The notes under the pieces: generated by a model
What the model saw: the letters and a program-made list of their open reading frames with translations, nothing else
What the model was told of the DNA's origin: nothing
Database searches by the model: none
NCBI GenBank assembly: GCA_009664345.1
Contig: CP043547.1
Coordinates: forward strand, 5,236,709 to 5,300,708
From: Planctomycetales bacterium 10988
Lineage (GTDB): Bacteria > Planctomycetota > Planctomycetia > Pirellulales > Pb10988
Length of the DNA: 64,000 nt
Direction of reading: 5' to 3'
Translations under genes and position numbers: made by a program
In this document: piece by piece, positions 1-64,000 of the stretch
Layout: each line of letters starts with the position of its first letter
Position numbering within the stretch: the stretch's first letter is position 1

Positions 1-1
1 G

Positions 2-1009
2 GAAGAAATCGAGGCAATCCAACGCTGCGAGCAAGAATTCAACGACGTTCGCGATGAACTGGCCAAGGTCATCGTGGGGCAAAATGAAGTCGTCGAACAA
101 GTCCTGGTCGCCATGTTCGCACGCGGGCATGCTTTGTTGGAAGGCGTGCCTGGCCTGGCGAAAACGTTGCTGGTTAGCTCTTTGGCGAAGACTCTCGCGT
201 TGAGCTTCAAGCGGATTCAGTTCACGCCGGACTTGATGCCCAGCGACGTCACTGGCACCGAGATCATTCAAGAAGACCTGGAAACAGGGAAACGGCACTT
301 TGAATTTCTGGCCGGGCCGCTCTTCGCGAACTTGCTCTTGGCGGATGAAATCAACCGGACCCCGCCGAAGACCCAAGCCGCCATGCTGGAGGCGATGCAG
401 GAACGACAGATTTCAATTGGTGGAAAGACCCACGCTTTGCCCGATCCGTTCTTTGTCCTTGCTACGCAAAACCCTTTGGAACAAGAGGGAACGTATCCGC
501 TGCCCGAGGCCCAGCTTGACCGCTTTCTCCTCTATATCCGCGTGAATTACCCCTCGGGTTCGGAGGAATGGGAGATCGCTCGGCGTGTCTCCAATGGGCA
601 AATGTCCGAAATCGTTCCGCAATTGAATGCCGAAAAAATCTTGAAATTTCAACAACTCGTGCAATCCGTTCCGGTGAGCGATCAAGTCTTGGGCTATGCC
701 TGGAGTCTCGTGCGAAGCTCGCGTCCGCAGAACGAGAAGACATTCGACTTCATTCAACAATGGGTTCGCTGGGGGGCCGGACCGCGGGGGCTCTTGGCCC
801 TGCTCACTTGTGCCAAAGCCAGGGCGATTCTGTACGGCCGGTATCATGCTTCGGTTGGGGATATTCAAGCGGTTGCCTATCCGGCCTTGCGACATCGCAT
901 CGCAACCAACTTCGCAGCCCAGGCCCATCAAATTGATAGTGATAAGATCATCGAAATGCTGCTGGAGGCGATTTCGCCGGAGCAAGCCTTTGAGCAACCG
1001 ATTGAATAA
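2..1009 (+). CDS. MoxR-family AAA+ ATPase (5' end outside window)
   Basis: The reading frame is open from the first bases, so the gene begins upstream of the window; the GTG at 74 lies inside the conserved VIVGQ motif and is not the start. Visible motifs are Walker A (GVPGLAKT, about 143-166), Walker B (LLADEINR), sensor 1 (LATQNP) and the GTYPLPEAQLDRF segment, all typical of MoxR ATPases. These are chaperone-like AAA+ proteins that usually act with a DUF58 or von Willebrand A partner, and a DUF58 gene follows 45 bp downstream on the same strand. The client is unknown. About 335 residues are visible and the C-terminal lid domain is complete. Family assignment is firm; the cellular role is inference. 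Confidence 0.95.
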   Translation, partial: EEIEAIQRCEQEFNDVRDELAKVIVGQNEVVEQVLVAMFARGHALLEGVPGLAKTLLVSSLAKTLALSFKRIQFTPDLMPSDVTGTEIIQEDLETGKRHFEFLAGPLFANLLLADEINRTPPKTQAAMLEAMQERQISIGGKTHALPDPFFVLATQNPLEQEGTYPLPEAQLDRFLLYIRVNYPSGSEEWEIARRVSNGQMSEIVPQLNAEKILKFQQLVQSVPVSDQVLGYAWSLVRSSRPQNEKTFDFIQQWVRWGAGPRGLLALLTCAKARAILYGRYHASVGDIQAVAYPALRHRIATNFAAQAHQIDSDKIIEMLLEAISPEQAFEQPIE

Positions 1010-1025
1010 CCATCGCTGCTTTCTC

Positions 1026-1039
1026 TAAAAAGTGCTTTT
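1026..1039. repeat. Short A/T palindrome upstream of DUF58 gene
   Basis: AAAAAGTGCTTTTT, a near-perfect inverted repeat 16 bp before the DUF58 start. A similar perfect palindrome, AAAAGTACTTTT, lies at 8166-8177 upstream of the kinase gene. It could be an operator or simply an AT-rich spacer; two copies in 64 kb is weak evidence. Confidence 0.25.
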
Positions 1040-1054
1040 TGAAAGAATCCCCAA

Positions 1055-1960
1055 ATGCCCGCAAGTGTCTTGGCCCGCTATCTCGACGCTGCCACCTTAG
1101 GGCGGCTGGTGCAAACGCGGCTCGATCCGCGAAGCCTGGTCATGGGGCATCTGGCGGGTTCGCACCGTTCGCCGGTGCAAGGCTTCGCCGTCGAATTTGC
1201 AGGCTACCGGGAATACATGCCGGGCGATGATCTGCGGCATCTCGATTGGCGGATGGTCTTCAATCGCGGCAAATACTTCATCAAGCAGTATGAAATGGAG
1301 ACCAACTGGACCAGTCACTTTGTTTTCGACACCAGTGCTTCCATGCAATACGGCGAAGGATGGGAGCAAAAAGCCCAAGTCGCTCTGCAAATGCTAACCC
1401 TTTTGGCTTATGCCGTGATTCGGCAGGCGGATCGTGCCTCGCTCACGATGGCTGGGGCAAGAATTGACTCGTATCTCCCTCCGTCGGATTCGATGGCTCA
1501 GCTTGTTCGCATGTTGGAACTCTTGGACTCGCTCTCCTATTCGACGGCCACGAATCTTCCCGCCTGTCTGATTGAGATGGCCAGTCGTTGGCAACAACGC
1601 GAACTCGTTGTCATCCTTAGCGACTTCTTTTTAGAGATCAAAGAAATAGAGGCGGCGATCGAGCGACTGCGGTATTCCCGGCATGAAGTAGTACTTGTCG
1701 AGGTTCTTCATCAAGATGAACGGACATTTGATTTTCAAGGGGCGGTTCGATTTAAAGGCCTAGAAGGACTTGCCGCTTACCGGACGGTGCCGACGGAAAT
1801 TCGCGATGCTTACCTCGATGCCATGCGTGCCCATCAGCAGGCATTGACGGAAATGTGCCACCGCCATCAAGTGGAATATCTCCCCCTCACGACGAATCAA
1901 GACCTCGCCGGCGAACTGATTGCCTACCTGAATCGTCGTCAACGAACTCGAAGGAGATAG
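1055..1960 (+). CDS. DUF58 domain-containing protein (vWA-like)
   Basis: 301 residues. The DUF58 hallmark GYREYMPGDDLRHLDWR is at residues 50-66, followed by a vWA-like metal-site motif, FDTSASM (D92, S94, S96). The start at 1055 fits DUF58 proteins, which begin shortly before a Leu/Arg-rich segment. No membrane segment is evident, so it is probably cytosolic. It lies 45 bp after the MoxR ATPase; the MoxR-DUF58 pair is a widespread module in which the ATPase is thought to remodel or activate the vWA-like partner. The BatA/BatB-type membrane proteins that often follow are absent here. A short imperfect palindrome (1026-1039) sits just upstream. Confidence 0.93.
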   Translation: MPASVLARYLDAATLGRLVQTRLDPRSLVMGHLAGSHRSPVQGFAVEFAGYREYMPGDDLRHLDWRMVFNRGKYFIKQYEMETNWTSHFVFDTSASMQYGEGWEQKAQVALQMLTLLAYAVIRQADRASLTMAGARIDSYLPPSDSMAQLVRMLELLDSLSYSTATNLPACLIEMASRWQQRELVVILSDFFLEIKEIEAAIERLRYSRHEVVLVEVLHQDERTFDFQGAVRFKGLEGLAAYRTVPTEIRDAYLDAMRAHQQALTEMCHRHQVEYLPLTTNQDLAGELIAYLNRRQRTRRR

Positions 1961-2086
1961 CCAGGCTTTCCCTTTTTCCGCCTTCTCCCCTGGAAAAAGC
2001 TCGCGAACACGAAACAATACTGATAAGGAAGACAAAACTTGTCCCATTTAGCCTAAAGAACCTAAACAAAAAAGTAAGGATTGAGT

Positions 2087-2629
2087 ATGTCCGAAAAACC
2101 ACTCTCCGGTCAGCGGATTTTGATGTTCGTCGGCGATATCTATGAAGATTTGGAACTTTGGTATCCCAAGCTGCGGTTGCAAGAAGCCGGGGCCGAAGTT
2201 GTTGTCGCTGGGCCTAAAGCCGGAGAAAAATACGCTGGCAAGCATGGCTACCCCTGCGTTTCCGATGCCGCTCTCGATGACATGCAGGCGAGCGATTTCG
2301 ATGGCCTGGTCGTTCCCGGAGGATTCATGCCGGATAAACTTCGCCGTGATGAACACGTCAAACAATTGGTCCGGGATTTCGATGCTGCCGGAAAATTAGT
2401 AGCGGCGGTTTGTCATGGAGGTTGGATTCCAATCTCCGCCGGAGTCTATCAAGGAGTCAAAGTCACCGGGTCGCCGGGGATCAAAGATGACTTGGTGAAC
2501 GCCGGGGCGATTTGGGAAGACGCTCCGCTGGTGGTCGATCGCCACTTTGTTTGCAGTCGCCGCCCGGATGATTTGCCGGATTTCTGCGAAGGAATCATTG
2601 AAGTCCTCACCGCGAAAGTACCTAGCTAG
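2087..2629 (+). CDS. DJ-1/PfpI family protein (type 1 glutamine amidotransferase-like)
   Basis: 180 residues from ATG 2087, which has AAGGA six bases upstream; a TTG at 2081 is possible but less likely. The nucleophile elbow AVCHGGW places Cys109 next to His110, and Glu20 in the DIYEDLELWYP segment is the usual third catalytic residue. The length matches PfpI/YhbO proteins, which have been described as peptidases, glyoxalases or deglycases. It is probably cytosolic. It follows the MoxR-DUF58 pair by 126 bp and is closed by a strong terminator at 2684. The substrate cannot be inferred. Confidence 0.9.
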   Translation: MSEKPLSGQRILMFVGDIYEDLELWYPKLRLQEAGAEVVVAGPKAGEKYAGKHGYPCVSDAALDDMQASDFDGLVVPGGFMPDKLRRDEHVKQLVRDFDAAGKLVAAVCHGGWIPISAGVYQGVKVTGSPGIKDDLVNAGAIWEDAPLVVDRHFVCSRRPDDLPDFCEGIIEVLTAKVPS

Positions 2630-2683
2630 CATCAAAGACATCCCAGGAACTCCCTTTTCTCCCTTGATATGGTGAGGAAAGCA

Positions 2684-2726
2684 AACAGCGAGGGGCCATC
2701 AGGCGGTCCTCTCGCTGTTATTTTTT
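2684..2726 (+). terminator. Rho-independent terminator after the PfpI-like gene
   Basis: Stem AACAGCGAG/CTCGCTGTT extended by G-rich pairs around an apical loop, followed by a run of six T. It separates the MoxR-DUF58-PfpI group from the TIR-FGE cassette, so the cassette probably has its own promoter in 2730-3041. No convincing -35/-10 pair was picked out there. Confidence 0.85.
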
Positions 2727-3041
2727 GCCATCTTGAGACCGAAGCCAAGCCATTTCACCGAAAACCCAACCTTTCAACTACCGACAAGCGGGGCAAACTT
2801 CTCTAGGTAGATTGAAAAAATCTTGGTATTCTACGGGCTCTCCGTTATATTGAAGACGCATTAGGTAGGTGATTACAAGTTCTACGCCTTCGACTTGCGT
2901 GCCAGCCAACGAGGTCTTCTTTGGGCGGAGTCTTTTGAAGGATTTGCGAAGTAGGACGCCTTGCCAAAGCGTTTTCTTTTGAAGCAATCGGAAGAAGACG
3001 TTCTTTTGAAAGGATCAAGGAACGCCACGAAGGGGAGAAGC
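2727..3041. other. Non-coding region upstream of the TIR-FGE gene
   Basis: 315 bases without a supportable gene. The TIR-FGE frame is open back to 2961, but the upstream residues look unlike protein and the ribosome binding site lies directly before 3042. A promoter for the cassette is expected here but could not be defined by eye. Confidence 0.5.
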
Positions 3042-4421
3042 ATGTCGGTCGTTTCTACGAAGTCGCACGCGGATGTCTTTATCAGCTATGCGGTGAAGGA
3101 CCGAGATCCTGTCATCGCACTGGCTCAGGGTCTGAAAAAAGCTGGCTTCTCCGTGTGGCGAGATGGGGATCAACTCCTCTGCGGAGATTACTACGGCGAA
3201 CAAATTGCCCAAGCGATCCATCATTCTAAAGTCGTCGTCTTGATGCTTTCTCCCAACTCGCTGGCTTCCGACAATGTCATGCAGGAAGTTCGCCTCGTTT
3301 GGGACTTCGGGCATCGCAAGATTCTCCCGATCTGGCTAACCGAGCCGGGGCCCATGCCGGAGCGATTCCGTTTTTGCTTGGCAGGCACACAATATCTTTC
3401 CCTCTTCAATAATACGGTCGAGTCAATCCTCAAGCAGCTTGTTGACTCGATGCGAAATCTCGAAGTCAAACCTCGCATCCAAGCAGGATCAAGCTATCGC
3501 CTTGAAGTCTCCGAACCAGCGATCAGCCCGAAGCCGGTGACGGCCTATGCTTCCTTCTCTTTTCAAGAGGCAAGTACCCAAGACTGGGAATCAGACCTCG
3601 ACGAGATCGATTCGCCTGCGTTTGCTCAAAAAATACAGAAAAAGTTTGCTCAGAAATCGCGGCTGCCGCTCTCTTGGCAAAATGCCTGGGGGATGGAGTT
3701 TCGGTTGATTCCGCCGGGGATCGGGAAGCTTGGAACATCTCCCGAAGATACAGACGCCGCGAAGTCCGAATTCCCCGAACAACTCGTTCCGATCACGACC
3801 GGATTTTGGATGGGGACGTTTCCCATCACCGGAGAAGTCGTCCAGCAATTTCTTCAATCAAACCATCGAGAACGCCGCTTCGAACGACTACGAGGAGATC
3901 GGACCTTCGCTCGAACATTGCGAAGTCAACCTCAAGCGAGAGAACTTCCTGTCACGGAAATCAACGCGGAAGATGCCGCGATTCTTTGCCAATGGCTGTG
4001 CGAGAAGGATAACAAACGCTACCGCATTCCGACCGAAGCCGAGTGGGAATATGCCGCCCGGGCCGGGGCAAGCGGGGCTTTCTGGTGGGAAAGTAGCAGC
4101 GAACGGCCGCCGGCTGCCTTTGCGGCCAAGTCGCCTGCCCCGCCCGATCCCACGCGATCGAACGCCTGGGGCCTGATGGATATGTCCGGCAATGTAGAAG
4201 AGTGGACGTGCAGCCCCTTCGAAAAAAACACCATCTTAGACAAGGTGGAAGAGATCGAACGGGCCGTGGTCGCTCCTTCTAAAATTCGTACGAGAGTCGT
4301 TCGCGGAGGGAGCTGGCAATCGAGTCAACTTTCGCATTTACGGTTGCCGCGGCGACGAAGCATGTTTTGGCAGAAGCGAGCCCCGGACCTGGGCATCCGA
4401 CTTGTTTGCATGTTGGATTAA
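3042..4421 (+). CDS. TIR domain-FGE/sulfatase-modifying-factor fold fusion protein
   Basis: 459 residues. ATG 3042 is chosen because AGGGGAG lies just upstream and the TIR domain begins right after it; the frame is open to 2961. Residues 10-100 are a TIR domain (HADVFISYAVKDRDP, then LSPNSLASDNVMQEV). Glu82 of MQEV is at the position of the catalytic Glu in NAD-cleaving TIRs. A linker of about 110 residues leads to an FGE/SUMF1 fold at about 215-457, with RIPTEAEWEYAARAG, GLMDMSGNVEEW, VVRGGSWQ and a C-terminal GIRLV. The cysteines used by true formylglycine-generating enzymes after RGGSW are missing (here QSSQLSHLRLPRRRS), so this half is more likely a binding or scaffold domain. The pattern resembles effector-plus-sensor proteins. 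First gene of the signalling cassette. Confidence 0.9.
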   Translation: MSVVSTKSHADVFISYAVKDRDPVIALAQGLKKAGFSVWRDGDQLLCGDYYGEQIAQAIHHSKVVVLMLSPNSLASDNVMQEVRLVWDFGHRKILPIWLTEPGPMPERFRFCLAGTQYLSLFNNTVESILKQLVDSMRNLEVKPRIQAGSSYRLEVSEPAISPKPVTAYASFSFQEASTQDWESDLDEIDSPAFAQKIQKKFAQKSRLPLSWQNAWGMEFRLIPPGIGKLGTSPEDTDAAKSEFPEQLVPITTGFWMGTFPITGEVVQQFLQSNHRERRFERLRGDRTFARTLRSQPQARELPVTEINAEDAAILCQWLCEKDNKRYRIPTEAEWEYAARAGASGAFWWESSSERPPAAFAAKSPAPPDPTRSNAWGLMDMSGNVEEWTCSPFEKNTILDKVEEIERAVVAPSKIRTRVVRGGSWQSSQLSHLRLPRRRSMFWQKRAPDLGIRLVCMLD

Positions 4422-4450
4422 CTCGAAACCAATAGAAACCGAGGAACGTC

Positions 4451-6250
4451 GTGTCCGGTGAGAACCCTGAATGTTTACTTTGTGATGCGAAGCTGCAGCT
4501 CCCTTCATTGCATTGCTCGACGTGTGATACTCCGCACACTCGTTGCAATGACTGCGAGGCGGTTTTCCCGGCGAAAGATGCGTTCTGTCCCTTTTGTGGA
4601 GCCCCGAGCTTCGCCTCGGCGTCGGAGATTGATCCTTCGCTCTCTCCGCTTCCGGCATCTCCAAGCATCGAGCCGCAGCCACAACCGAAACTTCCTAATC
4701 CTCAAGACAAGCTGGATCAGTTAGCGGGGCTCTTTCAACAAACGAGCCAACCCGACCCCGCTCCGAATCTTCAACCGCCGACGACTTCGCAACCGTCGGG
4801 GGCCCTCCAGCCCTTGGCTCCAAGTACCCCGCCGAGTGCGGAGGCGAGTTCTCCCGAAGACGCGAATATGCAGGCCCTCTTGGCAGGATTTGGACTCTCG
4901 GGCGATGCCCCTCCGCAAGACTTGGCGAGTCCTGTCTCTCCACAGACTCCGCAGGCAATGCGACCTTCTAGAGAAGAACTCCCCGACTGGCGAACAGCGG
5001 GAGGGCCGCTCGTCGGAGGTTTCGGGAGCGACATCAGCTTCAATCATTCCGACGATCCAATCCTCATCGAGATCGATGGTTCCGAAGAATATCGTGCCGG
5101 CGAACAAGGGGTCTTACGACTAAGACTGCTTGCTCAAAACGTAGAAGAAGACGCGATTGTCCGCCTGAAGATTGAATCGAAGCTGTTAGCGAAACCGGTT
5201 CCATTGGAAGCAGAAGTTCAGCCCGGTCAGGCGTATCATTTCCCAGCCATGGCTTTTGTACCGCAAATCGCCGGACGCCACCCTTTGCAATTCACGGTCG
5301 CTTTGGAAACAATCTCCAAAGTACCGCTCGGGAAGTGGTCTTCCAGTCATGTTGTCAAAGTCGAAGAGGCCCCGCAACAGGAAAACCAAGCCATCAGTGC
5401 CGGCGGAGATGTCATCATCATGGGAGGTGGCAATCGGGGGCAAGCCGCGGAGGACTACAGTTTTGGAGAGAAAAAAGGTTGGGTCGCTCTACCTTTGCAA
5501 CCGGATCGAGCCTTCAACCGACGGGTTAAAGCCCTGAAACCCCCGACGATCCACGGGATGCCCGAACTGCCCAGTGATTGGTATTGGCCGGTTGGAACGC
5601 AACTGCTAGCTTCGCTGTTCGTCGCAGATCATCATACGGGCCGCTCACAAGTTATCGCCTTTGTCTGTGGAACGACCGCTTCCATGGGCCGAGGGGGCGA
5701 CCCTTCGATCGCATGGTGGTTGCGTCCGCATCCGCATGATCCGCATCAGTTCGGCAGGCTCTCCCGTCGGCATACCGTGCTGACGTTGCATGAAGGACGG
5801 GCCTGGATTGAAGATGTCAGCACCAACGGAACCTGGCTTGAAGATCAGCGTCTTGAGAAACGAGACCCCCAACTCTTGGCGGAGGAAGATCATTTTGCTC
5901 CAGCAGACGTGGTCCGGTTCGTTCCAACATTGGTGACTTATGAAGACGCGGTCGAAGCTATTTTTCTGCAACGCGAAGACGGCTTGATGGGACGCTTGAG
6001 TTACTGTCTTGCGTCCGGAAAATGCCCGCTCCCCCTCAAATTCAGCGGTTCACCGGAGATCGCCTGTTGGCTGCTTTGGCAAAAACAACCGCAAATGGGT
6101 CCGCAACTTTTAATCAAGACAGATGAAACCGATTGGCAACCGCTAGGTCCGCACGCCGCCCAGGTGTTAAATCAACGTTATCGAATTCAATGGCAACTGT
6201 TATCCTCTCCAATCGAACAACAAGCCTATTTAGGGCAATTGGCATTTTAA
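4451..6250 (+). CDS. Zinc-ribbon and FHA domain protein
   Basis: 599 residues from GTG 4451, with GAGGA five bases upstream, 29 bp after the TIR-FGE stop. The N-terminus holds paired CxxC zinc ribbons (CLLC, HCSTC, CNDC, CPFC; residues 8-57). A long Pro/Ser/Gln-rich disordered linker follows to about residue 175. A beta-rich segment (about 195-310) may be an Ig- or arrestin-like sandwich. The FHA domain has MGRG (Arg414), SRRH (438-441) and STNGT (Asn459), the residues that bind phosphothreonine. After the FHA core there are roughly 110 unassigned residues. It probably reads phosphorylation by the kinase encoded at 8265 in the same cassette. FHA and ribbon calls are firm; the sandwich is a guess. 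Confidence 0.9.
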   Translation: MSGENPECLLCDAKLQLPSLHCSTCDTPHTRCNDCEAVFPAKDAFCPFCGAPSFASASEIDPSLSPLPASPSIEPQPQPKLPNPQDKLDQLAGLFQQTSQPDPAPNLQPPTTSQPSGALQPLAPSTPPSAEASSPEDANMQALLAGFGLSGDAPPQDLASPVSPQTPQAMRPSREELPDWRTAGGPLVGGFGSDISFNHSDDPILIEIDGSEEYRAGEQGVLRLRLLAQNVEEDAIVRLKIESKLLAKPVPLEAEVQPGQAYHFPAMAFVPQIAGRHPLQFTVALETISKVPLGKWSSSHVVKVEEAPQQENQAISAGGDVIIMGGGNRGQAAEDYSFGEKKGWVALPLQPDRAFNRRVKALKPPTIHGMPELPSDWYWPVGTQLLASLFVADHHTGRSQVIAFVCGTTASMGRGGDPSIAWWLRPHPHDPHQFGRLSRRHTVLTLHEGRAWIEDVSTNGTWLEDQRLEKRDPQLLAEEDHFAPADVVRFVPTLVTYEDAVEAIFLQREDGLMGRLSYCLASGKCPLPLKFSGSPEIACWLLWQKQPQMGPQLLIKTDETDWQPLGPHAAQVLNQRYRIQWQLLSSPIEQQAYLGQLAF

Positions 6251-6265
6251 CCAGGGAGTTATCGC

Positions 6266-8131
6266 ATGGCAGCGAAATCATGCCCGCATTGCGGGGAAAA
6301 GGTCTATGCCGGAGTTAAGTTTTGTGCGAACTGCGGGATCGAGGTCAATCCCATCAAGGAGACGGAAGACCGCGTAGGCAAGGCTGCCTACTATGTCCTC
6401 TCCCAACGTGCAGGGCGAAATCAGCAAAAACTCCAGCAGCAAACCATCGCGCACGTCATGGTCACCGATCAGCTTGCTGATGGTTCCTTGCCGAATATCA
6501 AACGCCTCGAAGTTCGCGAGGGGACGTTCACGGTCCTCTATTCACCCTTTCATGGTCCCTTGATGTTGGAACCGGGAGAGCATGAAATCTCCGACCTCGG
6601 TGTTGGTGCGGAAAAATCATTCGAAGCCGGGAAGACCACACAACGCGCTTATATATGCACCGTGGCCCGAAATCCCTTGGTCACCGAGTTCGTTCTACCG
6701 GATGCCATCAGCGCTCGCGAAGCCAGCGATGCGAGAGACCTCGCGGCCCACACCGATCTGACCCAACGCGATCAGCAGATCACCATCGCCCAGCATACGC
6801 TCACCTCTTTAAGTATGCGAACGGCCGATGATATTCTCGGTGGGGCGACCATGCAACTGGTCCTTCGCTGTACGAATCCAGCCCCGATGATTTCGATGCT
6901 CTTTTCCTCGCGGTTTGATAATCTCTCTCCGCAAGAAAAACAAATCTTTAGCTCACAGCGACAAAACCCCAAATATAAAGGGAGTATCGGGGCACTCTTT
7001 TCGTATAGCTACGATTTTGTCAAGCACGCCTTCGGCATGAGTTCTGGCCCGAAAATTCCCAATACGATCGCCTTCTCCATCTCGATGTGGGACCTATGGA
7101 CGCAATTCCGCATGGAGTTCGCTGGGGCGATTATTCAATCAATCCGCAACGAAACGGCCCAATCGCTGTATGATACCGTCGAAGTTCGGGACCGGGTCGC
7201 GGAAGATATTTCCAAGATCATGACCGATTCGATTCGCCTCTTTGGCATGAAAGTCGATCGTGTCTCCTCCTTCCGCTTTATCTCGCCGCAGTATGAAAAA
7301 ATGCTCGAAGGCCGGATGAAAAACGCCTTGGATCGGGCGGAACTTTCGGACCTGGAAGAAGCGGAGGATATCCAAACCGAACGTGACGAGATTGCCAAGA
7401 AAAGTGGGGCCCGGCAAGCAGACAATGCAAAGTTCAACAAAACGCTTGAGGCCGAGAAAGAGCGGCATGGAATCGGCCAAGACCGTGAGACACAACGGTT
7501 GAAAAACGAAGTCCACATCGAGCAGGTCGATCACAAGCACCTCGTCGATGCCAAAGAGTTCAATCACGAACAAAGTAAACTCGAAGCGGCCGAGCGAACT
7601 CGGATGCAGCTCGAATTTGAAAAAGGGGAGATGCAACATCGCCTGACTTCGCAAAAAGATGATCTTCAGTTCCAAAAGCTCGAACGAATGATGGAACTGC
7701 AAGCCAAGCAATACGAACTGGAAGACCAACGTTCGGACCGCCAGCTTGACCGGAAGCTTCGTCACGAGGATGCCGAGTTTCAACGCCGTGTTACCTTACT
7801 CAAAGAGTATGCCGGTCTGCCGGAAGATTCAATTCTCACCATCGCCGTGGCGGAAAATCCTAAGCTCGTCCAAGCCTATACCGCAACGATGAAGGCGAAA
7901 GGCCAAGACGAGCAGCTCACGATGCAGAAACAATTTCGCAAGGATATCGAGAGTATCTACGGCGTAAACACCAAACAAACGCACGAACTTCTCATCGAGG
8001 CCGCTCGACAATTAGGATCGGTTTACACCGCTCAAGCCGCCGGGAAGCATCAAGCCAGCCAAGCTGAAGCGGCGATTACGCAACAGCCGAGGGAGTTGCC
8101 GACTTCGCCTGCGAATGAGAAAGAAACGTAA
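6266..8131 (+). CDS. Zinc-ribbon, SPFH/band-7-like protein with long coiled coil
   Basis: 621 residues, starting 15 bp after the FHA gene with CAGGGAG upstream. The first 24 residues form a zinc ribbon (CPHC at 6-9, CANC at 20-23). Residues about 50-340 are beta-rich, with features seen in SPFH/band-7 and virion-core-like proteins. Residues about 345-510 are a highly charged coiled coil (RAELSDLEEAEDIQTERDE and onward), the usual oligomerisation stalk of SPFH proteins. No transmembrane helix is seen. SPFH proteins form ring or cage scaffolds on membranes, so this may be the assembly platform for the kinase, FHA and TIR proteins. The SPFH call rests on overall architecture and is moderate; the zinc ribbon and coiled coil are plain. 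Confidence 0.8.
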   Translation: MAAKSCPHCGEKVYAGVKFCANCGIEVNPIKETEDRVGKAAYYVLSQRAGRNQQKLQQQTIAHVMVTDQLADGSLPNIKRLEVREGTFTVLYSPFHGPLMLEPGEHEISDLGVGAEKSFEAGKTTQRAYICTVARNPLVTEFVLPDAISAREASDARDLAAHTDLTQRDQQITIAQHTLTSLSMRTADDILGGATMQLVLRCTNPAPMISMLFSSRFDNLSPQEKQIFSSQRQNPKYKGSIGALFSYSYDFVKHAFGMSSGPKIPNTIAFSISMWDLWTQFRMEFAGAIIQSIRNETAQSLYDTVEVRDRVAEDISKIMTDSIRLFGMKVDRVSSFRFISPQYEKMLEGRMKNALDRAELSDLEEAEDIQTERDEIAKKSGARQADNAKFNKTLEAEKERHGIGQDRETQRLKNEVHIEQVDHKHLVDAKEFNHEQSKLEAAERTRMQLEFEKGEMQHRLTSQKDDLQFQKLERMMELQAKQYELEDQRSDRQLDRKLRHEDAEFQRRVTLLKEYAGLPEDSILTIAVAENPKLVQAYTATMKAKGQDEQLTMQKQFRKDIESIYGVNTKQTHELLIEAARQLGSVYTAQAAGKHQASQAEAAITQQPRELPTSPANEKET

Positions 8132-8165
8132 GCAGGAGGTCGTCTCGATCTCCCATCTCAATCCA

Positions 8166-8177
8166 AAAAGTACTTTT
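8166..8177. repeat. Perfect 12-bp palindrome upstream of the kinase gene
   Basis: AAAAGTACTTTT, in the gap between the SPFH-like gene and the kinase. It resembles the 1026-1039 element upstream of DUF58. The role is unknown. Confidence 0.25.
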
Positions 8178-8264
8178 GACTAGAATCCAGAAGTAAGCCC
8201 ATCTGTCAAGAAGATGGTAGCTTTCAAAATACGGTGTTTCCCCGTCCATGAATGGGTAGCTCTG

Positions 8265-11200
8265 ATGAATGACGAGACGTTTTCCGATGCTGGAAAGATG
8301 CCGCCAAAAAGTTCGAGGCCTTCCACGCCTGGGCCAAGTTCCACGCCACCCTTTTCCTCGCAGGATGACTACGGGGCAACCTTCGCCGATGGCGGCCCGA
8401 TGTCTGCGCCTGGATCGATGCCGAGTCGAAGTCCAGCAGGAAGCTTTGGTCAACCAGCACCTTCCAGCGGAATGGGAGGGGGAGCCGAAGACGAGTATGG
8501 GGCGACCTTCGCGGACGGATCCGCCGCCGAGTCGGGCGGAAGTAGCGGTTTTCTGAGTCCTGGAACCGGGCAGAACGTTCAGCCCTATCAAGTCGTTCAC
8601 CTCATCGGCCGAGGAGGAATGGGGCTCGTCCAACTTGCCCAAGATACCCGACTTGGCCGCTACGTCGCATTGAAAAGACTTTCGCCGGAGTTCGCCTCCA
8701 ATCAACGTTTGCTGAGCCGTTTCGATATCGAAGCCAAGGCCGTCAGCAAACTTTCGCACTATCATATCGTCCAAGTCTATGCGATGGACTACGACCAGGA
8801 AGGTCCATATATCGCGATGGAATACGTGGCGGGGCCGCGGGGTTTTTCACGACCGGACTGGCCCAGCCAATTGCCCGCGCCTCCGGTAGACCTCGATGAT
8901 TGGGTCAAACACCAAGGCCCTTTCTCGGTTCAAAAAGCCCTGGAGCTAGGAAAGAAAATTTGTCGAGCGGTCGGCTTTGCCCATCGGCAGGGGATCATTC
9001 ACCGCGACATCAAACCGGCGAATATTCTTTTGACCGAAGACGCGGAACCGAAGCTTGCGGACTTTGGCCTCGCCCGAGAAGTGTCCGATCAACAAGATGG
9101 GCATACGCTGGCCGGTGCCCAAATGCTGACTCTCGGCTACGGGGCTCCTGAGCAAGAGATCGATGCTTCCAAGGTTGACGAGCGGGCCGATATTTACGCC
9201 ATCGGGGCAACGCTTTGGTTTGTGCTGACGGGGCAAAATCCTCGTTACTTCCGGGAAAACGAGGTCGACCCCCAGATTCGCCCTGTCATCGTGAAGGCCT
9301 TGGAAAAAGATCGAGAACAGCGATACGCCACGGCTGGGGAAATGGAAGAGGCCTTGCAAGCCTTGGAAGTTGCCTCCGCTGGTGTCTTGCAAGGAGGGAT
9401 GCCGATTCTGCCTGGCCAGCAAATGGTTTCCGGGAAATGTCGATCGTGTGGGCACCAGCATGTCTTGAATGCGGACGGGACGCTCAATCGAAATTTCTGC
9501 GATGGCTGTGGTGAGAACCTTCGTGTCGATTGTTTGAGCTGTGGCCAGCCGGAGTGGACTTGGTCGAAGTTCTGTGGCTCTTGCGGTTGTGAATTGGCTA
9601 AGACCGAAGAGCAGATGGCCAACCAAATGAAGGAAGTTCTCGACCAAGCCAATCAACTTGCCGACGACGGCCGCTGGAAAGATGCCTACAACGCGGTCGA
9701 AAAAGTCGCGACGGCTTCGTACCCTGGTTGGCCGGCGCTCGAAGCCCGCGTCAAGGAATGCACCGAACTTCGCACTCAGTGGCAACAGCAAGCAAAGGCC
9801 GCCCAGGAACAACGAGAGAAAGCGACAGCCGCCGCGAAAGAGGCTTTTCACGAAAAGCGCTTTTCGGAAGTTGTTCAACTCTTGGAAGAAATTCCTCTCG
9901 GCTTACGGGATGAGGCGATCACCCAGCAACTCACCGAGGCGACAAAAATACGCGACCAGCTACAAGACCTGAATCAACAGATCGAGCAGAAGCTCCAACA
10001 AAAAGCGTATGACGGAATGCTCGGACTCATTGATCGTATCCTCGCGATTCAACCAGAAAACGAACATGCCAAGAAACTTCATTTTCAGTTTGAACGGTTG
10101 GAAGCTCGTTCGCTCTCCCAAGAAATCCAAGAACGTTTTGCCCAGCATCAATACTCGGGACTGAAGGCGAAAGTTCAAGAGTTGCTCAAGCTCACCCCGA
10201 AAGACCCTCAAGCGAAGAAGATGCTCGAACAGCTCTCTCGCTGGGAGCTACAACATGAAGAGCCGCGACTCTGGCAAGAACTAACGCAAAAACCGGTTTT
10301 TGAAGGTTTTCGCAATTACTTGGAACGATTCCCAACCGGACCTCATCGGGAGGAAGCCCAACAGCAGGTCGTCTATGAACTTCGGAATCAACTCTTATCC
10401 GATCCGCAGGGCAAGGAAAAGCGGCTGGAATATCTCAAGTACCGCACGCCGGAACTGCTTGAAAAAGACGAAGACCTCGTTCGGAATCATCTCGCTAAGC
10501 AAGGGGCTTTCTGGGGAGGGCTGATCGGATTGATTGGCTGTGTCATTGGTTCCATCCCCGGAGCGATCTTTGGATATATCTATGGAAAGAACAATCTACT
10601 GACCCCGAAAGATTATCGTTGGCAAGCGTTCCTCGGCCCGGTGCCGATGCGATTGGCCGCGTCTAATCCGACTTCGATTGCCAGATTGCAACAACGCCTC
10701 CTTGGTGATACCCCTTTGGGTCAAGTGATTCCCGAGGAGATGCAAACCTTTCCCGAGAAGAAACCGACAGGTTCCACGTTGCCTTGGGTTGCCTTTGGGG
10801 CAGCCGCCGTGGTGATTCCTTTGATCTTGGGGGGCTTGGTCCTGTTTAGTGGGGAACTCGTGATCCCCGAGGCTCCGGTGCCGACGGCTTGGGATGCTTA
10901 CCAAGAATGTGATTACGAAGAGGCCCTCGTCCGTGCGGACCTTGCGATCGAACTGGGAGAACCCGCGGCGGAAGAATACAGCGATCGAGCCTATCTCAAG
11001 CTGGTCTCGGCACTCTCGCAATACGCGACCGGAGAGCTTGGCTCGGTGCAACCGGGCTCTGCAAGCTTGGCGAAGGCACGTGAGAAAGTCGCCTCGTCGA
11101 TTGTCGAAGATGCAAAAGCCGCTTTGAAATTGAATCCCGACGACTCCGTCGCGAGGGTCTTGCAGTACACTGCCACGGATGGAGAGTCGCCGCTCGGTTA

Positions 11201-11756
11201 TGGATTTCTCTTCTACAAAAAAAGTCCCAAGGAGATGGAGCAGCAGTTCGTGGATGCCGGGACTTGGGAACAGGACCGGGCCGCCTATCACGTACTCTAT
11301 ACCTTGTGGCTCTTGGAAACCAAAATCGAATCGAATCAGACCTTCCCCGGCATGGGCACAATGAATGCGCCGAGTGCAAAGCAAATACTACTTTTTACGA
11401 ATCAGCTCGATCTGGCCGAGGCTCTCTCTTGGGATGATCCGCATGTCACCTTGATGAAGGCCCGCATGCAATCGTATCGAAACCTCGCGGAGATGGAGGA
11501 GGCTTTCTCGGAATCGATTCGGCTGGCCCCGGAATCGAATGTCCTGGGTTATCTGCTTCGAGCGGCCCATGGGACCGATCCGTTTCTGGCGGCCGATGAT
11601 CTCAGCCGCGCAATTGACATTCGCCCGGAAGGCTACTTCCTCTATCAATTGCGGGCCGGTGCCTATCAACAACTCGGCATGTTTATGGAAGCCCGTGCGG
11701 ATGCCCAAGTCGCCCAAGAGTTTCAGCAGGTTGCCGGCGAAAAGCAACTTCGCTAG
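8265..11756 (+). CDS. Membrane-anchored serine/threonine protein kinase with zinc ribbons
   Basis: 1163 residues from ATG 8265 (GGGTAG five bases upstream); an in-frame ATG at 8214 would add 17 residues. Residues 1-100 are disordered and hold three related motifs: ETFSD (T5), YGATFADG (T39) and YGATFADG (T81). The kinase domain (about 105-375) has GRGGMG, VALK, HRDIKPANIL, DFGLAR and YGAPEQ, so it looks active. Zinc ribbons with CRSC, CDGC, CLSC and CGSC span about 391-446. Alpha-helical, charged repeats (about 450-740) precede a glycine-rich hydrophobic segment (about 751-775) and a transmembrane helix (about 839-864). The C-terminal 300 residues are TPR-like. It ends the cassette and converges on the YdeP gene, 8 bp between stops. 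The catalytic part is probably cytosolic and the TPR-like part on the other side of a membrane, or both ends cytosolic if the glycine-rich segment also crosses. Confidence 0.93.
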   Translation: MNDETFSDAGKMPPKSSRPSTPGPSSTPPFSSQDDYGATFADGGPMSAPGSMPSRSPAGSFGQPAPSSGMGGGAEDEYGATFADGSAAESGGSSGFLSPGTGQNVQPYQVVHLIGRGGMGLVQLAQDTRLGRYVALKRLSPEFASNQRLLSRFDIEAKAVSKLSHYHIVQVYAMDYDQEGPYIAMEYVAGPRGFSRPDWPSQLPAPPVDLDDWVKHQGPFSVQKALELGKKICRAVGFAHRQGIIHRDIKPANILLTEDAEPKLADFGLAREVSDQQDGHTLAGAQMLTLGYGAPEQEIDASKVDERADIYAIGATLWFVLTGQNPRYFRENEVDPQIRPVIVKALEKDREQRYATAGEMEEALQALEVASAGVLQGGMPILPGQQMVSGKCRSCGHQHVLNADGTLNRNFCDGCGENLRVDCLSCGQPEWTWSKFCGSCGCELAKTEEQMANQMKEVLDQANQLADDGRWKDAYNAVEKVATASYPGWPALEARVKECTELRTQWQQQAKAAQEQREKATAAAKEAFHEKRFSEVVQLLEEIPLGLRDEAITQQLTEATKIRDQLQDLNQQIEQKLQQKAYDGMLGLIDRILAIQPENEHAKKLHFQFERLEARSLSQEIQERFAQHQYSGLKAKVQELLKLTPKDPQAKKMLEQLSRWELQHEEPRLWQELTQKPVFEGFRNYLERFPTGPHREEAQQQVVYELRNQLLSDPQGKEKRLEYLKYRTPELLEKDEDLVRNHLAKQGAFWGGLIGLIGCVIGSIPGAIFGYIYGKNNLLTPKDYRWQAFLGPVPMRLAASNPTSIARLQQRLLGDTPLGQVIPEEMQTFPEKKPTGSTLPWVAFGAAAVVIPLILGGLVLFSGELVIPEAPVPTAWDAYQECDYEEALVRADLAIELGEPAAEEYSDRAYLKLVSALSQYATGELGSVQPGSASLAKAREKVASSIVEDAKAALKLNPDDSVARVLQYTATDGESPLGYGFLFYKKSPKEMEQQFVDAGTWEQDRAAYHVLYTLWLLETKIESNQTFPGMGTMNAPSAKQILLFTNQLDLAEALSWDDPHVTLMKARMQSYRNLAEMEEAFSESIRLAPESNVLGYLLRAAHGTDPFLAADDLSRAIDIRPEGYFLYQLRAGAYQQLGMFMEARADAQVAQEFQQVAGEKQLR

Positions 11757-11764
11757 GAAGGCGA

Positions 11765-14038
11765 TCAAGGTGAGGAAGTTGGTTGAACCGCGGCCCGATC
11801 AAAGACCCATTTCTTGAACGCAGGTGAAGTCCCCCGAGGTTCGGGATCGACGCTTGGCTCGACGGTGACAACGATCCCTTTGAAGGCAGGTGTTCGCGAT
11901 TGGGGATCGCTTTGCCGAGGGACGAGAACATTCGCTTCCGGGTAATACATCAACACATTCCCCGGTCGAATTTTCTCGAAACTCTTCAGCAGGACATTCC
12001 GAATCTTCCCGATCTCGCTACTGACGTTGACCCATTGATCAGGTTGAAACTTCAGCCGAGCAATATCGTCAGGGTGCATCAAGATCACATCGCGGCGATC
12101 TTGCCCCCGATAGAAATCGTACTCTTCATAGACAACCGTATTGAATTGGCCCTCACTCCGCACGGTCATCAGCCGGAAGGAATGGTCATCTCCTTTGAGG
12201 TCCGGCAAGTCATGGACGTGAATCTTTGCCCGACCATCGGCCGTGGGAAAGGTCGGCGAATGCAGCGTGCGTCCGCCGATTTGGAACTCTTCTTTGGTCG
12301 TGTCGATCTTTCCGATGGCTTCATAGCCCGGAATGATGGCCGCGATGGCTTGGCGAATTTTGCCGTGATCTTCCATACTTTGCCAGTCAATCGGCTTTGT
12401 CTCCGGAAGAACTTTCTTGGCAACCCCCGCAATCACGGAAACTTCACTGCGAGGACCTTCGATTCGCTGAATGCCGCCATCGCTTAATCGCACATAGTTG
12501 AACATCGACTCTTGGGTGGTTGCTTGCGGCTCTTCATCGCGAGCAAGGACCGGTAAGATGATGGTTTCGTCCGCGACTCCGTAAGCATGTCCGGTATTTA
12601 GCGTCGTGCTGAGATAGACGAGCATGTCAAGTTTTTGCATGGCCTCCGCGGCATAATCGCTATCAGGGTTGGAGCCATAAAGATTCCCGCCGAGGCACCA
12701 CCCGAATTTCAAATCGCCGGCATGTGCCCCTTCCATACAGGCCAGGGTATCCTTGCCCGGCGTGGTCGGTAGTTGGACCTCGAAGTGATTTTCCAACCGT
12801 TCGAAGATGGCATCTTTCAGCTTCGGGGTCACGCCGACGGAGCCAATTCCTTGCACATTGGAATGCCCGCGAATCGGCATCAGCCCGGCATTCGGCTTGC
12901 CGACCATCCCCCGCATCAGGGCGAGATTGACAATCGCCTGCACATTTTCAACCCCATGGGCATGGTGCGTGATTCCCATCGTCCAACTAAAGACGGTGTT
13001 TTTCGAAGCGGCATAGAGATCGGCTAGGTCATCAATCTCCGCCTTCGAGACCCCGGACTTGGCTTCAATCTCTTCCCAGGAAATCGATTCGAGATGTGCC
13101 TTGAATTCCTCCCAGCCATTGGTCGCTTCTTGCAGGAAAGACTCTTCGACTTTGCCAAGTTCCAGCGTCCGCTTGGCGATCCCGGTAATCAGGGCCAAAT
13201 CGCCACCGATATGCGGCTGAATGTAAGTCGTGGCGATCTCCGAACCGAAGAGGAGACTCCGCACGTCGCTCGGAATACTAAAGTTGACCAGGCCGACTTC
13301 GATGACGGGATTGATGACGACGACCTTGCCCCCATTGCGGCGAACCTGCATCAAGGTCCGCATCAGGCGAGGGTGATTGCTCGAAGGATTGCCACCTATC
13401 ACGAAGACCAAATCGGCTTGTTCAACATCATCGAGGACAATCGTCGCTGTCCCGGTGCCGACGGAACTCGACAGGCCGACGCCGCTGGCTTGATGGCAAT
13501 AATAGCTGCAATTGTTGACGTTATTCGTGCCGTACATGCGGGCGAAGAGTTGCAGGAGAAAACCCGCTTCATTCGAACTTCGACCACTAAAATAAAAGAA
13601 GGTTTCTTCCGGAGTGAGGGCTTTGAGCTTGGTGGCGATCTTTTCGAAGGCATCCTCCCACGAAAGCGGCTCGTAGTAATTTTGCCCCTTCCGATAAATG
13701 AGCGGCTCGACCAAACGCCCAGCGGATTCAAGTTGCTTCGGCGTCCAGGCTTCAAGTTGGCTGAGGCTGTAGGTCTCGAAGAACTCTCGCGAAATCGCTC
13801 CTTGCAGATCGGCGGCCATCGCTTGCATTGATTTTTTGCAGACTTCCGGAAAATGATTCTGCTCATTGACCATGCCGCCGCGTTGTCCGCCCATGCCGAC
13901 GGCACACGTCTTACAGGCGTTTTTCGAACGCAGCCCTTGCCACATCCGCCACGGACCACTTTCGAAGGCCTTTTTCACAGTGTACCAAACGGCAGGCCAA
14001 CCACCTCCGGTGCGGGGAGCTTTCATCACTTCACTCAC
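11765..14038 (-). CDS. FdhF/YdeP-family molybdopterin oxidoreductase
   Basis: 757 residues, almost the length of E. coli YdeP. Molybdopterin oxidoreductase features include the N-terminal CKTCAVGMGG (Cys42, Cys45), the NNCSYYCHQASGVGL segment, FVIGGNPSSNHPR and the C-terminal dinucleotide-binding region (VLMHPDDIARL). Family members bind bis-MGD and a probable iron-sulfur cluster; YdeP is linked to acid resistance in E. coli, but the physiological substrate is unknown. No Tat signal is present, so it is cytosolic. No fdhD or formate dehydrogenase subunit lies next to it. It runs towards the kinase gene with 8 bp between the stops and no terminator between them. Confidence 0.9.
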   Translation of the reverse strand: MSEVMKAPRTGGGWPAVWYTVKKAFESGPWRMWQGLRSKNACKTCAVGMGGQRGGMVNEQNHFPEVCKKSMQAMAADLQGAISREFFETYSLSQLEAWTPKQLESAGRLVEPLIYRKGQNYYEPLSWEDAFEKIATKLKALTPEETFFYFSGRSSNEAGFLLQLFARMYGTNNVNNCSYYCHQASGVGLSSSVGTGTATIVLDDVEQADLVFVIGGNPSSNHPRLMRTLMQVRRNGGKVVVINPVIEVGLVNFSIPSDVRSLLFGSEIATTYIQPHIGGDLALITGIAKRTLELGKVEESFLQEATNGWEEFKAHLESISWEEIEAKSGVSKAEIDDLADLYAASKNTVFSWTMGITHHAHGVENVQAIVNLALMRGMVGKPNAGLMPIRGHSNVQGIGSVGVTPKLKDAIFERLENHFEVQLPTTPGKDTLACMEGAHAGDLKFGWCLGGNLYGSNPDSDYAAEAMQKLDMLVYLSTTLNTGHAYGVADETIILPVLARDEEPQATTQESMFNYVRLSDGGIQRIEGPRSEVSVIAGVAKKVLPETKPIDWQSMEDHGKIRQAIAAIIPGYEAIGKIDTTKEEFQIGGRTLHSPTFPTADGRAKIHVHDLPDLKGDDHSFRLMTVRSEGQFNTVVYEEYDFYRGQDRRDVILMHPDDIARLKFQPDQWVNVSSEIGKIRNVLLKSFEKIRPGNVLMYYPEANVLVPRQSDPQSRTPAFKGIVVTVEPSVDPEPRGTSPAFKKWVFDRAAVQPTSSP

Positions 14039-14173
14039 TTTGGGGGAATGCGATCAGACCGGCTTGATTCCTTCGCTGTCTGACCGTCTTTCAACGAACT
14101 CGATAGCACTCCTTTTATCATGCAGTGCGAAACACCCACATGCAACTCCCCTGGGTTCTCTAAATCCGGCCAT

Positions 14174-14208
14174 AAAAAAAGCCCCGACCTTTCACGAAGG
14201 CCAGGGCT
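14174..14208 (-). terminator. Rho-independent terminator after the PVC-type haem protein gene
   Basis: Read on the minus strand: a 12-bp stem AGCCCTGGCCTT/AAGGTCGGGGCT with two wobble pairs, followed by seven T. It lies about 30 bp after the stop of the gene at 14240-18058 and isolates it from the YdeP gene. Confidence 0.88.
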
Positions 14209-14239
14209 ATCAAGTATTATCGCTTTACGAAGGGAACCA

Positions 14240-17200
14240 CTAACGTCCGGGTGGATGAGTCAGATACTCGAAGAGGTCCGCAATTTCTTGCAGCGTCAGT
14301 TCATCAAGCAAGCCCTCGGGCATCGCCGATTTGGTCACCGGAGCGACTTCCTCGACTTCGGATTCCTTCAAAGTCACCTTCTTGCCATCGGATTGGAGGA
14401 TCACGATTTCGCCGGAGGTCTCATGTCCGAGAATCCCGGTGTACGTGATGCCATTGGTGGTCAGGACCGATTGACTGGCGTACTGATCGGAAATCACATG
14501 CGAAGGATAGATCAACGATTCAAGGATTTCCTTGCGTTGGAAGCGTTTGCCGATCGAGGTCAAATCAGGTCCGACCGGTTCGCCGGCTCCGCCGAAGCGG
14601 TGGCACTTCTTACATTGTCCTTCTTTGGCAAAGATCGCAGCACCTCGCATGGCGTCGCCCGTGCTTCCGTCCGGACTTTGCAAGTAATCGTAAACCTCAT
14701 CGAAGCTCCATCGGGTATTCTTTCCTGCGACAGGGAGTTCCGCCGGAGGCGATTGCGGATACTTCGAAGTGAACCAATTTTGCCAAGCGGCGAGTTGATC
14801 GCGGGCGGAATCCCCCGGATCGCTGACATCTTCGCCACTCCAAAGCTTGACGACTTCGATCGCCGCCAGGGCCCCTTCGTCATCCAGTTGCAAGCCGCTC
14901 AGAAGTACCTGACGAATCGGCTCCGATTTCTTGGGGCGGAAAGGAATCTCGGCCAACGACTTGAGAACCATCGTCGCGGCGAGGTCTTCAAGCACCGGAA
15001 TCGCTCGCACCATGAGCGGCCAGTTCTTGATGTTTTCCTCTTTATTATCCGTCGGTTGCGTACTGATGATCATCGCGACATCTTGACGACGTTCGGGTTG
15101 CTCCAAGAAGATTTGCCGCAGATAGGTCAGAGCGGTATCGTTCTTGGTACGTCCCAGAATCGCTACGATGCCGGTTTTCAAGTCCGAAGACGAACGGTCG
15201 CGTTTCTCGGAAATCTGTTGATCCAACGTAATCAACTGCCGGATGCGGGTATCATCCATATCCGTCGGGAGTCCCTTGACGACTTGCAAGGCCATTGCCG
15301 GCATCGCATCGCCTTGAGCAAGAATCCGTTGTTGTTCTTCGTCGGAAAGCAACTTCATGAAGTCGCGGGCACCATAATCGATGTAGCGAGCGTAACTGGC
15401 TCCCCCATTGTCGGCACGGGCATCTTCGAAGAATTGCAAGACATCCAGCTTCTGCTCGCCAGCCCAACCTTCGGTGAAGTGGTGCAAGTGCATCGCTAAG
15501 TGAATGCGGTCCGACAGCGTCCAATCTTTATTGTTCAACATTTCCAAACAGCGAGGAATTACGGACCCTTCTTGAACATGAGCCAAGAGGCGAATCAATT
15601 CATGATTCATTCGCATATCACCAGCGGGAAATTCCATCACCAATTCTTTGGACAACGGGCCAAGTTGTTCGGCACGGAATCCCCCTCGATAGATCGAAAG
15701 TTGCAAGACTCGCAACAAGTCCACAAAGTCACTGTCCGGGACGAACGTCCGGGCATAGCCTCGATAGCGGTTCAGGACATCGACGCAGTTCTTCCGTTCC
15801 GGAGCCACCCCGAGCATCGCGACGGCACCCATCGTGAAAACTTTGACATTGGCCGAGGTAATGACTTCGTCTCGCCATTGATCGACCGGGACAAGTTGCA
15901 ACGCACGCATCGCGGCCCAGCGGATGAAGCGATGATCTTCGTTCATGCGTTCAAAGATCAAATCCAACGGCGGCGGACGATGGGCACGAACAAGACTTTC
16001 CAACGCCTGACGACGGACCACCGGATCGGGGTCGCGGGCCAGTTCGATCAAGGCATCCTCGGTGATGTCGTCAATGTGAATCCCCATCAGATACGCGGCC
16101 TTCTGCCGAATCTCTTGAGAGGGGTCTTTGCCAAGTTCCGCCAGCATGCTGGTTTCCGGGAATGGGCCAACGAGTTGCATCAAGTCCAAGGCTCGGCAGC
16201 GGTCGATGATCGGCAAGCTCTTGTCTCGAGCGAGTTCGACGATATCCAAATCCCATTCCGGCCCGATTTGCTCTTTCAAGCGAGCCACACGATCGCGGCA
16301 CCAGGCACTATGCAATTGTGGGATGCGGATCGCTTCCATCACCCCGGAACCTGTCGGCGGGGCTTCTGGAGGACTGTCGTAAACCAGTCGATAAAGCCCG
16401 CCTTCGGTGCCTCGGCCTCCCGTGATGAAATAGAGCCAGCCATCGGGACCGACTTCGATATCCGTCACGTTCAGCGGACGACCTTGGACGAGAACTTCTT
16501 TTTCAGCCGTGTAACTGCCGGCTTCGGGAAGGAATCGCAAGGAGAGAATCTGCCCTTCCGTCCAATCGCAAGCAATCAAGCTGTTATGGTATTTCTTGGG
16601 GAACTTGTGATGATGATAGAAGACCATCCCGGTAGGCGAACCGCGGCCCATATCCAAAGCAGCCGGCAGCGAATCGAGATAATAGTTCGGGAACTTCGCC
16701 CAACCACTTCGCCATCCATAGTCGCCCCCTTGCGTCACATGCAAGGCTCGACAAGGTCGGTACCAAGGGAGCCCTTCATCCCATTCCATATCGGAATCCA
16801 AGGTGAAAAGCTGACCGAAGCGATCAAAAGCCATGTCGTAATGATTGCGAAGACCACCAGCGAAAATTTCGCAGAAGTTACCATCGGCATCGGTTCGCAA
16901 GACAGCACCGCCGGGGATTCGCACTTGATGGGCATGTCCGCCCGGGTCTTCATGGCGAGGTTGAATCAGGTCGCCTTCATAATAGTGGTGATAAGGGCTA
17001 CTTGGTTCGTATTCCAATTCGGCAGAGGTATGATTCCCCATGGCGATGTAGATCAAGCCTTCCGGCCCAAGCAAGACCGCGTGGGGCCCGTGTTCACTCA
17101 TTCCCCCTTTGAACTTGAAAAGGGTATCAACGCGATCGGCCTTGTTGTCGGCGTCATCATCACGGATTCGGCAGAAAGAAGCCCCATCGGGACCTTCGCC

Positions 17201-18058
17201 AGTGACAAAAACTTGCCCATTCAAGCAAAGAATTCCTTGGCAGTTTTCAACTTGATCGGAATAGAGACTGACTTCATCCGGGGCATAATCGCCATTGCTA
17301 TCGGTGATCATCATGAGCGGGCCATTCTCTTGCGAGACAATCAGGTGGCCACGTTCATTAAATGACATCGCGACGAGACTGCCGGTTTTCTCCGGACGAA
17401 CGACGCGTTCAACGCGGAAACCGCTCGGCACCGAGAAGCGAGCCGCCGAGGAACTTCCAGAGGCACCGTTGCCACCTCCTCCACTGCTGCCGACGCGTCC
17501 TTTCCAAGGAAGCGTTTTGCCGAACTCTCCTAAGACGGCAACATCGTCCCAAGTCGCATCATTCAGCGACAGGGTGTACCAGCCGCGATAGCGTAAACGT
17601 GAAGCTTTCCAAGTGCCATCCGTCGAGAAACTAACTCGCGGACCTCCGGCACTTTGGACGATAATTCTCGCGACCAGACCGGCCGGAGAATCGTTGGTGT
17701 CATTGGTGGCTTTGACCGCAATGACGTTTTGTCCCTCATTCAAAAAGGAGAGAATGTCATAACGATCCAACTGTTCCCACTTGTTTCCTTCACCGACCAT
17801 ACGGCCGTTGACATAGAGTTGATAAGAATTGTCACACGCAATCACGACTTCGCCACTGGTTGGTTTCGCCAGGGTGAAGGTTTTCCGAAAATAACGTGTG
17901 GCAGCGGGGGACTTTGCTAAATCCGACTCGGGATACCAAATCCATTGAGCCTCTCCAGCTTCTTCCGCTGCGAGCCGAGCCGGTGCAGCTTGAAGCGGGA
18001 TCCAGGCCAGGACGCCCAAAATAACGGTGGCAAGAACCTTGCGAGTCATGGCTTCCAT
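14240..18058 (-). CDS. PVC-type haem-binding beta-propeller/HEAT/cytochrome c protein
   Basis: 1272 residues, exported by an N-terminal signal peptide (hydrophobic VLATVILGVLAWIPL, then AAPARLAAEE). Residues about 35-190 resemble a carbohydrate-binding sandwich (EAQWIWYP, YFRKTFTL, YQLYVNGR). Residues about 215-570 are a six-bladed beta-propeller related to PQQ-dependent sugar dehydrogenases. Residues about 600-1100 contain HEAT-like helical repeats. The last 140 residues hold a class I cytochrome c motif, CKKCH, in the PVC-type haem domain, with an axial Met candidate near SAMPEGLL. Such proteins are abundant in Planctomycetota and are presumed periplasmic dehydrogenases; the substrate is unknown. 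ATG codons at 18058 and 18049 are both possible starts. Single-gene unit ended by the terminator at 14174. Confidence 0.92.
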   Translation of the reverse strand: MEAMTRKVLATVILGVLAWIPLQAAPARLAAEEAGEAQWIWYPESDLAKSPAATRYFRKTFTLAKPTSGEVVIACDNSYQLYVNGRMVGEGNKWEQLDRYDILSFLNEGQNVIAVKATNDTNDSPAGLVARIIVQSAGGPRVSFSTDGTWKASRLRYRGWYTLSLNDATWDDVAVLGEFGKTLPWKGRVGSSGGGGNGASGSSSAARFSVPSGFRVERVVRPEKTGSLVAMSFNERGHLIVSQENGPLMMITDSNGDYAPDEVSLYSDQVENCQGILCLNGQVFVTGEGPDGASFCRIRDDDADNKADRVDTLFKFKGGMSEHGPHAVLLGPEGLIYIAMGNHTSAELEYEPSSPYHHYYEGDLIQPRHEDPGGHAHQVRIPGGAVLRTDADGNFCEIFAGGLRNHYDMAFDRFGQLFTLDSDMEWDEGLPWYRPCRALHVTQGGDYGWRSGWAKFPNYYLDSLPAALDMGRGSPTGMVFYHHHKFPKKYHNSLIACDWTEGQILSLRFLPEAGSYTAEKEVLVQGRPLNVTDIEVGPDGWLYFITGGRGTEGGLYRLVYDSPPEAPPTGSGVMEAIRIPQLHSAWCRDRVARLKEQIGPEWDLDIVELARDKSLPIIDRCRALDLMQLVGPFPETSMLAELGKDPSQEIRQKAAYLMGIHIDDITEDALIELARDPDPVVRRQALESLVRAHRPPPLDLIFERMNEDHRFIRWAAMRALQLVPVDQWRDEVITSANVKVFTMGAVAMLGVAPERKNCVDVLNRYRGYARTFVPDSDFVDLLRVLQLSIYRGGFRAEQLGPLSKELVMEFPAGDMRMNHELIRLLAHVQEGSVIPRCLEMLNNKDWTLSDRIHLAMHLHHFTEGWAGEQKLDVLQFFEDARADNGGASYARYIDYGARDFMKLLSDEEQQRILAQGDAMPAMALQVVKGLPTDMDDTRIRQLITLDQQISEKRDRSSSDLKTGIVAILGRTKNDTALTYLRQIFLEQPERRQDVAMIISTQPTDNKEENIKNWPLMVRAIPVLEDLAATMVLKSLAEIPFRPKKSEPIRQVLLSGLQLDDEGALAAIEVVKLWSGEDVSDPGDSARDQLAAWQNWFTSKYPQSPPAELPVAGKNTRWSFDEVYDYLQSPDGSTGDAMRGAAIFAKEGQCKKCHRFGGAGEPVGPDLTSIGKRFQRKEILESLIYPSHVISDQYASQSVLTTNGITYTGILGHETSGEIVILQSDGKKVTLKESEVEEVAPVTKSAMPEGLLDELTLQEIADLFEYLTHPPGR

Positions 18059-18702
18059 GCACCTCGGTGGTTGAGTAACGTTTCAAAGGAGGTGGCTCCC
18101 GTCCACTCGGAAACCCCAAAGAGAAGACTTCCCTTTGAAACCAAAATATCGAAAAACTTTCTAAATTCCCGCGGCAAATTTCTGTCATTCCTCCATTGAA
18201 CGACAGCGAACTTGCTCGCGAAACTGGACACACCAAGCGGAGTCTCCCAAAGTTTCTTCTACTGAAAGAGGGCGTAGATTACCGAGACTTGCCGATTTGA
18301 TCAACAGAATTATTTTCATATTTCTGCTCGAAGTGCTTTCCCTGCCGTATTCTCCGCTTCTTTCGTCACTCTTTTTCACACATTTCCCTTCTTGCCCAGC
18401 AAGAAAAATCGAAACCTTCCTCGACGGTCAAAAAGTTGCAATTACAATAAGAATAGGACTTTGGGAAAAGATTCCCTTGAGGTACAGAATCGATTGCACG
18501 GATTTCATGCAATATTTGGAATGGAATTTGGCAACTCTTTCCCAAGAATTCCTTCTCACGTCTAGGGAATGCTCATTCCTAGGATAGAATTGAAGAAGTC
18601 CGGGAATAAATGGAGGCTCTCATTCGTTTATCTTATAGAGCGATATTTGATTCCTTATGTTAGCTCGATCACCGAATGGTTACCAATCGAAGGAGAACAA
18701 GA
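18059..18702. other. 644-bp divergent intergenic region
   Basis: Lies between the divergent haem-protein and MPNMT-lipoprotein genes. Small open frames here have no credible ribosome binding site or protein-like composition. Promoters for both neighbours are expected but none was defined. Confidence 0.5.
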
Positions 18703-19098
18703 ATGCGATTGTATGGTTTGCCCGCCTTATTGGGTGTCTGTGGTTTGATTTTTTCCACCGGATGTGCTCCGGCTCCTCCGAAACCCGTCGTTGTGGTGGA
18801 AGAGGAAGAAATCCTCTTGGTTGAAGAACCTCCAATGGAAGATGAAGTCGCCATTGAAGAACCGCTTCCTGAAAGCAAGGACGATTCGCCCATCGACGAC
18901 CTTCCCGTAGTTACTGAAACCAATCCGGTCATGCCGAATATGACCGCCATGCCGAATATGACCGGAATCACCATGCCCAATATGACCGGGATGCCGAACA
19001 TGACGGGCATGCCGAACATGACCGGGATTCCAATGCCCAATATGACCACGATTGAAGAAACGATCGATTCCGTCTTGCCTAACACGACCGCTGAATAG
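18703..19098 (+). CDS. Small lipoprotein with six MPNMT repeats
   Basis: 131 residues from ATG 18703, preceded by AAGGAG eight bases upstream. A signal peptide (MRLYGLPALLGVCGLIF) ends in STGC, giving Cys21 as the likely lipidated residue. Next come a proline segment and an acidic stretch (VVVVEEEEILLVEEPP). Residues about 77-115 hold six copies of MPNMT separated by G, A, GIT or GIP. The M-x-x-M spacing recalls methionine-rich copper-binding motifs, but no other metal gene is near, so this is only an idea. The mature chain is otherwise low complexity with no fold recognised. It stands alone, well separated from the ABC importer downstream. Confidence 0.85.
   Translation: MRLYGLPALLGVCGLIFSTGCAPAPPKPVVVVEEEEILLVEEPPMEDEVAIEEPLPESKDDSPIDDLPVVTETNPVMPNMTAMPNMTGITMPNMTGMPNMTGMPNMTGIPMPNMTTIEETIDSVLPNTTAE
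18931..19047 (+). repeat. Tandem MPNMT-coding repeats
   Basis: Six copies of a 15-base unit encoding MPNMT (ATGCCGAATATGACC and close variants), separated by 3-9 bases. The copies differ mostly at third positions, which suggests an older repeat kept by selection on the peptide. Confidence 0.9.
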
Positions 19099-19710
19099 GC
19101 AATTGCAGATCCTACTTCCTTCATTCAGGACCCACTTGTCGGCAGCGTTTCCACTTGAAACTCACGGCAGCATGGGTTGTTCTGATTGCAATGACTTTTC
19201 AGGTGATTCTTGACCCTCTTCTAACAATGGGCTAGCATTTCTTTTGCCCACTTGGTCAATCACCAGAGAAGAAATGGAAAAGGTTGAGCCGAATTTTGCA
19301 GGCCTGACTTTTTCGATTTGGGAAGGAAGCCCTTTCTGACCGGATTCCAAGTGATGGCGTAGCGGCCGATTGACCTGTTTCAATCGCCCTACGCTATTCA
19401 CAATCCCTTTCCAGAAGCCTTCCCCCCTCTTATTGGCCTGCCTCGGGGGATGTTTAGAGTCCGTGGTCAATCATGACTTGAGTGCCACCTTCCTGGCGAG
19501 CGTTTTTTTGTTTTTGACCAACGACTCTTGATCGAATACTTTCGGTTCCTCTTCCATGCTCTCGGAGACATGTTGAAGAAACGAATATCCATCTCAATCC
19601 GCAAGAGATTGAGTGCGGCGGCAACTCTCTCGTTAACTTCTCAAGGTCCGAATCCGTATCGTATCTTGCCAGGTAAATACAAGACAAGTCTCGCTAGAAA
19701 AGGTTCGAGA
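19099..19710. other. 612-bp intergenic region
   Basis: Between the MPNMT lipoprotein gene and the ABC importer. Open frames on both strands (for example 19162-19470 minus) have no supportable start or composition. The importer frame is open back to 19528, but its lipoprotein signal begins at 19711. The importer promoter is probably here; none could be pinned down. Confidence 0.5.
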
Positions 19711-21621
19711 ATGAAAAATTACTCGCTCTTCCTGCTGGTCGGCCTCCTTCCTGCTTTGCTTCTGCAAGGTTGTACCTTTGAATACAAAACCAACTCGGTT
19801 GACGACGAACCTTTCGAACTCGGGGACATGATTGAACCCTTCGATCCTCCCACCTTGGAAGAGCTGGATAAGGAAGTTACCTGGGAAGACGGGCTTGTGA
19901 TTGACGCAATGAAGCTCGATTTCGAAGCTCAAGAGAAAATGGGCGAGCCACCGATCAACATCGAGGAAGCCCTCAAGCTCAAAAACAAGACCCCGGAAGA
20001 CAACGAAAAAATTCTCGATACCTTAGGCCGATTGCCAGAGTCCGAGGAAGAAGTCGACTTCGATGGCGAAATGATCCGGCATACCTCGGCGGAATTGAAA
20101 AGCACCAATCCCTTGCTGATTAGTTCCACAGCGGAATTTGATATCGCTTCGCTCACAAGCTTCGGTCTGTTCAGCTTTGATCGCGAATTAAAGCCCTTCG
20201 CCGCCGCGGATAGTGTCAAAGAATGGAAGCGAAGCGAGGATCGGCTCTATGATAAAATTGTCATGCGAGATGATCTTCTTTGGTCCGATGGGAAGCCGAT
20301 CACCGCTCATGACATTGTTTTCTCCTGGCGATTGATCATGTCTTCGCAAGTCCCGGTTCCTGCCGTGCGGAGTGGAACGGATAAACTGAAATGGATTGAA
20401 GCCTATGATGATTACACATTAGTTTTCTTCCATCCGGTACCGTTGGCGACCAATATTTGGAATGTGAATTTTCCTATCGTTCCGAAGCATGTTTATGAAA
20501 ACTCCGTCGCGGAAGACCCCACCCTTCAAACAAGCCCCTACCATGTCAAGATTGAAGAAAAGCCGGTTGTCGGCGGGGCCTATGAAATTGTGGAACGCTC
20601 TGTAGGAAATCGAATCGTTCTGCAAAGCCGTGAAGACTATTATATGTTTAAAGGAAAGCAAGTCCGCGATAAGCCATACTTCAAACGAATTGTTTATCGC
20701 ATCATTCTCGATCCAGCAGTGACGTTACAAGCACTGATGAGTGCAGAAATTGAAGAAGCGATTCTGACACCCGAACAGTGGTCGAGTAACACCAACGGTG
20801 GTGAATTTTATAAACATAACACCAAGGCCTATGGAGCGGAATGGACCTATTTCTATTTTGGATGGAATACGAAGACGCCTTACTTCTCGGATAAACGAGT
20901 CCGTCAGGCAATGTCGTATGCCTTCAATCATGACGAATTGCTCAATGTGCTTCTTTATGGTCTTTGCGATCCTTCCACCGGAACCTTCCACCCACAGTCG
21001 CCTTGGTATCCGGAAGAAGGGCTGAAACCTTATAAACGCGATCTGAAGAAAGCAGAAAAACTTTTAGAAGAAGCCGGCTGGGTCGATTCCAATGGCGACG
21101 GCAAACGTGATAAAGAAGTCAACGGAAAACGGCTTGATTTTAAATTCACGATCTTGGTCATGAACCGCCCGGATCGCGTGGATGTTTGTAACTTGCTTAG
21201 TAACAACTTGAAAGATATCGGAATCGATTGCGTCGTCCGCCCGGTAGAGTTCACGACCTTACAACAATACACTTCCGAGCATAAATTCCAAGCCTTCTTT
21301 GGAGGTTGGGGAGCCGGTGCCGATCCTGACACTTCTGAAAATATTTGGGGCACCGATCAAGAACGGAACTACGGTCAATATTCAAATGAACAAGTTGATA
21401 AACTTTTTGAAGAAGGTCGCAAAGAATTTGACGAAGAAAAACGTCAAAAAATCTATCAAGAGATTCATAAAATTATTTATGAAGATCAACCTTATACTTT
21501 TCTCTATACACGCAACGCCTATTACGGTTTCAATAAAAAACTACGAGGTTATGCTTTTAGCCCTCGCGGACCTTATCACTATGGTCCGGGCTTTAGCCGT
21601 ATGTGGACGCCTTTAAAATAG
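19711..21621 (+). CDS. Family 5 extracellular solute-binding lipoprotein (oligopeptide type)
   Basis: 636 residues from ATG 19711 (AAAAGG upstream), chosen because a lipoprotein signal follows at once: MKNYSLFLLVGLLPALLLQGC, Cys21 lipidated. After the signal there is an acidic helical region of about 130 residues that binding proteins of this family usually lack. The SBP_bac_5 core then begins (FGLFSFDRELKPFAA, VMRDDLLWSDGKPITAHDI, FFGGWGAGADPD). This is the substrate-binding component of a peptide or nickel-type ABC importer; the next three genes supply the permeases and ATPase, so the substrate is probably an oligopeptide. The extension could be a spacer through the cell envelope. Confidence 0.93.
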   Translation: MKNYSLFLLVGLLPALLLQGCTFEYKTNSVDDEPFELGDMIEPFDPPTLEELDKEVTWEDGLVIDAMKLDFEAQEKMGEPPINIEEALKLKNKTPEDNEKILDTLGRLPESEEEVDFDGEMIRHTSAELKSTNPLLISSTAEFDIASLTSFGLFSFDRELKPFAAADSVKEWKRSEDRLYDKIVMRDDLLWSDGKPITAHDIVFSWRLIMSSQVPVPAVRSGTDKLKWIEAYDDYTLVFFHPVPLATNIWNVNFPIVPKHVYENSVAEDPTLQTSPYHVKIEEKPVVGGAYEIVERSVGNRIVLQSREDYYMFKGKQVRDKPYFKRIVYRIILDPAVTLQALMSAEIEEAILTPEQWSSNTNGGEFYKHNTKAYGAEWTYFYFGWNTKTPYFSDKRVRQAMSYAFNHDELLNVLLYGLCDPSTGTFHPQSPWYPEEGLKPYKRDLKKAEKLLEEAGWVDSNGDGKRDKEVNGKRLDFKFTILVMNRPDRVDVCNLLSNNLKDIGIDCVVRPVEFTTLQQYTSEHKFQAFFGGWGAGADPDTSENIWGTDQERNYGQYSNEQVDKLFEEGRKEFDEEKRQKIYQEIHKIIYEDQPYTFLYTRNAYYGFNKKLRGYAFSPRGPYHYGPGFSRMWTPLK

Positions 21622-21708
21622 TGTACTTTTTTGTTTAATTAGCTCGTCATTGAAAAGCTCGAATTTTTATACAGCCATGCTATTGACTGTATTTAGCAAT
21701 AAATAAAT

Positions 21709-22701
21709 ATGATCAACTATTTTATCCGGCGAACCTTAATTGGTTTTATCACGTTGTTGTGTATTACGTTTATCATCTTTGGATTGATACGGAATATGCC
21801 AGGGACTCCGCTGACACTTGATATGGCGGAGTCCGACCCGAGTAAACAAATTAGTGATGCGGATTTAAAGCGGCTGGAGAGAATCTACGGACTCGATAAA
21901 CCGTGGTATATCTCGTACTTTCAGTGGCTAGGAAATTTAGCCCAACTGGATATGGGGCAATCAATCGCGCGAAAGGTCCCGGTAACCCGGCTAATTGGAC
22001 AACGAATTGGCCCGACCTTTCTACTTTCCGCAACTTCTCTCCTCTTAGCCTATCTGCTTTCGATTCCGATTGGGCTTTATTCCACCGTTCGCGGCGGGAA
22101 GTGGGACGAAAGGGCGATCAGCGTCATGCTTTATATGCTGTATTCTATCCCGTCGTATGTCACCGCGTTGATCCTCTTGTTTTTCTTCGCGGTGACGTTG
22201 CAAGATACCGTCTTTGCGTTGCCACTTCAGGGCATTGTTAGCGATGGTTATCAACAAATGAGCTATTGGGAAAAGGTTCGTGATGTCACGTGGCATATGA
22301 TCTTGCCGGTGATCTGTTTCACCTACGGGGGCTTGGCGTATTATAGCCGCTTTATCCGCTCGAATATGGAAGAGGTCATTCGCCAAGATTATATTCGCAC
22401 GGCGAAAGCGAAGGGCGTTCCCTTTTGGCGGATCATTCTGCATCATGCTTTTCGAAATACCATGATTCCTTTTGTCACCATGATCGGTCTGACCCTTCCG
22501 GCGTTGCTCAGTGGCTCGGTGATTTTAGAGAGTATTTTCGGTTGGCCGGGGATGGGGCAACTCTTCCTGGAGTCGATCGTCCAACGGGATTACCCGACCG
22601 TGATGGGCATTACCTTGATGTTCTCTTTCTTGACTCTCTTAGGGCAACTTCTGGCCGACTTCCTCTATGCCGTGGTCGATCCCAGGGTGACCTATCAATA
22701 A
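21709..22701 (+). CDS. Oligopeptide ABC transporter permease (DppB/OppB type)
   Basis: 330 residues with six predicted membrane helices. The first helix follows MINYFIRRTL, the usual start of this family. The EAA cytoplasmic loop, which docks with the ATPase, is visible as RTAKAKGVPFWRIILHHAFRN. The C-terminus DFLYAVVDPRVTYQ is also typical. It lies 87 bp after the binding protein gene; that gap contains a 6-bp inverted repeat (ATACAG/CTGTAT). It forms the transmembrane channel with the next gene product. Confidence 0.95.
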   Translation: MINYFIRRTLIGFITLLCITFIIFGLIRNMPGTPLTLDMAESDPSKQISDADLKRLERIYGLDKPWYISYFQWLGNLAQLDMGQSIARKVPVTRLIGQRIGPTFLLSATSLLLAYLLSIPIGLYSTVRGGKWDERAISVMLYMLYSIPSYVTALILLFFFAVTLQDTVFALPLQGIVSDGYQQMSYWEKVRDVTWHMILPVICFTYGGLAYYSRFIRSNMEEVIRQDYIRTAKAKGVPFWRIILHHAFRNTMIPFVTMIGLTLPALLSGSVILESIFGWPGMGQLFLESIVQRDYPTVMGITLMFSFLTLLGQLLADFLYAVVDPRVTYQ

Positions 22702-22852
22702 ACTCCCTGCGACGTGAATCCTCCCTTGCTGGGTTTTCAACGTTAAGAGCCAGTGGTCAAAACTCAACAGATACAGTTAGGCACTTGGTAAATGTCGCTT
22801 TCAATTACCTTTTGACTACAGACACTAAATAAAAAGAACGAGTTTCCTTCTG

Positions 22853-23965
22853 ATGGACCAAACGGATATCAACCTGCTCCCGCCGGAACAAACCCCAGAA
22901 CAGGGCACGGCGAAAAGTCCGGGATTTTGGGCGGAATCGTGGAAGCGTTTTCGGCGGCGTCGCCTCGCCATGGCCGCTTTGATTTTTGTCCTCTTCTTGG
23001 CACTCGTCGCCCTCTTTTCCCCAGCGATTGCCGGACGGAAGCCGATCGTTGTCTATTACAAAGGCAGCTACTATTTTCCAGCCATGGGGTATCTGAAGTC
23101 TTCTTGGGAAAACCCGATTTTTTACAAAGATCGTTTCTATAATCGCTATCCGAAGAGCCTGGCGGAAAAAGACCCCGACAGTTGGGCGATTTATCCGCTG
23201 TACTATCAAGACCCTTACGAACGAATCACCGAAGATGAATATCCCGGTCAGCCGGCCAATCCTTACGGCGATCAAGGCTCCCCTTCTTGGAACAATCCCT
23301 TTGGCACCGATCAAGCGGGGATCGATGTCTTTGCTCAGATGGTCCATGGCACAAAGATCGCCTTACTGGTCGGGTTTGTCTCGACAGGACTTTCGGCCGT
23401 TATTGGAATTATTGTCGGGGCATTGGCTGGGTATTTCGGCGGTTGGGTAGATATGCTGCTCAGCCGGTTGATCGAAGTGGTCATGTGTATTCCGCAAATC
23501 GTGTTGATCTTGGCACTGCTGGCCATTGTGGAATATCCAACCATCTGGCATATCATGGCGGTCATCGGCGTCACCAGCTGGACGGGGATTGCTCGTCTGA
23601 CCCGCGGGGAGTTCCTCAAACTCAGTCAATCGGAATACGTCGTGGCGGCCCAAGCCTTGGGTGCTCGTCCGGGAAGAATCATGTTTCGACATATTCTCCC
23701 CAACGCGTTAGCTCCGGTCCTGGTGCCGATCACTTTTGGAATTGCCTCGGCGGTGCTACTGGAAAGTGCGTTGAGTTTTCTCGGCTTCGGAGATGCCAAC
23801 GCCCCCAGTTGGGGAAAGTTGCTCAATGCCGGACGGGGTAATCTCAGCATGTGGTGGCTGTTCTTCTTCCCCGGGATGGCAATTTTCTTCACCGTCTTGG
23901 CGTACAACTTAATCGGCGAAGGGATTCAAGAAGCGACCGATCCCCGCTTGAAAGAGTCGCGTTAA
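22853..23965 (+). CDS. Oligopeptide ABC transporter permease (DppC/YejE-like)
   Basis: 370 residues, longer than typical DppC (about 300). The first membrane helix (about 39-60) is followed by an extracytoplasmic segment of roughly 110 residues (from RKPIVVYYKGSYYFPAMGY to NPFGTDQAGIDVF). This type of insertion, including the YKGSYYFP pattern, is seen in YejE of the microcin C/peptide importer YejABEF. The EAA loop is VAAQALGARPGRIMFRHILP, and the C-terminal DPRLKES fits. Partner of the preceding permease. The fused ATPase next to it also matches the Yej layout, so I lean towards a Yej-like system. Confidence 0.93.
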   Translation: MDQTDINLLPPEQTPEQGTAKSPGFWAESWKRFRRRRLAMAALIFVLFLALVALFSPAIAGRKPIVVYYKGSYYFPAMGYLKSSWENPIFYKDRFYNRYPKSLAEKDPDSWAIYPLYYQDPYERITEDEYPGQPANPYGDQGSPSWNNPFGTDQAGIDVFAQMVHGTKIALLVGFVSTGLSAVIGIIVGALAGYFGGWVDMLLSRLIEVVMCIPQIVLILALLAIVEYPTIWHIMAVIGVTSWTGIARLTRGEFLKLSQSEYVVAAQALGARPGRIMFRHILPNALAPVLVPITFGIASAVLLESALSFLGFGDANAPSWGKLLNAGRGNLSMWWLFFFPGMAIFFTVLAYNLIGEGIQEATDPRLKESR

Positions 23966-24017
23966 CGAAGGCTTTTCGAATCCGCTCCCTTTCGATTTTT
24001 TACGATGTGGAACCATA

Positions 24018-25874
24018 ATGAGTGTTGCGTTGCTGCAAGTTGATGACTTAAAGACCTACTTCCACACCGAAGAAGGCGTCGTGAAGGCGGTCGATAATAT
24101 CTCCTTCAAGGTGGATAAAGGTTCGACGATCGGGATCGTAGGCGAATCCGGTTCCGGGAAGTCGGTCACGTCCTTGTCCATTATGCGACTCTTGGGCGAA
24201 TCCGCGGCAATCGAAGCGGACCAGATTGCTTTTCTTGGACAAGACCTCTTGAAACGCCCCGAACGCTCGATGCGAAAAATCCGCGGCAAAGAGATCAGTA
24301 TGATCTTTCAAGAGCCGATGACTTCGCTGAATCCGGTCTTCACTGTCGGCGATCAAATCACCGAAGCGATCCTCTTGCACCAAAAAGTTTCCCGCAAAGC
24401 CGCCCGTAAACGCACGCTCGAACTTCTGGAAGAAGTCGGGATTCCCGAGCCGGAAACCCGCATCGATTCCTACCCGCATCAACTTTCCGGCGGTCAAAAA
24501 CAGCGGGTGATGATCGCGATGGCTCTCTCTTGTGAGCCGAAGCTCCTCATCGCCGACGAGCCAACGACAGCCCTCGATGTCACGATTCAAGCTCAAATTT
24601 TGGACATGATGCGAAACTTGCGGGATCGTCGCGGGATGTCGATTCTGTTCATCACCCACGATCTCGGAGTGATTGCGGAAATCTCCGATGAAGTCGCCGT
24701 GATGCTGCATGGGAAGATTGTCGAATACGGGCCGATTCTAGATATCTTTTCCAATCCGCAACACCCTTATACCAAAGGACTGCTCGCCTGCCGCCCTCGA
24801 CTCGATACACCGTATCGACTGCTGCCGACAATCTCCGACTATATGGAAACCGTCAAAAACAACGGCGAAGTCGAAGTCAAGGAGAAGCAACTTTCCGAGG
24901 AAAGGCTCGGTCAACTTCGAACGACCGGACGCGGCAAGCTTTTGCATCCGAAGCCGACTTTGGAGGCTCTGGGACATCCGTGGGAGGAAACTCCGAAAGA
25001 AGACGATACCAAAGCCGTAGCGACTGGCACCGATCCGCTGTTAAAAGTCGAGAATCTGAAGGTTTACTTCCCGATTCGCCGAGGCGTACTTGCCCGAACC
25101 GTAGGGCATGTCAAAGCGGTGGATGACATTAGTTTTGAGGTGTTTCCCGGTCAGACTTTGGGACTTGTCGGCGAAAGCGGTTGCGGAAAGACAACGACCG
25201 GCCGGGCGATCTTGCGACTTCTCTCGACCAACATCACCGGAAATATTGAATATCAGGGTCGAAATTTGCTCAGGCTCTCCACCGGGGCAATGCGACAATT
25301 TCGCCGCAAAATGCAGATCATTTTTCAAGACCCGTACGGTTCCTTGAATCCTCGGATGACGATCGAGCAGGCCCTGATCGAACCGATGGCCATGCACCGA
25401 GTTGGCACCACTAGCCGCGATCGCCGCGAGCGGGCCGCTGCCCTGATGGAAGAAGTTGGCCTGAATCCGTTCTTCCTTCGCCGCTATCCGCATGAATTTT
25501 CCGGGGGACAACGCCAGCGGATTTGTATCGCTCGGGCACTTAGCATCGAGCCAGAATTTGTCATTTGCGATGAGTCCGTTTCCGCACTCGATGTGTCCGT
25601 GCAGGCCCAAGTCTTGAATCTCTTGAAGAACCTTCAAGAAACCCGCGGCCTAACGTATATCTTCATCAGCCACGACCTGAGTGTGGTGAAATTCATGGCG
25701 GATATGATGGCCGTGATGAACGCCGGCAAGATCGTGGAGTTTGGCCCTTCCGAGGCGATTTATGATTCGCCGCGTGAAGATTACACCAAAAAGCTAATCG
25801 CGGCGACTCCGAAAGATGACCTCGAACATATCCGCCGCCTGCAAGCGGAACGGGATAAAGTCCGCCCTCGTTAG
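24018..25874 (+). CDS. Fused double ATPase of oligopeptide ABC importer (DppD-DppF/YejF type)
   Basis: 618 residues joining two ABC ATPases. The first has Walker A GESGSGKS (about 43-50), signature LSGGQKQRV and Walker B LLIADEPTTALD. The second has GESGCGKT (about 385-392), FSGGQRQRI and FVICDESVSALD; Ser replaces the usual Pro-Thr after the catalytic Glu, and Glu itself is kept. Between them lies the oligopeptide-type C-terminal domain (NPQHPYTKGLLACRP) and a linker of about 80 residues. It powers the transporter made by the two permeases. YejF has the same fused arrangement. It converges on the unknown gene at 25890. Confidence 0.95.
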   Translation: MSVALLQVDDLKTYFHTEEGVVKAVDNISFKVDKGSTIGIVGESGSGKSVTSLSIMRLLGESAAIEADQIAFLGQDLLKRPERSMRKIRGKEISMIFQEPMTSLNPVFTVGDQITEAILLHQKVSRKAARKRTLELLEEVGIPEPETRIDSYPHQLSGGQKQRVMIAMALSCEPKLLIADEPTTALDVTIQAQILDMMRNLRDRRGMSILFITHDLGVIAEISDEVAVMLHGKIVEYGPILDIFSNPQHPYTKGLLACRPRLDTPYRLLPTISDYMETVKNNGEVEVKEKQLSEERLGQLRTTGRGKLLHPKPTLEALGHPWEETPKEDDTKAVATGTDPLLKVENLKVYFPIRRGVLARTVGHVKAVDDISFEVFPGQTLGLVGESGCGKTTTGRAILRLLSTNITGNIEYQGRNLLRLSTGAMRQFRRKMQIIFQDPYGSLNPRMTIEQALIEPMAMHRVGTTSRDRRERAAALMEEVGLNPFFLRRYPHEFSGGQRQRICIARALSIEPEFVICDESVSALDVSVQAQVLNLLKNLQETRGLTYIFISHDLSVVKFMADMMAVMNAGKIVEFGPSEAIYDSPREDYTKKLIAATPKDDLEHIRRLQAERDKVRPR

Positions 25875-25889
25875 TCACCTGTCAGCAAG

Positions 25890-26828
25890 CTATTCTTGCT
25901 CGTTCTCTTCATTTGGGTCTTGCCAGGAATAATCCCAGCGTTTCCCCGAAGGTTGCGAATGCGAGGTAGGATTCGTCGGGAAAGGGAGCAGATATTCGCG
26001 ATCCGTTGCCAAATCTTCTCCGGCCGAGTCTGACAGAATCTGATCAATACAGCCCTGGGTTTCATCAACCAGTTGCGTGAGCCTTCGCATCCAATCCGAT
26101 TGAAAATGCCCCCAGGTATCGAAGAGTTCTGGGTTCCAGAAGGCGAGAATTGCCTCCGTTAATTCTTCATTCAAGGACGCATGCGGAGTTTTCGCATCGA
26201 CGTATTTCTTGAAATTGTCGGCGAGTGCTGCTTGCAACAGTGCCCACCGCATACGTTTGGTCTTCGCATCGTGGGCAGGAAAGCCGGTCAGGCTTTGTCG
26301 AAATTCCGACGCCCGGCCGTGATCGAATACGAAGGATTGAATCGAAACGTCTTTCGGAAAATAGCCCAAAAGCAGGTCTACCCACCGTTGAATCTTGGCC
26401 TGCAGCCGGACAAGCTCCGCCGCATGAATCAGCGAGATCGTCGGCTCGGCGGTCAGCAAGGTGATCAGGTCTTGGCGGACTTGGCTATGTTGAGCCGAGG
26501 TCCGTTCCGCGACCCGTGTTAAAGTCGAACCTTCTCCATGGCCATGATGGGAGAGCAGCGTCGCACAGATCCGCGTCAGCAGTTCGCTTAAAATCACCTC
26601 GTCACAGATAGGACGGAGTTCTTCCCACGCGGTGAAGCGATCATGCTCACTCGAAGTTGTTCCTTCCCGAAAGTCATGAAAAGCGGTATGCCAATGTTCG
26701 GTCCGTTCGCCGAAGATTTCTTCATAACGAAGGACTTGCTCCTTGGAAAACGTCTGCTCGATGGAGCAAAGCAATGGGCTTTGAAACGTGATCAAAACCG
26801 CCAGTTCTATCAAATCTTGCAATACCAT
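25890..26828 (-). CDS. Hypothetical protein, family not recognised
   Basis: 312 residues, no signal peptide and no clear membrane segment. The translation is largely alpha-helical and rich in Gln, Glu and Trp/Phe (RYEEIFGERTEHW, LLTRICATLLSHHGHGEG, WGHFQSDWMRRLTQLVDE); the last 40 residues look disordered and polar. No catalytic motif stands out. The composition and reading frame look like a real gene. It converges on the ABC ATPase gene with 15 bp between the stops, and is separated from the next minus-strand gene by about 190 bp. No function proposed. Confidence 0.7.
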   Translation of the reverse strand: MVLQDLIELAVLITFQSPLLCSIEQTFSKEQVLRYEEIFGERTEHWHTAFHDFREGTTSSEHDRFTAWEELRPICDEVILSELLTRICATLLSHHGHGEGSTLTRVAERTSAQHSQVRQDLITLLTAEPTISLIHAAELVRLQAKIQRWVDLLLGYFPKDVSIQSFVFDHGRASEFRQSLTGFPAHDAKTKRMRWALLQAALADNFKKYVDAKTPHASLNEELTEAILAFWNPELFDTWGHFQSDWMRRLTQLVDETQGCIDQILSDSAGEDLATDREYLLPFPTNPTSHSQPSGKRWDYSWQDPNEENEQE

Positions 26829-27022
26829 AGTCGGTTCAAGTCTAAAGTCACGAGGTTGAAGCGAAATTCAGGTGGCGTTGATCAGCAAAAACAGCCGTTT
26901 TTTGTCAATCAAACCCACTGGTCAACCATAGGTTTTTCTAGGCGGCTGTGTCAAAAAATCACCTGAAACCTCAGTTGCGGGAAACCCTCCCAGCGAAAGA
27001 ATCCGTGTAGGTGATCCATCCG

Positions 27023-28444
27023 CTAGCTTCGCTGAAACCCATGAGTCGTGAAAGTTTTCGTCTGGGAAAAGACCTTCGATGGCGAATGTCTCCACGCTAC
27101 GATCCTATGCCAAGCGAAATCCAAAAGGATGCCTGCTCCGAAGAATCCAATCGGTTCGATCGGCATCCGAAAGCGGGCGGACATAATCGTCAGGCAGTGG
27201 AAAAGCATCACCATTGCGAAGATGGAAAGGAGTGGAGCCAGCCGCCACATCGCGCGACGATTCAGACAAAACCCGCCAATGACAATCGCCAGCCAACCCC
27301 AAAGCGAGAGTTGATAAAGAGGATGGGCGGTTTTGGGATTCGTGCTGTCTCCCAAGAAAAAGTACCAACCACGCCTACCACTTAAACTCAAATATCGAAG
27401 CGGGGCGGCTTGAATATCCGCCAGGGCACGACTCAGCATAACGCGGGATTTCTCCGGTTCACTTTTCCCAATCAACCCGGCATAGAAAGTCGGTTTGAGT
27501 AGTAGATCATCGATATAATACGTCTCGTGCCGGGCCTCCCACATTGCCGCATTCCAGCCTTGTAGGCTCCCATCGTGTTGGGAAAGAACTCCGGCAACGG
27601 TCGCTTTGGGAATCTTATCCGTTCCCCAACTGATTCGATTATTCCCTTGCCAGAAGGCATAGCCGAAGGTCGATTTCACAAACACCATTTCGCCGTGAAC
27701 TTGATAGTTTCTTACCAGCCAGGGACTAAGCACCAGCCCTGTCATTGAAAAACAAAAAGCGGTTTTGAGAAAAAAGATACTCATCTTACGCGGTGGAGTT
27801 GGCTCAGAATCCTCCATTGAAGATCGTCGAAAGAACAGCCACCACAGGCCAGGTGCGGCGAGTAGGAGAATAGGCTCGATCAATAAAAGCCCGCCGAGTC
27901 CCGCTCCGAGTAAACCGATTTGAATCCAAGATTGTTTCCGATTCGACCAAGCGGCCCACGCGGTCAAGCCTATGAGTCCGAAGGTCGCCCAGGGGACGAT
28001 TTGAATATGCGTCACCATATAGATGTGCGGAGGGTAAAGAGCCGCCATCCAACCGGCACCGAAACCGAAGAGTTTTCTTTCCGGAAAGAGGGAATGCCCG
28101 ATCGATACGACCAGTGCAACAGTTCCCATCCCTACAAAGGCTTGCAAGATTTGCAAAAGGAAAAGTGCTGCCACTCTGTCAGGTCCAGTGACGCCATAAA
28201 GTCCGGCCAGCAAGTACGGAAGAAACGGGGCCTGTTGAGAAGTTAGCCCTTCTTCCCCCAAAAAAGTGACCGAAAAACCTTTTCCCGCCAAAATATTTTC
28301 CGCAATTTCGCCATGTTCAAAAGTGATGGGCCGATGCCCAGGGTGGGCATTGCCTAACCAAATGACCGCCATAACCCGCAAAAGAAGCGATATGGAAAGA
28401 AGAATAGACCAATGAAAAGCCAATTTTGAAAGTCTTCGCGACAT
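27023..28444 (-). CDS. GT39/ArnT-like membrane glycosyltransferase
   Basis: 473 residues with about 10-12 membrane helices. The first helix is at about 13-30, followed by a large extracytoplasmic loop holding acidic residues (ITFEHGEIAENILAGKGFS), the position of the catalytic acidic motif in the PMT/ArnT superfamily. The pattern of loop, hydrophobic pairs (AALYPPHIYMVTHIQIVPW) and C-terminal soluble-plus-helix region fits polyprenol-phosphate-dependent sugar transferases. The acceptor is unknown; it is probably an envelope polysaccharide, lipid or protein. It is followed about 190 bp on by the unknown gene at 25890. Superfamily assignment is good, activity is inference. Confidence 0.82.
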   Translation of the reverse strand: MSRRLSKLAFHWSILLSISLLLRVMAVIWLGNAHPGHRPITFEHGEIAENILAGKGFSVTFLGEEGLTSQQAPFLPYLLAGLYGVTGPDRVAALFLLQILQAFVGMGTVALVVSIGHSLFPERKLFGFGAGWMAALYPPHIYMVTHIQIVPWATFGLIGLTAWAAWSNRKQSWIQIGLLGAGLGGLLLIEPILLLAAPGLWWLFFRRSSMEDSEPTPPRKMSIFFLKTAFCFSMTGLVLSPWLVRNYQVHGEMVFVKSTFGYAFWQGNNRISWGTDKIPKATVAGVLSQHDGSLQGWNAAMWEARHETYYIDDLLLKPTFYAGLIGKSEPEKSRVMLSRALADIQAAPLRYLSLSGRRGWYFFLGDSTNPKTAHPLYQLSLWGWLAIVIGGFCLNRRAMWRLAPLLSIFAMVMLFHCLTIMSARFRMPIEPIGFFGAGILLDFAWHRIVAWRHSPSKVFSQTKTFTTHGFQRS

Positions 28445-28585
28445 GGTGTCCTCAATAGAATTGCTGGGAATTGAGGTTTAGAGGTGATTTTGCGAAGGAC
28501 TATAGAGAGAATCCGGCGTGAAGACTAGAACAATTTCTGACTTCCGTGGGGTATCTACCGAATCGAATAGGTATAAGTCTTTTAT

Positions 28586-29569
28586 TTATTGAGACTTAGA
28601 GATTGTGTGAATTGCAGGGGGATAACAAAATTGTCCGTCACAAGGGGCCATGACGGAATCTTGTTCATCCAGGCCGGGTGCTTGTAACCCTATTCTATTC
28701 AAGAAGATATGATCCATGGCGGATGCAGGGAGAACCGGATCAGAGAGAAATTGGACATGGCCATCTTCAAAGAGGACGTTTTGTCCTTTCCCACCATGAT
28801 TTCGGCTTTGGAGTTGTGGTTCGAGGGCGGATGGTCGATCGGCCACCAGCGCGAATTGACTCCGGGAAAGCATCGGATTTTGCTCATCCTGCTCTTGCTC
28901 ATAGCCCAAGGAAAAGGCATAACTTCCACCCAGGGAACGCTTTAAGATTTTTAGAGATTCTTCGTCTGCTTCTAGAAAAGAATCGCGAGAAGGGCAGGTA
29001 TCCAAACAGAGCGAGGCTTCGGTCGCGGATGGACATTGCAAAACGGTAGGGTCGGTTAAATGACCTTCTTCAAAGAGTGTAAGCGTTCTCGAAGAGGGGC
29101 CAGAAAGTGGGCCTTCCCAAAGTAGGGGAGGATAAAAACCAGCATTTGCCAGGGAATAGCTGGAAAAACCTTTGCCGATTTCGCGAAGATGGTCTTTACA
29201 GGCAGAAAGTTGGCTTTCACTCTGTAAATGACAAAGACAGGGGCCAAGTAACAGAAGGAAAGAAAAAGTCATCGCTAGCGTTGCAACGACATCGCATAGC
29301 GACCAATTTCTCCATCGATTTGACTTGGAAACGGGATTTAGTTCAGAAAAGGAAGTCGAATCCCCAGAGAAGAGCTGATCGCAAGTGCGTTCAGCCAATC
29401 CCTGAGGGGGATCGAGGGGAGCCGGGTCCGCTTGCAAGCAATCAAGCTCTGAGCGGATTTGTTCCAAGGCTTCTCGCCAGGAAGGCTCCCGTTGAAGTTG
29501 CTCTTCGACATAAGCGTATTCTTCTGGTTCAAGAATCTCTAAAAGATAGCCAATTAACAACTCTCGCAT
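28586..29569 (-). CDS. Anti-sigma-like membrane protein with H-X-DG prepilin-associated domain
   Basis: 327 residues, starting 2 bp after the sigma factor stop. Residues 1-60 resemble an anti-sigma N-terminus (LIGYLLEILEPEEYAYVEEQL), lacking the HxxxCxxC zinc motif. One membrane helix (about 92-112) follows. The C-terminal domain resembles the DUF1559 type: SACKDHLREIGKGFSSYSL, then NHGGKGQNVLFEDGHVQFL, which is close to the H-X9-DG motif but with ten residues between H and D. In Planctomycetota that domain normally belongs to pseudopilins. Joining it to an anti-sigma head suggests a membrane sensor that holds the sigma factor. Proline and cysteine content of the outer part is high. The anti-sigma role rests on context. 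Confidence 0.8.
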   Translation of the reverse strand: MRELLIGYLLEILEPEEYAYVEEQLQREPSWREALEQIRSELDCLQADPAPLDPPQGLAERTCDQLFSGDSTSFSELNPVSKSNRWRNWSLCDVVATLAMTFSFLLLLGPCLCHLQSESQLSACKDHLREIGKGFSSYSLANAGFYPPLLWEGPLSGPSSRTLTLFEEGHLTDPTVLQCPSATEASLCLDTCPSRDSFLEADEESLKILKRSLGGSYAFSLGYEQEQDEQNPMLSRSQFALVADRPSALEPQLQSRNHGGKGQNVLFEDGHVQFLSDPVLPASAMDHIFLNRIGLQAPGLDEQDSVMAPCDGQFCYPPAIHTISKSQ

Positions 29570-29571
29570 TG

Positions 29572-30222
29572 TTAGCGATCCCCAGCTAACTCACTTTTGC
29601 TCCAAACTTCATTCAATTTTTTTACCGCTGCATGGAGCCGACTTTTGACCGTTCCGAGGGGCAAGTCGAGTGCTTCGGCGATCTCGCGATATTTTAGACC
29701 TTGATAGTACGCTTGTACCACCACGGCTCGCAAATGATCGGGAAGATTTAAAACGGCTTGACGAATCCAGTCGCGCCGTTCATCGTCTTGCAGAGATTCG
29801 CTAGGCCCATCTTCTTTGCTGGAAAGTACTTCCATCAATGTGCCTAAGTCGTCATCCCGGCTTTTATTGGCCCCATCAAGAGATACCATACGGTGGCGTT
29901 TTGCTTTCCGCAAGGCGTCAATCGCTTGATGGGTCGCAATCGTGTAAAGCCAAGGACGAACGCGAAGTCCCTCTTCAAATTGGTGACATTTCAAGTGCAG
30001 TTGTAAAAACGTGCCTTGAAAGGCGTCTTCGGCCAAAGTCGTATCTCCAAGGTACCGGCGAAGATAGTTATATAACTCACTTTCATAGCGTTGGACAAGC
30101 TGTTCAAAAGCGAGCCGATCTTCGGTAGTCCGATATCTCAGCAATAATTCCTCATCGGTGAGGAACTTTGGTTTCCCCTGTCGGTGTAACGACTTCGGAT
30201 GATTTAATGTTGCTGTACTCAT
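29572..30222 (-). CDS. ECF-type RNA polymerase sigma factor
   Basis: 216 residues. Region 2 spans about residues 30-110 (YNYLRRYLGDTTLAEDAFQ, RPWLYTIATHQAIDALRKA) and region 4 about 150-205 (LPDHLRAVVVQAYYQGLKY, EIAEALDLPLGTVKSRLHA), which recognise the -10 and -35 elements. A linker of about 40 acidic residues separates them. It directs RNA polymerase to a specific set of promoters. The downstream gene begins 2 bp after its stop and resembles an anti-sigma factor, so the two form an operon. The 258-bp region upstream probably holds its own, perhaps autoregulated, promoter. Confidence 0.95.
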   Translation of the reverse strand: MSTATLNHPKSLHRQGKPKFLTDEELLLRYRTTEDRLAFEQLVQRYESELYNYLRRYLGDTTLAEDAFQGTFLQLHLKCHQFEEGLRVRPWLYTIATHQAIDALRKAKRHRMVSLDGANKSRDDDLGTLMEVLSSKEDGPSESLQDDERRDWIRQAVLNLPDHLRAVVVQAYYQGLKYREIAEALDLPLGTVKSRLHAAVKKLNEVWSKSELAGDR

Positions 30223-30480
30223 TGGATACGGTTGGGTTTGAGTTAAGGTTCATCCCAAACTTCATGACAAAAATCCTTTTAGTCAAAGGAGTAAATTGCA
30301 TGAATTTAAGGTAATTTTCTAAATATCTGGTCAGGACATTAGAATAGTTACCGCTCGGGAGTAAATCTTTTTCTTTTTCTTTGGATATTTCCGACTTGCC
30401 ATCAAGGCAGCCAGAAGTAATAGTTTTAGATTATAACCGCATAAATAGAGAGCAATTCACATGCCATCTGGAGCAAATCT

Positions 30481-32163
30481 TTGACCTCCTACCGTTGGAT
30501 CACGCCGGGCGACCTCAACGCCTTCTTCGGGCTGATGCTCGATAACTTAGCCGTTTTAGTCTTAACCGTGAGTTTGCTTTCGAGCTTTGATGGGTATCCG
30601 ACGGAGTTTGCCGTCCGCTATCTTGTCCCTGGAACCGCCTTTGGAGTGTTGATCGGAGATTTGATCTATACTTGGATGGAGTTTCGATTGGCAAAGAAGA
30701 CGGGAAGCAAAGAAGTCACCGCCATGCCGCTGGGGCTGGATACGCCGAGCACCTTCGGGATGATCTTCTTTGTGCTGGGGCCTGCCTACCTGCAAGCTAA
30801 AGGCGAAGGCCTTTCCCCCGAGGAGGCCGCTCGCTATTCCTGGCATATTGGAATCGGCACGATGATGTGCATTGGTGTCTTCAAGGTGATTTGCTCTTTT
30901 GGAGCAGGCCTCGTCCGCAAGATCGTTCCGCGTGCGGGACTTTTGGGATCGCTGGCAGCGGTCGCCTTGGTCTTGATTGCTTTCTTTCCGATGATCCAAG
31001 TCTTGCGGTATCCGATCGTCGGTTTCTTGGCTTTGTCGGTGATCTTGACGACGCTCGTTGCCCGCTATCAACTCCCTTGGAAAATCCCCGGCGGACTCGC
31101 CGCGCTGCTGTTGGGGGGAATCGTTTATTATCTGATGGATTTCACCGGAGTTCTGGGAGCCGAGACCTCGGGCTATGAACAGGCCCTTCCAAGTCTGGGC
31201 TTCTATCTCCCTTGGGCCGGCTGGGATTGGTTGCAAGTTTTTTCCGAGAGCCTGCAATACTTGCCGGTCGTGTTGCCGCTTGCCCTGGCGACGGTCGTTG
31301 GGGGGATCGATTGCACCGAGAGTGCCGCGGCCGCCGGAGATGAATATCACACCGGTTCGATTGTATTCGTCGAGGCTTTTTCCACGTTGGTTGCCGGATT
31401 TTGTGGTGGGGTCGTTCAATCGACTCCATACATTGGGCATCCGGCCTACAAAGCGATGGGCGGCCGAGCGGCCTATACGTTGGCAACCGGGCTATTCATC
31501 GGAGGGGCGGGAATTTTCGGGTGGTTCAGTTTGCTTTACGCCTGGATTCCGGCGGCGGCCATCTATCCAATTTTAATTTTCATTGGCTTGGAAATTACCG
31601 CACAGAGTTATCAAGCGACCCCGACGAAACATTATCCTGCGGTCGCCGTGGCTTGCATTCCCGCTTTGGCCTACTTGGTGATGTTGTACGCGGATCAATG
31701 TTTAGGCTCGTTCGGCGAATCGGTCGCGAGTCTGGCGGAAAGCAACTCCGCCTTGGCAACACAACTTCAAACACTTCGAATCCTGTCTGGAAGCGGCGGC
31801 TTTATTCTAACTTCGCTCCTTTGGGGAGCAGCCTTGGCTTATATGATTGATCGAAGATGGTTCTCAGCGGCGATGACTTTCTGCTTTGGGATCGTCGGAA
31901 GTCTGTTTGGAATCATCCATTCGCCACTACCCGCAGGTCGGTTGGTCCTGCCGTGGAACGCTCCTTTTGATTTGCCGGAGTCAATCCTCGGGGGGCAAAC
32001 TCCATTCTACGTGGCTGCCGGTTATGCGATCGTCGTGGTATGGCTGGGCGTCCTCGGGTGGATCGGTTCGCCAAGTCAAACAGCCGACGATCCCAGCGAG
32101 ATCATTGTGGAGAAACCGACGGACTCCGACGAACAAACCACTTCAGAAAGTGCTGGTACGTGA
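30481..32163 (+). CDS. NCS2-like permease (purine/pyrimidine type)
   Basis: 560 residues with 12-14 membrane helices. Translation starts at TTG 30481; TGGAG lies seven bases upstream and the next residues, TPGDLNAFFGLMLDNL, begin the conserved fold, so no later start is plausible. Motifs of the xanthine/uracil and AzgA permeases are visible: MPLGLDTPSTFGMIF in helix 3 and CGGVVQSTPYIGHPAYKAMG further on, with VVGGIDCTESAAAAG at the position of the substrate-binding helix 8. It is an inner membrane symporter, probably for a nucleobase; the substrate cannot be told. The stop overlaps the methyltransferase start by one base. Confidence 0.88.
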   Translation: MTSYRWITPGDLNAFFGLMLDNLAVLVLTVSLLSSFDGYPTEFAVRYLVPGTAFGVLIGDLIYTWMEFRLAKKTGSKEVTAMPLGLDTPSTFGMIFFVLGPAYLQAKGEGLSPEEAARYSWHIGIGTMMCIGVFKVICSFGAGLVRKIVPRAGLLGSLAAVALVLIAFFPMIQVLRYPIVGFLALSVILTTLVARYQLPWKIPGGLAALLLGGIVYYLMDFTGVLGAETSGYEQALPSLGFYLPWAGWDWLQVFSESLQYLPVVLPLALATVVGGIDCTESAAAAGDEYHTGSIVFVEAFSTLVAGFCGGVVQSTPYIGHPAYKAMGGRAAYTLATGLFIGGAGIFGWFSLLYAWIPAAAIYPILIFIGLEITAQSYQATPTKHYPAVAVACIPALAYLVMLYADQCLGSFGESVASLAESNSALATQLQTLRILSGSGGFILTSLLWGAALAYMIDRRWFSAAMTFCFGIVGSLFGIIHSPLPAGRLVLPWNAPFDLPESILGGQTPFYVAAGYAIVVVWLGVLGWIGSPSQTADDPSEIIVEKPTDSDEQTTSESAGT

Positions 32164-32828
32164 TGGAGTCGGAACTGCAACGCATCCTGGAACCGGAGGT
32201 CATGGATACTTCCGAAGAGGCTGCCGAGTATGATTCGATGGATCACCGTGAAGTGAACTTCCGCTTTGTTCGCGACTTCTTGAGCTACCAACCCGACGTG
32301 GCGGCGGTCCTTGATCTTGGAACGGGTACCGCTCAAATTCCGATCGAACTCGTCAAGCAATGTCCGCCAGCTCAGGGAATCGCGGTCGATCTCTCTCAGG
32401 CGATGCTTGATCTCGCCAAAGAGAATCTTCAAAAAGCAGAGTGTTCCTCAGCATTTCAATTGGAACTGGTGGATGCGAAGGGACTGCCGCATGCCGATCA
32501 GACGTTTACTTCGGTCATGAGCAATAGCATCTTGCATCATGTCCCGGAACCGATCGTGGTACTGAAAGAGGCCGTCCGCGTAGTAGAGGCCTCCGGCTTG
32601 ATTTTCTTTCGTGATCTCGTCCGCCCTCAAAATCTCGAAGAGCTGGACCATCTCGTGAGCACCTATGCAGGTCAAGAGAACGATCGGCAGCGGCAACTCT
32701 TTCGCGATTCGCTCCATGCCGCGTTGAGTTTGCCGGAGGTTCAGGCACTCGTCAAATCCCTCGGCTTCCCCCCCGAATCGGTGAAGCTGAGTTCCGACCG
32801 CCATTGGACTTGGGCCGTAAATCGGTAG
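32163..32828 (+). CDS. Class I SAM-dependent methyltransferase
   Basis: 221 residues, with the ATG sharing its A with the permease TGA at 32161-32163, which suggests translational coupling. The frame is open upstream to 32040, but that segment lies inside the permease gene. Motif I is VLDLGTGTAQIPIEL (about 43-57), motif II acidic VDLSQAMLDLA, then ELVDAKGLPHADQTF and SNSILHHVPEP, as in UbiE/Methyltransf_11 proteins. It is cytosolic and transfers a methyl group from SAM; the acceptor is unknown. Coupling to a nucleobase-type permease hints at a small-molecule substrate, which is inference. Confidence 0.9.
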   Translation: MESELQRILEPEVMDTSEEAAEYDSMDHREVNFRFVRDFLSYQPDVAAVLDLGTGTAQIPIELVKQCPPAQGIAVDLSQAMLDLAKENLQKAECSSAFQLELVDAKGLPHADQTFTSVMSNSILHHVPEPIVVLKEAVRVVEASGLIFFRDLVRPQNLEELDHLVSTYAGQENDRQRQLFRDSLHAALSLPEVQALVKSLGFPPESVKLSSDRHWTWAVNR

Positions 32829-33100
32829 TTCCAGGAATTCTCGGCATCAAAGCCAAGTACCGGTGAACTTGGGTGTCTAGAGAACTGTCATAGCTGGTAG
32901 AGACGGAAAAGGCGGAGAATTCTATTTCTCCTAGCTTCTTAAATAGTTACCACTTCCGTTGATTGGTCTATTTCTCTGCAGAGCCCTTGGCTGGTCAAGC
33001 CTTGTTTTTTTGAGAGAATATTCGAAACGCTCTTTTGCAACCTGATTTTTTTCGAACTCGCAAGAACTCTTTGCGATTCATCTCTCACCTTGAGTTTTCT

Positions 33101-34432
33101 ATGTGTGCTGAAGTTGAAGGAGAAAACACCACTGCTGGGTGTACGACGGTCATTGTCAATGATAACCCTGCCCCGGCTTCCCCTCCGATTGTTCCTAAAC
33201 CGAGCAGGAAATCGGACGAAGAAGTTTCTCCTTACAATCGCACATTCTGGTATGCATATCTTGCCAATGCCTCGCTCGTCACCGCGAATGGGATTTTAAC
33301 CCGCTATGTGGAGTTCGTAAAAATCTACGAACCGACCCGGGCGGAATTCTATCTCGGCATGGTGGTCGGCGTCGGGATGATCGGGAGTTTGATCCTGAGA
33401 CTGGCACAAGGTTCGGCCATGGACCGCTACGGGACTCGGCTCGTCTGGGTCTTGTCCGCGGGCATCTTCACCTTGAGCCTCCTCTTCCATCTAACCCTGC
33501 CGCTGATTGCGGGAACGCTTCTGTTTTGGCCGGTGGTTTATTTATTGAGGATTGCCTTGGCGACAGGTTTAGCCGGTTCGTTCGGGGCCTCGATGACCTT
33601 TATCTCTCGGCGGGCGGGTCCGCGACGGATGGCGGAGCTGATCGGCACGCTGGGAACGAGCGGTTTTATCGGCATGGTCACCGGGCCGGCGGTTGGGGAC
33701 GCCCTTTTCTCTTTGTCTTGGTCGAATGAGGCCAAAGTGGAAGGGATGTTCTTACTCGGGGCGATTCTCAGTTTGAGTTGTGCTTGCTTCGCCTATCTTG
33801 CGACCGAAGGGGCGACAATTGAACGTTCACGGCACCGCCGACCTCCGGTGTGGTGGATCTTGTGGAGATACCGTCCTGGTCCGGTCTTGCTGGTTGCCAT
33901 GGCGATGGGGATCGGAGTCGTCTTCCCTTTTCACTTCCTAGCGGAATTTGTGAAGGAACATGAACTCGGGGGCCTGGGCCGCTATTTTCTGTGTTATGCG
34001 AGCTTTGCCTTCGTAACACGGCTTTCGATCCGCCGTTTTGCCGAGAGATATGGCATTCGCCGGATGGCGGGAATTGGTCTGATTCTGCTTGTCACAAGCT
34101 ATTCGACCTATCTATTGGTTCAAGGCCCATGGACACTTTTGATTCCTGCGTGCATCGCTGGGGCGGCTCATGCGTTTCTCTTTCCCGCAGCTGTCGCAGG
34201 CGGAAGTGCCTCTTTCCCGACGCGCTACCGGGGAATGGCAACAACTTTTATGCAAGGCTTCCTCGACCTGGGGACTTTGCTGGGCGGACCGATGGTGGGA
34301 ATGTTTCTTGATTGGGCCACTCACTGGTCGGACGAACCTTATTTTTGGATGTTCTTTGCGATGTCTCTCTGGCTGGGAATGCTTGGAATCTTGTATTGGT
34401 TCACCACGGAACGCGAAGCGATCCACGAGTAG
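33101..34432 (+). CDS. MFS transporter
   Basis: 443 residues from ATG 33101; a TTG at 33035 would add 22 residues and is less likely. The first 45 residues are polar and cytoplasmic, followed by 12 membrane helices. The loop between helices 2 and 3 has AQGSAMDRYGTRLVWVLSAG, matching the MFS motif A (G-x-x-D-R-x-G-R-R). A second such loop occurs at RRFAERYGIRRMAG in the C-terminal half. It is an inner membrane secondary transporter; direction and substrate are unknown. It converges on the epimerase gene with 2 bp between stops. Confidence 0.92.
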   Translation: MCAEVEGENTTAGCTTVIVNDNPAPASPPIVPKPSRKSDEEVSPYNRTFWYAYLANASLVTANGILTRYVEFVKIYEPTRAEFYLGMVVGVGMIGSLILRLAQGSAMDRYGTRLVWVLSAGIFTLSLLFHLTLPLIAGTLLFWPVVYLLRIALATGLAGSFGASMTFISRRAGPRRMAELIGTLGTSGFIGMVTGPAVGDALFSLSWSNEAKVEGMFLLGAILSLSCACFAYLATEGATIERSRHRRPPVWWILWRYRPGPVLLVAMAMGIGVVFPFHFLAEFVKEHELGGLGRYFLCYASFAFVTRLSIRRFAERYGIRRMAGIGLILLVTSYSTYLLVQGPWTLLIPACIAGAAHAFLFPAAVAGGSASFPTRYRGMATTFMQGFLDLGTLLGGPMVGMFLDWATHWSDEPYFWMFFAMSLWLGMLGILYWFTTEREAIHE

Positions 34433-34434
34433 CC

Positions 34435-35370
34435 CTATTCATTGCCTCGATAATACTGCAAGGTTTTGTCGAGGCCCTTTTCAAAATCGATCTGAGGTTG
34501 AAAACCCAATCGTTCCCGGGCGAGGGAGATATCGCTACAACTGTGGAGAATATCTCCTGGTCGCGGATCGAGAAACTTCGGCTCAATCGAAGTTCCGAGC
34601 AAGGCATTGAGTTGATCGACAAGCTCCAGCAACGTGCGGGATTTGCCACTTCCAATATTGAAGACTTCCCCGGCGATGCCATCGGTTTCGGCAGCCAAGA
34701 GATTCGCTTGCACCACATTTTCCACAAAGAGAAAATCCCGTGATTGCGACCCATCACCAAAAATAGTGGGCCGTTCGCCTTTTAACATGGCGGTCATAAA
34801 CAGAGGAATCACCGCGGAATAAGGACTCGCGGGGTCCTGCCGAGGCCCGAAGATATTGAAGTAGCGAAGGCAAACAGTATTCATTCCATACGAACTGGCA
34901 AAGGCTTGGCAGTAGAGTTCGCCGGCCAGCTTCGCCGCTCCATACGGAGACAAGACCGAAGGCAGATCGGTTTCACGTTTGACCGTACTTTCTCGATCCC
35001 CGTAGGCACTGCTCGAAGCGGCATAGACAAATCGTTCCACCCCGGCACGTCGGGCGACATCCAGCAAGGTCAGCGTTCCGGTCACACACTGATCGTGTGT
35101 CTCCAGCGGAAATTTCACGCTATGCGGAACCGAGGGAAGGGCCGCTTGATGAAAAACAATCTCGATACCATCGATTGCCTGTTCGACGGCCTTGCGATCC
35201 GAAACCGATCCTTGGATGAGCGTGAGCCGGTCTTGCCAAGGGGCCAGATATGCACTTTTCCCGGTGCTGAGATTATCGAGCACGCGAACGTGATCGCCCC
35301 GCTCGACACAAGCGGCCGCTAGATGAGAACCAATAAACCCCGCCCCGCCGGTGATGAGTACCTTTGCCAC
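34435..35370 (-). CDS. NAD-dependent nucleotide-sugar epimerase/dehydratase
   Basis: 311 residues from GTG 35370, which starts directly before the Rossmann motif AKVLITGGAGFIGSHLA; the frame is open to 35445 but the extra residues are not family-like. The extended SDR features are the N-terminal GGAGFIG, YAASSSAYG and the catalytic YGAAK. It matches UDP-glucose 4-epimerases and related sugar nucleotide epimerases, cytosolic enzymes that supply activated sugars for surface polysaccharides. Substrate not determined. The minus-strand ExeA-like gene lies upstream but a terminator stands between them. Confidence 0.92.
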   Translation of the reverse strand: MAKVLITGGAGFIGSHLAAACVERGDHVRVLDNLSTGKSAYLAPWQDRLTLIQGSVSDRKAVEQAIDGIEIVFHQAALPSVPHSVKFPLETHDQCVTGTLTLLDVARRAGVERFVYAASSSAYGDRESTVKRETDLPSVLSPYGAAKLAGELYCQAFASSYGMNTVCLRYFNIFGPRQDPASPYSAVIPLFMTAMLKGERPTIFGDGSQSRDFLFVENVVQANLLAAETDGIAGEVFNIGSGKSRTLLELVDQLNALLGTSIEPKFLDPRPGDILHSCSDISLARERLGFQPQIDFEKGLDKTLQYYRGNE

Positions 35371-35429
35371 GAGCTTCCGCCTTTCGAGAGTGTTCTGTGG
35401 TGATGCAAGTATTCTCTCGAAATCCGCGC

Positions 35430-35469
35430 AAAAAAGAACCCCCACGAATTCGCTGAGAACTCGCAGGGG
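35430..35469 (-). terminator. Rho-independent terminator after the ExeA-like gene
   Basis: On the minus strand a G/C-rich stem CCCCTGCGAGTTC/GAATTCGTGGGG with one bulged T, then TTCTTTTTTG. It lies about 35 bp after the ExeA-like stop. Confidence 0.75.
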
Positions 35470-35504
35470 CGGAACGGTTGTTCGGTTGAACCGCGACGGG
35501 GTGA

Positions 35505-37646
35505 TTAGCCGTGGCGAAGTTTGGCAAAGAGCGAACGATAATCGTCTTTGCGAACCGGGCTGACGGTGGGATATTCCAAGGTCTGCGGGGCCTCTTCGAC
35601 CTCCTCTTCCAGCACGATCAGCGGACGTTCTTCGCTCTCTTCCGCAGCAGGTTCAGCGGGGAAGGCTTCTTCCTCAGAGCTTTCGGCCACTTCTTCATTG
35701 TGAACGACTTCGAGACAGGAACCTTCGCAGATGCTACTATCTTGGCGGGCAATCGCGGCAGCCACTTCGTCGGCATCTTCTTCGAGAGCATGAATGACAT
35801 GCTTTTCGGTTTCTACTTCTTCCGACGATTCGGAAGTTGGTTCGGTCTCGAAAGTGATCTCTTCTTGAACAATCACCTTGCTCTGGTGCATGACCACTTC
35901 GGTCTCTTTTTCATGGAATTCGGCATCGGCTTCCGATTCCAGATGTGTGGTGAAATGATCCACCAAGGCAATCACTTCGTCGAAATCATCCTCTTGTTCC
36001 AAAGTCTCGGCGGCCTGTTCGAAGGTTTCGTGAACGAGTTCCGAATCAAATTCATCCGGGTCGAAGGCTTCTTCCTCTTCTTCGAAGTCCTCGCCATGAG
36101 CCTCTTCCGTTTCGTAAACGGCGGCTTCTTCGGGCGAAAATCGAGTGGAATCTTCGTCGATGATTTCTTGCTCTTCGACAATTTCTTCGACCGCTTCGGA
36201 CTGTTCCTCTTCGAAAACGATAGGGGCAATCGGTTCGGCCACCGCATCATCAATGGTCGCTTCTTCCGAGGAGATTTCTTCCTCTTCGTCGAAGACCTCT
36301 TCGGCAACAGGTTCTTCCGTTACCGGCTCGGTTTGGGTCGCTTCGACTTTTTCCAAAAGTGCTTTTTCGATTTCAGAAGTTTCAACGACTTCTTCTTCGA
36401 TGGAGACTTCCTCGACGACGGTTTCCACGACGGTTTCTTCTACGATCGTTTCGACGACTTCCGTGGTTTCGACCAACGGCACCGGCGGAGTAACCAAGTT
36501 GTCTTTCAAAGAAGCATAGTTGTCCATGAGGACTTCTTCCTCTTCGAAATGGGTCTCCCAACTTGGCAAAAGATTGTTGCTCTCGATCGAATCGATCAGC
36601 GGCTTGGGGCGTTCCCGTTCGACTTGAATTTCACAAGCAACGGAAGTTGTCTCGCCTTCGATCTCCAAATCGGACTCGCGGACTTCTTCGATCTCTTCAG
36701 ATTCTTGCTCTTCGACCACTTCCGCCTCGGGTTCTTCCTTTTCGAAAGTTTCCCCTTCCAAGGAACCGAACTCGATCACACTATCAACAGTGGAAGTCGC
36801 CGAGGTTTCGGCGGTCTCTTCTTCCTCCCAAGTGGCGGGGAGTTGCTGCAATTCCGCCCAGGCGAGGGTCACCATCTTTTTATCAATGGGGCAAACCGAA
36901 TGTTGATCGGCCAGTTGCATCGCTCGGGAGGTAAGTTGTTGAACAACCCGGACAACGCCTTCGGTATGGCGATCAATGGCTTCGATGGCCTCGGGAGTAA
37001 AGACCTCGTGGAGTTCTCCCCCGGCTCGCTCTATGGCATGGGCCAGATAGCCTTCCGTTTCGTCCTTGGAAAAAGGCTCTAAATAACCGCGGGCGACGAT
37101 GCGTTGCAAAAGATGATTCAAGCTCGCATGGGTGAGATTCTCTTCCAGACGAGAAGTTCCGGCCAAGATCAAACGGACATGCGTTCCTTTTTCACCGGAG
37201 ATATCCGCAAGAATTCGCATCTCTTCCAAGAGGGCCGGGGCAAAGTTATGGGCATCATCGACCAAGAGGAGAAGACCTTCGCGTTTGACTTGGTGCCGCA
37301 AGTAATCGACCAGCGAAAGGCGGAGTTCCCCTTCATTCAATCCTCGGAAGGGGAGTTCCAATTCATAGAGCATCGACTGGAAGAACTCGGCTCGGGTGAG
37401 ATTGGAGGAATTGCCCGAGAGGAGAATCGTTTCGTAGCGATCGGACCATTCTTGTTTCATGGTTTGGAGGAGCATCGTCTTGCCCAAGCCGTTGGCTCCA
37501 ATCAACAGCCCGATGCCTTCACCCGTTTCGATCATTTGCCCAAGGGAGGCACGCGTGGCTTCCATCGTTTCCGTTGGATAGTATCCCTCGGGTCGGCAGG
37601 TAGCCTGAAACGGACGATGTAGCAAGCCAAAGAACGTTTCTTTCAT
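35505..37646 (-). CDS. ExeA-like AAA+ ATPase with long acidic C-terminal tail
   Basis: 713 residues from ATG 37646; the frame is open to 37727 but MKETFFGLLHRPFQATCRPE is the standard ExeA/GspA start. The ATPase (about 1-270) has Walker A GANGLGKT, Walker B LLLVDDAHN, then the ILAGTSRLEENL sensor region. ExeA-type ATPases work with peptidoglycan-binding partners to insert secretins of type II secretion. From about residue 290 onwards the chain is dominated by Glu, Val, Thr and Ala with almost no predicted fold and short VVE/EEV runs, about 420 residues. No peptidoglycan-binding domain or GspB gene is nearby. The acidic tail may be an oligomerising or binding arm; it is unusual for the family. 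Confidence 0.88.
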   Translation of the reverse strand: MKETFFGLLHRPFQATCRPEGYYPTETMEATRASLGQMIETGEGIGLLIGANGLGKTMLLQTMKQEWSDRYETILLSGNSSNLTRAEFFQSMLYELELPFRGLNEGELRLSLVDYLRHQVKREGLLLLVDDAHNFAPALLEEMRILADISGEKGTHVRLILAGTSRLEENLTHASLNHLLQRIVARGYLEPFSKDETEGYLAHAIERAGGELHEVFTPEAIEAIDRHTEGVVRVVQQLTSRAMQLADQHSVCPIDKKMVTLAWAELQQLPATWEEEETAETSATSTVDSVIEFGSLEGETFEKEEPEAEVVEEQESEEIEEVRESDLEIEGETTSVACEIQVERERPKPLIDSIESNNLLPSWETHFEEEEVLMDNYASLKDNLVTPPVPLVETTEVVETIVEETVVETVVEEVSIEEEVVETSEIEKALLEKVEATQTEPVTEEPVAEEVFDEEEEISSEEATIDDAVAEPIAPIVFEEEQSEAVEEIVEEQEIIDEDSTRFSPEEAAVYETEEAHGEDFEEEEEAFDPDEFDSELVHETFEQAAETLEQEDDFDEVIALVDHFTTHLESEADAEFHEKETEVVMHQSKVIVQEEITFETEPTSESSEEVETEKHVIHALEEDADEVAAAIARQDSSICEGSCLEVVHNEEVAESSEEEAFPAEPAAEESEERPLIVLEEEVEEAPQTLEYPTVSPVRKDDYRSLFAKLRHG

Positions 37647-37885
37647 GGCAGAAACCTTCAACCGTTGGTGAAATAAAATGGAGGAAATTTCCCCGGCTCC
37701 ATCGCGGACTTCCCTATCCCTGCCCATGGAACCTGTATGATCGTAATGTTCGGCAAGGTTGGTCGAGAAGCTTCAATAATGTCGAGCGATCGCGATTTTT
37801 TCCTCAAGATCATACGTGTATCTGCCTCACTCTAGGATCAATGGCGTAATTGAGTAAACTTAAGGAGGCTGGGAAAAGGGCACCT

Positions 37886-37918
37886 ATGAACATTTCTCGA
37901 TGGGAAACGATGGCATGA
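37886..37918 (+). CDS. Possible 10-codon leader peptide before trpF
   Basis: ATG 37886 opens a ten-residue frame, MNISRWETMA, with AAGGG five bases upstream. Its TGA (37916-37918) overlaps an in-frame trpF ATG at 37915 (ATGA). It contains a single Trp codon. It could couple trpF translation to the leader or be chance; no terminator/antiterminator pair was seen, so classical attenuation is not supported. Confidence 0.3.
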   Translation: MNISRWETMA

Positions 37919-38610
37919 CACGGATGTTTCAAACCAAGATTTGCGGCATTACTTCTGTTGAAGATGCCTTGGCCGCACGCGATTCCGGGGTCGAGGCGAT
38001 TGGGTTAAATTTTTATCCTCCCAGTCCTCGTTCGATTGCGTCGGAATTGGCCGCGGAGATCAGTCGAGCATTGGCGGAACCGGCAACTTCGAGGTCTCCT
38101 CAAATTGTTGGGGTCTTCGTCAACGAGCCGCTCGAAAGTCTCCTCCTGATTGCCAAGCAAGCGGGGCTAGACTATCTCCAACTTCATGGAGACGAAACGC
38201 CTGAGTACCTTCAGAGCTTACAACAGCAGACCTCCCTCCCTTTGATCAAAGCCTTTCGCTGGGGAAAAGAAGGACCGGCCGAAACCGAGGCGTTTCTCAA
38301 AGCTTGCCAAGCGAAGAACATCAAGCTCGCTGCCATTCTGATCGATGCCCGCGAGGAACAAGCTTATGGCGGAACGGGAAAAGTCGCGGATTGGTCGGCG
38401 GTGCGGAGCTTTAAATCTGAGCATCCCGACCTTCTTGTGATCCTAGCCGGAGGACTCAAGCCGGAGAATGTTGCCAGGGCGATCGAACAAACCGGGGCCG
38501 ATGCGGTCGATACGGCCAGTGGCGTGGAGAGTTCTCCTGGAAAAAAATCCCCAGAAAAAATGCGGCAGTTTGTCGCAGCAGCCCAATTTCCCTTTATGAA
38601 AGAACCGTAA
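37915..38610 (+). CDS. trpF: Phosphoribosylanthranilate isomerase
   Basis: 231 residues from ATG 37915; ATGs at 37900 and 37924 are also in frame and the true start is uncertain by a few residues. Family motifs are KICGIT near the N-terminus, GLNFYPPSPRSI, VGVFVNEP, YLQLHGDETPEYL, LIDA, GGTGKVADW, ILAGGLKPENV and VDTASGVESSPGKK, tracing the TIM-barrel active site and phosphate grip. It catalyses the Amadori isomerisation of PRA to CdRP in tryptophan synthesis. It stands alone rather than in a trp operon, as in many Planctomycetota. Length fits the family. Confidence 0.95.
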   Translation: MTRMFQTKICGITSVEDALAARDSGVEAIGLNFYPPSPRSIASELAAEISRALAEPATSRSPQIVGVFVNEPLESLLLIAKQAGLDYLQLHGDETPEYLQSLQQQTSLPLIKAFRWGKEGPAETEAFLKACQAKNIKLAAILIDAREEQAYGGTGKVADWSAVRSFKSEHPDLLVILAGGLKPENVARAIEQTGADAVDTASGVESSPGKKSPEKMRQFVAAAQFPFMKEP

Positions 38611-39129
38611 ACATTTTTCACCGAACGAGTTACTTCCGACACAAACTCACGGTTTGATGGAGAAGTGGTAGGATAGGTGAGAATAGGGATTTTACAGAAA
38701 AGTTGGAACTTCCTAAAAGAAACGAAGTTTCCGCACTTGTGGAAAAACCCTTTTTTGACCTATCATACCAGACTAGGCGTTTAGGGATGAGCACTTGCCG
38801 CCCGTACAAGAACCGAGCGGGTTTCAGAATTTTACAACCCAGCTAGGTGCGTTGATCCCTCTCGAAACATTTTCAGTACGCTGGAAAAGAAGCTCCTGCC
38901 AAGACTTTTATAGCACGGACTGAACTTATCGGAATGTCACCTCTTCAGGTGCTTTCTTGCCTCCGGTAGGTCTTGGTCGCTTGCTCTTGATGTGTGCTGA
39001 ACGAAAACCATCATGTGGATGTGATCGGATTTTCTCCTTCTATCTATTTTCTGACCGATTTTCGGGCGTTCTTTGGAACCAGGTGCATTCGACTCCATTG
39101 GTTCCGGACGTGCAATTGAGGAGTTAGGT
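38611..39129. other. 519-bp leader region of ahcY
   Basis: Long non-coding stretch before ahcY. It contains an imperfect hairpin (GGAACTTC/GAAGTTTCC, near 38703-38731) and a small stem CACCT-CTTC-AGGTG at 38938-38951. A SAH riboswitch is known upstream of ahcY in other bacteria, so I looked for its conserved core and did not find it. Confidence 0.5.
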
Positions 39130-40443
39130 GTGTCGCAAATCGAATCGAAACCGGCTTACAAAGTAGCGGATATGTCTCTGGCCGACTGGGGACGCAAAGA
39201 AATCCAATTGGCCGAACAGGAAATGCCCGGCTTGATGGCCTTGCGTGAAAAGTATGGCAGTGAAAAACCCCTCAAGGGTGCCCGTATCGCCGGTTGTTTG
39301 CATATGACCATTCAAACCGCCGTCTTGATCGAAACCCTGGTCGAACTCGGGGCCGAGGTGCAATGGAGTAGCTGCAATATCTTCTCCACCCAAGATCATG
39401 CCGCTGCCGCCATCGCCGCAACCGGCGTGCCCGTCTATGCCTGGAAAGGCGAAACCGAAGAAGAATACGAATGGTGCATCGAGCAAACGATCGTCTTCCC
39501 AGACGGCCAACCACTCAACATGATCCTCGATGACGGGGGCGACCTGACCGCGATTGTCCACGAACAGTACCCGCAATACCTCGGTGAAATCCGTGGACTT
39601 TCGGAAGAAACCACCACCGGCGTGCATGCTCTTTATAAAATGATGGCTAAAGGCACCCTCAAGGTTCCTTCTTTCAACGTCAATGATTCGGTCACGAAGA
39701 GCAAATTCGACAATCTTTATGGCTGCCGCGAATCGCTGGCCGACGGGATCAAGCGAGCCACCGACGTCATGGTCGCCGGGAAAGTCGTGGTCGTCGCTGG
39801 TTATGGAGATGTCGGCAAGGGCTGTGCTCACTCGATGAAGTCCCTCGGTGCCCGCGTGATCGTCACCGAAATCGACCCGATCAACGCTTTGCAAGCCGCC
39901 ATGGAAGGCTACGAAGTCACCACCATGGAAGACGCTTGCAGCCGCGGACAAATCTTTGTCACCACCACCGGTTGCCGCGACATCATCCGTGGCGAACACA
40001 TGGAAAAGATGCCGGATGACGCCATCGTCTGCAATATCGGCCACTTCGATATTGAAATCGACGTTGCTTACTTGAAGAATCGTTCGGACATTAAATTCAC
40101 GAACATTAAACCGCAAGTCGATCGCTATACCTTCCCGGATGGCCATTCGATCTTGCTCTTGGCTGAAGGTCGCTTGGTCAACCTCGGTTGTGCCACCGGA
40201 CACCCCTCGTTCGTGATGTCCAACTCCTTCACGAACCAAGTCCTGGCTCAAATCGAACTTTGGAACAATCACGAGAAGTACGAAGTCGGCGTTTACGTCT
40301 TGCCGAAGAAGCTCGACGAAGAAGTCGCCCGCTTGCACCTCGCCAAATTGGGTGTCAAGCTGACCACCCTCACCGATGAGCAAGCCGATTACCTGGGCAT
40401 TCCGAAGGAAGGTCCTTACAAGCCGGAATACTACCGTTACTAA
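39130..40443 (+). CDS. ahcY: Adenosylhomocysteinase
   Basis: 437 residues from GTG 39130, with GAGGAG five bases upstream; a TTG at 39073 in frame is not needed. NAD-binding motif [13 protein letters not shown], substrate residues in [29 protein letters not shown] and the invariant C-terminal tail KPEYYRY are all present. It hydrolyses S-adenosylhomocysteine to adenosine and homocysteine, relieving product inhibition of methyltransferases; it forms a cytosolic tetramer. Start codon shift to GTG is normal for this genome, which also uses GTG and TTG elsewhere. Ended by the terminator at 40484. Confidence 0.97.
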
Positions 40444-40483
40444 ACCGCGACCATTATTCCGTTCGCGGAGATACGTAAATCAG

Positions 40484-40520
40484 CAGGAAGGAGATCACTT
40501 CGGTCTTCTTCCTGTTTTTC
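40484..40520 (+). terminator. Rho-independent terminator after ahcY
   Basis: Stem CAGGAAGGAGA/TCTTCTTCCTG (11 bp, one wobble pair) with a nine-base loop and a T-rich tail, about 40 bp after the ahcY stop. Confidence 0.85.
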
Positions 40521-40658
40521 TTTGCGCGTTTCAGTAGCCCTTTCTTCGCCTTCTTTTTCCAGACTTTCTAACCTGTCCCCTTTGACATTCCTCCCCCAAA
40601 GCGTGATAACGAGCGTTTCTCCCCAGAAAAGATGCACTAGATAAAAGGAACCACCGCC

Positions 40659-41963
40659 ATGCCGGAAATACATGCCTTTCACGGAATCCGCTATGATCTC
40701 GGTCACGTCGGCTCGCTCTCTCAGGTGGTCGCTCCGCCCTATGACGTAATCTCTCCCGAGCTGCAAGACAAGCTCTATAAACAACATCCGGCCAATGTAA
40801 TCCGCTTGATTCTCAATCGCGAAGAACCCGGCGATGACGATCCCCTCAGCCGCTATCGCCGTGCCGCCAAGTATTTCCGCGAATGGCAATCGCAAGGGGT
40901 TTTGTTTTCCGAAGCCCAGCCGAGTCTCTATGTTTATCATCAAACCTTCGAATATCTCGGCCAAACCATCACACGTCGCGGAATCATGGCACGCGTCCGT
41001 CTGGAGCCATTCGGCGAAGGAACGATCTATCCGCATGAGCAAACGCATTCGGCGGCTAAAGTCGATCGTTTGAATTTAATGCGGGCCTGCCAAGCCAATA
41101 TGAGTCAGATTTTCGGCATTTATCCAGACGAATCGAATGCTGCCCAAGAAGCCCTCGAAGCCCCGGCCCGTACGCAAACTCCCCTGGTTTGCCATGATCA
41201 TCTTGGCATTGAACACCGCATGTGGCCGGTCAACGATCTGGAGGCCATTCAACAAGCGACACAACATTTCTCCGGAAAACCCGTTTTCATTGCCGATGGC
41301 CATCACCGTTACGAGACGGCTCTCAATTATCGCAATGAAATCGCGGATGGTGGAGAACTCCCTTCCAATCATCCGGCGAACTTTGTTTTGATGATGCTTG
41401 TCAGTATGAATGATCCCGGCATGATCGTCCTGCCGACACATCGACTTTTCTCCGGCGTTGAGGCCCGTGATAGCGAAACCCTCGTTCAATTACTTTCGCC
41501 CTGCTTTGATATGACAGTCGCTGGCGAAGGTCCGAGCGAAGCAGAAAATATTTGGGAAGAGATTGAAACTGGCGACGATCAAGGAACGATTGGACTGTAT
41601 GCAGCGGCCGATAGGCGTTGGGTGCTTGCCTCGCTGAACGATGATGGTCGGGCCAAAATGAAAGAACTTGAACCCGAGGCCAGCGAGGAATGGCGATCGC
41701 TGGGGGTGAGTATTCTCCATCGATTGATCGTCGATACGCTCCTTTCCGAAGAAGGTCATCCCAAACCGAAATATGTGCATCTCGTTCCAGAAGTCGAGGA
41801 AGGAATCCAATGCGGCGACTTCCCACTGGCGGCCATTGTCATGCCCGCCAGCCTGGATCATATCCAAGCGATCAGCAAACATAAGGAGCGAATGCCTGCA
41901 AAAAGCACCTATTTCTTCCCTAAACTTCTGAGCGGCCTGCTCTTCAATCCGCTAGCGACCTAA
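40659..41963 (+). CDS. DUF1015 family protein
   Basis: 434 residues, start supported by AAAGGA upstream. The N-terminus carries the DUF1015 signature (FHGIRYD, then VVAPPYDVISPE), followed by the YVYHQTF and EQTHSAAKVDR segments, and FIADGHHRYETAL in the middle. The family is widespread and soluble; it is often described as a putative HTH or SpoOJ/ParA-related protein, but no function is established. No domain fusion is seen. It is monocistronic, between the ahcY terminator and the long gap before rimI. Confidence 0.92.
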   Translation: MPEIHAFHGIRYDLGHVGSLSQVVAPPYDVISPELQDKLYKQHPANVIRLILNREEPGDDDPLSRYRRAAKYFREWQSQGVLFSEAQPSLYVYHQTFEYLGQTITRRGIMARVRLEPFGEGTIYPHEQTHSAAKVDRLNLMRACQANMSQIFGIYPDESNAAQEALEAPARTQTPLVCHDHLGIEHRMWPVNDLEAIQQATQHFSGKPVFIADGHHRYETALNYRNEIADGGELPSNHPANFVLMMLVSMNDPGMIVLPTHRLFSGVEARDSETLVQLLSPCFDMTVAGEGPSEAENIWEEIETGDDQGTIGLYAAADRRWVLASLNDDGRAKMKELEPEASEEWRSLGVSILHRLIVDTLLSEEGHPKPKYVHLVPEVEEGIQCGDFPLAAIVMPASLDHIQAISKHKERMPAKSTYFFPKLLSGLLFNPLAT

Positions 41964-42439
41964 GTTCGCAAGCGTGAGAAACTGCATTTCTTGGCAGAAT
42001 CCGGCTTGGCACAGCGGGGAGGGTGTGGTATCCTTCCCGCCGTCCGAGACGCCCACACAACAATCATCATTTCGTGATCATTTCTTTGGGCGAACAACAA
42101 TTCGAGAACGACTTTGACGAACTTGGGACAGAAAATTTCATCACCAAAAAAAGGAACTAAACCAGATTTTGGCGAGAATTTTCCCCCGAAGCTGATAAAT
42201 CCATCAGATTTTATTCGACAAACGTTCGCATTTCAGACGATTTTCTAAACAGTTATCCAATTTCTCCAAAATCTCATAACCCCGTGTTGTGGGAATGGAA
42301 GACAATTCGAGATGGACCCGTCGAGAGAGATCCGTATCATTAGATTGAGGGCTGTTCCCCTTGATCGAGCGGACTCTTTCTTGCCTAGCAACATCGGCGG
42401 AGTCTCCAACTAGCAGGGGCCAACAGGGAGGGAGGCCAA
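41964..42439. other. 476-bp intergenic region before rimI
   Basis: No convincing gene. A minus-strand open frame (42204-42464) ends in a protein-like stretch (SIPTTRGYEILEKLDNCLE) but begins inside rimI and has no usable start; it might be a decayed gene. No terminator was recognised after the DUF1015 gene. Confidence 0.45.
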
Positions 42440-42961
42440 ATGAACGACGATTCACACGAGGCAATGAAAGTTCATATCCGCTGGATGATCCGACGCGACA
42501 TGCCGGAGGTCCTGGAGATCGAGCAAGAAAGCTTTGATTTCCCTTGGAACGAAGAAGACTTTCTCCGCTGCCTGCAACAACGCAACTGCATCGGCATGGT
42601 CGCAGAATATGAAGAGCAAGTCGTCGGCTTTATGATCTACGAGTTGCAAAAGGAATGCCTGCATGTGCTGAACTTTGCCGTTGATCCAGCCTGCCGCCGC
42701 CATCGAGTGGGAACATCCATGATGTCGAAACTGATCGGCAAGCTCTCTCCGCAACGCCGCAACCATATCTCCTTGGAAGTCCGCGAAACGAATCTTCCTG
42801 CCCAGCTCTTCTTCCGTGCCACCGGATTTCGAGCGTTGCGAATCATTCGCGACTATTATGAAGACTCCACCGACGATGCTTACTTGATGCGATACTATCA
42901 CGTACCGATCAAAGCCGCCAAGATGCCCGTCAATCGCATTGGTCGCCGCATGGCCGGCTAA
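42440..42961 (+). CDS. rimI: Ribosomal protein S18-alanine N-acetyltransferase-like GNAT protein
   Basis: 173 residues with GGGAGGGAGG before the ATG. GNAT fold: the acetyl-CoA loop RRHRVGTSMMSKL (about 90-102), the upstream strand LHVLNFAVDP and the later LEVRETNLPAQLFFRATGF, all typical of RimI. RimI acetylates the N-terminal alanine of ribosomal protein S18. About 20 residues more than E. coli RimI extend the C-terminus (VPIKAAKMPVNRIGRRMAG). Related GNATs with other protein targets cannot be excluded. Followed by a perfect bidirectional terminator. Confidence 0.85.
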   Translation: MNDDSHEAMKVHIRWMIRRDMPEVLEIEQESFDFPWNEEDFLRCLQQRNCIGMVAEYEEQVVGFMIYELQKECLHVLNFAVDPACRRHRVGTSMMSKLIGKLSPQRRNHISLEVRETNLPAQLFFRATGFRALRIIRDYYEDSTDDAYLMRYYHVPIKAAKMPVNRIGRRMAG

Positions 42962-43004
42962 GTAGATTAATTAAAACGATAGATATATAAAAAGTTAAAC
43001 ATTG

Positions 43005-43048
43005 AAAAAACCTTGGAAACAATTCAAAAAAGTTTCCAAGGTTTTTTT
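43005..43048. terminator. Bidirectional terminator between rimI and the small gene cluster
   Basis: Perfect 16-bp stem AAAAAACCTTGGAAAC/GTTTCCAAGGTTTTTT with A and T runs on both sides. It serves rimI on the plus strand and the minus-strand gene ending at 43083. Confidence 0.92.
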
Positions 43049-43082
43049 GTTTCGACACATCCAATCTATTTGTTGATTACAC

Positions 43083-43529
43083 TTAACTTTCAATACGCTT
43101 TTTCCACTTTTTAAAATAAGTTTGAGCGGTTTCGTCGAGGCTACCCTTTTCGATCTTTCCAATGGAATCTTGATCAAGGGTCAAGTCTAAAAGACAGCCG
43201 TGTTTATCAGTGAACGGGAGAAGTTTTTCTATCAATAAAGAAATTTCTTCAAATTGTCTGCGGTCAGCCTCTTTGGGGAGTTGATCGATGTCTTCCGGGA
43301 GCATACTGTAAAGTTCTATGTTGCCTCCATAGGTATGAAACTCTTCCATGTCAGGAAAATCTTCTTCTGTATCAAACACCATCGGCGGCCCGCCTAACCA
43401 TTCATGCTCATTTTCCAGGACTTCGAGAATCTTTCCAAATTCCGAAGTTTGTTCAAGCGGAGGAACTTCAGGAAAGAGAAAAAATAACATCGTCTTCGGA
43501 TGTTTTTTAGGGATTTCACTTTGACTCAT
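43083..43529 (-). CDS. Small hypothetical protein, possible immunity type
   Basis: 148 residues from ATG 43529, with AAGGAAGG just upstream; the frame is open to 43580. The protein is soluble and acidic, with a helical C-terminus (FEEISLLIEKLLPFTDKHG, AQTYFKKWKKRIES). No family recognised. Base composition is visibly more AT-rich than the flanking housekeeping genes. It is last of four small minus-strand genes. Size, acidity and neighbourhood resemble immunity proteins of polymorphic toxins, but that is inference. Confidence 0.65.
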   Translation of the reverse strand: MSQSEIPKKHPKTMLFFLFPEVPPLEQTSEFGKILEVLENEHEWLGGPPMVFDTEEDFPDMEEFHTYGGNIELYSMLPEDIDQLPKEADRRQFEEISLLIEKLLPFTDKHGCLLDLTLDQDSIGKIEKGSLDETAQTYFKKWKKRIES

Positions 43530-43589
43530 AGCCTTCCTTTTCAATACTTTAAAGTTGAACGAAGTTTGGCTTATAAACAATAAACTTTT

Positions 43590-44081
43590 CTATAAAACGA
43601 TATCTTGAAAACCTACCTCAGTAATCTCACCGTTTTCTATCTTTATCCCTAGGCCGTGTTCGATCTCCCAAGAGCATTCCAAAAGGAAACCGATCGTAGG
43701 TTTCGAAAAAGCGTCCGGGAAAGTGACTCCAGTGAAGGTTACCAAATTTTTTAGCTGAGAAGGGTTCGAAATGAGCGGAACCTCTTTGTCATTCGGGTCC
43801 GTGGTCCCGAATTGATCTCGGAGTTCTTCGCAAATGGACTGATAATATTCAAAGATTGCTATTTCAGCTTCCTGTAGAAGTTTATCTTTATCCGATTGGA
43901 AAGTCCGGAAGGCTTGAATCTGGTTGGGTTCTATACTTCCATCTCGTTTAATATCTACCAACAATTCTACTTGACTGACTTCACCTAGAAAAATAAGTTT
44001 GAGATTCCCTTTCCATAGGTTCGCTACTTCATTCTCTAGACTTCCAAAGATCGGGTGGTCGATTTGTTTTTTCTTTGACAT
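43590..44081 (-). CDS. DUF6985-like small protein
   Basis: 163 residues from ATG 44081; a TTG at 44144 would add 21 residues and overlap the next gene. The pattern (DHPIFGSLENEVANLWKGN at the start, then FLGEVSQVELLVDIKRDG, and ECSWEIEHGLGIKIENGEI with EVGFQDIVL at the end) matches what I recall of DUF6985 proteins, which often occur near toxin genes and are candidate immunity proteins. Soluble, single domain. AT-rich like its neighbours. No toxin gene is present in the window. Confidence 0.7.
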   Translation of the reverse strand: MSKKKQIDHPIFGSLENEVANLWKGNLKLIFLGEVSQVELLVDIKRDGSIEPNQIQAFRTFQSDKDKLLQEAEIAIFEYYQSICEELRDQFGTTDPNDKEVPLISNPSQLKNLVTFTGVTFPDAFSKPTIGFLLECSWEIEHGLGIKIENGEITEVGFQDIVL

Positions 44082-44122
44082 TTGTGATTGATTATAGATA
44101 GAGATATCAGACGAATTTATCT

Positions 44123-44638
44123 TCAGCAATGATTTTGATACCAACGGTGAAAGTCTTTGATGTTTTCATCAGATGTTCGATGAACCGTTTTCCAATACGA
44201 TTGAATTCGTCCGGCAAGGTAGCTCAGCGGGCGTTCAATCCCTTCACGAAAGAGACGTTCTCTCGCATCCATCACAGAAGCAAAGGTTTTGTTTCTTGGA
44301 TAGAGTTGCGGTACGATCGGAGTTATATCGCCATGACTAAGATATTCAATGATCGGTTCTAAATAAAAAGTTTGCTCGTCGCGAGAAAGTGATGGACGAT
44401 CAAGAAAGAGTATTGCTGACAAATCAAACTGTTTACGATACCAAATGATTTCAAGTGTTGAGCGATCCTTTTGATAGAAGCACCTTGCTTCGCTTCCACT
44501 TGTATTTCCGCCGACTAGAGAAAACTTACTGAAACGAAAGCCGTGGTCATTTTCTAAATAGTCAAATTTCTGACACACTAATTCCTGAAAGCGATCGGCT
44601 GCTTCCTTTACAGAAAAGTTATCTTGTGAAGAGTTCAT
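44123..44638 (-). CDS. Small hypothetical protein, possible immunity type
   Basis: 171 residues. It starts with a helical segment (FSVKEAADRFQELVCQKFDYLENDHGFRF), then a beta-rich part (EARCFYQKDRSTLEIIWYR), and a Tyr/Trp-rich C-terminus (GRIQSYWKTVHRTSDENI). The YLENDHGF opening recalls several uncharacterised small families near toxins, but I cannot name one. AT-rich. It overlaps the open frame of the gene at 43590 and is separated by 33 bp from the gene at 44672. Confidence 0.65.
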   Translation of the reverse strand: MNSSQDNFSVKEAADRFQELVCQKFDYLENDHGFRFSKFSLVGGNTSGSEARCFYQKDRSTLEIIWYRKQFDLSAILFLDRPSLSRDEQTFYLEPIIEYLSHGDITPIVPQLYPRNKTFASVMDARERLFREGIERPLSYLAGRIQSYWKTVHRTSDENIKDFHRWYQNHC

Positions 44639-44671
44639 ATTCTGTCTCTTTGCAGTCGGTGTCCCGAATCA

Positions 44672-45073
44672 CTATTGAAATTCTTTTTCTAATCTTTCGA
44701 AAAATATTCTTGGGAAAGAATTTTTTAGCCCACCGGTAAAGATTGTAATCATCTGTTGATAGCTTTCTTCGAAGTCAGTCTCGGGCTTTTCTAGAAGCTG
44801 ATAATAGCGGAGTTCAAGCGATGGGATATTAACAACAGCTCTAGCAAACTCTCTTCTGTCACTCAGTATAAAGATGACTCTTCCTGTATCTGGCCAGACT
44901 TCAACTACTATAGAAAGCGAATCATTTCTCATCAGCAGAGTGCCTATCTCCGCAACCTTTCTCCAAACCTCGTAAAGCTTTTCTATAGAAAGCTCATCCT
45001 CTTCAATCGTTGCCTCTATATCGCAACCACGATTAAGTGCTTCCAAAGTTTTATTCCACACTAATTCCATCAA
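44672..45073 (-). CDS. Small hypothetical protein, possible immunity type
   Basis: 133 residues. Alternating strand and helix (VVEVWPDTGRVIFILSDRR) with an acidic N-terminal half; soluble, no signal. ATG at 45073 or 45070. First gene of the four-gene minus-strand run 45073-43083. AT-rich. No recognised family. Confidence 0.6.
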   Translation of the reverse strand: MMELVWNKTLEALNRGCDIEATIEEDELSIEKLYEVWRKVAEIGTLLMRNDSLSIVVEVWPDTGRVIFILSDRREFARAVVNIPSLELRYYQLLEKPETDFEESYQQMITIFTGGLKNSFPRIFFERLEKEFQ

Positions 45074-45101
45074 GGTGCCAATGCTTTAAGGATTCTCGCA
45101 C

Positions 45102-45590
45102 TCACAATGTCAAAGTGGTGATCTCAAGTTGGGGAAGTTCGACGATGGCCAAAGTGTGAGAGGCGGCTCGGAAGAGGGCACCGGGGTTGAGGATGAGGGT
45201 TTTGTTTACCCGGTGATGTTCTTTTTGATGGGTGTGGCCGTAGCAGAGAAGATCATACTGGCCCGAGTTGCTCACTTGTTGAAAGCGTCGGGCGTCGTGA
45301 CTGTGCATAAAAGCGATCTTTTGTTCGCCGACCTCAATCTCTCCGAATTCACCATGGCAGATGCCACCGGCTTTTTCGATCGAGTAGCGAAGCGAATTTA
45401 AATCCGAGTCAACATTTCCAAAGACATAATGAACAGTCCAATCGGAGAGGACATCTGGAATATGTTCGCTGCCGATATCGCCACAGTGGATGAGGAACTC
45501 AAGTTCAAAACTTTTTAAAAGTCGCGTGGCCGCCAGGGTATTGGCAACATGGCCGTGGGTATCGCTGAGTACTCCTATATACACGACCAT
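45102..45590 (-). CDS. YfcE/MJ0936-type metallophosphoesterase
   Basis: 162 residues. Metal motifs of calcineurin-like phosphoesterases are complete: IGVLSDTHGH (D-x-H), LIHCGDIG (GD), YVFGNVDSD (GNxD), FMHSHDARRF and CYGHTHQKEH (GHTH). Members hydrolyse cyclic or linear phosphodiesters in vitro; the natural substrate is unclear. It sits upstream of the small gene cluster on the same strand, separated by 28 bp, and might be cotranscribed. Its composition is closer to the housekeeping genes. Confidence 0.92.
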   Translation of the reverse strand: MVVYIGVLSDTHGHVANTLAATRLLKSFELEFLIHCGDIGSEHIPDVLSDWTVHYVFGNVDSDLNSLRYSIEKAGGICHGEFGEIEVGEQKIAFMHSHDARRFQQVSNSGQYDLLCYGHTHQKEHHRVNKTLILNPGALFRAASHTLAIVELPQLEITTLTL

Positions 45591-45666
45591 TCTCCCCTGA
45601 CGTTGGAATGAGACTGTAAGTTTTGCGCGGAAGTTATTTCTCTTCTATTTTAGTCTATCACAAAAA

Positions 45667-45718
45667 GAAAAACTCCCCCGCTTGGACTTGTCAAAATCCA
45701 AAAAAGGGGAGTTCTTTT
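45667..45718. terminator. Bidirectional terminator after sucD
   Basis: Stem AACTCCCC/GGGGAGTT with an inner CTTGGA/TCCAA pairing, flanked by A- and T-rich tails on both sides. It ends sucD on the minus strand and also lies upstream of the phosphoesterase gene. Confidence 0.8.
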
Positions 45719-45740
45719 CAATACTCAAAAATATTTGAAT

Positions 45741-46619
45741 CTATTTGTGGGCGGCGATCGCTCGTTGGACGGCTTTACCCATGTCGGCAGGGCTTTCCGC
45801 GACGACGATGCCGGCAGATTCGAGGGCGGCGATTTTGTCTTCGGCGGTTCCTTTCCCTCCGGAGATGATCGCTCCGGCGTGACCCATTCGTTTGCCGGGA
45901 GGGGCGGTTCGTCCGGCAATGAAGGCCGCAACGGGTTTGGTAACATGCTCTTTGACGAAGGCCGCTGCTTCTTCTTCGGCGGTTCCCCCGATTTCACCCA
46001 TCATCAAAATGGCTTCGGTTTCGTCATCGTCTTGGAACATTTGCAAGAGTTCCACAAACGAGGTGCCGACGATCGGGTCGCCCCCCAGTCCGACGCAGGA
46101 AGATTGTCCCAGGCCGAGTTCCGTCAATTGCCAGACAGCTTCATAAGTCAGGGTTCCGGAACGGCTCATCACGCCGACTCCGCCTTTTTTATGAATATAG
46201 CCGGGCATGATTCCGATTTTGCATTCTTCCGGGGTGATGACGCCGGGGCAATTCGGCCCGATCAAGACACTGGAAGAACGCTTGACGCGATCATAAACGC
46301 GGACCATGTCGAGGACCGGCACGCCTTCGGTGATGGCGATGACGACTTCGATGCCCGCATCGACCGCTTCGAGAATCGCATCCGCAGTGAAAGGCGGCGG
46401 GACGAAGATCATCGTCGCATTGGCCCCGGTTTGCTCGACGGCTTCAGTGACGGTATCGAAAACAGGAAGGCCTTCGGCGGTTTGTCCTCCTTTGCCCGGA
46501 GTGACGCCTCCGACGACTTGGGTGCCGTAATCGAGGCAACCCTTAGTATGAAAGGCACCGGCTCGCCCGGTAATCCCTTGGCAAATCAACTTGGTCTCTT
46601 TATCAACCAGAATGCTCAT
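45741..46619 (-). CDS. sucD: Succinate-CoA ligase alpha subunit
   Basis: 292 residues, close to E. coli SucD (289). CoA-binding start [40 protein letters not shown], and the phosphohistidine region [19 protein letters not shown] are all intact. With SucC it makes ATP or GTP while cleaving succinyl-CoA in the TCA cycle. It lies 66 bp after sucC. Confidence 0.97.
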
Positions 46620-46685
46620 CTGAAAGTCGCTTCTCTAGATAGAAGATGAATAAATGGCCTTATGTGGAAGGCAATGATTTCTCGG

Positions 46686-47876
46686 TTATTTTCCTTGGGC
46701 GGCGGCAACAACTTTTTGGGCGGCATCGGTCAGGCCTTCGGCGGTGATGATATCCAAGTCGCTATTGGCGAGGATGGCACGGCCTTCTTTGACTTCCGTC
46801 CCTTCCAATCTCACGACGAGCGGGACGTTGAAACCGACCGATTGATAGGCTTCCATAATCGCGTTGGCGATCGTGGTACACTGCATAATCCCGCCGAAGA
46901 TATTGACAAGGACCGCTTTGACCTTTGGATCGGCTAAGAGAATGCGGAAGGCTTCGGTGACTTGATCGACATTGGCCCCGCCACCGACATCGAGGAAGTT
47001 GGCCGGCATGCCACCGTGATATTGAATGAGGTCCATCGTACTCATCGCGAGGCCAGCACCATTGACCAGACAGCCGATATTTCCATCGAGTTTGACGAAG
47101 CTCAGCCCGGCTTCGGCAGCTCGGGTTTCGGCGGGTTCCTCTTCGGAACGATCGCGGAACTCGACAATATCATTGTGACGGAACAGGGCGTTTTCATCGA
47201 AGGTCATCTTGGCATCGAGTGCCATCATGTCGCCGTCGCCGGTGATCACGAGCGGGTTGATTTCGGCCAAGCTACAGTCTTTATTGACAAAGACTTTGCA
47301 TAAGCCCCGCATGAACTTGTCGGCGGCGCGAACCGAAGGTCCGGTGATGCCGAGCTTGGCGGCAAGCTTTCGGGCTTGATAACTCATCAGGCCGAGATCG
47401 GGATCGAACGGCTCTTTGAAGATTTTTTCCGGGGTTTCTTCAGCGACTTTTTCAATCTCGACGCCCCCTTCGCTGGAGACCATCAGGACCGGCTTGGAGG
47501 CTCCGCGATCGACGACGATGCCGAGATAAAGTTCTCTTGCGATATCGCAACCGGCTTCGACCAAGACCTGGCGGACCTCTTGGCCTTCGGGTCCGGTTTG
47601 GATGGTTTCAAGTTTTTTGCCAAGCAGGGCCTCGGCCACTTCGCCGGCTTCTTCCGCGGAACGGACAAGTTGCACGCCGTGCTGATCAGGGTTGCCTTGA
47701 ATGGTTCCTTTCCCACGTCCCCCGGCATGAATTTGAGCCTTCACAACGGCGAGGGGTTGTGCCAATTCTTTAAAGGCGGCTTCGGCTTCGGCTCGGGAGC
47801 GGGCCACAATTCCGGCGGGAACCGCCACGCCTGCTTCGCGAAGAATCGCTTTCGCTTGAAATTCGTGTATTTTCAT
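46686..47876 (-). CDS. sucC: Succinate-CoA ligase beta subunit
   Basis: 396 residues, near E. coli SucC (388). ATP-grasp N-terminus [49 protein letters not shown] and the nucleotide loop [20 protein letters not shown] are present, as is [17 protein letters not shown]. First gene of the sucCD pair; no other TCA gene is in the window. Confidence 0.97.
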
Positions 47877-48238
47877 CGATCAATTACATAAAGCCAGGGG
47901 AACGGACGGCTCTCAGACCACTCGTCCAAGAGGTACCAGAACGGTTGAGGACAAGCTCTCAGGGAAAGCTTTCAAAGACTGTCGAGAGATTTTTTCTTCT
48001 GTTTGTATCCCCGAACGGGTTGCAGCTTTCGCAAATCGAAGAAGAGACGCAACCAAGAGAAAAAAACTCTAACGTTCGGATTGTGGCCCAAATGGGGATG
48101 CTTTCCAAGAGGCACCTAGGAGAAAATCCCTCAGATCAAACGTTTTCTTTTGAATTTCATCGAACGGGACAAAATAAAAAGGGTGGTCACATCCAGCAGA
48201 CGCGATCACCCTTTCAATTTTTTGAGCCGGCCAAAATG
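47877..48238. other. 362-bp region upstream of sucC
   Basis: Non-coding, between sucC and the stop of the OleA-like gene. It holds the OleA-like gene's terminator (48172-48214) and probably the sucC promoter, which I could not assign. Confidence 0.5.
48172..48214 (-). terminator. Terminator after the OleA-like gene
   Basis: On the minus strand AAAGGGTGATCGC pairs with GTGACCACCCTTT (13 bp with two wobble pairs) and TTTTTATTTT follows. It also works in reverse, where the loop is identical and six T follow. Confidence 0.8.
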
Positions 48239-49351
48239 TTAGGAAGTTGGAAGTGGGCTTTGGGCCGGCTTCCTTTGCTTTGATTCAAGCGAAACGGAAC
48301 TCGATTGCCACTCCACGCCGAGCATGACCGAGTTGATCCCCGACCCGATGCCTAAGAATGCAATCTGATCGCCAGGCTGAAAGAACCCTTCTTCTTGAGC
48401 AATCGCGGCGGTGATAGGCATCGCCACCGAGCCGGTATTGCCGAGATATTGCACGGTGGGAAAATCAAGCGAGAGATCAAGTTGAAGGGCTTCGAACATC
48501 AACTTTCTGTGGGTGGTGCCGATTTGATGACAGATGGTTTTGTCGAGTTGATCCCGGTCCCATTCCAAACTGTCCAATAATCGATCGAATGCCTGTCGCC
48601 CCACTTCAATGCCAGCATGCATCAGGGCTTCGGAATCGGTCCGCATCAAAGGCCGCATATTATGGGAAACCGCATCATCGCGACCACTGTGGCAAAGGCC
48701 GGCTCCTCGGGTGTCCGTATGCCAAATCCCCCCGCAAATCCGGTCTTTAGTGTTGCTGATCGTTTCTCGGGTGAGCAAACAAGCGACACTTCCTGAGCCA
48801 ATCGTCAGCGAAGCGATCGCGTATTTGACTTGATCACGCGTCAGTGATTCATCTTGATTCAGATGCTCGATGGTATTTTCGACAAGTTCGCGACTTCCTT
48901 CGGTCGCGACGACGATACCGGCTTCGATCTGTCCCAATTCGATCAAGTTGGCGACCTGCAATACGCCATTCAAAAAGCCCAAACAGGCGTTGGAAATGTC
49001 GTACAAGAGGCACGATTCCGGGAAACCGAGTTGCGAATGGACCACGCAAGCGGTGGCGGGTTCCAGGTAATCGCGACAAACCGAAGCATGAATCAAGGCC
49101 CCAATCCGCTCTGCCGGAAAGCCGGTTTTTTCGAGCAATTGTTGGACACTTTGCACGCTCTTTTGGCTGGGTAGCGTATTCGGCTCCCAAAATCGCCGCT
49201 CTCGAATGCCGGTCATCAACTCGAGACGACCTTCGGGAAGTCGCAATCGTCGGTAGAGTGGTTCTAACCGGCTTTCAAGTTCCGAAGTGGGAACAACCTC
49301 TTCCGGCAAGGTATATCCAAACCCTTCCAGGCAGACTTGTTTGTATCGCAT
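48239..49351 (-). CDS. OleA/KAS III-like thiolase-fold acyl condensing enzyme
   Basis: 370 residues. Thiolase-superfamily active site: SNACLGFLNG (nucleophile Cys), CHQIGTTHRK (His) and YLGNTGSVAMPIT (Asn). The N-terminal part matches OleA better than FabH as I remember it: ESRLEPLYRRL, GIRERRFW, SVCRDYLEPATACVV and EGSRELVENTIEHL. OleA condenses two acyl-CoAs to a beta-ketoacid in long-chain olefin synthesis; FabH starts fatty acid synthesis. No OleB, C or D gene adjoins it. The C-terminus has a disordered extension of about 20 residues. Confidence 0.85.
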   Translation of the reverse strand: MRYKQVCLEGFGYTLPEEVVPTSELESRLEPLYRRLRLPEGRLELMTGIRERRFWEPNTLPSQKSVQSVQQLLEKTGFPAERIGALIHASVCRDYLEPATACVVHSQLGFPESCLLYDISNACLGFLNGVLQVANLIELGQIEAGIVVATEGSRELVENTIEHLNQDESLTRDQVKYAIASLTIGSGSVACLLTRETISNTKDRICGGIWHTDTRGAGLCHSGRDDAVSHNMRPLMRTDSEALMHAGIEVGRQAFDRLLDSLEWDRDQLDKTICHQIGTTHRKLMFEALQLDLSLDFPTVQYLGNTGSVAMPITAAIAQEEGFFQPGDQIAFLGIGSGINSVMLGVEWQSSSVSLESKQRKPAQSPLPTS

Positions 49352-49991
49352 GAAGTGTTTCTCAATAAGCTATGTTGATAATGAAAAAACAATTTTTTTA
49401 ATAAGTAGGCATCCTAGCATAAGCAGAGCCACTAGCAACCACAAGTGAATCAGAATGCTTCAAGCTAGTTCTCCGTCATGACTTACGGAACTTTTTGGGG
49501 GGATTTTCCCTGTGACAAAAAGGGCCTATTTGCTAGCACTAGCTTTGCTAGAAACTCAATATATAGTGCTTAACCAACAGAATGCACACAAGATGAAAGA
49601 TTGACTTGTTTGTCCGAGGGGTCCGATCTAAAGTCTTTCTTGTCGCGGCGAGGAACCCACGGAAACGGGTTTTCGCCCAACACCTAAGCCTTCGGGCATC
49701 CTCGAATTTTAGGAGCCAGGCAGCCAATGTCCTGCTCAGACCATTCGACCTTCATCATCCGACAAACCGAGTCTCCCCGGCTCAATCTACTACACTCATC
49801 TCTCCTCGATGCCTCGCACGTCTCCCCCTAACGATCTTCCCTGAAGTTGTGAGTGGGTTCTCACACATTTTGAGAACACCATCCGCACCCAAAGTATATA
49901 CCAAACAAGCCTCGTTTCGTATTCCGTCGTATTTGTGTTTTTGATTCGCAAGGTTCACACCCATGATGGGTCTAGGAAAAGGAGTTTCCAA
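49352..49991. other. 640-bp divergent intergenic region with CTAG cluster and inverted repeat
   Basis: Separates the OleA-like gene (minus) and the PuuD-like gene (plus). Six CTAG tetramers lie within 49414-49551 and a 7-bp inverted repeat GTTCTCA/TGAGAAC at 49857-49877. No gene or RNA recognised; small frames look random. Confidence 0.55.
49857..49877. promoter_or_regulatory. Inverted repeat upstream of the PuuD-like gene
   Basis: GTTCTCA-7 bp-TGAGAAC, a perfect 7-bp dyad 115 bp before the start at 49992. Possible operator; no regulator gene adjoins it. Confidence 0.35.
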
Positions 49992-50771
49992 ATGAACCAT
50001 AAGCCTGTTATTGCAATGAATGCCGATTTTCGTCCTTCCAAAGGCGATACCCCTGCTTTTAGCTACCTTCATGCTGGATATTATGAATGTATTTTAAAAG
50101 CTGGTGGCATTCCGGTTGTCTTGCCCCCGATGGAAGAGCGAGATGATCTTGAACGGCTGCTGGATCAAGTAGATGGATTGATGATGGTGGGAGGTGCCGA
50201 CCTCGATCCACGACGTGACGGATATATGATTCACCCTAGCATGCGTTTGATGCCTGCACGGCGAGAAAATTTTGATCGCATGCTGATGGATGCCGCCGCA
50301 GATCGGAAACTGCCGTTTTTAGGGATTGGATCGGGCATTCAATTGCTCAATGTTTCCCAAGGGGGAAGCTTGATGTTCCACATTCCCGAAGATGTCCCGC
50401 GAGCCCTGCCGCACAAAGATCAAATTGATAAAAGTCACCGTCATGCCTTGGAAGTCGTGCCGGGAACTTTGATGGAACAAGTTTATAGTGATGGCGAGAT
50501 TCGCGTGAACAGCGCCCATCACATGGCCGTGGACGAGGAAGAATTGGCCACCGGATTTATCGTTTCGGCTCGTTGCCCAGATGGGGTTGTCGAAGCGATT
50601 GAAAGTATGCGACCCGATTGGTGGGCCGTTGGAGTTCAATTCCACCCCGAAGCTCAATCTGCCTCGGCCTTGGATCAGCGAATCGTCGAAGAATTTGTGG
50701 AGGCCTCGAAGGTCGCGACTGCCGCCCCGGTCGAAGCTCCGCAAACCTTCCGCTTGGTCAAAGCTGCCTAG
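49992..50771 (+). CDS. PuuD-like class I glutamine amidotransferase lacking the nucleophile Cys
   Basis: 259 residues from ATG 49992 with AAGGAG seven bases upstream; the frame is open to 49935. The peptidase C26/PuuD fold is clear (MNADFRPSKGD, LMMVGGADLDPRR, QLLNVSQGG). The nucleophile elbow, which reads GICRGMQL in PuuD, here reads GIGSGIQL: Gly113 replaces Cys and Ser114 replaces Arg. The other triad residues, His218 and Glu220 (VQFHPE), remain. So hydrolysis of gamma-glutamyl-GABA is unlikely by the usual route. It may bind ligand or act as a scaffold. Terminator at 50932. Confidence 0.88.
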   Translation: MNHKPVIAMNADFRPSKGDTPAFSYLHAGYYECILKAGGIPVVLPPMEERDDLERLLDQVDGLMMVGGADLDPRRDGYMIHPSMRLMPARRENFDRMLMDAAADRKLPFLGIGSGIQLLNVSQGGSLMFHIPEDVPRALPHKDQIDKSHRHALEVVPGTLMEQVYSDGEIRVNSAHHMAVDEEELATGFIVSARCPDGVVEAIESMRPDWWAVGVQFHPEAQSASALDQRIVEEFVEASKVATAAPVEAPQTFRLVKAA

Positions 50772-50931
50772 TATAATAGAGAAGGAACTTGTCAACGTCA
50801 GAAAGAACCCTTCGTTGCTCAGATCCTCTTCGCATGGAAGCTGAAGAGTATTGGCATGGATGCCATCCCTTAAGGATAAGGGTTATTTGAGAAAGGATTC
50901 TCTCTGATTTGAGGTGAAGGATACCTTAAGT

Positions 50932-50976
50932 CCGTAGGCCCCAAAGGAACAACCAAGGGGTCTACGGCTTTTTTTT
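50932..50976 (+). terminator. Rho-independent terminator after the PuuD-like gene
   Basis: Stem CCGTAGGCCCC/GGGGTCTACGG (11 bp, one wobble), loop of 14, then a run of eight T. Confidence 0.9.
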
Positions 50977-51038
50977 ATGTCATCCTTCATTCTTTGGAGA
51001 GAGCTTGAGCGAGAGAACAACTAAGTATAGAGCGAAGA

Positions 51039-51506
51039 TTAATCCTCTAAAGAAATCATTCGACTTCTTTCGGGAAAGGTATCGTCAAGTTCTAGTCGGC
51101 TTTTTTCTTTCTCAATTTCATCCAAATGTTGGATTGCTGTTTCGGTAAACCATGTATTCCTGTCGTCTGTGAATTTGTCAATTCGGTTGAGCAACACCAA
51201 GGGAATTGAAAGACGGATATCTACCTTTTCCGAAGGTGGTATGACTTCGATCACGCAGGTAGTTACTAACCCGTCTGCATACGCATGTTTCATGACTTGA
51301 TCGAGGGTCAAAGGGTTTTCAGGTATTGTCTCGCCTTCTTCATCCATGATTTCGACCAAGCCATGGACAGCTTCCCTTCCCATCTCAATAACTTCTTGTA
51401 ATGTGCTTCCTGCACTAATACATCCAGGAAAATCAGGAAAGCTGATGCCATAGTCTGAATCTACATCCTTGTGAATTACTCCAATAAAGTGCATTTTTCT
51501 AACCAT
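51039..51506 (-). CDS. hicB: HicB family antitoxin
   Basis: 155 residues, with AAGGA six bases before the ATG at 51506. N-terminal HicB fold (DYGISFPDFPGCISAGSTLQ), then a C-terminal ribbon-helix-helix-like DNA-binding segment (DIRLSIPLVLLNRIDKFT) that likely autoregulates the operon. It neutralises HicA by binding its active site. Its start lies 16 bp after the hicA stop. Longer than minimal HicB, with an acidic tail (SRLELDDTFPERSRMISLED). Confidence 0.92.
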   Translation of the reverse strand: MVRKMHFIGVIHKDVDSDYGISFPDFPGCISAGSTLQEVIEMGREAVHGLVEIMDEEGETIPENPLTLDQVMKHAYADGLVTTCVIEVIPPSEKVDIRLSIPLVLLNRIDKFTDDRNTWFTETAIQHLDEIEKEKSRLELDDTFPERSRMISLED

Positions 51507-51522
51507 GGTTTGTCCTTAGTAA

Positions 51523-51711
51523 TTATTTCAGACCTGCCTGTTTTAAAATACTATCAAGTGTACCTTTTGGGAGGTCTTTCTTAGGGTGGGGAACTACAAC
51601 CTTGCCTCGCTTTGTTGGATGACGAAAGTGATGATGGCTTCCTCTTGTTTTATAATGTACCCAACCATCCGCTTGAATTAATTTGATCACCTCCCGACTA
51701 CTCATAAACAT
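51523..51711 (-). CDS. hicA: HicA family toxin (mRNA interferase)
   Basis: 62 residues, the usual HicA size. The double-stranded-RNA-binding-like fold is seen as VIKLIQADGWVHYKTRGSHHH; the catalytic His lies in GSHHHF, and VVVPHPKKDLPKGTLDSILK completes the family pattern. HicA cleaves mRNA when free of HicB. Toxin-first gene order is standard for hicAB. It is more AT-rich than neighbours, which fits horizontal movement of such modules. Confidence 0.93.
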   Translation of the reverse strand: MFMSSREVIKLIQADGWVHYKTRGSHHHFRHPTKRGKVVVPHPKKDLPKGTLDSILKQAGLK

Positions 51712-51892
51712 TTATCCGCAATAGATATTTCATTTTAGATACATCGTCAGCGTGAACAAGCCAACGATATTCATAATACCTCGATATATACGCTAAACTT
51801 GATAGTTGGTCTAGGAAGTCCTCCTAAATTTCTTGATGGATCAAAGGTTTTCTAGACTTTCGAAATCTACGCTCCTTGGTCCATATTCTTTC

Positions 51893-52231
51893 CTACAAAT
51901 CGGCCGCTTGCATCCGACGTTCTTCGGCGATGCGGTAGTTTTGTTTGACGGTTCTCAGCAGGATCGGGCAAAGAATGATGCCTAATAATCCAGGCAGGCC
52001 AAAGCCATACCATATTCCATACGGCTGCCCGGAGAGAAAAGCGAAGAGGGAAATTCCTAAAAAGAGAATCGCAACGAGTAAATAAAATATCCAGACCCCG
52101 AGGATGAAGCTCTTGGCCTTGCCGGTAGAGGCCAGACCGCCGGAGATGCCTCCAAAAATTCCCAACGTCGTTCCATAGACAGTTCCCGGAATCCAAGCAT
52201 AGAGACTCGGATCAAACCAGATTTCGTTCAT
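51893..52231 (-). CDS. Small integral membrane protein
   Basis: 112 residues from ATG 52231 (AAGGTG upstream), just 4 bp after the DUF2089 stop. Three to four hydrophobic helices: TVYGTTLGIFGGISGGLAS, FILGVWIFYLLVAILFLGI, and YGIWYGFGLPGLLGIILCP; cytosolic tail KQNYRIAEERRMQAADL. Such membrane proteins commonly follow DUF2089 genes, which suggests a regulator-membrane partner pair. Function unknown. Confidence 0.85.
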   Translation of the reverse strand: MNEIWFDPSLYAWIPGTVYGTTLGIFGGISGGLASTGKAKSFILGVWIFYLLVAILFLGISLFAFLSGQPYGIWYGFGLPGLLGIILCPILLRTVKQNYRIAEERRMQAADL

Positions 52232-52235
52232 GTTG

Positions 52236-52556
52236 TCACCTTTTGGTTGAAGATTTCTTGTCGGTCGAAACATCCTTGCTTTCGCGGTGTGCCTGCAACA
52301 ATTCCTTGGCGGTCGTCGGTTCCATTCTTCCTTCCGCGACGAGTAGCTTGACCTTTCGCTCCAATGGATCGAGCGACGCGGCGCTTTCTGCTGCCTCAAT
52401 CTTGGCGATCAATCGATTCAGGCGACCCCGCACGGTCGGGTAGGAAACTTCATAGGTCTTCGCCATATCTTTCAAAGACCCGGAAGCGAGCACGAATCGG
52501 CGGATAAATTGAAGATCGTTCTCATCCAAATCCGTTAGCCAGGGGGGAAGATTCAC
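52236..52556 (-). CDS. DUF2089 family HTH-type protein
   Basis: 106 residues. The DUF2089 pattern is clear: LDENDLQFIRRFVLASGSLK, then a helix-turn-helix (MAKTYEVSYPTVRGRLNRLI) resembling sigma region 4. The usual N-terminal zinc ribbon is missing. The charged C-terminus (ESKDVSTDKKSSTKR) is disordered. It probably regulates itself and the membrane protein gene that follows 4 bp later. Confidence 0.88.
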   Translation of the reverse strand: MNLPPWLTDLDENDLQFIRRFVLASGSLKDMAKTYEVSYPTVRGRLNRLIAKIEAAESAASLDPLERKVKLLVAEGRMEPTTAKELLQAHRESKDVSTDKKSSTKR

Positions 52557-52707
52557 CGATTTACCTCTTGATTCGCGGAGTCGTGAAGTTTAATAATATC
52601 AATGTAGACTTTCAGATTATTAAAGTAAATAATATTTATTTTCATTTTAATATTATTTAATATTTTTTTTCTCTCTAAAAAACTTCTATCAAGAGGATAC
52701 TCAATCT
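52557..52707. promoter_or_regulatory. AT-rich divergent promoter region
   Basis: Extremely AT-rich 150-bp gap with repeated AATATTA/TAATATT blocks between the DUF2089 gene (minus) and the beta-helix gene (plus). A good candidate for binding of the DUF2089 regulator. No single -10 stands out because many match. Confidence 0.5.
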
Positions 52708-54183
52708 TTGAAGAAACACTTTCCTAGGATGTTCCAAGTGGTCAAACAAAGACCAGTTTTGGCGTTGCTCTGCCTTGGCTTGTTCCTGTTATTACAGTGC
52801 CCGAATGGGAACACCTCGGTCCAAGCAGAGGAGGTGCCGGTTCCTTGGCAACCCCCGATCGGCATTCCAGCCCCCGAGTTCGGAATTGTGGAAACGGTAG
52901 AGAATGTATACGGAACTGGCCATTTCACGCATTTTGTCGATAACACGCATGCTGAAGCGACCGACGATGAGAATCCGAACGGAACCTTGGAACAACCGAG
53001 AAAAACGATTCCGCTGCAACTCTCAGCAGGAAGTGTCGTTGTAGTTCAAGGCGGACCCTACACATTTGAGAACCCGCGTGCTATCTGGGAGCTAGCAGGA
53101 ACTCGCGAACAGCCAGTCTTTATTCGGGGAAGAGAAAAGGATTCCCCACCTATGATCCATGGTTTGCGGATCAAGGCGACGGGACAATTTTTTGTGATTG
53201 AGAACTTTGAGTTCTTTCGCAAATCCACGATCGAACTGAATGGCAGACATGGAGTTCTACGGCACTGCGAAATTCATGATTCGCAAACCAATCCGGCGGT
53301 GCTGGCCAGCGGGGAAGAGATGGTCATTTACAACTGCCACATCCATCACAATCTCGTGGGGAAGGATCGTGACTGTCATGGTATTTACGCGACTTCCGGA
53401 GCAAAGCGTATTTGGGTGGTCGATAACCACCTCCACCACAACGGCGGAGACTCCTTCCAAGCTGGGCATCGGGCAACGATTTCGCCACAGTATTTATATA
53501 TTGGTCGCAATCGAATGCATGACGACCGGGAAAATGCCATCGATATTAAAATCGCAAAAGATGTTATCATTTCGCAAAATGTAATGTCTGGCTACTACCA
53601 ATCGAGCACCTCCGGTGGCGAAGCAATCCGCATCAACGATGAAGGCCCTCAGAAGAACATTTGGATTCTCTTCAATCAGATCTCAAACAGCCGTTGGGCA
53701 ATCAATCCGCGGAAATGTTCCTCTCCTCCTTATATCGTGGGGAATCTGATTTACGATTGCGAGGAAGCCGCGATCAAAGATGGCGCGCAAAGCATTGTGC
53801 ATAATACGATCTTCCGCTGCGGCAATGGCATCGAAGGGGGAGATCAGGCCGTCAACAACATCCTTTGTTTTCTCGATAAGGGAGTCGATCGCAACGTCAG
53901 GGACTCTCGAAACAATCTGTTCTGGCACGTGCGAAATCCTGGGCCCCTCCTTCAGTCTCAAGCTGCTGACCCGCTGTTTGTTGATGCAGAAAACGGCGAT
54001 TTTCATTTACAAAAAGAAAGCCCCGCCATTCAGGCAGCCACCCAAGTCGAAGTCTATGACCTCTTTCAGAAAACGTATGGGATCGACATTCTCTTTGATT
54101 TCGGTGGAAAACGTCCGGCTACCAAGCAGGTAAACGGCAAAAGGCAGCGGAGGGACCTCGGGGCGTTGGAGTCCACCTCTTGA
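52708..54183 (+). CDS. Secreted right-handed parallel beta-helix protein
   Basis: 491 residues from TTG 52708 (AGAGGA 11 bases upstream); ATG 52729 is an alternative. A signal peptide follows (VLALLCLGLFLLLQ, cleavage near SVQAEE). The rest has the regular short-strand pattern of pectate-lyase-like beta-helices (HCEIHDSQTNPAVLASGEEM, HHNLVGKDRDCHGIYATSG, NHLHHNGGDSFQAGH). Members bind or cleave polysaccharides; active-site residues cannot be placed. It lies after an AT-rich region and before a bidirectional terminator. Confidence 0.88.
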   Translation: MKKHFPRMFQVVKQRPVLALLCLGLFLLLQCPNGNTSVQAEEVPVPWQPPIGIPAPEFGIVETVENVYGTGHFTHFVDNTHAEATDDENPNGTLEQPRKTIPLQLSAGSVVVVQGGPYTFENPRAIWELAGTREQPVFIRGREKDSPPMIHGLRIKATGQFFVIENFEFFRKSTIELNGRHGVLRHCEIHDSQTNPAVLASGEEMVIYNCHIHHNLVGKDRDCHGIYATSGAKRIWVVDNHLHHNGGDSFQAGHRATISPQYLYIGRNRMHDDRENAIDIKIAKDVIISQNVMSGYYQSSTSGGEAIRINDEGPQKNIWILFNQISNSRWAINPRKCSSPPYIVGNLIYDCEEAAIKDGAQSIVHNTIFRCGNGIEGGDQAVNNILCFLDKGVDRNVRDSRNNLFWHVRNPGPLLQSQAADPLFVDAENGDFHLQKESPAIQAATQVEVYDLFQKTYGIDILFDFGGKRPATKQVNGKRQRRDLGALESTS

Positions 54184-54202
54184 AGCTACGAACCAAGCCC
54201 AT

Positions 54203-54239
54203 AAAAAACTCCCTCTGAAGAAGCCTTCAGAGGGAGTTT
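54203..54239. terminator. Bidirectional terminator between the beta-helix and hldD genes
   Basis: Perfect stem AACTCCCTCTGAAG/CTTCAGAGGGAGTT with a short loop; the minus strand has six T after it, the plus strand three. Confidence 0.9.
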
Positions 54240-54268
54240 CATTGGATTTGAACTACCGACCGATTAAA

Positions 54269-55297
54269 CTAAGCAATCTTGGCGATGGGCGGTCTCGGCT
54301 CGGTTGTCAGATAAGGGTTTTCTTGCAGAAGATGTTCGCAGACATAATCCCGAACGGCATCCTCCAGGGAGCGGAAGGCTTTCGGATAACCGGCTTCAGT
54401 CAGCTTGGTCATGTTCGCTTCCGTGAAATACTGATACTGCGATCGCATTCGCTCCGGCATCTCGATGTATTCAATCTCGACAGGGCGATCCATGGCGGAG
54501 AAGACGGCGGTTGCCAAGTCGTTCCACGAGCGGGCTTGTCCTGTGCCGACATTCAAAAGACCGTTTACTTCGGGATGTTCCAAGAGCCAAGCCATCACTT
54601 CGAGGCAATCCTTAACATAAACGAAGTCCCGCATTTGGCCGCCATCGGTGTAGTCGGGATGGTACGATTTGAAGAGGCGGACCTTGCCGGTTGCTTGGAT
54701 TTGTCGCACGGATTGCACCACCATGCTGACCATATTCCCTTTGTGATATTCATTCGGCCCGAAAACGTTGAAGAATTTCAAACCGACCATTTGATCCATC
54801 ACACCGGTACGAAGTGCCCATTCGTCGAACATCTGCTTCGATTGCCCGTACGGATTGAGCGGCATTAGACCAGGAGCCGTCTGGTGATCATCGTTGTAAC
54901 CTTGCGAGCCATCCCCGTAGGTAGCGGCACTGCTGGCATAGAGAAAACGAACGCCTCGCGGCAAGGACCATTGGGCTAAGGCTTTGGTATAACGATAGTT
55001 ATTGCGATATAGATAAGCCTTATCCATCTCCAGCGTTGAGCTACAGGCCCCCAAATGAACGATTGCCTCGGGGGTAAAATCCAAGCAGTCGCGTTGAATT
55101 TTGTCAAGAAACTCGGTTTCGGTGAGATACTCAGCGTAGCTCAAATGTGCGAGGTTTTTCGTTTCTTCTTGCATCTCCGCCCGATCGACGACAATCACAT
55201 CGTGACGACCAAGCTGATTCAAATGCCAGACGAAGGCACTTCCAATAAAACCTGCACCACCGGTGACAACGATCGGATGGACCATGACCAACTTCAT
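54269..55297 (-). CDS. hldD: ADP-L-glycero-D-manno-heptose 6-epimerase
   Basis: 342 residues against about 310 in E. coli. Extended SDR motifs: VVTGGAGFIGSAFVWHLN, YASSAATYG, the Tyr-x3-Lys YGQSK, and FFNVFGPNEYHKGNMVSMV, a stretch typical of HldD. It makes the heptose used in lipopolysaccharide cores, in the cytosol. About 20 extra residues at the C-terminus (QENPYLTTEPRPPIAKIA). No other heptose gene is in the window. Confidence 0.92.
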   Translation of the reverse strand: MKLVMVHPIVVTGGAGFIGSAFVWHLNQLGRHDVIVVDRAEMQEETKNLAHLSYAEYLTETEFLDKIQRDCLDFTPEAIVHLGACSSTLEMDKAYLYRNNYRYTKALAQWSLPRGVRFLYASSAATYGDGSQGYNDDHQTAPGLMPLNPYGQSKQMFDEWALRTGVMDQMVGLKFFNVFGPNEYHKGNMVSMVVQSVRQIQATGKVRLFKSYHPDYTDGGQMRDFVYVKDCLEVMAWLLEHPEVNGLLNVGTGQARSWNDLATAVFSAMDRPVEIEYIEMPERMRSQYQYFTEANMTKLTEAGYPKAFRSLEDAVRDYVCEHLLQENPYLTTEPRPPIAKIA

Positions 55298-55336
55298 TCC
55301 TGATTGCGGGAGAAAACGATCGCCCGAATTCTTGGG

Positions 55337-56653
55337 TTACGAAATCGAGGCGGTTTTTTGAGGTTGGCGATTATAGAGTTTTTCCCGCGTTGACCAAAGC
55401 CCAGCTGACGGCGTCGGAATGAAGAAGATACGTTCGCCATCGGGCATGGTGTTCCAACCTTCTTTCATCGTGGCCGGATGGTAGCGTTCCATCATTTCGT
55501 TGAGATCGGCATAGCCAAAACCGACCGTTTCGATTTCTTCCTTGGACACATGGCCCGGAGCATAAGTAATCTTGAAACGGCCTTCGGAAGAACCATGAAT
55601 CAGGTGAGCCGTGGCATGGGCGAATTCGATCAAGTCTTCTTGCGTTTTGTACTGCTCCATCACTTTCGGAGTCCCGCAATAGCCGTACTTGCGGATGATG
55701 GCATCGACCTCGGGTTGCTCTCCGAATCGCTTCAGGCCAGGAGCAAGAATCAAAAGTTCCCCGCCATCGGCCATCGCCATGCGGGTTCGATAGACGGCCT
55801 TGTTTGCCACCCAAGTGCTGAAAAATTCATCACCCTGCATGACGCAGACCATTTTCTCGACGGGTTCTTCGAGGATCGTAATGTTCTCTTCACGAGACTG
55901 GCGGGCGGCGGAAAGATACGTTTCCAAATCTTCCCCCGCATAAAAACCAGTATGGACGAGTTCGCCTTCGTCGTTTCTTGCCAAGACGACCTGAATATAA
56001 CAGTCGGGAAGATCGCCCAAAAACTCCTCTTCCGCCTTGTTGAAACAATCCCGCACCGGCGTGACGAGATTGCCGAGGTTGTTTTCAATCCCACAAGACG
56101 CGGCCATCATGTGCGAAGTGCAGATCGTGTCTTTGCCCGCCAGGCCGATGAAATAGTTCTTGTTATGATTGGCAAAGCCGAGAACTTCATGTGGAACGAC
56201 GTGGCCGATATTCAAAATCAAATCCCACTGTTCTTCCATCAGCATCTTGTTGAGATCGATCGGAATCGCCCAATTCGCAACCCCATCGCTGATCTGTTCG
56301 ACATACTCCGCGGAAATTTCCCCGAGGCGGACACAGCCATTGCGCCAATCGTGAGGATGGATGTTCTCGTGCGGAATGTCGCCGAACATCTGTTTGTTTT
56401 CTTCACGGGTGTGCGGAACATGTTGGCCCAACGTCGGGATGACATGGACTTCCGCATCCGGCGTTAAAAACTCATAGAGCCACTGCGTGATCAAGCCAGA
56501 ACCGGAGTGCATCCGGGTAATGTCCGGAGGAAGCAACAGGACGCGTTTTGGCTCGGCACAAAATTTTTCTTTCGCCGCTTCCAAACTTTGACGCGTCAGC
56601 TCCTTCAATTCCTCTAAGGTGATATGCGACGACTTCTGACTGATCCAAGGCAT
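55337..56653 (-). CDS. LarA-like nickel-pincer racemase family protein
   Basis: 438 residues, near LarA (424). The lactate racemase family fold is visible: LLPPDITRMHSGSG in place of the DxTRP loop, HVVPHEVLGFANHNKNYFIG with the conserved His and Lys, and GGELLILAPGLKRFGE. Members with other substrates, such as mannonate epimerases, are common, so lactate is not assumed. No larBCE genes for the nickel cofactor are nearby. It lies 40 bp upstream of hldD on the same strand. Confidence 0.88.
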   Translation of the reverse strand: MPWISQKSSHITLEELKELTRQSLEAAKEKFCAEPKRVLLLPPDITRMHSGSGLITQWLYEFLTPDAEVHVIPTLGQHVPHTREENKQMFGDIPHENIHPHDWRNGCVRLGEISAEYVEQISDGVANWAIPIDLNKMLMEEQWDLILNIGHVVPHEVLGFANHNKNYFIGLAGKDTICTSHMMAASCGIENNLGNLVTPVRDCFNKAEEEFLGDLPDCYIQVVLARNDEGELVHTGFYAGEDLETYLSAARQSREENITILEEPVEKMVCVMQGDEFFSTWVANKAVYRTRMAMADGGELLILAPGLKRFGEQPEVDAIIRKYGYCGTPKVMEQYKTQEDLIEFAHATAHLIHGSSEGRFKITYAPGHVSKEEIETVGFGYADLNEMMERYHPATMKEGWNTMPDGERIFFIPTPSAGLWSTREKLYNRQPQKTASIS

Positions 56654-57100
56654 CGGGGGGCTCCTATTCTCTAGTTCTATATATACAGTGTCTTGCGATG
56701 ACTTCTATGTGGCTCTGACTTTGAGGTTCGTGGCATTTTCAAAGCAATTTTGTCAGAACTGTCAGTGTACTCCAAAGGGAACCGGAAAGGGAAGGGATCG
56801 ACAACGGTTTCTCTCGCCAAAAAATCTCCCCACTTGTTACCCTTTTCCCGACCTGTTTTGTAACGCTGCCCAAGTGGTCGAACTTGAGAAAAGTTTTTCT
56901 GATTCAGTGTACAGATGTGGTATAATGAGTATATCTGGAACTGAAAAGGAAAGATCGAATCGGCTTCCTGTTCTTTGCCGAAGAAGACTCATCTCGGTCG
57001 TACTCCTGCGAAATGAGTTGACCTTGTTCAGTTTTGAGCGAAACTAAATGCAAGCGTCCACAATCCTGTATGCCTTCACTCGAGAGACGGAATCAAGCGG
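56654..57100. other. 447-bp divergent region before mutS
   Basis: Between the LarA-like gene (minus) and mutS (plus). It contains an extended -10 (56918-56926). No gene supported. Confidence 0.55.
56918..56926 (+). promoter_or_regulatory. Candidate extended -10 promoter upstream of mutS
   Basis: TGGTATAAT, a perfect TGn plus TATAAT. No good -35 at the standard distance, which extended -10 promoters tolerate. It is about 175 bp from the mutS start, so a long leader would follow. Confidence 0.35.
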
Positions 57101-59701
57101 ATGTCCATCACCCCGATGATGCAACAATATCAGGAAGCAAAAGCCGCGTGTCCGGGAGCGATTCTCCTTTTCCGGATGGGCGATTTTTACGAGCTATTTT
57201 TTGAAGACGCCGAAATTGTCGCTCGGGAGTTGAATCTTTCCCTGACGAGTCGCGATAAAGGGGAGAACGCCATTCCGATGGCTGGCTTCCCGCATCATTC
57301 GCTCGATAATTATCTTGCCAAGCTCATCCAGAACGGGCATCGCGTCGCCATTGCGGATCAAGTCGAAGACCCCAAGTTAGCGAAAGGCCTGGTGAAACGG
57401 GAAGTCACCAGGATCGTCTCGGCGGGGACTTTGACCGAGGAATCCCTGCTCGATCCGAAGGCGAACAACTATTTGGCCTCCATTTCGGAAACCAAGAAGG
57501 CCATCGGGCTGGCGTGGTTGGAGCTATCCACCGGACGGTTCCTTGCGATGGAAACTACCAGAGAACGGCTGAATGATGAACTGGCCCGCATCGAACCGAC
57601 GGAGTGTTTGATCTCGGAAGATTTCGCCGGGCCGCTTTATTCGGTCAAAGGGCAAACGATGATGACCCGCCGTCCGGTCTGGATGTTCCAAACGAAGGAC
57701 GCCGAGGATGCCTTGAAAAAACACTTCGGCACCCATTCTTTGGAAGGATTTGGCTGGGATCGAAGTAGTCCCGCCCTCGGGGCTGCCGGGGCGATTTTGC
57801 AATATCTCCGCGAAACGCAAAGGGACGCTTTACCCTATTTGGAGCCGATTTCTCCTTATGAAAGTGGCGAAACGCTCCTGCTGGATGCGGCGACTCGGCG
57901 GAGTTTGGAGCTGACGAAAACCTTGCGAGATGGGCGGCGGCAAGGTTCGTTGCTCGGGATTCTCGATCAAACCGTGACAGCGATGGGTTCGCGAATGTTG
58001 GCCGATTGGCTGGCGAATCCCTTGCGGAAAAAGCCGCTACTCGATGAACGGCTCGATGCGGTCGCGGAACTCAAGCAGAATCCCACTCTCATCGAACAGA
58101 TGCAAGAACGGCTCAAGGGAATCTATGACATCGAACGGCTCGTGGCCAGGGTGACTTCGGGAAGAGCCAGCCCGCGCGATTTGAATCATCTCGGAAAGAC
58201 GCTCAATCTCCTTCCAAAAATCAAGGCGAAATTGGCCGGCCGGAAAAGTTCGCTGCTGAACGGTTTGCAGGAAGGAATGAGTCTGCTGCCGGAGATGACG
58301 CAGAAACTCCGCGATGCCCTCGAAGATGATTGCCCACTTACCAGTCGCGAAGGGGGATTCATTCGAGCAAGATATTCCGCAGAGATCGATCAACTCCGCG
58401 AACTGGCAGCCGGCGGGAAACAGTGGATTGCCAAGTATCAAGCGGACGAGAGTCAACGCAGCGGCATTCCCAATCTGAAGGTCGGGTATAATAAGGTCTT
58501 TGGCTACTATCTCGAAGTCACCCATGCCCACCGCGATCGGGTGCCCAGCGAATACATTCGCAAGCAAACCTTGAAAAATGCCGAGCGGTACATCACGCCG
58601 GAACTGAAGGAATACGAGGAAAAAGTCCTTTCCGCAACGGATCGAGCCAAGGAACTGGAGTACCATCTCTTTCTTGCCTTGCGGGCGGAAGTGGCGGATC
58701 AAGGCCCGGTTCTCCAGCAAAACGCCCGGATATTGGCTCAGTTGGATGTGTTGATTTCCTTCGCGGAACTCGCCCGACAACGGGGATATTGCCGTCCGGA
58801 ATTAACGAACTCCCCGCAACTGACGATTGAACAAGGCCGCCATCCGGTCCTTGATATTACGGAGCCGGAAGGTAGCTTCGTTCCGAACGATGCTCAAATG
58901 GACCCGGAAGGCGATTTTCTTCTGCTGATTACTGGGCCGAATATGGCGGGGAAAAGTACGTATATTCGGCAGGTCGCCTTGATTACTTTGATGGCACAAA
59001 TGGGGTCTTTCGTCCCGGCACAATCCGCAATGATCGGCCTGGCGGATCGGATTTTTGCCAGAGTCGGTGCGAGTGATGAGCTTTCGCGAGGACAAAGTAC
59101 CTTCATGGTGGAAATGACCGAAACTGCCAGGATTCTCCATCAATCGACAGCCAATAGTTTGGTGATTCTCGATGAAATTGGGCGGGGAACGAGTACTTAC
59201 GATGGCGTTTCCCTCGCCTGGGCCGTCGTCGAACATCTTCACGATTATCTCGGTTGCCGAACACTGTTTGCCACGCACTATCATGAGCTAACGGACTTGG
59301 CGAACGAACGAAAAGGCGTGAAAAACCTCTCGGTCGCTGTGCAGGAATGGGAAGAGCGGATCGTTTTCCTCCATCAGATCGTCGAAGGCCCAGCGGATAA
59401 AAGTTATGGAATCCACGTAGCTCGACTCGCCGGAGTTCCGCATGAAGTGATCGATCGGGCAGAAGTCATCTTACAGCAACTCGAAAATACCCACCAACTC
59501 GAAGAGCATCGCGAGAAGCTGGCCAACTTACCTTCCACACCGAAGCATTCCTTACAGCTCACACTTTTTGGCAGCGATGACCACCCCATTCTTGATGAAA
59601 TGCGAGAGCTGGACCTCGACCGGATTTCGGACGAGTCCTTGCTCAATCAAATTCGTAAATGGCAAAGTGAATTGAAAAGCCGACTGCCAGCGAATTCCTG
59701 A
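57101..59701 (+). CDS. mutS: DNA mismatch repair protein MutS
   Basis: 866 residues (E. coli 853). The mismatch-binding Phe-x-Glu is in FRMGDFYELFFEDA; the ATPase has Walker A TGPNMAGKSTYIRQ, Walker B LVILDEIGRGTSTYDG and FATHYHEL. The C-terminus lacks an obvious long extension. It recognises mismatches and recruits MutL, which is not in this window. Start is unambiguous. It ends at 59701 with no clear terminator. Confidence 0.98.
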   Translation: MSITPMMQQYQEAKAACPGAILLFRMGDFYELFFEDAEIVARELNLSLTSRDKGENAIPMAGFPHHSLDNYLAKLIQNGHRVAIADQVEDPKLAKGLVKREVTRIVSAGTLTEESLLDPKANNYLASISETKKAIGLAWLELSTGRFLAMETTRERLNDELARIEPTECLISEDFAGPLYSVKGQTMMTRRPVWMFQTKDAEDALKKHFGTHSLEGFGWDRSSPALGAAGAILQYLRETQRDALPYLEPISPYESGETLLLDAATRRSLELTKTLRDGRRQGSLLGILDQTVTAMGSRMLADWLANPLRKKPLLDERLDAVAELKQNPTLIEQMQERLKGIYDIERLVARVTSGRASPRDLNHLGKTLNLLPKIKAKLAGRKSSLLNGLQEGMSLLPEMTQKLRDALEDDCPLTSREGGFIRARYSAEIDQLRELAAGGKQWIAKYQADESQRSGIPNLKVGYNKVFGYYLEVTHAHRDRVPSEYIRKQTLKNAERYITPELKEYEEKVLSATDRAKELEYHLFLALRAEVADQGPVLQQNARILAQLDVLISFAELARQRGYCRPELTNSPQLTIEQGRHPVLDITEPEGSFVPNDAQMDPEGDFLLLITGPNMAGKSTYIRQVALITLMAQMGSFVPAQSAMIGLADRIFARVGASDELSRGQSTFMVEMTETARILHQSTANSLVILDEIGRGTSTYDGVSLAWAVVEHLHDYLGCRTLFATHYHELTDLANERKGVKNLSVAVQEWEERIVFLHQIVEGPADKSYGIHVARLAGVPHEVIDRAEVILQQLENTHQLEEHREKLANLPSTPKHSLQLTLFGSDDHPILDEMRELDLDRISDESLLNQIRKWQSELKSRLPANS

Positions 59702-60149
59702 TGAGAACTTTCACTATTTTATAGAGAGAAACAAGTGGAAAACTTGTATTGGTATTACCAGTGAGTAAAAGTGTGTCCGATATGCGGCGCTGGTATGACC
59801 AGAGAGATGCTTCTTTGAAAAGACAAGATTTTTGTGAACACTAGCATGCGGCTCACGGTAGAAGAAGTAGAGGATATTTCGGAAAAAAATGAACGATTCT
59901 TTACTTTTTTAGGAAAGTTTTTCTTCGCAGAGTCAACCTAGTAGTATGATTCCCAGGTTTATCGTACAATAGATCGACTTAGATTGATGCGTTTGACAAG
60001 CTTTCAGCGTAATGTTTGCTCCATAGAAGCCCTGGCAAAAACGAATCTGAAACCTCAGCAATCCCCCGATTGAACGAGTTTCCTTCCATGAGGATTTTGT
60101 CAGAGCCTTCAATATCCCCCCGAATATTCTACTGGTTGAGAGGTTCTAG
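59702..60149. other. 448-bp region with paired palindromes before the DoxX-like gene
   Basis: Non-coding gap with two phased palindromes at 59749 and 59790 (see below). Otherwise AT-rich without recognisable genes. Confidence 0.55.
59749..59802. promoter_or_regulatory. Two phased TGGTATnACCAG palindromes
   Basis: TTGGTATTACCAG at 59749-59761 and CTGGTATGACCAG at 59790-59802 share an inner TGGTATnACCA dyad. Starts are 41 bp apart, near four helical turns, so a repressor could bind both on one face. They lie 350 bp before the DoxX-like gene and right after mutS. Confidence 0.45.
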
Positions 60150-61223
60150 GTGCGTTCTGGAATACGTATTGGCATCCTGGCAGTGATCATGCTGGTCCTG
60201 CTGCGATTAAGTATTGGTTGGCACTTCCTTTATCAAGGAATTTCAAAACTGAATGATCCTGATTTTTCGGCCGAAGCGTATTTGCTTCAGTCGAAAGGTC
60301 CGCTCGCTCCGATGTTTCGCGATTTAATCCCGGATTCGGAAGGAATGCTGGTCCTAGCGGACGCGGACCCAAAAACGACTCTAGCGGAAATGCGATACTT
60401 TCAGGATCAAATCAAGGTCCTGTATGGGAAGGTCGTCCCCGAGTCCGAACTCCCGGAAGATAAAAAAGAACGGCTCCGGTATGCCAAGATTGTGAAACCG
60501 GAAGAGGAAAAATCTGAAGAAGAAAAAGCCTCCGGAGAGGTTCTGTATCAATACTATCAACTTCCGCAAGATCAGCTCGAAGCGGTCGAAGCAGTTTACG
60601 AGCGATATAAGTCAGAAATCGAAGATTGGTTTGCAGTCAATCAAGTTGATATTTTAGAATATTTGGAAGACCGCGAAAAATTGGGCCTCGCGGAGGCTTC
60701 CACAAACTACTTCGAACAAAAACCCTCCTTCCAACAAAAACGGAACTGGGAAAAGCGGCAGGAATTGTCCTCGACCGTCAAGCCTTGGCTGGAATATCTC
60801 AATGCCAGCATGGAAGGTTACCGCAACGATGTGGTGGCCACGTTGACTTCCGAACAATTGGCGGAAACCCCGCTGCCGGACAATCGCACCATGTTCGAGC
60901 GGATGAATGACCTGATTAAATATTCAAACATTGCAATCGGTGCCTGCTTGATCGCTGGGCTTTTCACTCGACTGGCGAGTTGGGGGGGAGCGGCGTTCTT
61001 GGCTCTGATTATCTTAAGTAATCCGCCGTGGCCGGGAATTTATCCGGAACCGCATCCCGCGGTTGGCCCGGCTTGGATTGTCAATAAAGAATTTGTCGAA
61101 ATGATGGCACTTCTCGTCCTCGGGTGTACGACCGTCGGCCGATGGGGAGGGCTCGATTTCTTCATTCACTACCTGTTAATTAAACCCCTGTTCGGTCGGC
61201 AGGAAGCGGAGGAAAAAGCATGA
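60150..61223 (+). CDS. DoxX-like membrane protein with long inserted domain
   Basis: 357 residues from GTG 60150 (GAGAGG upstream). Helix 1 (IGILAVIMLVLLRLSIGWHF) opens the family fold, with YQGISKLNDPDF after it. A largely charged helical insertion of about 200 residues (roughly 40-240) is absent from ordinary DoxX proteins of about 130-150 residues. Helices 2-4 follow (SNIAIGACLIAGLFTRLAS, AAFLALIILSNPPW, MMALLVLGCTTVGRW). Function of the family is vague. The stop overlaps the next start (ATGA), so the two genes are coupled. Confidence 0.85.
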   Translation: MRSGIRIGILAVIMLVLLRLSIGWHFLYQGISKLNDPDFSAEAYLLQSKGPLAPMFRDLIPDSEGMLVLADADPKTTLAEMRYFQDQIKVLYGKVVPESELPEDKKERLRYAKIVKPEEEKSEEEKASGEVLYQYYQLPQDQLEAVEAVYERYKSEIEDWFAVNQVDILEYLEDREKLGLAEASTNYFEQKPSFQQKRNWEKRQELSSTVKPWLEYLNASMEGYRNDVVATLTSEQLAETPLPDNRTMFERMNDLIKYSNIAIGACLIAGLFTRLASWGGAAFLALIILSNPPWPGIYPEPHPAVGPAWIVNKEFVEMMALLVLGCTTVGRWGGLDFFIHYLLIKPLFGRQEAEEKA

Positions 61224-62929
61224 ATTTAACTCCCGAAGAAAAACGCATCGGCAAGAATAATTTTAACGAGTATATCAACAAAACTCGTTCCGATATGCTG
61301 ACCCGGCGGGAATTTTTGGCCGCCAGTGCGGTGGCTGCCGCCGTCCCTTCCGTCGGTTTGGGGACTTTCTATTTTGGCTATAATAAAGTCAAAGACCCGA
61401 TTCGCGTCGGTGTGATTGGTACCGGGGATGAAGGAAGTGTCCTGATTTCCAATATCAATCCAGACTATCTGCAAGTCGTCGCGATCAGCGATATTCGTCC
61501 TTATAACCAATGGCGTGCCTTCCATGGGGATCAACGTAGCCCTGGAACGTATGCCGCCCGTCAAGGCTTGATGAATGTCTATGGCTGGAAATCGGAAGAT
61601 GAAGCCAAGAAAAAAGTCAAGGTTTATGAGGATTACAAAGAACTTCTGAAGCAGTCGGATATTGAAGCGGTCATCATTGCCGTGCCGCTCGTGCAACACC
61701 ATCCGATCGCCATGGCCGCCATGCAAGCCGGTAAGCATGTCTTGACCGAAAAGCTGATGGCTCATGACATCGCACAATGTAAAGAAATGGGCCGCACTTC
61801 GCAGGAGCAAAATCTCTTGCTCGCGACAGGCCACCAACGCCACTATAGCGTTCTCTATGACAATGCCGTGCATACCATTCGCCAAGATGTGATCGGCAAG
61901 ATTCACCACATTCGTGCTCAATGGCATCGCAATAACTCCCCGCTCAAAGATAGCTGGAAGCCGCCGTTGCCCCATGAATGGGCGGATGAGCTCAAGTCCG
62001 TGAGTGAGAAGTTGGATCGCGCGAAATCGGCTGCGGATATCGAACGCTATCAAAAAGCCAAGACCCTTCTTGAAATGCAACTTCTCGACAAAACCGTTGA
62101 TGCCGCCAAGTACGGTTATCAAGGGGGAACAGTTCCTGGCGAAGGTAGCCTCGAACCTTATACCTACGGAGCTTTGGAAGAACTCATTCGTTGGCGTTTG
62201 TGGGATCGTACCGGAGGCGGCTTGATGGCGGAACTCGGTAGCCACCAATTGGATGCTGCCAGTATTTTCATCAGTGCTTTGCGAGAAGATGGCAAGAAGG
62301 TTCGTCCGCTGGCGGTCTATTGCAACGGTGGTCGTCACACCTTTACCAATGATCGTGATTCCGCGGATCATGTTTATTGCACCTATGAATTCCCGGCCCA
62401 GCCGTATTTCGATACCGATAGCGGCTATAAATACGATGGCTACGAACAGGACCCGGAAAAGAAAATCGTTGTGACCTATTCCTCCATCAATGGAAATGGG
62501 TACGGCGGTTATGGGGAAGTCGTGGCGGGAACGAAGGGGACGATGATCCTCGACGCCGAAAAAGACGCCTATCTTTTCCTCGGGGCTTCGACCAAGACCC
62601 AAATCACCGTCAAGAAAGATGCCGCGGTCAGCGCTTACGAAACTGCCGGCGGGACGATCGATGCGGTGGAAACGAACGCCTTGGGAAGTTACCCGCCGAG
62701 CCGTGGTTATCAAGAAGAGATGGAACACTTCGCGTGGTGTATCCGCAACCGCGATCCGGAAAACAAACCACGTTGCTATCCGGAAGTCGCAATGGCCGAT
62801 GCCATTCTCGCGTTGACCGCGAACATCTCGATGAAGCTCAATCGCCGTATCGAGTTCAAAGAAGAATGGTTCGATATGGATCATCCGGACTGCCCCGAAG
62901 ATTTGCTCAAAAATCCTTCGGTCGTCTAA
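61220..62929 (+). CDS. Gfo/Idh/MocA family oxidoreductase with Tat signal
   Basis: 569 residues, overlapping the DoxX-like stop by 4 bp. A Tat motif TRREFLAAS at about 28-36 precedes a hydrophobic stretch, so it is probably exported folded with its cofactor. The Rossmann motif is IRVGVIGTGDEGSV; EKLMAHDIAQCKEM carries the EKP-like Lys. Longer than the usual 350-450 residues, with inserts. NAD(P)-dependent sugar oxidoreductase or, in Planctomycetota, a sugar-modifying protein of unknown substrate. Terminator at 62971. Confidence 0.93.
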   Translation: MNLTPEEKRIGKNNFNEYINKTRSDMLTRREFLAASAVAAAVPSVGLGTFYFGYNKVKDPIRVGVIGTGDEGSVLISNINPDYLQVVAISDIRPYNQWRAFHGDQRSPGTYAARQGLMNVYGWKSEDEAKKKVKVYEDYKELLKQSDIEAVIIAVPLVQHHPIAMAAMQAGKHVLTEKLMAHDIAQCKEMGRTSQEQNLLLATGHQRHYSVLYDNAVHTIRQDVIGKIHHIRAQWHRNNSPLKDSWKPPLPHEWADELKSVSEKLDRAKSAADIERYQKAKTLLEMQLLDKTVDAAKYGYQGGTVPGEGSLEPYTYGALEELIRWRLWDRTGGGLMAELGSHQLDAASIFISALREDGKKVRPLAVYCNGGRHTFTNDRDSADHVYCTYEFPAQPYFDTDSGYKYDGYEQDPEKKIVVTYSSINGNGYGGYGEVVAGTKGTMILDAEKDAYLFLGASTKTQITVKKDAAVSAYETAGGTIDAVETNALGSYPPSRGYQEEMEHFAWCIRNRDPENKPRCYPEVAMADAILALTANISMKLNRRIEFKEEWFDMDHPDCPEDLLKNPSVV

Positions 62930-62970
62930 GCGATTTTCGTTCTTCGAAACGATAAAACTTGACAAAACTG

Positions 62971-63007
62971 AAAACCGTCGGGGGAACTTTCCCTTGGCGG
63001 TTTTTTT
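62971..63007 (+). terminator. Rho-independent terminator after the GFO oxidoreductase gene
   Basis: Stem AAAACCGTCGGGG/CCCTTGGCGGTTTT (13 bp with wobble pairs) followed by seven T. Confidence 0.85.
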
Positions 63008-63208
63008 GTTCTTGCTGGAAGGTGTTTTCCTCGCTTGCTGAGTGCGATATGCTAGAGTGCTTTCCTTTTGCCTGTCGCCATTTGGCTTGCTGCAACATCG
63101 TTTGACATCGTCGTTCTTGTTTTGCTGGCGCCAACCCGTCTACATTCAAAAGGAAAACTAAGGCGTGACTTACTTTGCCTAACCGAACTCAGCAGGGAGA
63201 TGGAACGA

Positions 63209-64000
63209 TGGAACGATGGCCGATTGGGGTTTTTGCCAGTGTCGATGCAGGGCTTGGAGTACATCTTGAGGTCGCCCACGAGTTGAAAGTCCCGACAATC
63301 CAGCTTCATGCTCCCAAGGCCGAGAGCCGGAATCATCAACAATCCAAGGATTTTTTGGCTCGCTGCCGTGACTACAAGCTTACGATCACCGCGGTGTTTG
63401 CCGGTTTCGAAGGGGAGAGCTACGCGGATATTCCTACTACGAAGAAGACCGTGGGTCTGGTGCCGGTCGAGACCCGATCCGCTCGGACACAAGAGATGAA
63501 GGAGATCGCCAACTATGCCGAATCCCTCGGCGTCGAAGTAGTGGCCTTGCACCTTGGCTTTATTCCGCATGATGTGAATTCTTCTCTTTTCCGCGAGACG
63601 GTCGCCGTGACTCAAGATGTCTGCGATCATTGCCAAGCCATGGGACAAACCTTGCATCTGGAAACCGGGCAAGAAACCGCCGAGGGCTTGCTGACCTTTT
63701 TGCAGGCGGTTGAACGGGACAATCTTTTCTTGAACTTTGACCCTGCCAATATGATTCTCTATGGAACGGGCAACCCGATCGAAGCCTTGGAGATGGTCGG
63801 GCAATACGTCCGTTCGGTGCATTGTAAAGATGCGACTTGGTCCGATCAGCCAGGCGAAACCTGGGGAAATGAAGTTCCCTTGGGCCAAGGCGATGTTGGG
63901 ATGGAGGACTATTTGCGGACTTTGCAGAAAATTGGATATGCCGGTCCTTTGACCATTGAGCGAGAAATTCCGCAAGAGCCGGATCGTCAAAAAGCGGAGA
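63209..64000 (+). CDS. Sugar phosphate isomerase/epimerase (3' end outside window)
   Basis: 264 codons from ATG 63209 (AGGGAG eight bases upstream) run open to the end of the window. TIM-barrel motifs of the AP-endonuclease-2/sugar isomerase family are present: QLHAPKAESRNHQ near the start, VALHLGFIPHD, LETGQETAEG with the metal-binding Glu, LNFDPANMILYGTG, and SVHCKDATW with the metal-binding His and Asp. It probably isomerises a ketose or inositol derivative. It follows the GFO gene after a terminator and may serve the same sugar pathway. Confidence 0.9.

Follow-up and report, generated by a model that had tools for sequence, protein, structure and literature searches.

N-terminal threonine tags of a planctomycete Hanks kinase clade as candidate docking sites for an FHA protein of the same gene cluster

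In Actinobacteria, the kinase PknG has a disordered N-terminal extension in which autophosphorylated threonines (Thr23, 32, 63 and 64) recruit GarA or OdhI through their FHA domain (PMC8546545). In Bdellovibrio, the FHA domain of DgcB recognises a phosphorylated threonine within a flexible tail at the N-terminus (PMC6733907). FHA reading of a phosphorylated kinase tail is a known mode. The window analysed here, a stretch of 64,000 nucleotides from Planctomycetales bacterium 10988, encodes a kinase and an FHA protein in one cluster of same-strand genes, whose features are as follows:

2961–4421, plus strand: TIR and FGE-sulfatase protein (TIR_2 5.6e-22, FGE-sulfatase 3.3e-37), directly upstream of the FHA gene
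4451–6250, plus strand: FHA protein, 599 aa (PF00498 2.8e-08), with an N-terminal zinc ribbon, a beta-rich middle and the FHA domain
5660–5893, plus strand: FHA core, aa 404–481, with Arg414 (5690–5692), Ser438 (5762–5764), His441 and Asn459 (5825–5827)
6266–8131, plus strand: zinc-ribbon protein of 621 aa, predicted to form a long helix or coiled coil; zinc ribbon the only Pfam match
8265–11756, plus strand: Ser/Thr (Hanks) kinase, 1163 aa counted from the ATG at 8265
8277–8288, plus strand: tag 1, TFSD within NDETFSDAG, with T5; resembles the first tags GETFGDDA and GETLDGG of G456 kinases
8370–8393, plus strand: tag 2, YGATFADG, with TFAD at 8379–8390 and the T39 codon at 8379–8381
8496–8519, plus strand: tag 3, YGATFADG, with TFAD at 8505–8516 and the T81 codon at 8505–8507
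8586–9284, plus strand: Pkinase domain of the kinase, aa 108–340 (Pfam PF00069 3e-38)
9438–9587, plus strand: double zinc ribbon (DZR) C-terminal to the Pkinase domain, aa 392–441 (3.1e-05, below the Pfam cut-off); common to tagged relatives

Counted from 8265, the kinase tail reads MNDETFSDAGKMPPKSSRPSTPGPSSTPPFSSQDDYGATFADGGPMSAPGSMPSRSPAGSFGQPAPSSGMGGGAEDEYGATFADGSAAESGGSSGFLSPGTGQNVQ and then enters the Hanks kinase domain; the VALK, HRD and DFG motifs are all in the translation. The tail comprises 106 residues, of which 60% are Pro, Gly, Ser or Ala, a composition that suggests a flexible or disordered extension. The first-pass annotation had pointed to three TFxD motifs in this region, at T5, T39 and T81, and all three are there, each with Asp at +3. 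Composition-preserving shuffles of the 106 residues give an expectation of 0.022 TFxD motifs against the 3 observed, a number that did not arise in any of 20,000 shuffles. The two YGATFADG copies (tags 2 and 3) differ in five of eight codons, by one base each, and all five changes are synonymous, an outcome with a chance of ~0.001 on the assumption that one change in four is synonymous. The peptide therefore appears to have been kept by selection. Comparable tail repeats are absent from the 63 other kinase tails read from the same 6.65-Mb genome, where a looser motif gave just two isolated weak matches. Many of the paralogous kinases in this genome have a short N-terminal region before the kinase domain that ends like LTxWQxxxLLxGxxxGFFLG. 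A Gly/Ala/Asp-rich tail duplicated by low-complexity processes could in principle hold a functionless motif, as the 60% share of four small residues might suggest, but the shuffle test, the fact that the repeats differ by synonymous changes only, and the recurrence of the tags across the clade described below make this very improbable indeed.

The repeats had also been taken as support for the start at 8265. Relatives' kinases likewise start a few residues ahead of their first tag, so this start is favoured; an in-frame ATG lies upstream at 8214, and the argument stops short of proof.

Using the kinase domain, the zinc ribbon and the following region as query, we searched 397 genomes of the order, and the top matches came from G215 (40% identity), G508, G127, G296, G300, G246 and G456 (genomes and loci are named by our own G and L handles). 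A tree of 107 rows places the window kinase together with all tagged kinases in a clade of 28 kinases with support of 100/97, and all 61 paralogues from the window's own genome (61/61) are excluded from it. The clade has a few further members, from G365, G477, G442 and G392, and tagged kinases are also present in class members beyond the order (G516, G582, G607 and G570). The C-termini of tagged kinases vary, with FGE in some, three FGE plus lectin-like domains in G516 and Sel1 in G215. One locus (L245, 2228–11353) encodes a 3041-aa tagged kinase with three FGE-sulfatase domains plus one laminin-G-like domain and NPCBM domains, and has an adjoining SPFH gene. Three kinases of the same clade, in L229 (3993–6191), L231 (4417–5106) and L154, have a PP[TS]D[RQ]GR stretch right before the kinase domain in place of SLGD tags. 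The same stretch occurs in a partial kinase next to an FHA gene at the start of L231, and it is perhaps another conserved site.

Most other kinases of the clade bear one to three N-terminal tags of the form SLG[DE]xxT[FL]x[GD], and repeats in relatives' tails include SLGDQSTFGGG, SLGDEATFGGD, SLGDERTLGGG and SLGGETFGDD; the G215 kinase tail has a single degenerate copy, SLGDKATETRG. Counts over 43 tag sites, two of them from the window (window tag 1 left out), give the consensus S-L-G-D/E-x-x-T-F/L-x-G/D-G. Upstream of the threonine, Ser is found at -6 in 33 sites, Leu at -5 in 32, Gly at -4 in 31 and Asp or Glu at -3 in 33; downstream, 22 sites have Phe and 15 have Leu at +1, and 28 have Gly and 12 have Asp at +3. 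The conserved core consists of an acidic residue (Asp/Glu) ahead of the Thr, the Thr itself, Phe or Leu directly after it and Gly or Asp at +3. The tails of 21 relatives contain 33 copies of T[FL]x[GD] against 3.1 in shuffles, and among 283,855 residues of six-frame open reading frames from the fetched loci the tag is confined to clade kinases or their fragments, plus one chance-like match. A DNA-level pattern for SLGDxxTF, written with TCN serine codons only, returned ~100 matches in the 397 genomes and missed known tagged kinases; these matches look like noise.

The window tags have acidic residues upstream and the second half of the motif, ATFxDG, and they are repeated and placed as in the relatives, but the SLGD half is missing. 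Scored with a matrix of relatives' tags trained without the window, the best window site reaches p 0.19 and the third-best p 0.002; picked out one by one by such position-specific scores, the single window tags are unremarkable. Because SLGD is absent and only the repetition stands out in scoring, we consider it probable rather than certain that the window tags belong to the relatives' tag family. The proposal that the sites belong to the pT-x-x-D ligand class preferred by Rad53 FHA1 is not supported for the family: all three window sites have Asp at +3, but the family position is mostly Gly (28 of 43, with Asp in 12).

For the FHA side, a profile built from four FHA proteins that adjoin tagged kinases was run on the 397 genomes of the order. 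Strong matches to this FHA family (E<1e-90) were found in G127, G246, G508, G215, G296, G300 and G456, and exactly these 7 of the 397 genomes also hold clade kinases at E<1e-60. The profile seeds came from four of the seven; for the three non-seed genomes (G296, G300 and G456), the chance of three out of three is ~1e-7, a raw value uncorrected for shared ancestry and horizontal transfer. Weaker profile matches occur in G226, G392, G442 and G477, three of which have clade kinases, and the kinase gene directly adjoins the FHA gene in G226, G442 and G392. The clade kinase of G365 lacks SLGD tags, and this genome gives no match to the FHA family. In some genomes a single strong FHA-family match accompanies several tagged kinases (G127, with L065, L066, L067 and L214, and G456), and G508 has several tagged kinases with one strong FHA match and a fragment at a contig end. 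This imbalance suggests one FHA reader for several kinases.

The first-pass annotation had proposed checking whether the motif is kept only where the FHA gene is a neighbour. The co-occurrence of tag and FHA gene agrees with this. The contrary case that it named, a missing motif beside a retained FHA gene, is seen only remotely, in G442 and G392, where clade kinases without a clear tag adjoin a distantly related FHA gene. FHA linkage retained without tags would suit an arrangement in which the FHA domain binds the kinase mainly at activation-loop phosphothreonines, with the tail threonines being substrates in another role, and docking of an FHA protein on a kinase activation loop is known for mycobacterial PknB. 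We nevertheless consider this arrangement quite improbable, as it leaves the conservation of the tags, their repetition and their confinement to FHA-linked kinases unexplained.

The relatives' clusters commonly hold a further gene. SPFH/Band_7, FHA and kinase genes follow one another on one strand in G127 (L214), G582 (L246), G607 (L247), G570 (L248) and G226 (L230), and in G246 (L209) with a 267-aa gene in between. FHA precedes kinase in G508 (L205) and G456 (L228), and SPFH precedes FHA with a convergent kinase gene in G215 (L204) and G300 (L208). In L208 of G300 (3463–8349), the family FHA is fused to a trypsin-like protease and DUF2779 downstream of SPFH, and in L227 of G296 (2312–5062), SPFH is followed by an FHA–trypsin fusion. 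The surroundings of the tagged kinase of G296 (L207) include a recombinase as well as an AbiEi/AbiEii pair.

The tag co-occurs with the SPFH gene about as often as with the FHA gene, and several SPFH cluster proteins have a GYF_2 domain, a peptide-binding fold. These observations would fit another role for the tag, as a regulatory or targeting linear motif that FHA does not read: a pseudosubstrate or autoinhibitory tail, or a segment bound by the SPFH/GYF protein or a zinc-ribbon protein. We also know of no strong FHA preference for Gly at +3, the residue conserved in the tags. Against this, GYF ligands are proline-rich and the tags are not, the SPFH proteins of G215 and G226 have no GYF match, and the most constant element of the tag, Thr followed by Phe/Leu, fits the phosphothreonine specificity of FHA domains. 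On balance, a tag that serves some reader or function other than FHA seems unlikely, though not negligibly so.

Gene order in the window differs from that of the relatives, running TIR–FGE, FHA, 621-aa zinc-ribbon/coil protein and kinase, all on the plus strand. The 621-aa protein may correspond to the relatives' SPFH/Band_7 protein: blastp against SPFH relatives gives 0.002–0.005, but the HMM score is within the shuffled range, the profile of SPFH relatives aligns at the N-terminal end only, and Pfam finds no Band_7 match in it. The TIR–FGE protein is a possible effector or sensor of the same cluster, and an FGE domain is often carried by the relatives' tagged kinase itself. PADLOC and NCBIfam returned generic kinase or TIR/FGE matches, those from NCBIfam below cut-offs, and a search of the genome contigs found one kinase in an unrelated context. 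Scanning the fetched loci with a simple motif recognised no reverse transcriptase of a diversity-generating element, apart from one spurious-looking match. Elsewhere in the window, at 18676–19098, a small lipoprotein-like open reading frame has tandem PNMTGM/PNMTGI repeats.

The window FHA protein retains Arg414, Ser438 and Asn459, the phosphate-binding residues that had been read from its sequence. Across the family, this pocket is conserved in part: Gly413-Arg414 and Ser438-Arg439-x-His441 are invariant in the 14 aligned FHA proteins (14/14), and Asn459 is present in 4 of 14, with Thr, Ser, Lys or Leu in the others. The window protein matches the relatives' FHA profile over the FHA core only, its similarity to the L204 FHA protein is weak (22% over 274 aa, E 0.013), and its DZR match (0.0015) is below cut-off. 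At genome level the window FHA gene gives no match to the relatives' FHA family profile, and 149 genomes of the class hold no direct orthologues of it or of the 621-aa gene, bar weak FHA-only matches. AlphaFold predictions for the FHA protein and the 621-aa protein (mean pLDDT 34 and 42) are too poor for use. Both genes thus look too diverged from the relatives' genes for orthology to be proved.

Taken together, these data lead us to consider it reasonably likely, on sequence evidence, that the three sites serve as docking tags at the kinase N-terminus, recognised by the cluster's FHA protein. Context gives good support to a PknG–GarA-like docking of FHA on a phosphorylated tail of the kinase, namely the co-occurrence in 7 of 397 genomes, the usual adjacency of the genes and the invariant FHA Arg and Ser; the pT-x-x-D assignment lacks such support in the family. 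In such a mechanism, the kinase would phosphorylate the tag threonines in cis or in trans between copies, or a sister kinase would do so. The FHA protein of the same cluster would then bind the tag phosphothreonines through its Arg/Ser pocket, and this binding would hold the kinase in a complex, for which a membrane-associated SPFH (Band_7) protein would probably be the scaffold in the relatives. The diverged window genes would be expected to act like those of the relatives. An extension of this model, possible but doubtful, is an SPFH–FHA hub in which one membrane-bound reader of a shared phospho-tag serves several sensor kinases with differing C-termini (FGE, lectin-like, Sel1 or unassigned regions), and in which the FHA–trypsin proteins of some genomes and the window TIR–FGE protein could point to an output such as an immune-like or cell-death response.

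Only a minority of the many planctomycete Hanks kinases have known partners, and a tag limited to FHA-linked kinases makes it possible to test binding partners concretely and at low cost. Tagged kinases next to an FHA protein suggest a conserved tag-and-reader docking system, and the tag offers a sequence handle with which other components of the pathway could be sought. Neither the tag family nor the SPFH–FHA–kinase cluster turned up in the open-access literature searched, and the SPFH link, with trypsin, TIR and FGE in some loci, suggests a signalling platform absent from that literature.

The clusters share FGE/FGS, TIR, trypsin, kinase and Band_7 domains with the vWA-MoxR/VMAP and FGS conflict systems, and the excerpted account of those systems does not contain the FHA–SPFH–tagged-kinase core (PMC7159879). 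No vWA, VMAP or iSTAND component was recognised among the scanned cluster genes. DgcB differs in that its tail is part of the FHA protein, with Val at +3; here the kinase carries the tail. Compared with PknG, the tagged kinases have defined repeats, either SLG[DE]xxT[FL]x[GD] or ATFADG, and some relatives have several tagged kinases per genome. Unlike in the PknG–GarA pair, the gene for the FHA partner belongs to the kinase's own cluster, in most cases together with an SPFH gene, and GarA is much smaller than the cluster FHA protein. Both types of kinase have a metal-binding module, rubredoxin-like in PknG and a zinc ribbon in the window-type kinases. The likeness to PknG–GarA/OdhI is found in the combination of a threonine-containing N-terminal kinase extension, whose disorder is here suggested by composition, with an FHA partner.
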